Below, in pieces: positions 1 through 16,773 of a stretch of DNA of 16,773 nt. How positions within the stretch are numbered: the first letter of the stretch is position 1; each line of letters opens with the position of its first letter. The stretch comes from Phycisphaerae bacterium (GTDB lineage: Bacteria > Planctomycetota > Phycisphaerae > UBA1845 > UTPLA1). The notes beneath the pieces were generated by a model. It had not been told where the DNA came from. It made no database searches and worked only from the letters and a program-made list of their open reading frames with translations. Both the position numbers and the translations under genes were made by a program. The DNA lies in contig JAFGQA010000109.1 of NCBI GenBank assembly GCA_016935885.1, positions 1 to 16,773 on the forward strand, written 5' to 3'.

Positions 1-360
1 ACGACGGGCTGTTTTCCATTGACGTAAGTGCTTGTCAAATAAGAGGCCGACTCTTCGACGTCCAACCAAACTGTCGAAGATGGGTTTGACTTCGAGCCAT
101 GAGTGCTTCTTGGGGTCTTGATTGGTGCCATTATTTCACACGGCGCAGCCGATGGCGAGGATGAGAGACACACGCAAGAGCATGGCTGCCCCGAGTTGGA
201 TTCTGATATTCGTTGGGCTGGCGCTGCCTGCCGTGTTTGATCAGGTTTGGTCTGCCACGCGGCGGGCGGAGCCCGTCCAAACACCCGGGCCGCATGGATC
301 GGCCGCCCTCTTCGTGTACCATAGCCGCAATACCAGGGCGGAATCGGGAGTGGCAGACTG
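1..360. other. upstream region, no supported gene
   Basis: No confident gene is visible here. A short plus-strand frame from ATG 182 to TGA 364 would give 60 residues with one hydrophobic stretch, and its stop overlaps the TTG start at 361. It has no recognisable family and could be leader sequence of the solute-binding gene. Another frame is open from base 3 to a TGA near base 90 and could be the tail of a gene outside the window, but nothing in it is recognisable. An inverted repeat at 52-80 is listed separately. Confidence 0.3.
52..80. promoter_or_regulatory. inverted repeat upstream of ABC transporter genes
   Basis: TCTTCGAC (52-59) and GTCGAAGA (73-80) form a perfect 8-base inverted repeat with a 13-base spacer. 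It lies about 280 bases before the solute-binding gene. No T-run follows it, so it is unlikely to be an intrinsic terminator. An operator or the stem of an upstream transcript end is possible. The role is inferred from symmetry and position only. Confidence 0.25.
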
Positions 361-1758
361 TTGAGCGTGGTGCGGGCTGTTCGTGCGTTGATCCTGGTAG
401 CGGTCGGTGGCGCCGTGGGTTACTGGCTGTTCGCGGATACCGTGGGGCGATACCGCGTTTCAAGCCGGCCTGCAAACGAGATCCGCTTCTCGTACTGGGG
501 CGGCTTCGACGACCACCTGATGTGGCGGTCCATCATCGAGGCGTTCGAAGTCCACCACCCCGACCTGCGCGTCAAGCCCGAATGGCTTCCGCTGTCGGGT
601 TACAGCACGAAGATGGACCAGCAATTCGTGGCGGGTGATGCCCCGGACGTCATCATGTTCCAGGACGAGCCGTTTGCCAGGTATGCCGCCGAGCAGTTTG
701 CCGATTTGGCCCCCTTCTTGAGGGACGATCCCGAGACGCGCCGGCGCTTGGCGGATTGCTGGCCCACGGCAGTCTCGTCGTTCCAGCAAGGCGGGTCCCT
801 GCGCGGCGTGCCCGTCATGGGTGGCAACGTCTTGATCTACTGCAACCTCGACGCCTTTGAGCGAGCAAGCCGCTTCCATGGAGAGCGGATCACGCCGCCC
901 AGCGGCGGGTGGACGCTGGACGAGTTCGTCGCCACCTGCCTGCGGCTCACCATTGACGAGGATGGCGACGGCGATGTGGATCAGTTTGCCTTCATGCAGC
1001 CGCATTGGGTCTATTACCTGCCATTCATCTGGTCGCACGGCGCCCGGCTCCTGGATGAGGGACGAGAAGGAGGTTCTCGGTTCGGTCCCGATGGTGTCAC
1101 GCTTCTGGAGGAGGGCAGGCCGCGGTGGGCCCTGGTTGGGCCCGAGGCCGTCGCGGCGTTCGCCTTCTACGCCGACCTGCGGCACCGTTGGGGCGTCACG
1201 CCGATGCCGATCGAATATGCCGGGCAGAACTCGGATACCACCTTCCTGTCCGGCCGCGTGGCCATGTGCGTCAATGGGCCGTGGTTTCAGGCGTTTCTGC
1301 GCGAGACGGCGTTGCGGGATCGGTATTGTGTCGTGGGCATTCCGAGCGGGCCGGGCGGGTCGTGGACACGGGTCACATGGGACGCTCTGTGCATCTACGC
1401 CAAGCTGCCGCCGCCACGGCAGGCCCGGGCGTGGCGGTTCATTCGTTTTGTCTTGACGGCCGAGGCGCAGGAGATCTTCGCGGCGCACCAGCGGGCGATT
1501 CCGGCCCGGCGGGCGTGTGCCGAGGCGTACGTTCGCGACGGTGGCGGCCCGGGTTCGCCGGCTGCGGCGTTTGTGGAAGCCATGAAGACCGCTCGGCTTC
1601 AGCCGATCACGCCGGCCTGGATGACGATGGCCCGCGCGGTTCGCACGCACTTGACCTCGGTTATCCTGGATGGCGCCGGCCGACGGTCGCCGGAGGAGGC
1701 CGTTGCCGCGCTGGCGTCGGATCCCGGGATTGTGGAGACCTTTGGGAACACAGACTAA
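361..1758 (+). CDS. ABC sugar transporter, extracellular solute-binding protein (family 1)
   Basis: This is a 465-residue protein of the MalE-like family 1 solute-binding type, which captures sugars outside the membrane for an ABC importer. An N-terminal hydrophobic segment (about residues 8-26) after two arginines acts as signal or anchor. No lipobox cysteine is visible. The mature part starts with the typical FSYWGG strand near residue 43. A DEDGDGDVDQFAF stretch near residue 200 is the acidic loop common in this family. The TTG at 361 was chosen because GGGAG lies 10 bases upstream and a stop (322-324) closes the frame further up; GTG at 367 or 370 are alternatives. A permease gene follows after 93 bases, which supports the transporter role. 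The substrate cannot be read from sequence. Confidence 0.85.
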   Translation: MSVVRAVRALILVAVGGAVGYWLFADTVGRYRVSSRPANEIRFSYWGGFDDHLMWRSIIEAFEVHHPDLRVKPEWLPLSGYSTKMDQQFVAGDAPDVIMFQDEPFARYAAEQFADLAPFLRDDPETRRRLADCWPTAVSSFQQGGSLRGVPVMGGNVLIYCNLDAFERASRFHGERITPPSGGWTLDEFVATCLRLTIDEDGDGDVDQFAFMQPHWVYYLPFIWSHGARLLDEGREGGSRFGPDGVTLLEEGRPRWALVGPEAVAAFAFYADLRHRWGVTPMPIEYAGQNSDTTFLSGRVAMCVNGPWFQAFLRETALRDRYCVVGIPSGPGGSWTRVTWDALCIYAKLPPPRQARAWRFIRFVLTAEAQEIFAAHQRAIPARRACAEAYVRDGGGPGSPAAAFVEAMKTARLQPITPAWMTMARAVRTHLTSVILDGAGRRSPEEAVAALASDPGIVETFGNTD

Positions 1759-1851
1759 CCGCCCGTTGGACAGGAAACGGCTGCGCGGGCTGAAGCGCGC
1801 GGCTCGGCTGTACCCAGAACGATCAGTCTGAGTTCATAGTGGGAAGCCGAA

Positions 1852-2799
1852 ATGGGAATCCGGCAGCAGTCCGGTCAAAGCGGTGTGTGGTTTGCCTCGC
1901 CTTGGCTTGTGGGGCTGGGATTGCTGTATGTTGGCCCCATGCTCGCGGCGGCCGTGGTCGCCATGACCGAGTGGGACGGCCTGTCGGCTTCGACGATGAA
2001 GTGGTCCGGCTGGGCAAACTTCCGAGCCGCGTGGGCCGATCGACACCTGGGCGAGGCCTTGGCCAACAGCATCTGCTACACCGCAATGAACGTGCCGGCC
2101 CAATTGGCTGTTGGCTTGTGCTTGGCACTGTTGGTCAAGCAGTCACGGCGGCGAACGGGGCTTTGGGCGACGCTCTATTACCTGCCGCACGTTCTCGGCG
2201 GCGTGGCCACGATCCTGATCTGGTGGTGGCTGCTCAATCCGCAGGTCGGGCCGATCAACAGGGGTCTTCATTGGATCTTCGATGTGCTGGACGGCCCGTC
2301 GCAGGGGCTTGGCCTCGGCACCACGCGAGGCTGGGAGTTGCCACCGTGGCTCTATTCGCCTGGTTGGGCAAAGCCGTCGCTCGTGCTGATGAACGTCTGG
2401 CAGGCCGGCGGCGGGATGCTGATCTTTCTGGCGGCGCTGTTGCGCGGCGGTGAGGTGTTGCACGAGGCGGCCAAGCTCGACGGCGCCACGACCCTACGCC
2501 GTTTCTGGCACATCACGCTGCCGCAAGTCTCGCCCGCAATCCTGTTTAACGCCGTCACGGGCGTCGTGTTCTCCATGCAGGCTTTCAGCCAACCGTTCCT
2601 GCTTCGAAACTCTCAGCAACAGGACAGCCTGTTGTTCTACGTGCTGTACATGTACCAGGCAGCCTTCGAGCAGCACCGGCTCGGCTACGCCGCGGCGTTG
2701 TCCTGGATACTACTGGCCGTGTTGCTCGCCTTCACGCTCACGGCGGTCCTCCTGACACGCCGCTTCGTGTACTATGACATGGACGAGCCGACGGCCTGA
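1852..2799 (+). CDS. ABC sugar transporter permease (MalF/UgpA-type)
   Basis: This is a 315-residue polytopic inner-membrane permease of the binding-protein-dependent transport family (BPD_transp_1). About six hydrophobic segments are visible, beginning at residues 12-40. The cytoplasmic EAA loop that docks the ATPase is clear: EAAKLDGATTLRRFWHITLP at about residues 205-224, with the conserved GA and a terminal LP. The ATG at 1852 has a GGGAAG about five bases upstream. The protein pairs naturally with the solute-binding protein before it. Sugar importers normally need two permeases and an ATPase; neither follows, because a repeat-rich spacer and an opposite-strand gene come next. The missing parts may be encoded elsewhere, or the locus may be eroded. 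Confidence 0.88.
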   Translation: MGIRQQSGQSGVWFASPWLVGLGLLYVGPMLAAAVVAMTEWDGLSASTMKWSGWANFRAAWADRHLGEALANSICYTAMNVPAQLAVGLCLALLVKQSRRRTGLWATLYYLPHVLGGVATILIWWWLLNPQVGPINRGLHWIFDVLDGPSQGLGLGTTRGWELPPWLYSPGWAKPSLVLMNVWQAGGGMLIFLAALLRGGEVLHEAAKLDGATTLRRFWHITLPQVSPAILFNAVTGVVFSMQAFSQPFLLRNSQQQDSLLFYVLYMYQAAFEQHRLGYAAALSWILLAVLLAFTLTAVLLTRRFVYYDMDEPTA

Positions 2800-2874
2800 T
2801 GGACGCGGACGCCCCCGAAATCGTCGCCTGGGCTTCGTTGCGAGGCGACCGAGGACCATGTCCCCAATGCTCCA

Positions 2875-2931
2875 GGTGCTCCTCCGTGCTGGCAAGGTGC
2901 TCCTCCGTGCTGGCCAGGTGCTCCTCTGTGT
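2875..2931. repeat. 21-base tandem repeat, about 2.7 copies
   Basis: Units start at 2875, 2896 and 2917. Each begins GGTGCTCCTC and the first two continue CGTGCTGGC with a single difference near the end; the third is partial and diverges after about 15 bases. The period is a multiple of three, so minus-strand frames show a seven-residue repeat, but no gene signals surround it. Confidence 0.75.
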
Positions 2932-2942
2932 AGTGTGGGTGC

Positions 2943-2965
2943 CACTGGCGGCTTGTCCGCCAGTG
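2943..2965. repeat. 9-base-stem palindrome (CACTGGCGG type)
   Basis: CACTGGCGG (2943-2951) and CCGCCAGTG (2957-2965) pair perfectly around the 5-base loop CTTGT. I associate this type of palindrome, flanked by GTGCC, with dispersed intergenic repeats in planctomycete genomes; that is recollection and was not searched. In RNA it would form a strong hairpin behind the permease gene. Confidence 0.7.
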
Positions 2966-2994
2966 CCCGCACACCGGGCTACTGACGATTGGAA

Positions 2995-3055
2995 TCTTCG
3001 CGTCTCGCGAAGAAACCTCTGGCACCGGCGTCTCGCGAAGAAACCTGTGGCACCG
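2995..3055. repeat. 28-base direct repeat with an 8-base-stem hairpin
   Basis: 3000-3027 and 3028-3055 are direct repeats of 28 bases with one mismatch (CTCT versus CTGT before GGCACCG). The first copy is preceded by TCTTCG, so TCTTCGCG (2995-3002) and CGCGAAGA (3006-3013) form a perfect 8-base stem with loop TCT. The second copy keeps only the right arm in full. Confidence 0.75.
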
Positions 3056-3070
3056 GCGCCAAAGCCGGTG
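3051..3070. repeat. palindrome CACCGGC/GCCGGTG
   Basis: CACCGGC (3051-3057) and GCCGGTG (3064-3070) form a perfect 7-base stem with a 6-base loop. It follows directly on the GTGGCAC end of the 28-base direct repeat, so the palindromes here look assembled from a common module. Confidence 0.65.
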
Positions 3071-3083
3071 GGGTCACGGGGAG

Positions 3084-3102
3084 CCGTGTTCTGCGAACAC
3101 GG
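3084..3102. repeat. palindrome CCGTGTTC/GAACACGG
   Basis: This is a perfect 8-base stem (3084-3091 with 3095-3102) around the loop TGC. No T-rich tract follows on either strand, so intrinsic termination is not well supported. It sits 63 bases past the end of the minus-strand aminotransferase gene. Confidence 0.65.
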
Positions 3103-3141
3103 TGCAGACACACTTTGGCTGGATTGTTCGAGAGCCTCTTC

Positions 3142-3162
3142 CTACGGCCGCTCGCTCCGTAG
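3142..3162. repeat. stem-loop just after the aminotransferase stop
   Basis: CTACGG (3142-3147) and CCGTAG (3157-3162) pair around a 9-base loop. The stem begins two bases after the aminotransferase stop codon (minus-strand direction). It could protect or end that transcript, but no T-run follows. Confidence 0.4.
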
Positions 3163-3164
3163 AC

Positions 3165-4340
3165 TCACGCCATCTGGGGGGCGGAAACGTCGATTCTGGC
3201 CTCTGTGGAGACCGTCTCCTTGACGGCGCCGATCACCCGATCGACCTGCTCGTCGGTCAGTCGCGGATAGAGTGGTATGCTGATGGTGCGGTCGCCGATG
3301 GACTCCGCAACCGGAAGATCGCCGCGGCGATGGCCGAAGCGTTTCGCATAGTAGCGCAGGAGGTGTATGGCACGGTAGTTGACAGCGACACCGATGCCGC
3401 GCCTTTGCAGGCCGATCAGGATGTCGTCACGGCGTTCCGGATTCACCCAGATCGTGTACAGATGTCGCGCCGACCACGCGGGCTCCGGGACCGCCGGCAC
3501 GTCGATGTCATCGATCGTCGCGAACGCCTCGTCATACCGGGCGGCGATCTCACGTCGGCGAGCCCATCGGGGATCGAGCCGCTGGATTTGAGGCAAGAGC
3601 AGGGAGGCTCGGACGTCGTCCAGGTTGTACTTCCATCCCAGCTCCTCCATGTCCCAGTGCCGATACCGTTTTCCGTATCGCTCGGCGGCGGTGGATGTGA
3701 TGCCGTGCAGGCTGAGCCTGCGGACCCGCTCGGCTAACAAGGGGTCGTTGGTGGCCATCGCCCCGCCTTCTCCACACGTGATGTTCTTGGTCGCGTAGAA
3801 GGACAGGCACGCCGAGCGGCCGTGGCTTGCGGGGCGAACACGTCCGCGGCGGGCCTCGATGCAGTGCGCACTGTCCTCGATCAAGATCAGGCCCCGATCG
3901 GCGGCGAAGGCACTGAGCGCCTCCATGTCGCACAGCAGGCCGTAGAGGTGGACTGGAATGATCGCGCGCGTTCGGTGCGTAATGTGAGGCTCGACGGTCT
4001 TGGCGCTGACGCATCCCGTGTCCGGTTCGACGTCGGCGAAGACCGGCGTGGCCCCGGCCATCAGCACGGCGTTCGCGGTGGCGACGAAGGTCATGGCGGG
4101 CACGACCACTTCGTCGCCAGGCCCGATGTCCTCCGTGAGGAGGGCGAGGTGCAGGGCGGCAGTGCACGAATCGAGGCAGACGACCTCGGCAACGTTCAGG
4201 TAGCCGGCGAGAGCTTGCTCCGCATCGGCCACCGCCTGGCCAGTCGTGAGGATGGTCCTGTCCAGGGCAGCCGAAATCCGCGCCTTCTCCTCGTCGCCCA
4301 GCGAGTGACGGTAGAACTCAACGCGGTCGTCTCGTGGCAT
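3165..4340 (-). CDS. DegT/DnrJ/EryC1/StrS-family PLP sugar aminotransferase
   Basis: This is a 391-residue member of the ArnB/DegT family, which transfers an amino group (usually from glutamate) onto a keto-sugar nucleotide in the cytoplasm. The PLP-binding lysine is K185 in ATKNITCGEGG, the usual motif of this family. The cofactor-contacting aspartate is D156 in IEDSAH. SCTAALHLAL near residue 59 matches the phosphate-binding loop region. The start at 4340 has GAGG six bases upstream; an in-frame start at 4385 would add 15 residues without family likeness. The length is normal. It is transcribed away from the WbqC/ligase operon across a shared upstream region. The natural partner is the RmlB-like dehydratase at 12233-13264, which would supply a 4-keto sugar. 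The exact sugar is not determined. Confidence 0.93.
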   Translation of the reverse strand: MPRDDRVEFYRHSLGDEEKARISAALDRTILTTGQAVADAEQALAGYLNVAEVVCLDSCTAALHLALLTEDIGPGDEVVVPAMTFVATANAVLMAGATPVFADVEPDTGCVSAKTVEPHITHRTRAIIPVHLYGLLCDMEALSAFAADRGLILIEDSAHCIEARRGRVRPASHGRSACLSFYATKNITCGEGGAMATNDPLLAERVRRLSLHGITSTAAERYGKRYRHWDMEELGWKYNLDDVRASLLLPQIQRLDPRWARRREIAARYDEAFATIDDIDVPAVPEPAWSARHLYTIWVNPERRDDILIGLQRRGIGVAVNYRAIHLLRYYAKRFGHRRGDLPVAESIGDRTISIPLYPRLTDEQVDRVIGAVKETVSTEARIDVSAPQMA

Positions 4341-4441
4341 CACGTGCCTCGGTTGCGTTGCGGCGCGGACGGCCCGGCTGGCCACAAGCCACGGTGCCGT
4401 GATCGGCGGTTCGCTCCGCTTTGAACGCCGCCGCCTCTCCC

Positions 4442-4539
4442 TGTTTATCGGTCGATAACGGCGTTCTGATGAGCACGAGTGGGGATCGAAAGAGCGAGCC
4501 CCTTGGGCTCAAGCGGCGGAACCACGTGTCCGATAAACA
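4442..4539. promoter_or_regulatory. candidate operator pair TGTTTATCGG / CCGATAAACA
   Basis: TGTTTATCGG (4442-4451) recurs as its exact reverse complement at 4530-4539. The left copy overlaps a local palindrome, TTATCG-GT-CGATAA (4445-4458). Both sites are AT-rich against a GC-rich background and lie between divergent genes, which suits a regulator acting on both promoters. The symmetry is seen directly; the regulatory role is inferred. Confidence 0.35.
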
Positions 4540-4590
4540 AAGAGATGCTGATTCTGGTCTGTCAGACTTGGGTCTTGTGAAGTGAGCGCT

Positions 4591-4614
4591 GAAACCTCTG
4601 TGGCACCGGCGCCA
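4591..4614. repeat. dispersed repeat copy shared with 3040-3061
   Basis: GAAACCT followed by GTGGCACCGGCGCCA occurs here with a 2-base CT insertion and also at 3040-3061, about 1.5 kb away. A shorter relative (CTCTGTGGCACGGC) lies at 15524-15537. All copies are intergenic, which suggests a repeat family kept out of genes. Confidence 0.6.
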
Positions 4615-4733
4615 GACGCCTATGGGCCGGCGACCGACACGGCCGCACCACAAGGTCCTCCGGACGCGGTCTGACGGACTTCTGCGCAGCCAGCGTATCG
4701 GCCATGGCCATGTGTGCCAGATGGAGCCAACCC

Positions 4734-5492
4734 ATGCCTGCCCAGCCTGTAGCTGAGCTTCCAGACGCCGAGCTTGCCTTGGGACCGGCTGTGGTTTCCG
4801 GCAGGAAGGTGGCCATCCTCCAGTCCAACTACATTCCGTGGAAGGGCTACTTCGACCTGATCGACCAGGTGGACGAGTTCATCCTCTTCGACGACGCCCA
4901 GTTCACAAAGAACGATTGGCGAAACCGGAACAGAATCAAGACGTATCAGGGCCTGAAATGGTTGACCATCCCCGTGCCGGTAAAGGGCAGGTGTCATCGA
5001 AAGATCAAGGACACAGTGGTGAGTGATTCCCACTGGCGCAGCGCGCACTGGAAGACCATCACTCACAACTACGCGCGGGCGAAGCACTTTGCGGCCTACC
5101 GACCGTTCTTCGAGGAACTGTACATGGGGGAGGACGAGCGGCGGCTCAGCAGGATCAACCACCGGTTCATTACCGCGATCTGCGAGATGCTTTCGATCAC
5201 GACCGAGATATCATGGTCCATGGACTACCAGCTCGCCGGGGGAAAGACCGAGCGCCTCGTCGAGCTGTGCAGGCAGGCCGGCGCCACCGAGTATATCTCG
5301 GGACCCGCCGCCAAGGCGTACCTTGACGAGAGCCTGTTTACACAGGAGGGAATGCGAGTGACGTGGATGGATTACTCCTGGTATCCGAGCTATACGCAAC
5401 TCCATCCGCCCTTCGAACATCATGTCAGCATCATTGACTTGATCCTCAACGAGGGAGCCGATGCCGCAAAGTTCGTAAGAAGGTCTCGGTGA
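4734..5492 (+). CDS. WbqC-family protein
   Basis: This is a 252-residue protein of the WbqC-like family (PF08889 type), named for a gene in O-antigen clusters. The family signature starts at about residue 25: KVAILQSNYIPWKGYF, then LFDDAQFTKNDWRNRNRIK. The C-terminal part has the usual Y.QLH.PFEHHVSIIDLILNEG block. The ATG at 4734 has GGAG seven bases upstream. Most family members begin close to the KVAI segment, so the first 24 residues may be an extension, or translation may start at a GTG further in. It is the first gene of a seven-gene operon. The enzymatic role of the family is not settled as far as I recall; being next to an aminoacyl-carrier ligase suggests sugar N-acylation, which is inference. 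Confidence 0.88.
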   Translation: MPAQPVAELPDAELALGPAVVSGRKVAILQSNYIPWKGYFDLIDQVDEFILFDDAQFTKNDWRNRNRIKTYQGLKWLTIPVPVKGRCHRKIKDTVVSDSHWRSAHWKTITHNYARAKHFAAYRPFFEELYMGEDERRLSRINHRFITAICEMLSITTEISWSMDYQLAGGKTERLVELCRQAGATEYISGPAAKAYLDESLFTQEGMRVTWMDYSWYPSYTQLHPPFEHHVSIIDLILNEGADAAKFVRRSR

Positions 5493-5498
5493 TGGATT

Positions 5499-5513
5499 CG
5501 CCCCCGAGGGGCG
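5499..5513. repeat. GC-rich hairpin in operon gap
   Basis: CGCCCC (5499-5504) and GGGGCG (5508-5513) form a 6-base stem with loop CGA, seven bases after the WbqC stop. No T-run follows, so read-through into the next gene is expected. It might tune mRNA stability. Confidence 0.35.
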
Positions 5514-5562
5514 GTTCTGCGACCGACAGGGCCGTGCCGCCGCGACGCAGGAGAGACCACAC

Positions 5563-6720
5563 ATGCCGACGCTGGATTACAAGTTGCACACACGCCTAGA
5601 TGATGCGGTCAGGGATTTTGTCGTGTCTTCGATTCAACGCAGCTATGCCACGAATCGGATTGAGATTGCAGGCGACAGGTTGACCGTGGGCTTTGACGAG
5701 AACGTCTCGCCCACGGCCTTCTCCGGGCTGGTGAAGCGGCTCCTTTACATCTCCAGGAGCATCAACAAGGACCTGCTGTACGAAAACAGTGTCGATCATC
5801 CATACGGCGAAGACCCCATTGTTCACCTATTGGAAAGCAGGGATGTTATCAAGGTCGCCGACGGCCTGTATCTCTACCAGGGCGAGTTCTGGAGAGTGTT
5901 CCAAGCCTTGCATGATTATGTCAAACGGCTTGCTCGGGAGTACGAGGCGGTCGAGCAGGAGTATCCCGTGCTCTGGCCGATCGACCTGTTTCGGAAGATT
6001 AACTACTTCGCGGAGTTCCCTCAGCAGGCAATCCTCTCAACGAGCGTGAAAGGCTCGTTTGAAGACAAAGAGAGCTTCGCTCAGCGTTACGCCACCGGAG
6101 AGGACTACGAATCCGTCGCCGTGACGGAACACATGGCGGACTGCCGCCACGGCCTGCAACCAGCGGTGTGCGACCTCTGTTACTACACGCTGAGCAACGA
6201 AACGGATTATCAGAATACGATCTACACGACCTACAACAAGGTGTTTCGCAACGAGTACTCGACAACCGACAGCCTGGACCGACTCCTGGCATTCTCGGTT
6301 CGAGACATCATGTTTGTGGGTGACAGGGATTTCGTTCTCGACGTCAGGCAGCGCCTGATCGAGGACCTCATCGAGTTCCTTCGGATCCTCGATCTGAACT
6401 GCCGCATCGAGACGGCGAGCGATCCCTTCTTCACCAACGACTCGGCCATGAAGGCCGTCTTCCAGAATACCGCGCGCCTGAAATACGAGCTCCTGGCCCG
6501 GTTGAACCACTCCGGTGTGTACATTGCCGTCGGCTCCATCAACCTACACCTGGACTTCTTTGGAAGGGCCTTCAACATACGGTTACCAGACGGCACGTTT
6601 GCTCATTCGGGGTGCATCGGGATCGGGTTCGAGCGCCTTGCGTACGCCCTCTACTGCCAGTACGGGCCCGACCTGGGCGGCTGGCCGACGGAATTGCGAA
6701 AGGCGCTGGGATTGGCATGA
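5563..6720 (+). CDS. amino acid:[carrier protein] ligase (class II aaRS-like)
   Basis: This is a 385-residue class II synthetase-like protein of the family that activates an amino acid with ATP and loads it on a carrier protein instead of tRNA. Motif 2 is visible as FRNE (228-231), followed by RDIMFVG (247-253). Motif 3 is GIGFERL (353-359), preceded by C351. PAVCDLCYY (200-208) resembles the PAxC segment of the family. Known members bind zinc through Cys, Glu and Cys; here C203 and C351 fit, and D248 seems to sit at the Glu position. No tRNA-binding domain is present. The N-terminal half is longer than in the rhizobial enzymes as I remember them. The carrier gene follows 37 bases downstream, the expected arrangement. 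AGGAG precedes the ATG. The amino acid is unknown (glycine or alanine in studied homologues). Confidence 0.85.
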   Translation: MPTLDYKLHTRLDDAVRDFVVSSIQRSYATNRIEIAGDRLTVGFDENVSPTAFSGLVKRLLYISRSINKDLLYENSVDHPYGEDPIVHLLESRDVIKVADGLYLYQGEFWRVFQALHDYVKRLAREYEAVEQEYPVLWPIDLFRKINYFAEFPQQAILSTSVKGSFEDKESFAQRYATGEDYESVAVTEHMADCRHGLQPAVCDLCYYTLSNETDYQNTIYTTYNKVFRNEYSTTDSLDRLLAFSVRDIMFVGDRDFVLDVRQRLIEDLIEFLRILDLNCRIETASDPFFTNDSAMKAVFQNTARLKYELLARLNHSGVYIAVGSINLHLDFFGRAFNIRLPDGTFAHSGCIGIGFERLAYALYCQYGPDLGGWPTELRKALGLA

Positions 6721-6757
6721 GCCAGGGGTACCGCGAAACGTCAAAGGGAATCCGAGA

Positions 6758-7009
6758 ATGGCAACCCGAGTGAACAATTTCGAGGGTCGCCTGCTGCGGG
6801 TGTTCGACCGGACCGTGGGGCGACGATCTGGAGGCAACGCCATCGTGGCGACGGCGACGCCTGAGTGGGACTCGCTGACACACATCAAGCTCGTGATGGA
6901 GTTGGAGAACGAGTTTCACATCGAAGTCCCCCCGGGTGACATTCAGAAGTTGTTCAGTGAATTCGGCGTCGTGTTGAACTACGTGCGCGACGCCGTTGGC
7001 GATGATTGA
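6758..7009 (+). CDS. acyl carrier protein-like aminoacyl carrier
   Basis: This is an 83-residue carrier protein. The phosphopantetheine site is S39 in EWDSLTHIKLV, with the DSL motif at the start of helix II, followed by MELENEFHIEVP as in ordinary carrier proteins. The short N-terminal helix and the length fit the family. Placement right after the ligase and before the acyltransferase suggests it carries an amino acid as thioester, not a growing fatty acid. The start at 6758 was chosen because upstream in-frame starts would run inside the ligase gene. The stop (7007-7009) lies one base before the next ATG, so translation is probably coupled. A phosphopantetheinyl transferase must come from elsewhere in the genome. 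Confidence 0.9.
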   Translation: MATRVNNFEGRLLRVFDRTVGRRSGGNAIVATATPEWDSLTHIKLVMELENEFHIEVPPGDIQKLFSEFGVVLNYVRDAVGDD

Positions 7010-7010
7010 C

Positions 7011-7664
7011 ATGGACGTCCTCGTTTACGGTGCCGGGCTGCTGGCCAGACAGCTTCATCACTACATAAAGGTGTACATGGGGGATCGCCTGAACCTCCTT
7101 GGGTTCATTGATGATGCGAAGCCGGAAGGCGCCGTGGTCGTGGAAGACGTGTGCACCGTGGGGTCTCTTGACGCGATGAGCGCATCCGGGAAGTACTCGC
7201 CGGAGGATGTCCGGCTGGTGTTCGCCATCGGCTATTCGGATATGCTCGCGCGCAGCCAGGCGTTCGAGCGTGCCAAGCGGATGGGCTACCGGTTTGAGCG
7301 GGTCCTTCACCCGAAGGCGAACATCGAAGAAGGCGTGCGACTCGGAGAGGGCGTCGCGGTGCTTCAAGGCGCGCTGGTTGATCAGCGCGTGACGATAGGC
7401 GACATCACTCTTGTGGATATGGGAACCATCGTGTGCGAGAACTGCAAGATCGGCGCCAACAACTTCATCGCCGCGGGCACGACCATCGGCGGGAACGTGA
7501 CCATCGGCGCCAATAACTTCATCGGCCTGAATTCCACGGTTGCAGACGCCGTGTCCATCGGCAGTAACAACTGGATCAACGCCCAGTCGTTGGTATACAA
7601 AGACCTTGGTGACAATACCAGGCTCGTCGAGCTGCACGAGCAGCGCCTCGTGGAAATGAAGTAA
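7011..7664 (+). CDS. NeuD/PglD-like hexapeptide-repeat acyltransferase, atypical active site
   Basis: This is a 217-residue protein of the sialic-acid O-acetyltransferase NeuD / PglD type. It has an N-terminal Rossmann-like part (VLVYGAG, residues 3-9, then FIDD at 32-35) that binds the sugar nucleotide, and a C-terminal left-handed beta-helix with IG-x4 hexapeptides from about residue 105 to 195. Family members usually have a catalytic His in the first coil turn. Here the aligned stretch reads TIVCENCKIG, so Cys142 sits in its place, and the later HI is FI. The ATG at 7011 is one base past the carrier stop; ATG 7002 or TTG 6996 are alternatives. Position behind a carrier gene suggests the donor may be an acyl or aminoacyl carrier instead of acetyl-CoA; this is inference. 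Confidence 0.85.
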   Translation: MDVLVYGAGLLARQLHHYIKVYMGDRLNLLGFIDDAKPEGAVVVEDVCTVGSLDAMSASGKYSPEDVRLVFAIGYSDMLARSQAFERAKRMGYRFERVLHPKANIEEGVRLGEGVAVLQGALVDQRVTIGDITLVDMGTIVCENCKIGANNFIAAGTTIGGNVTIGANNFIGLNSTVADAVSIGSNNWINAQSLVYKDLGDNTRLVELHEQRLVEMK

Positions 7665-7666
7665 TC

Positions 7667-8656
7667 ATGGACTGCGTGGACCTAAAAAGGCAGCTCGAGC
7701 CCCACATCCACCTGTATGACTTTCCTACGGATGTGTTGGTCGAGACCATCGCCTACTGCAACTTGAAGTGTATCATGTGTCCCCAGTCCAAGCTGACGCG
7801 GCCAACGGGCGTGATGAGCTCCGAACTGTGGAAGAAGACCATCGACGAAATCGCCGAGAAGTCACCGACGACGCGGATCTGGCCCGCCTTGATGGGCGAG
7901 CCACTTCTCGACAAGCAGATCTTCGCTCGGCTCAAGTATGCGAAGGACAAAGGAATCCGGCGCACAAACCTGAACTCGAACCTGCAATGCTTCAGCGAGA
8001 CCATGCTGGACGACTTCTTTGCTTGCGGCGTTGATAGTCTCTACGTCGGCATCGATGCCTTCACACGCGATACCTACGCCAGGATCAGAGTCGGTGGCAA
8101 GCTCGACGTGCTCATGCGGAAGCTGGCTTTGATTCTGAATGAACGGGATAGGCGTGGGACACATAGGCCTGAGGTCTGCGTGCAGTTTATTGTCATGGAC
8201 GAGAACGAGCATGAGGAGGAACCGTTCGTCGACTACTGGAAAGCATCCGGACTTGACGTCAACATCAAGGTGCGCCCGCGGCTGGACTGGTCTTCGGGCG
8301 TGCCGGCATGGTCAAGGATCCGCAACGTCGGCGTGGAGGACCGTGTTCCATGCACATGGCTGTTACGGCAGATGGGGATTTACTGGGACGGTCGGGTGCC
8401 GCAGTGTGACGCAGACTGGGACGGCATCACCCAGTACGGTAACATCAATGACTCGACGATCGAGGAAATCTGGCTGAACCGGATTCGCCCGTTGCAGCGG
8501 AAACATCTGGACGGCGCATTCGGCGCCTCGCCTCTATGTCCCACGTGTGATGAATGGAAGGCGGGGCTGTCGCAGTTGCTCAACGTCGAGAAGCGGCGCG
8601 TGCGCACGGCGACAGAGCCGGTCTCGGAGGAGTTGGCACGACAGAGTGGCGCGTAA
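7667..8656 (+). CDS. radical SAM/SPASM-domain protein
   Basis: This is a 329-residue radical SAM enzyme. The cluster motif is C31-x3-C35-x2-C38 (AYCNLKCIMCPQ), followed by a GEPL element at 77-80 that contacts SAM. The C-terminal region has C229, C247 and a C291-x2-C294 pair, with GNIND..IEEIW between them. This fits a SPASM or twitch-type domain holding one auxiliary Fe-S cluster. Such enzymes modify peptides, sugars or carrier-bound groups; the substrate here is unknown. No precursor-peptide gene is visible nearby, which argues against a typical RiPP system. The ATG lies two bases after the acyltransferase stop, so it is part of the same operon. Confidence 0.92.
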   Translation: MDCVDLKRQLEPHIHLYDFPTDVLVETIAYCNLKCIMCPQSKLTRPTGVMSSELWKKTIDEIAEKSPTTRIWPALMGEPLLDKQIFARLKYAKDKGIRRTNLNSNLQCFSETMLDDFFACGVDSLYVGIDAFTRDTYARIRVGGKLDVLMRKLALILNERDRRGTHRPEVCVQFIVMDENEHEEEPFVDYWKASGLDVNIKVRPRLDWSSGVPAWSRIRNVGVEDRVPCTWLLRQMGIYWDGRVPQCDADWDGITQYGNINDSTIEEIWLNRIRPLQRKHLDGAFGASPLCPTCDEWKAGLSQLLNVEKRRVRTATEPVSEELARQSGA

Positions 8657-8681
8657 GTCCTCGCGCCGAAGGCAGTCGGTT

Positions 8682-9455
8682 ATGCGTTACATCTCGCTCG
8701 ATACACCGAATACGAGCTGTATGCACAGGGCCTTCCTTGAAATGCTAGAGGGCCGCAGCATCGGAACCTTCATCGAAGTTGGGCCTGGATGCGGGCACCT
8801 GTCACAGCTCCTGTGCTCCCGGGAGGCGGTTGGCGTGGGCATCGATTTCTCCCCCGTGGCGATCAGCGGATTAAAGGGAAATCTGGCCGAGGAGATCGCA
8901 CGTGGGCGCTACTCCGTGATCGAAGCGGACTTCATGAAGACGGACCTACACCTTCAGGTGGACCTGGTGTTCAGCATGTTGGTGATGGAGCACGTCGCGG
9001 ACGACATGATGTTCTTGCGCAGAATGAAAATGGCGACGAGGCAAAGCGGTATTGTCTTGACCGCCGTTCCGGGGCGAAAGGACAAATGGGGAATTGACGA
9101 CGAGTTGTATGGCCACATTCGTCGATACGACCGTGCGGATCTGTTTGCCCTATTTCGCGATGCTGGCTTCGCGGACGTGCACGTCCGGTCGATCGCCGTT
9201 CCCATCTCGAACCTCCTGTTCGGTCTCACCAATTGGATCTCCGAGCGGAGCCGAGCACGCGCGAGAAGGGAATTGCCGCTGGCGGAACGAACCAAACTCA
9301 GTGGCCAAAAGGACATTCCATACAAGAAGGTCTTTCCACCATGGTTCCGGCTAGTATTGAACGAGTACACCTACTGCCCGTTTCACATATTACAGAGATT
9401 GTTCTACAAGACGAATCTCGGGCTTGTGATGATTGCCAGCGGCCGACGACCGTAA
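8682..9455 (+). CDS. class I SAM-dependent methyltransferase
   Basis: This is a 257-residue Rossmann-fold methyltransferase. Motif I is FIEVGPGCGHLS (30-41), and VGVGIDFSP gives the acidic residue after beta-2. FSMLVMEHV is the post-motif segment that is typical of the Methyltransf_11/12/25 group. RRYDRADLFALFRDAGF near residue 150 is the common C-terminal helix of ubiE-like enzymes. The ATG at 8682 follows the radical SAM stop by 25 bases; longer in-frame starts lie inside that gene and add an arginine-rich, unrelated segment. The substrate is unknown; the operon suggests a sugar, lipid-linked glycan or carrier-bound group. Confidence 0.85.
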   Translation: MRYISLDTPNTSCMHRAFLEMLEGRSIGTFIEVGPGCGHLSQLLCSREAVGVGIDFSPVAISGLKGNLAEEIARGRYSVIEADFMKTDLHLQVDLVFSMLVMEHVADDMMFLRRMKMATRQSGIVLTAVPGRKDKWGIDDELYGHIRRYDRADLFALFRDAGFADVHVRSIAVPISNLLFGLTNWISERSRARARRELPLAERTKLSGQKDIPYKKVFPPWFRLVLNEYTYCPFHILQRLFYKTNLGLVMIASGRRP

Positions 9456-9464
9456 AGAGGGCTG

Positions 9465-10286
9465 ATGGATCGACTTTCCAGACGGGTGTTTTCAGAAGCG
9501 ATGTTGCTGTTTAGAAGGACCATTCCGACGCCGGAGGAAGTCAGGCAACGCTACCAGACTGGTCCTTGGGCCGGGAACTACATCAAATTCAAGGCGAATG
9601 ATAACGCGAACTACCGGTATTTGTTCTGCTATTTGGACATGGTGGCTGATCTAGTAGTCGAACGAAGCCCGAGGCGGGTCCTGGATCTTGGATGTGGTTC
9701 GGGGCCGATTCTCCGTCGTCTGCGGGAGCGGCTGCCCAAAACGGAACTGGTCGGACTAGACATCTCGATGCAACTCCTCAAGGAGGCACTACCGAATCCT
9801 GCCGTGCGAGGCGATTGTCTAGCCCTGCCGTTCAAGGATGCAGCATTCGATATTGTCGTAAATGTTGCCGTGAGTGAATTGTTCAGTGACGCGGACTTCA
9901 TCGAAATTCTGCAGGAAGCCAAGCGGGTTACACGCCCTGGCGGATGCCTGGTGATCCAGTACCGCAATCCGTACTCGTTCTGGGAGCCTTATTGGTGGTT
10001 TTACAGATACCCGTACTATCAGAACGCGTACACGCGTGCGAGGCTCAATCGCCTCGCGAGGCGGCTCTCACTGCCCATCGAGCACTTTCAGGGCACGTAC
10101 CTGGCGGCTCCGCCCGTGGTTTACCGCAATCACCGGACGTTTTATCGGGGTCTCATGCCGGAATGGCTGCTGGGCATTATTCGTCGACTCGATATCGAGA
10201 TGCTTGCTCGTGCCTTTCCCTTTCTGTGTCGCCATTTCATTGTCGTTCACAATGTTCCGAACCGACGAATCCCTCGGCAAGCTTGA
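9465..10286 (+). CDS. class I SAM-dependent methyltransferase (second in operon)
   Basis: This is a 273-residue methyltransferase. Motif I is RVLDLGCGSG (71-80), followed by LVGLDIS, then DCLALPFKDAAFDIVVN, the usual motif II/III pattern. The C-terminal third is rich in Tyr, Trp and Arg (SFWEPYWWFYRYPYY) and may be an amphipathic or membrane-near substrate lobe. AGAGG lies four bases before the ATG, nine bases after the previous stop. The last 50 bases overlap the end of the opposite-strand methyltransferase gene. It is the last gene of the plus-strand operon. It is not a close repeat of the preceding methyltransferase beyond the shared fold. Confidence 0.85.
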   Translation: MDRLSRRVFSEAMLLFRRTIPTPEEVRQRYQTGPWAGNYIKFKANDNANYRYLFCYLDMVADLVVERSPRRVLDLGCGSGPILRRLRERLPKTELVGLDISMQLLKEALPNPAVRGDCLALPFKDAAFDIVVNVAVSELFSDADFIEILQEAKRVTRPGGCLVIQYRNPYSFWEPYWWFYRYPYYQNAYTRARLNRLARRLSLPIEHFQGTYLAAPPVVYRNHRTFYRGLMPEWLLGIIRRLDIEMLARAFPFLCRHFIVVHNVPNRRIPRQA

Positions 10287-11133
10287 TGGCGCGCAGTACG
10301 TAATGCCAACAGAACAGGCGGGTCGGCCAACTGCGGCACGCACGGCGCTCAACCGCCAGGTAGAGTCGATCCAGGGGGCGAATCATAAACGCTGGCAGAA
10401 TCGTGAATCGCCTCAGATCCGTTGTGTAGAAACCGGTAAATGGAGGGCAGGAATGCGTGCCGGAACTACTGTCGGGCCTGCATCCGGCGCGCCGGACCAT
10501 GGCTTTCAGTTCCCTTGGAGTGAAGTAGTGCATCTTGCCGGCAGGCCTGATACCAAGAAACTGCATCGCACGGAAGCAGGCGTGCCAATGAACGGACAAC
10601 GCATTGCACACGTCGATATACAGTTGACCACCGGGCCGCAGCACGCGCACCAATTCGCGTAGCGCGCCTTCCCGATCGGTCAAGCCTTCGAGTACCGACA
10701 GGTTCATCACGACATCGAAGGTGTTGTCCGGGTAACCGATATCCGTGACGGATTGGCGCGCGACATCTTCGGCTCGCAACCCCTCCTCGCGAATCGCTTG
10801 GTGGGTGCACGCGATCATCGTTTCGCAGTAGTCGATGGCCCAGACCCTCGCCCCGTCTTTCAGCGCGAGGACAGTGTAGTCTCCGTGCCCGCATCCGGCA
10901 TCCAGGACCTTCGCGTTCGGCTGAATGTGAAAGAACTCATGATAGTGCGATGCTCGCGCCTCGCGCAGTACGGCCCACTCGGGTGCCTTCTTCCTGGCGG
11001 CGATTCTCGTCGCGTAGTCATCCCACTGGGCAGCGTGGGCATACCCACCCTCGTCGTCCTGAACAGACCTGGGCGTTGGGGCGCGTGGTCGAGGCGAGGT
11101 CCCACGGTCGCTTAGGCCCTCTAAGAGGGTCAT
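10237..11133 (-). CDS. class I SAM-dependent methyltransferase (minus-strand operon)
   Basis: This is a 298-residue methyltransferase with motif I KVLDAGCGHGDY (75-86), VWAIDYCETMI after it, and YPDNTFDVVMNLSVLEGL for motif II/III. The ATG at 11133 overlaps the stop of the upstream glycosyltransferase as ATGA, and GGAG lies nine bases before it, so the start is well supported and translation is probably coupled. It is the last gene of a four-gene minus-strand unit. Its 3' end overlaps the convergent methyltransferase by 50 bases. A polar N-terminal extension of about 35 residues precedes the fold. The substrate is not known. Confidence 0.87.
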   Translation of the reverse strand: MTLLEGLSDRGTSPRPRAPTPRSVQDDEGGYAHAAQWDDYATRIAARKKAPEWAVLREARASHYHEFFHIQPNAKVLDAGCGHGDYTVLALKDGARVWAIDYCETMIACTHQAIREEGLRAEDVARQSVTDIGYPDNTFDVVMNLSVLEGLTDREGALRELVRVLRPGGQLYIDVCNALSVHWHACFRAMQFLGIRPAGKMHYFTPRELKAMVRRAGCRPDSSSGTHSCPPFTGFYTTDLRRFTILPAFMIRPLDRLYLAVERRACRSWPTRLFCWHYVLRAIKLAEGFVGSEHCERQ

Positions 11134-12218
11134 CGCAAGTGGCTCCCAGCAGTCGGTTTGGCGCGCCTACCCAGGTTGATGCGACGCGTGCAAAAGTACA
11201 GCGGCCTGCGTTTGGCTTCGGTGTATGACAGGCCCACGTATTCTCCCAGGATTGCCAGCACCGCAAACTGCAAGCCGTGCAGGACGAGGAGTGCAATGAT
11301 CAGCGATGCCCACCCGCTGACGCCGCACCCGTGCGTGAAATAGCCGTATAGGACCCACAATACACCAACCACGCACCCGAGAAAGGCCAGACACGAGCAA
11401 ATGGCACTGATGCGAAGCGGGGCGAGCGAGAACGACGTGAGCCCGGTGAGGCCGAGCTTCACCAGCCCGGCCCAGGAGTAGTTTGTGCGACCGCGTCGCC
11501 TTTCGTCCAGCTCGATCTCGATCTCCGCGCTGCGGTAGCCCATCCAGGGCATCAGGTAGGCCATGTATCTGTTACGCTCCGGGATCCGGCGCAACGACTC
11601 GGCCATTTCGCGGCTGAAGAGGCGGAAGGTGGCCCGGTTGGAGCACGAACCAAGGCCGACCACGCGATTCAGCACTCGTACAAAGGCCAGGCTGATCATG
11701 GAGCGCGGCCATGCCTGTCGCCGGCCCGTACGCGTGGCGTAAACCACGTCAAATCCTTCGCGATACTTGGCCACCAGGCGCGGGATGTCCTCCGGCCGCT
11801 CCTGAAGGTCGCTGTCCATCCACACTACCATCTCGCCACGGGCCGTGTCGATCCCCGCCGCGGCAGCGATCTGCTGGCCGAAGTTACGGCTCAGTACGAT
11901 CACCTTGATCCGATCATCGCGACGGGCTTGCTCCTCGAGCATAGACACGCCGCCATCCGTGCTGCCGTCGTCGACGAAGACGAGTTCGTAGGACAGCCGC
12001 TCCGCCTCGAGCGTCGAGCGAAGACGATCGATCAACTCCGGGATGCTGTCCTGTTCATTACGAAACGGAAGAACGATGCTGATGTCAGGACGGTCGCGAT
12101 CCGGGGGATTCTCGTTGTCAACGGGCTCCGGCGGATAACGCAGCCCCGCAGGCTCGAACATGCCATAGCCCCGGACACCCACGTCCGCGATGGTCTGGCT
12201 CGATGCGGTCACGATCAC
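11130..12218 (-). CDS. GT2 polyprenyl-phosphate glycosyltransferase (DPM1/GtrB/ArnC-like)
   Basis: This is a 362-residue family 2 glycosyltransferase that puts a sugar on a polyprenyl phosphate at the cytoplasmic membrane face. The GT-A domain begins DISIVLPFRNE (about 45-55), with VDDGSTDGG (82-90) for the nucleotide and WMDSDLQERPEDIP (133-146) as the DxD-type site. LDERRRGRTNYSW is the usual segment before the membrane part. Two C-terminal membrane helices follow, then ILGEYVGLSYTEAKRRPLY as in GtrB/ArnC relatives. The GTG at 12218 was chosen because GAGG lies just upstream and it falls 14 bases after the stop of the preceding gene; a longer frame to 12374 would run into that gene. The neighbouring membrane protein could use the lipid-linked sugar. 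Confidence 0.9.
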   Translation of the reverse strand: MIVTASSQTIADVGVRGYGMFEPAGLRYPPEPVDNENPPDRDRPDISIVLPFRNEQDSIPELIDRLRSTLEAERLSYELVFVDDGSTDGGVSMLEEQARRDDRIKVIVLSRNFGQQIAAAAGIDTARGEMVVWMDSDLQERPEDIPRLVAKYREGFDVVYATRTGRRQAWPRSMISLAFVRVLNRVVGLGSCSNRATFRLFSREMAESLRRIPERNRYMAYLMPWMGYRSAEIEIELDERRRGRTNYSWAGLVKLGLTGLTSFSLAPLRISAICSCLAFLGCVVGVLWVLYGYFTHGCGVSGWASLIIALLVLHGLQFAVLAILGEYVGLSYTEAKRRPLYFCTRRINLGRRAKPTAGSHLR

Positions 12219-12232
12219 GGGCCCTCGGATTG

Positions 12233-13264
12233 CTAGTGCAGAACCTTCTGCCCACTGGGCAACGAGAGTTCCACCTGTTTCATCCAGTCCAGCTTTCGCC
12301 ACCACGCTTCGTTGGCCTCGTACCACTCGATGGTCCGCGACAGCCCCTTGTCCAAGTCCGTCGTGGCCTTCCATTTGAGCAGGCGGGACGCCTTCTCTGT
12401 CGCCGCGATGTGCTTATCGACCTGGCCCGGACGGTTCTCGACGTACTGAAGCAGCGACTCGCTGCCGCCGGTGATGTCGAGGATCTTTCGGGCAATCGTC
12501 AACACATCGGTGGCGACGCCTGTTCCGATGTTGACGACCTCACCAAGGATCGCGTCGAGTGGGGCTTCCAACACGGCAATCAGCGCGCGGCAGGTGTCAT
12601 CCACGTAGACCCAATCGCGCGCGGCGCTGCCGTCGCCGTGTATGGTGAGCGGCTCGCCGGTCAACGCGCTGGTTACGAAGCGTGGTACGCACTTCTCCAA
12701 GTGCTGTCGTGGACCGTATTGATTAAAGGGCCGGACGATCACTGCCGGGATGCCGTAGGTCTTCCAGTAGGAGTACACCAGACGGTCCGCGCCACACTTG
12801 GCCGACGCATACGGCGACATCGGTATAAGCGGATGTTCGCCTTCGTCCATTGGCTCGCTCACGGCGGTGCCATACACTTCCGACGTGGAGATGTGCACGA
12901 AGCGCTTGATGCGCTTGCGGTGGCGCAGCACCTGGTTGGCGATCACGTGAGTCCCCATTACGTCCGTCTGGAAGAAGACCCAGTTGTCGAAGATGCTGCG
13001 GGCGACGTGCGTTTCGGCCGCAAAGTGTACGACCGTTTCTACTTGGTCCATTAGATCGGAGACAAGATCGGCGTTACACACGTTGCCATACCAGAAGTGG
13101 AATCGCGGGGCGCTGCGAATGTCATCCGACAGGTTCTCCGGGTCCCCCGCATACGTTAGCGCATCCAACACGTAAACCTGTGCCTTCGGGTAGCGCCGCA
13201 TCACGGTGCGGACGAAGTTCGATCCGATGAATCCTGCACCGCCAGTGATTAATATCGAATCCAT
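12233..13264 (-). CDS. RmlB-like NAD-dependent NDP-sugar 4,6-dehydratase/epimerase
   Basis: This is a 343-residue extended SDR enzyme. The NAD motif GGAGFIG is at 8-14, and LDALTYAGDPENL (33-45) is strongly RmlB-like. The catalytic YxxxK is Y152/K156 in SPYASAK. The active-site triplet reads TSE (127-129) in HISTSEVYG; dTDP-glucose dehydratases have TDE, whereas GDP-mannose dehydratase and LegB-type enzymes have TSE. NQYGPRQ and GDGSAARDWVYVDD are usual family elements. It would make a 4-keto-6-deoxy sugar, the substrate type for the DegT aminotransferase. The ATG at 13264 matches family starts; an upstream frame to 13405 lies in the preceding gene. The sugar nucleotide is not fixed by sequence, and an epimerase role is possible. 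Confidence 0.88.
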   Translation of the reverse strand: MDSILITGGAGFIGSNFVRTVMRRYPKAQVYVLDALTYAGDPENLSDDIRSAPRFHFWYGNVCNADLVSDLMDQVETVVHFAAETHVARSIFDNWVFFQTDVMGTHVIANQVLRHRKRIKRFVHISTSEVYGTAVSEPMDEGEHPLIPMSPYASAKCGADRLVYSYWKTYGIPAVIVRPFNQYGPRQHLEKCVPRFVTSALTGEPLTIHGDGSAARDWVYVDDTCRALIAVLEAPLDAILGEVVNIGTGVATDVLTIARKILDITGGSESLLQYVENRPGQVDKHIAATEKASRLLKWKATTDLDKGLSRTIEWYEANEAWWRKLDWMKQVELSLPSGQKVLH

Positions 13265-13275
13265 GATCTGACGCC

Positions 13276-15168
13276 CTACAATGGCTGGTCCATCAAGACT
13301 GCTGATTGTTCCTCGGCGCCGGTTAGCACGACGCCCTCGTCCTTTGGCGACCAGATTTCCAGTGGTCCGATTCGCTTTGTGAGCGCGTAGTTCGCATCGA
13401 CCCACGCGTTGATCGGCCGTCGTTCGGGATCGTCACTGGAGTAGGTCTCGTGCGTGTATGCCTTCTTGCTTTCGCTGACACCGAAGTCGGGCCATTCGCG
13501 GCTGGGGAACACCGTGTTGCGTATGACGAGTTCCGGTATCCGCCCGCGCTGAATCATGTCGTCCAGCACCGCCTGCTCCAACGAGGCGGGCCGATTCTCC
13601 AAGATCCACGTGATGAAAGGGGCCGGTCGTGTATCCGTTGCGAAATACAGCAGCGGAACATCATAGTATGCCAGGATCAGTCCGCCCGGCTCGACCCGCT
13701 CCTGTACGTACTCGACGAGCTTGTCAATCAGTTCGACACGCTGCGGCGCGGAAGTAATGCCAGCCAACCGCGCCGACTTGAAGGGCACGTGACAGTCCGG
13801 CCGGGAGAATGCATACAGGTCTCTGTATGAGCCGTACACCAAATACCAGGACGCTGATGCCAGAACGACGGCGGCCACGATGCTACCGGGGACCACCCGG
13901 TTCAGCACGGGCTCGACGAACCATGCCTTCCCAAGACACGGCAAGTGCCCGGGCAACTCGATGACTAGAATAACCGACAGCGCAATGAGGTAGTGTGCCC
14001 CGCGGATGGCCGCGCTCGTGCCGGTGTTTGATCCGACCATTGACAAGAGGACAATGAAGACCGAGGTCAAATAGAGAAACGTGCGATCCATGGCCGCCCG
14101 CCGCTGTGGCTCGTTCTGGTCGTGCCGCGGCCAGAAGGCAATCAAGCCCGCTGTCACACCCACAAACCCGAACCCCAACAGGCGCGTTTCGCAGCCGCTT
14201 TGCACATGTAGGTAGTGTGTGTAGGTGGCAGCTACGCCCAAGGCCATGAAGACGCGCAGCCAACGCGGTAGGCGCGCCAAGGTGTTGCTCATCAGCAGCG
14301 CGCAAAGGGCCAGGCAGTTCGCGGAGATGACAGCGGCAGCAACGGACTCTCGCATGCCCTCCCAGAAGAAGCCCAAGCGTGTCGCGCCGCCATATCCCGA
14401 AAAGGCGAGCCGAAACCGCTGCACCACGACATCTCCGAGCCCTGCATAGTGGATCAGGCCCGCAACCAGGGCCGTGGTGGCAACGAAAGCAAGCACGTAC
14501 ACAGTGGTCGATTGGAGTGCCTCGCGCCAGCGCGATCGGGCCACATGTGCCGATAACAGCGCCACGGCGGGAAGTGCGACCATGCCGACGTGGGGCAGCC
14601 GCGACGTGGCGGCCGCCACGCCCAACACGCCGGCAATCCCCGCGACTGCATACCGTGTGCCCCGGCGGTGGCTGTTCATGGCCGCCCAGAAAGTCGCAAT
14701 GCTCAATATCGCGAATGTGGCGGGGACCGTGTGATAGGCGAGAGCTTGAGTAAACCAGATCTTGACAATAGGCATCGATACTGCCGTGCCGACCAACGCC
14801 TTCAGCGGTGTCGTCACGCGGGCCAACACGAGATACACCGCCACAAACGCGACGAACTGCACGATGCTGTCGACAATACGCAGATCAAGAAGCGTTGCCT
14901 CCGGCTCCAACCGGAACAGCCAGGAGGCGTAGTATTCCGCCAGGGAGGCCACGTTCCCCGATGCGTCAAGGAATGGTCGATCGCTGTGGGCCAACCGATG
15001 GGCGACCGTGGCCGACCGGCCGAAGTCCGTGAGGTCGCAGCCGTGCCGGATGGTCGGCGCCTCGATCGCCAGCCAGCACGCCCCCAACAGCAGCAAGCCC
15101 AGTCGTGTCTGGAACCGGATTCGGTGCCGTTCAGTCAATGGGTGCTTCTTGGCTTGGCGGGATGACAT
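13276..15168 (-). CDS. polytopic membrane protein, possible GT-C glycosyltransferase
   Basis: This is a protein of about 630 residues with a hydrophobic helix near residues 20-35, then a polar periplasmic loop containing CDLTDFGRSATVAHRL and FLDASG, and many further membrane segments. A soluble C-terminal domain of about 180 residues follows the last helix (around SWYLVYGSYRDLYAF). This layout fits the GT-C glycosyltransferase class, which uses polyprenyl-phosphate sugars on the outer face, but I recognise no exact family. The stop lies 11 bases before the dehydratase start, so it leads the minus-strand operon. The start is uncertain: ATG 15168 gives a compact basic N-terminus, while ATG 15231 or GTG 15273 would extend it by 21 or 35 residues. 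None has a strong ribosome site. Confidence 0.7.
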   Translation of the reverse strand: MSSRQAKKHPLTERHRIRFQTRLGLLLLGACWLAIEAPTIRHGCDLTDFGRSATVAHRLAHSDRPFLDASGNVASLAEYYASWLFRLEPEATLLDLRIVDSIVQFVAFVAVYLVLARVTTPLKALVGTAVSMPIVKIWFTQALAYHTVPATFAILSIATFWAAMNSHRRGTRYAVAGIAGVLGVAAATSRLPHVGMVALPAVALLSAHVARSRWREALQSTTVYVLAFVATTALVAGLIHYAGLGDVVVQRFRLAFSGYGGATRLGFFWEGMRESVAAAVISANCLALCALLMSNTLARLPRWLRVFMALGVAATYTHYLHVQSGCETRLLGFGFVGVTAGLIAFWPRHDQNEPQRRAAMDRTFLYLTSVFIVLLSMVGSNTGTSAAIRGAHYLIALSVILVIELPGHLPCLGKAWFVEPVLNRVVPGSIVAAVVLASASWYLVYGSYRDLYAFSRPDCHVPFKSARLAGITSAPQRVELIDKLVEYVQERVEPGGLILAYYDVPLLYFATDTRPAPFITWILENRPASLEQAVLDDMIQRGRIPELVIRNTVFPSREWPDFGVSESKKAYTHETYSSDDPERRPINAWVDANYALTKRIGPLEIWSPKDEGVVLTGAEEQSAVLMDQPL

Positions 15169-15449
15169 CAATACATGATCGTGGCAGTGGGTGCGACTTC
15201 GGCCCCGCCCTCTTGTCTCGACGGGCGTCATATCGAATTGCCGGCTGAGACGGTTGGCATAGCCTTGTCTCACAATGGGTTGCGCACTGAGCCATCGTTG
15301 AGGATCTCGCCTGCGGGTCCAGGCGTTCGGGCATCGTGACCCGCTGCTCCACGTGGAATTGCGTTGACCCGCTCACTCGACTGCCGCGAAACCAGCCAGT
15401 TTCAGCTTCAGTTAGTATCGGCACTTGCTCGGATCCCGATTGACTGATC

Positions 15450-15465
15450 GGACAAGATCCTGTCC
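15450..15465. promoter_or_regulatory. operator-like near-palindrome
   Basis: GGACAAGATCCTGTCC is a 16-base near-palindrome with one mismatched pair around GATC. It lies 282 bases upstream of the chosen membrane-protein start. A regulator-binding site is possible, but this is based on symmetry alone. Confidence 0.2.
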
Positions 15466-15474
15466 CAAGACCCT

Positions 15475-15627
15475 CGGAAGCACCGTCGGCTCTGCGGCGC
15501 CCTCGTTTCTGCGGCGCCTCCATCTCTGTGGCACGGCTATCCATGCGACACCGCCGTTCCTGGAGCACCGTTATCCCCGGGCCACTACCGTCCCTGTTGT
15601 AGAATCATCCCTGCGGCACCACCGTTT
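15475..15627. repeat. degenerate 17-base tandem repeat, nine units
   Basis: Nine consecutive units of exactly 17 bases start at 15475, 15492, 15509, 15526, 15543, 15560, 15577, 15594 and 15611. The consensus is about CTGCGGCACCRCCRTYC. Units are degenerate but in strict register: most start CTG and carry GGCACC or GGCGCC at the same offset, with TCC or TTT at the end. Unit 15594 is the most diverged. The period is not a multiple of three, so the array is non-coding. Confidence 0.7.
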
Positions 15628-15635
15628 CGACGGTG
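15620..15635. repeat. hairpin with TTCG loop at array end
   Basis: CACCGT (15620-15625) and ACGGTG (15630-15635) pair perfectly around TTCG, a very stable tetraloop sequence in RNA. It spans the end of the 17-base array. A second GC-rich element follows, with GGCG (15644-15647) facing CGCC (15651-15654). No T-run follows. Confidence 0.5.
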
Positions 15636-15708
15636 ACAACACAGGCGGGACGCCCGTGTCGCAGTCCTGGAATGAGCTCTCATGTACCCACTGGCCCTTT
15701 CATCGGCG

Positions 15709-15737
15709 TTCCCAAGGAGCATCCGATCGGGTATAAG
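15709..15737 (+). promoter_or_regulatory. possible promoter of the tRNA-Arg gene
   Basis: TATAAG (15732-15737) resembles a -10 box, and TTCCCA (15709-15714) a weak -35 box at 17-base spacing. The tRNA sequence begins 21 bases after the -10 box, a plausible leader length. It would drive transcription from the broken tRNA into the element beyond it. Confidence 0.3.
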
Positions 15738-15758
15738 GTCGTTCAGCCATGAGCCGCT

Positions 15759-15997
<239 letters not shown>

Positions 15998-16004
15998 GCC
16001 ACGT

Positions 16005-16331
16005 ATGGCACCGGCAGCAAACGGCAAGAACGGGCGAGATTCCGGAGGTCGATTCGCTCCTGGCAATCGGTTCGGTGGCAATCCGCACGGCGGCACCGTC
16101 GCCAAGCTGCGCGCGGTGATGTTGAAGGCCGTACCCGTTGAGCGGCTGGAGCGAATTGTGGATGTTTTGCTGAGAGAAGCCGAGAGTGGCAACTTGAAAG
16201 CGATAAAGCTGGTCTTGAGTTACACGATCGGGCGGCCAATTGATATCAACGAGAGTATTCGGCTCGAAGAGAGCGTGCGGCAGGCGGAGGCTTTCCGGAC
16301 AAGATTCGGCGATGTGTTTGAGGTGGAATGA
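16005..16331 (+). CDS. small phage/mobile-element hypothetical protein (DUF5681-like)
   Basis: This is a 108-residue protein. The N-terminus is glycine- and asparagine-rich, NGRDSGGRFAPGNRFGGNP, the pattern seen at the start of DUF5681-type proteins that often sit near phage terminase or packaging genes. A helical part follows, with LKAVPVERLERIVDVLLREA and NLKAIKLVLSYTIGRP. The IGRP ending of that helix is common in this group. AGG lies six bases before ATG 16005; a longer frame to 15912 overlaps the upstream ORF tail and lacks family likeness. The stop overlaps the next start (ATGATG), so the two genes are probably coupled. The function is unknown; context points to mobile DNA. Confidence 0.7.
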   Translation: MAPAANGKNGRDSGGRFAPGNRFGGNPHGGTVAKLRAVMLKAVPVERLERIVDVLLREAESGNLKAIKLVLSYTIGRPIDINESIRLEESVRQAEAFRTRFGDVFEVE

Positions 16332-16773
16332 TGGATGTGACACTCGAATTGTCTGGCGCGATACGACTCCCGCATGGGACGCTCGACATGAGCAACGCGG
16401 AGCGTGAACCGAGCGGGTTGAGAATCCGCAGACTCACGGCAACGGAAATAGCGGCTCTGTCGATGTCGTCAACACGGGCCGATAGGCCACAACTGGCGAC
16501 CGTGGATAACGCGCTCGTTCGCGACATGAGAAGGCGGCGAGCAGCACGGGCCAAGGCGACGGCGGGCAGCTTCGGAAGCACGCTTGCACTCGCCGGTCAA
16601 GGCGCGAACTCAAAGGCGGACAATCCGCTCGTTAGCGACATGAAGCGACGGGCGGCGAAGGCCAAGGCGGCGGCGAATGAAGCGCAGTCACGGTCTGTCC
16701 GTGCGACGAGGGAGTACATTGCGTGGATTCAGCAAGCCCGTGCGAAGCTGAAGCGTTGGAATCCTGCGCTTGG
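16328..16773 (+). CDS. hypothetical protein, 3' end outside the window
   Basis: The frame from ATG 16328 (or ATG 16331) runs open to the window end: 148 full codons from 16328 without a stop. It starts inside the stop codon of the preceding gene, which suggests coupled translation. I recognise no family. A first part of about 55 residues is followed by two related basic segments: DNALVRDMRRRRAARAKA (about residues 62-79) and DNPLVSDMKRRAAKAKAAA (about 101-119), an internal duplication of about 39 residues spacing. The composition is Ala, Arg and Lys rich, so DNA or RNA binding or a coiled region is possible. The lack of stops in all 446 bases and the repeat at protein level support it as a real gene. 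Confidence 0.6.
   Translation, partial: MMDVTLELSGAIRLPHGTLDMSNAEREPSGLRIRRLTATEIAALSMSSTRADRPQLATVDNALVRDMRRRRAARAKATAGSFGSTLALAGQGANSKADNPLVSDMKRRAAKAKAAANEAQSRSVRATREYIAWIQQARAKLKRWNPAL

What the first reader, a model, noticed from the sequence alone, without database searches (positions are those of the whole stretch)
4734..10286. Possible carrier-protein-dependent aminoacyl decoration pathway for a surface glycan
One operon joins a WbqC-family protein, a class II synthetase-like amino acid:[carrier protein] ligase, its carrier, a NeuD/PglD-like acyltransferase, a radical SAM/SPASM enzyme and two methyltransferases, with gaps of only 1-70 bases. A sugar aminotransferase is divergent to it and a 4,6-dehydratase/GT2 operon converges on it. 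The simplest model is that an amino acid is activated as aminoacyl-S-carrier, transferred to an amino sugar, then changed by radical and methyl chemistry. Family calls are from sequence; the pathway is inference. I do not know of a described system with exactly this set.
Basis: partly seen in the sequence, partly recalled or inferred. Interest (0 to 1): 0.8.

Follow-up and report, generated by a model that had tools for sequence, protein, structure and literature searches.

The report
Carrier-bound amino acid decorating a sugar
A bacterial gene set that probably charges an amino acid onto a small carrier protein and attaches it to a surface sugar; its uncharacterised WbqC protein, found in many bacteria, is the likely amide-bond maker.

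The parts
4734..5492 (+). WbqC-family protein (ORF open from 4704); HUP/BshC-like fold by model; proposed amide-forming enzyme
5563..6720 (+). class II synthetase-like amino acid:[carrier protein] ligase, in a clade separate from the Rhizobium type
6758..7009 (+). carrier protein, EWDSL phosphopantetheine site
   Evidence: EWDSL in 5 of 5
7011..7664 (+). NeuD/PglD-like hexapeptide protein without the catalytic His
7667..8656 (+). radical SAM/SPASM enzyme; nearest solved relative BtrN (weak, partial)
8682..9455 (+). methyltransferase 1 (found only in the window among 5 loci)
9465..10286 (+). methyltransferase 2 (also in L002)
3165..4385 (-). DegT sugar aminotransferase, nearest solved relative ArnB
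10237..11133 (-). methyltransferase 3
11130..12374 (-). GT2, polyprenyl-phosphate glycosyltransferase-like (GtrB/ArnC); the first ~90 residues of the ORF are probably not translated (inference: the domain starts at residue 97)
12233..13405 (-). dTDP-glucose 4,6-dehydratase-like; likely start near 13264 (inference: the domain starts at residue 50)
13276..15273 (-). polytopic membrane protein, possible final glycosyltransferase (position and hydropathy only)
   Evidence: model too poor

Best explanation
A carrier-protein-dependent route that N-acylates a 4-amino-4,6-dideoxyhexose with an amino acid and sends the product to the surface on a polyprenyl phosphate. Steps: (1) the class II ligase adenylates an amino acid and loads it on the carrier; (2) the dehydratase and the ArnB-like DegT enzyme make an NDP-4-amino sugar; (3) WbqC, a HUP-fold protein whose HIGH position reads W-x-G-Y, forms the amide between the carrier-bound aminoacyl group and the sugar amine, with the His-less NeuD-like protein as a sugar-nucleotide-binding partner; (4) the ArnC/GtrB-like GT2 moves the sugar to undecaprenyl phosphate and a membrane protein, perhaps 13276-15273, uses it outside. 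The radical SAM enzyme and methyltransferases tailor the sugar or the acyl group; which one is open. Shown: families, order, conservation, catalytic-residue states, predicted WbqC fold. Inferred: every reaction, the amino acid, the roles of WbqC and NeuD-like, the final glycan.
Against: Foldseek gave no match at E 0.001 for WbqC, and profile comparison with BshC is not significant (11.7% probability over 85 columns; 3.9%, where 2 of the 20 BshC rows were antisense ORFs). BshC activity had not been shown in vitro as of a 2015 review. A NeuD-like protein with an acid at the His position (window, L001, L002) might still catalyse. WbqC is on the strand opposite to the ligase in L003 and L004. Of 20 WbqC regions chosen, a carrier profile found a carrier in 1 and the window ligase matched in none, so WbqC does not always need this donor. 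L001 shows no GT2 in the fetched flank. No amino acid specificity was derived.
Confidence: 0.55

Rival explanations
1. The NeuD-like protein is the N-aminoacyltransferase, using the reactive aminoacyl thioester without the usual His base; WbqC does something else, such as shaping the sugar or glycan.
For: Its solved relatives PerB, PglD and VioB are N-acetyltransferases of 4-amino sugars (roles partly recalled); it is present in 5 of 5 ligase loci.
Against: The His altered in PDB entries 4eaa and 4eab is E, E, D, A, A in the 5 loci; L003 and L004 have no acid there either.
Confidence: 0.2
2. A secreted amino-sugar or aminocyclitol metabolite made with butirosin-like logic, not a surface glycan.
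For: Radical SAM nearest BtrN (weak); an amino acid on a carrier, a DegT enzyme and methyltransferases are familiar from such pathways (recalled).
Against: ArnC/GtrB-like GT2 in 4 of 5 loci and the polytopic protein in 2 of 5 point to a lipid-linked sugar; none of the ten proteins scanned hit PF14399, the family of the butirosin acyltransferase BtrH (accession).
Confidence: 0.12
3. A mosaic glycan locus: ligase, carrier, WbqC and NeuD-like form one module, while radical SAM and methyltransferases belong to an unrelated sugar path that happens to sit in the same operon.
For: Radical SAM and methyltransferases gave no hit in L003 and L004; radical SAM occurs near WbqC elsewhere without ligase or carrier hits.
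Against: Gaps of 2-25 bases from neuD to the second methyltransferase in the window; the same order neuD-rsam-mt2 in L002.
Confidence: 0.13

Closest known systems
Bradyrhizobium amino acid:[carrier protein] ligases (Bll0957) and the Rhizobium ligase set
   Same: Class II synthetase core with matching Cys/Glu/Cys; a carrier gene beside the Rhizobium ligase
   Different: Window clade is separate (100/99 support among 37 rows) and has WbqC and NeuD-like genes; the Rhizobium set has acyl-CoA dehydrogenase, DUF1839 and GH2, for which the 5 window-clade loci gave no hit
Prediction of Iyer and co-workers 2010 (PMC2922099, note added in proof)
   Same: Amino acid on a carrier ligated to an amino group of a cell-surface sugar derivative (passage read)
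   Different: They name another tightly linked protein (Atu2574) as amide ligase; the paper is not among the 12 that hold the word WbqC
BshC and MshC cysteine ligases of bacillithiol and mycothiol
   Same: Amino acid joined to an amino sugar; BshC is the closest modelled fold
   Different: No significant sequence similarity; the passages read name no carrier protein for them
Arn pathway for 4-amino-4-deoxy-arabinose
   Same: ArnB-like and ArnC-like enzymes; N-acylated sugar put on undecaprenyl phosphate (pathway recalled)
   Different: No ArnA formyltransferase domain among the genes scanned; the dehydratase matches only the dehydrogenase part of the ArnA model, far below cut-off
Butirosin side chain (BtrI/BtrJ/BtrH) and Dlt D-alanylation
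   Same: Carrier-bound amino acid transferred to an aminoglycoside or polymer (BtrH passage, DltA/DltC passage; rest recalled)
   Different: Other activating and transferase families (recalled)

Membership tests
amino acid:[carrier protein] ligase | homologous class II catalytic core | tested here: met
   Bll0957 3mey E 9.6e-30 over residues 74-384
amino acid:[carrier protein] ligase | conserved Cys/Glu/Cys at the positions of the Bll0957 metal site (role recalled) | tested here: met
   alignment; invariant in 26 of 26
amino acid:[carrier protein] ligase | NCBIfam NF005479 curated cut-off | tested here: not met
   164.7 against 357 bits: a relative outside the curated equivalog
amino acid:[carrier protein] ligase | loads an amino acid on a carrier | not testable with these tools
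   needs enzyme assay
phosphopantetheine carrier protein | DSL serine site | tested here: met
   EWDSL in 5 of 5; but no Pfam PP-binding hit at 0.001 for the window carrier
NeuD/PglD/PerB N-acetyltransferase | left-handed hexapeptide domain | tested here: met
   PF00132, PerB E 6.8e-20; TIGR03570 cut-off not reached (137 of 160.8 bits)
NeuD/PglD/PerB N-acetyltransferase | catalytic His | tested here: not met
   E, E, D, A, A in 5 loci
WbqC family PF08889 | profile over cut-off | tested here: met
   272.4 against 21.3 bits
BshC | same overall fold | tested here: met
BshC | sequence profile similarity | tested here: not met
   HHalign probability 11.7% and 3.9%; no PF10079 hit
Arn pathway | ArnB-like and ArnC-like enzymes | tested here: met
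   (similarity only; ArnC and ArnB NCBIfam cut-offs not reached)
Arn pathway | ArnA formyltransferase | tested here: not met
   no such domain among the scanned genes
Arn pathway | ArnT-type GT-C transferase | tested here: inconclusive
   13276-15273 is polytopic, no family hit, poor model
Rhizobium-type ligase set | acyl-CoA dehydrogenase, DUF1839 and GH2 beside the ligase | tested here: not met
   no hit in window and L001-L004
BtrN-type radical SAM dehydrogenase | radical SAM core with auxiliary-cluster domain and sugar/cyclitol substrate | tested here: inconclusive
   PF04055 + PF13186; BtrN only 1.4e-6 over 65 residues; substrate unknown

The most novel reading that the evidence does not exclude
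WbqC (PF08889; found in 38 of 120 Pseudomonadota and 22 of 79 Planctomycetota genomes sampled) is a family of amino-sugar N-(amino)acyl amide-forming enzymes with a BshC-like HUP fold and a degenerate HIGH site. It works with interchangeable activating enzymes (class II ligase plus carrier here, an ANL ligase fused to WbqC plus carrier in L112, possibly an ATP-grasp enzyme in L110) and takes the place of ArnA's formyl transfer in Arn-like pathways.
Probability: 0.4. Interest if true: 0.78.

Novelty: new variant of a known kind. Interest (0 to 1): 0.6.

Why it matters
If right, it gives a testable function to WbqC, found in 60 of the 199 Pseudomonadota and Planctomycetota genomes sampled and for which my two paper searches listed no functional study by title or abstract. 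It turns a 2010 prediction into a concrete enzyme set, and it would show a class II synthetase-derived ligase and a class I synthetase-like (HUP) fold working in one non-ribosomal amide-forming pathway.

Tried and rejected
Canonical NeuD acetylation: rejected as default because the catalytic His is missing. SerRS function: the serine-tRNA ligase models match only from about residue 190 or 213 of 518 on, far below cut-off. WbqC as BshC homologue by sequence: not supported. GT-C fold for 13276-15273: model pLDDT 48, not interpreted. General coupling of WbqC to carriers: the PF00550 scan of 50 genomes could not answer it, since its listing was cut and the family misses carriers of the window's type; a carrier profile found one carrier in the 20 WbqC regions, in L112. 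Phage or plasmid spread: 1 phage-collection record and 87 plasmid records, all under 60% identity and none covering 80% of the query; no viral-contig relative among 36 pattern matches. Wider taxon sampling for the ligase: matches of window-clade strength (E 1e-160 or better) in 1 of 392, 1 of 398, 2 of 397, 1 of 224 and 1 of 228 genomes (samples overlap), all in the four genomes already known; the weaker hits that I followed fall outside the clade in the tree, one (G532, L023) was not followed.
Full report
What is there. The window carries seven same-strand genes at 4704(4734)-10286, separated by 70, 37, 1, 2, 25 and 9 bases: WbqC, a class II synthetase-like ligase, a carrier, a NeuD-like protein, a radical SAM/SPASM enzyme and two methyltransferases. 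A DegT aminotransferase runs away from them. Converging on them is a minus-strand set: third methyltransferase, GT2, dehydratase and a polytopic protein. No whole genome is held for the window. Its nearest ligase kin among named genomes are Phycisphaerae, so the source is most likely a planctomycete (inference).

The ligase. Solved relatives are the Bradyrhizobium amino acid:[carrier protein] ligase entries (Bll0957, E 9.6e-30) and then two SerRS sequences. The protein search scored 419 relatives at E 0.001 or better and listed 120; I aligned 26 including the window. In a tree of 37 rows the window and the 15 other rows of its type form one clade (support 100/99), apart from the Rhizobium type (3 rows) and the rest (18 rows); three of the outside rows have long branches and an unsure place. 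Cys203, Glu231 and Cys351 are invariant in 26 of 26.

Conservation of the neighbourhood. The genome-contig scan matched 13 stretches, of which 4 encode a relative: L001 and L002 (Planctomycetota), L003 (Roseobacter) and L004 (Pseudomonadales). WbqC, carrier and NeuD-like genes lie near the ligase in 4 of 4; in L003 and L004 WbqC is on the opposite strand. DegT is found in 3 of 4 (L004 is a 5.3 kb contig) and GT2 in 3 of 4 (not in L001). L002 also has the radical SAM gene, mt2, mt3, the dehydratase and the polytopic protein at 62-80% identity, but no mt1 hit. L001 has a second DegT-like gene between ligase and carrier; after its neuD an ORF starts with about 19 residues resembling the radical SAM start and runs into N (by eye). 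L003 and L004 have instead, between ligase and carrier, proteins 65% identical to each other with a sub-threshold 2OG-oxygenase match (E 0.0012 and 0.0021). Control: 20 regions (6.5-20 kb, 19 genomes) round ligases of the other groups have no WbqC, NeuD, DegT or GT2 hit; two have a weak carrier hit and one a weak methyltransferase hit. Carriers do accompany other ligases: Pfam finds one in L032 and L038, and L035, L036 and the named Rhizobium plasmid region L140 have carrier, acyl-CoA dehydrogenase, DUF1839 and GH2. So ligase plus carrier is the general core, WbqC plus NeuD-like is special to this clade. The control used window proteins at E 1e-4, so distant homologues could be missed.

NeuD-like. 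Nearest solved relative is PerB perosamine N-acetyltransferase (E 6.8e-20). Entries 4eaa and 4eab differ from 4ea7 at one His in the aligned stretch (Asn and Ala there), which marks the residue; that column is Glu in the window, and E, D, A, A in L001, L002, L003, L004. In NeuD-like proteins from six other WbqC-linked genomes (L100, L101, L106, L107, L112, L067) it is His in 6 of 6; a weak partial hit in L108 was not examined. Those six are more distant relatives (L112's is 20% identical to the window's over the aligned part), so the contrast is between subfamilies, not close pairs.

WbqC elsewhere. It is common: 38 of 120 Pseudomonadota and 22 of 79 Planctomycetota genomes. In 48 WbqC loci outside the window clade, DegT lies within 1.5 kb in 17, GT2 in 8, radical SAM in 4, NeuD in 3, dehydratase in 3, mt2 in 3, mt3 in 1. 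In 41 control loci (20 BshC-family loci, 21 other-group ligase loci) DegT, radical SAM, NeuD and dehydratase have no hit, GT2 2, mt2 and mt3 10 each, mt1 2, carrier 2 (the control is not matched for glycan loci, and the methyltransferase queries are clearly unspecific). Of 20 wider regions, chosen by me, L103 and L105 have the compact set WbqC, dehydratase, GT2, DegT. L104, L110 and L116 have a radical SAM gene next to WbqC and L102 has two about 3 kb away; L113 has a weak partial one. Neither the carrier profile nor the window ligase finds anything in these. L112 has WbqC fused in frame to an ANL enzyme (PF08889 + PF00501 + PF13193), followed by carrier, SDR, methyltransferase, NeuD-like, methyltransferase and GT2 and DegT. 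L110 has WbqC, radical SAM, methyltransferase and an ATP-grasp protein. P0137 joins a hexapeptide stretch to WbqC. WbqC thus keeps company with different carboxylate-activating enzymes and, often, 4-amino-sugar genes.

Mechanism. DegT nearest ArnB, GT2 nearest GtrB and ArnC, dehydratase nearest dTDP-glucose 4,6-dehydratase. The simplest reading is an Arn-like route in which ArnA's formyl transfer is replaced by aminoacyl transfer from the carrier, with WbqC as amide former. The reactions, the amino acid, the place of radical SAM and methyl chemistry and the final glycan are inference.

What is known. PMC2922099 (passages read) already proposed that a SerRS paralogue plus carrier ligates an amino acid to an amino group of a cell-surface sugar derivative, and named Atu2574 as the amide ligase. 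The gene set described there (ACP, Rossmann-fold redox enzyme, uncharacterised protein, glycosidase) looks like the Rhizobium set; that Atu2574 is DUF1839 was not tested. The term search for WbqC listed 12 papers, and 'WbqC family/WbqC-like' 4; by titles and abstract starts none studies its function, and none was opened. Searches for carrier-protein ligases and for carrier-dependent sugar acylation (two returned nothing) listed no paper that by title or abstract start treats this gene set; the library lacks most subscription papers, and the two papers sought by id (Mocibob 2010, VanDuinen 2015) are not held.

Noticed in passing
L112:3337-10423 (-): WbqC fused in frame to an ANL AMP-binding enzyme (8048-10423), then carrier, SDR, methyltransferases, NeuD-like and GT2, with a DegT gene nearby: a parallel version of the system with another activating enzyme.
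   Followed up: partly
P0137 (protein search hit): A hexapeptide stretch joined to WbqC in one predicted protein, a possible fusion of NeuD-like and WbqC functions; could be a start-site error.
   Followed up: no
L102, L104, L110, L116: WbqC next to or near radical SAM/SPASM genes with no ligase or carrier hit, sometimes two radical SAM genes; L110 adds a PylC-like ATP-grasp protein.
   Followed up: partly
window 13276-15273 (-): Polytopic protein without any Pfam or NCBIfam family; only 4 relatives in the protein search; invariant acidic residues D35 and D38 in the 5 sequences, near the first predicted membrane helix.
   Followed up: partly
L001:11157-12239: A second, distant DegT-like gene lies between ligase and carrier in this relative.
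   Followed up: no
L032:6429-9365: A ligase of another group beside a carrier, a GNAT protein and an aminoglycoside 3-N-acetyltransferase-like protein: perhaps a different aminoacyl-carrier pathway.
   Followed up: no
phage-collection record MT835751.1:13470-14312: An unannotated record from human faeces encodes a distant (27%) ligase relative.
   Followed up: no
window 361-2799 (+): Sugar ABC transporter binding protein and permease upstream of the aminotransferase, apparently unrelated.
   Followed up: no
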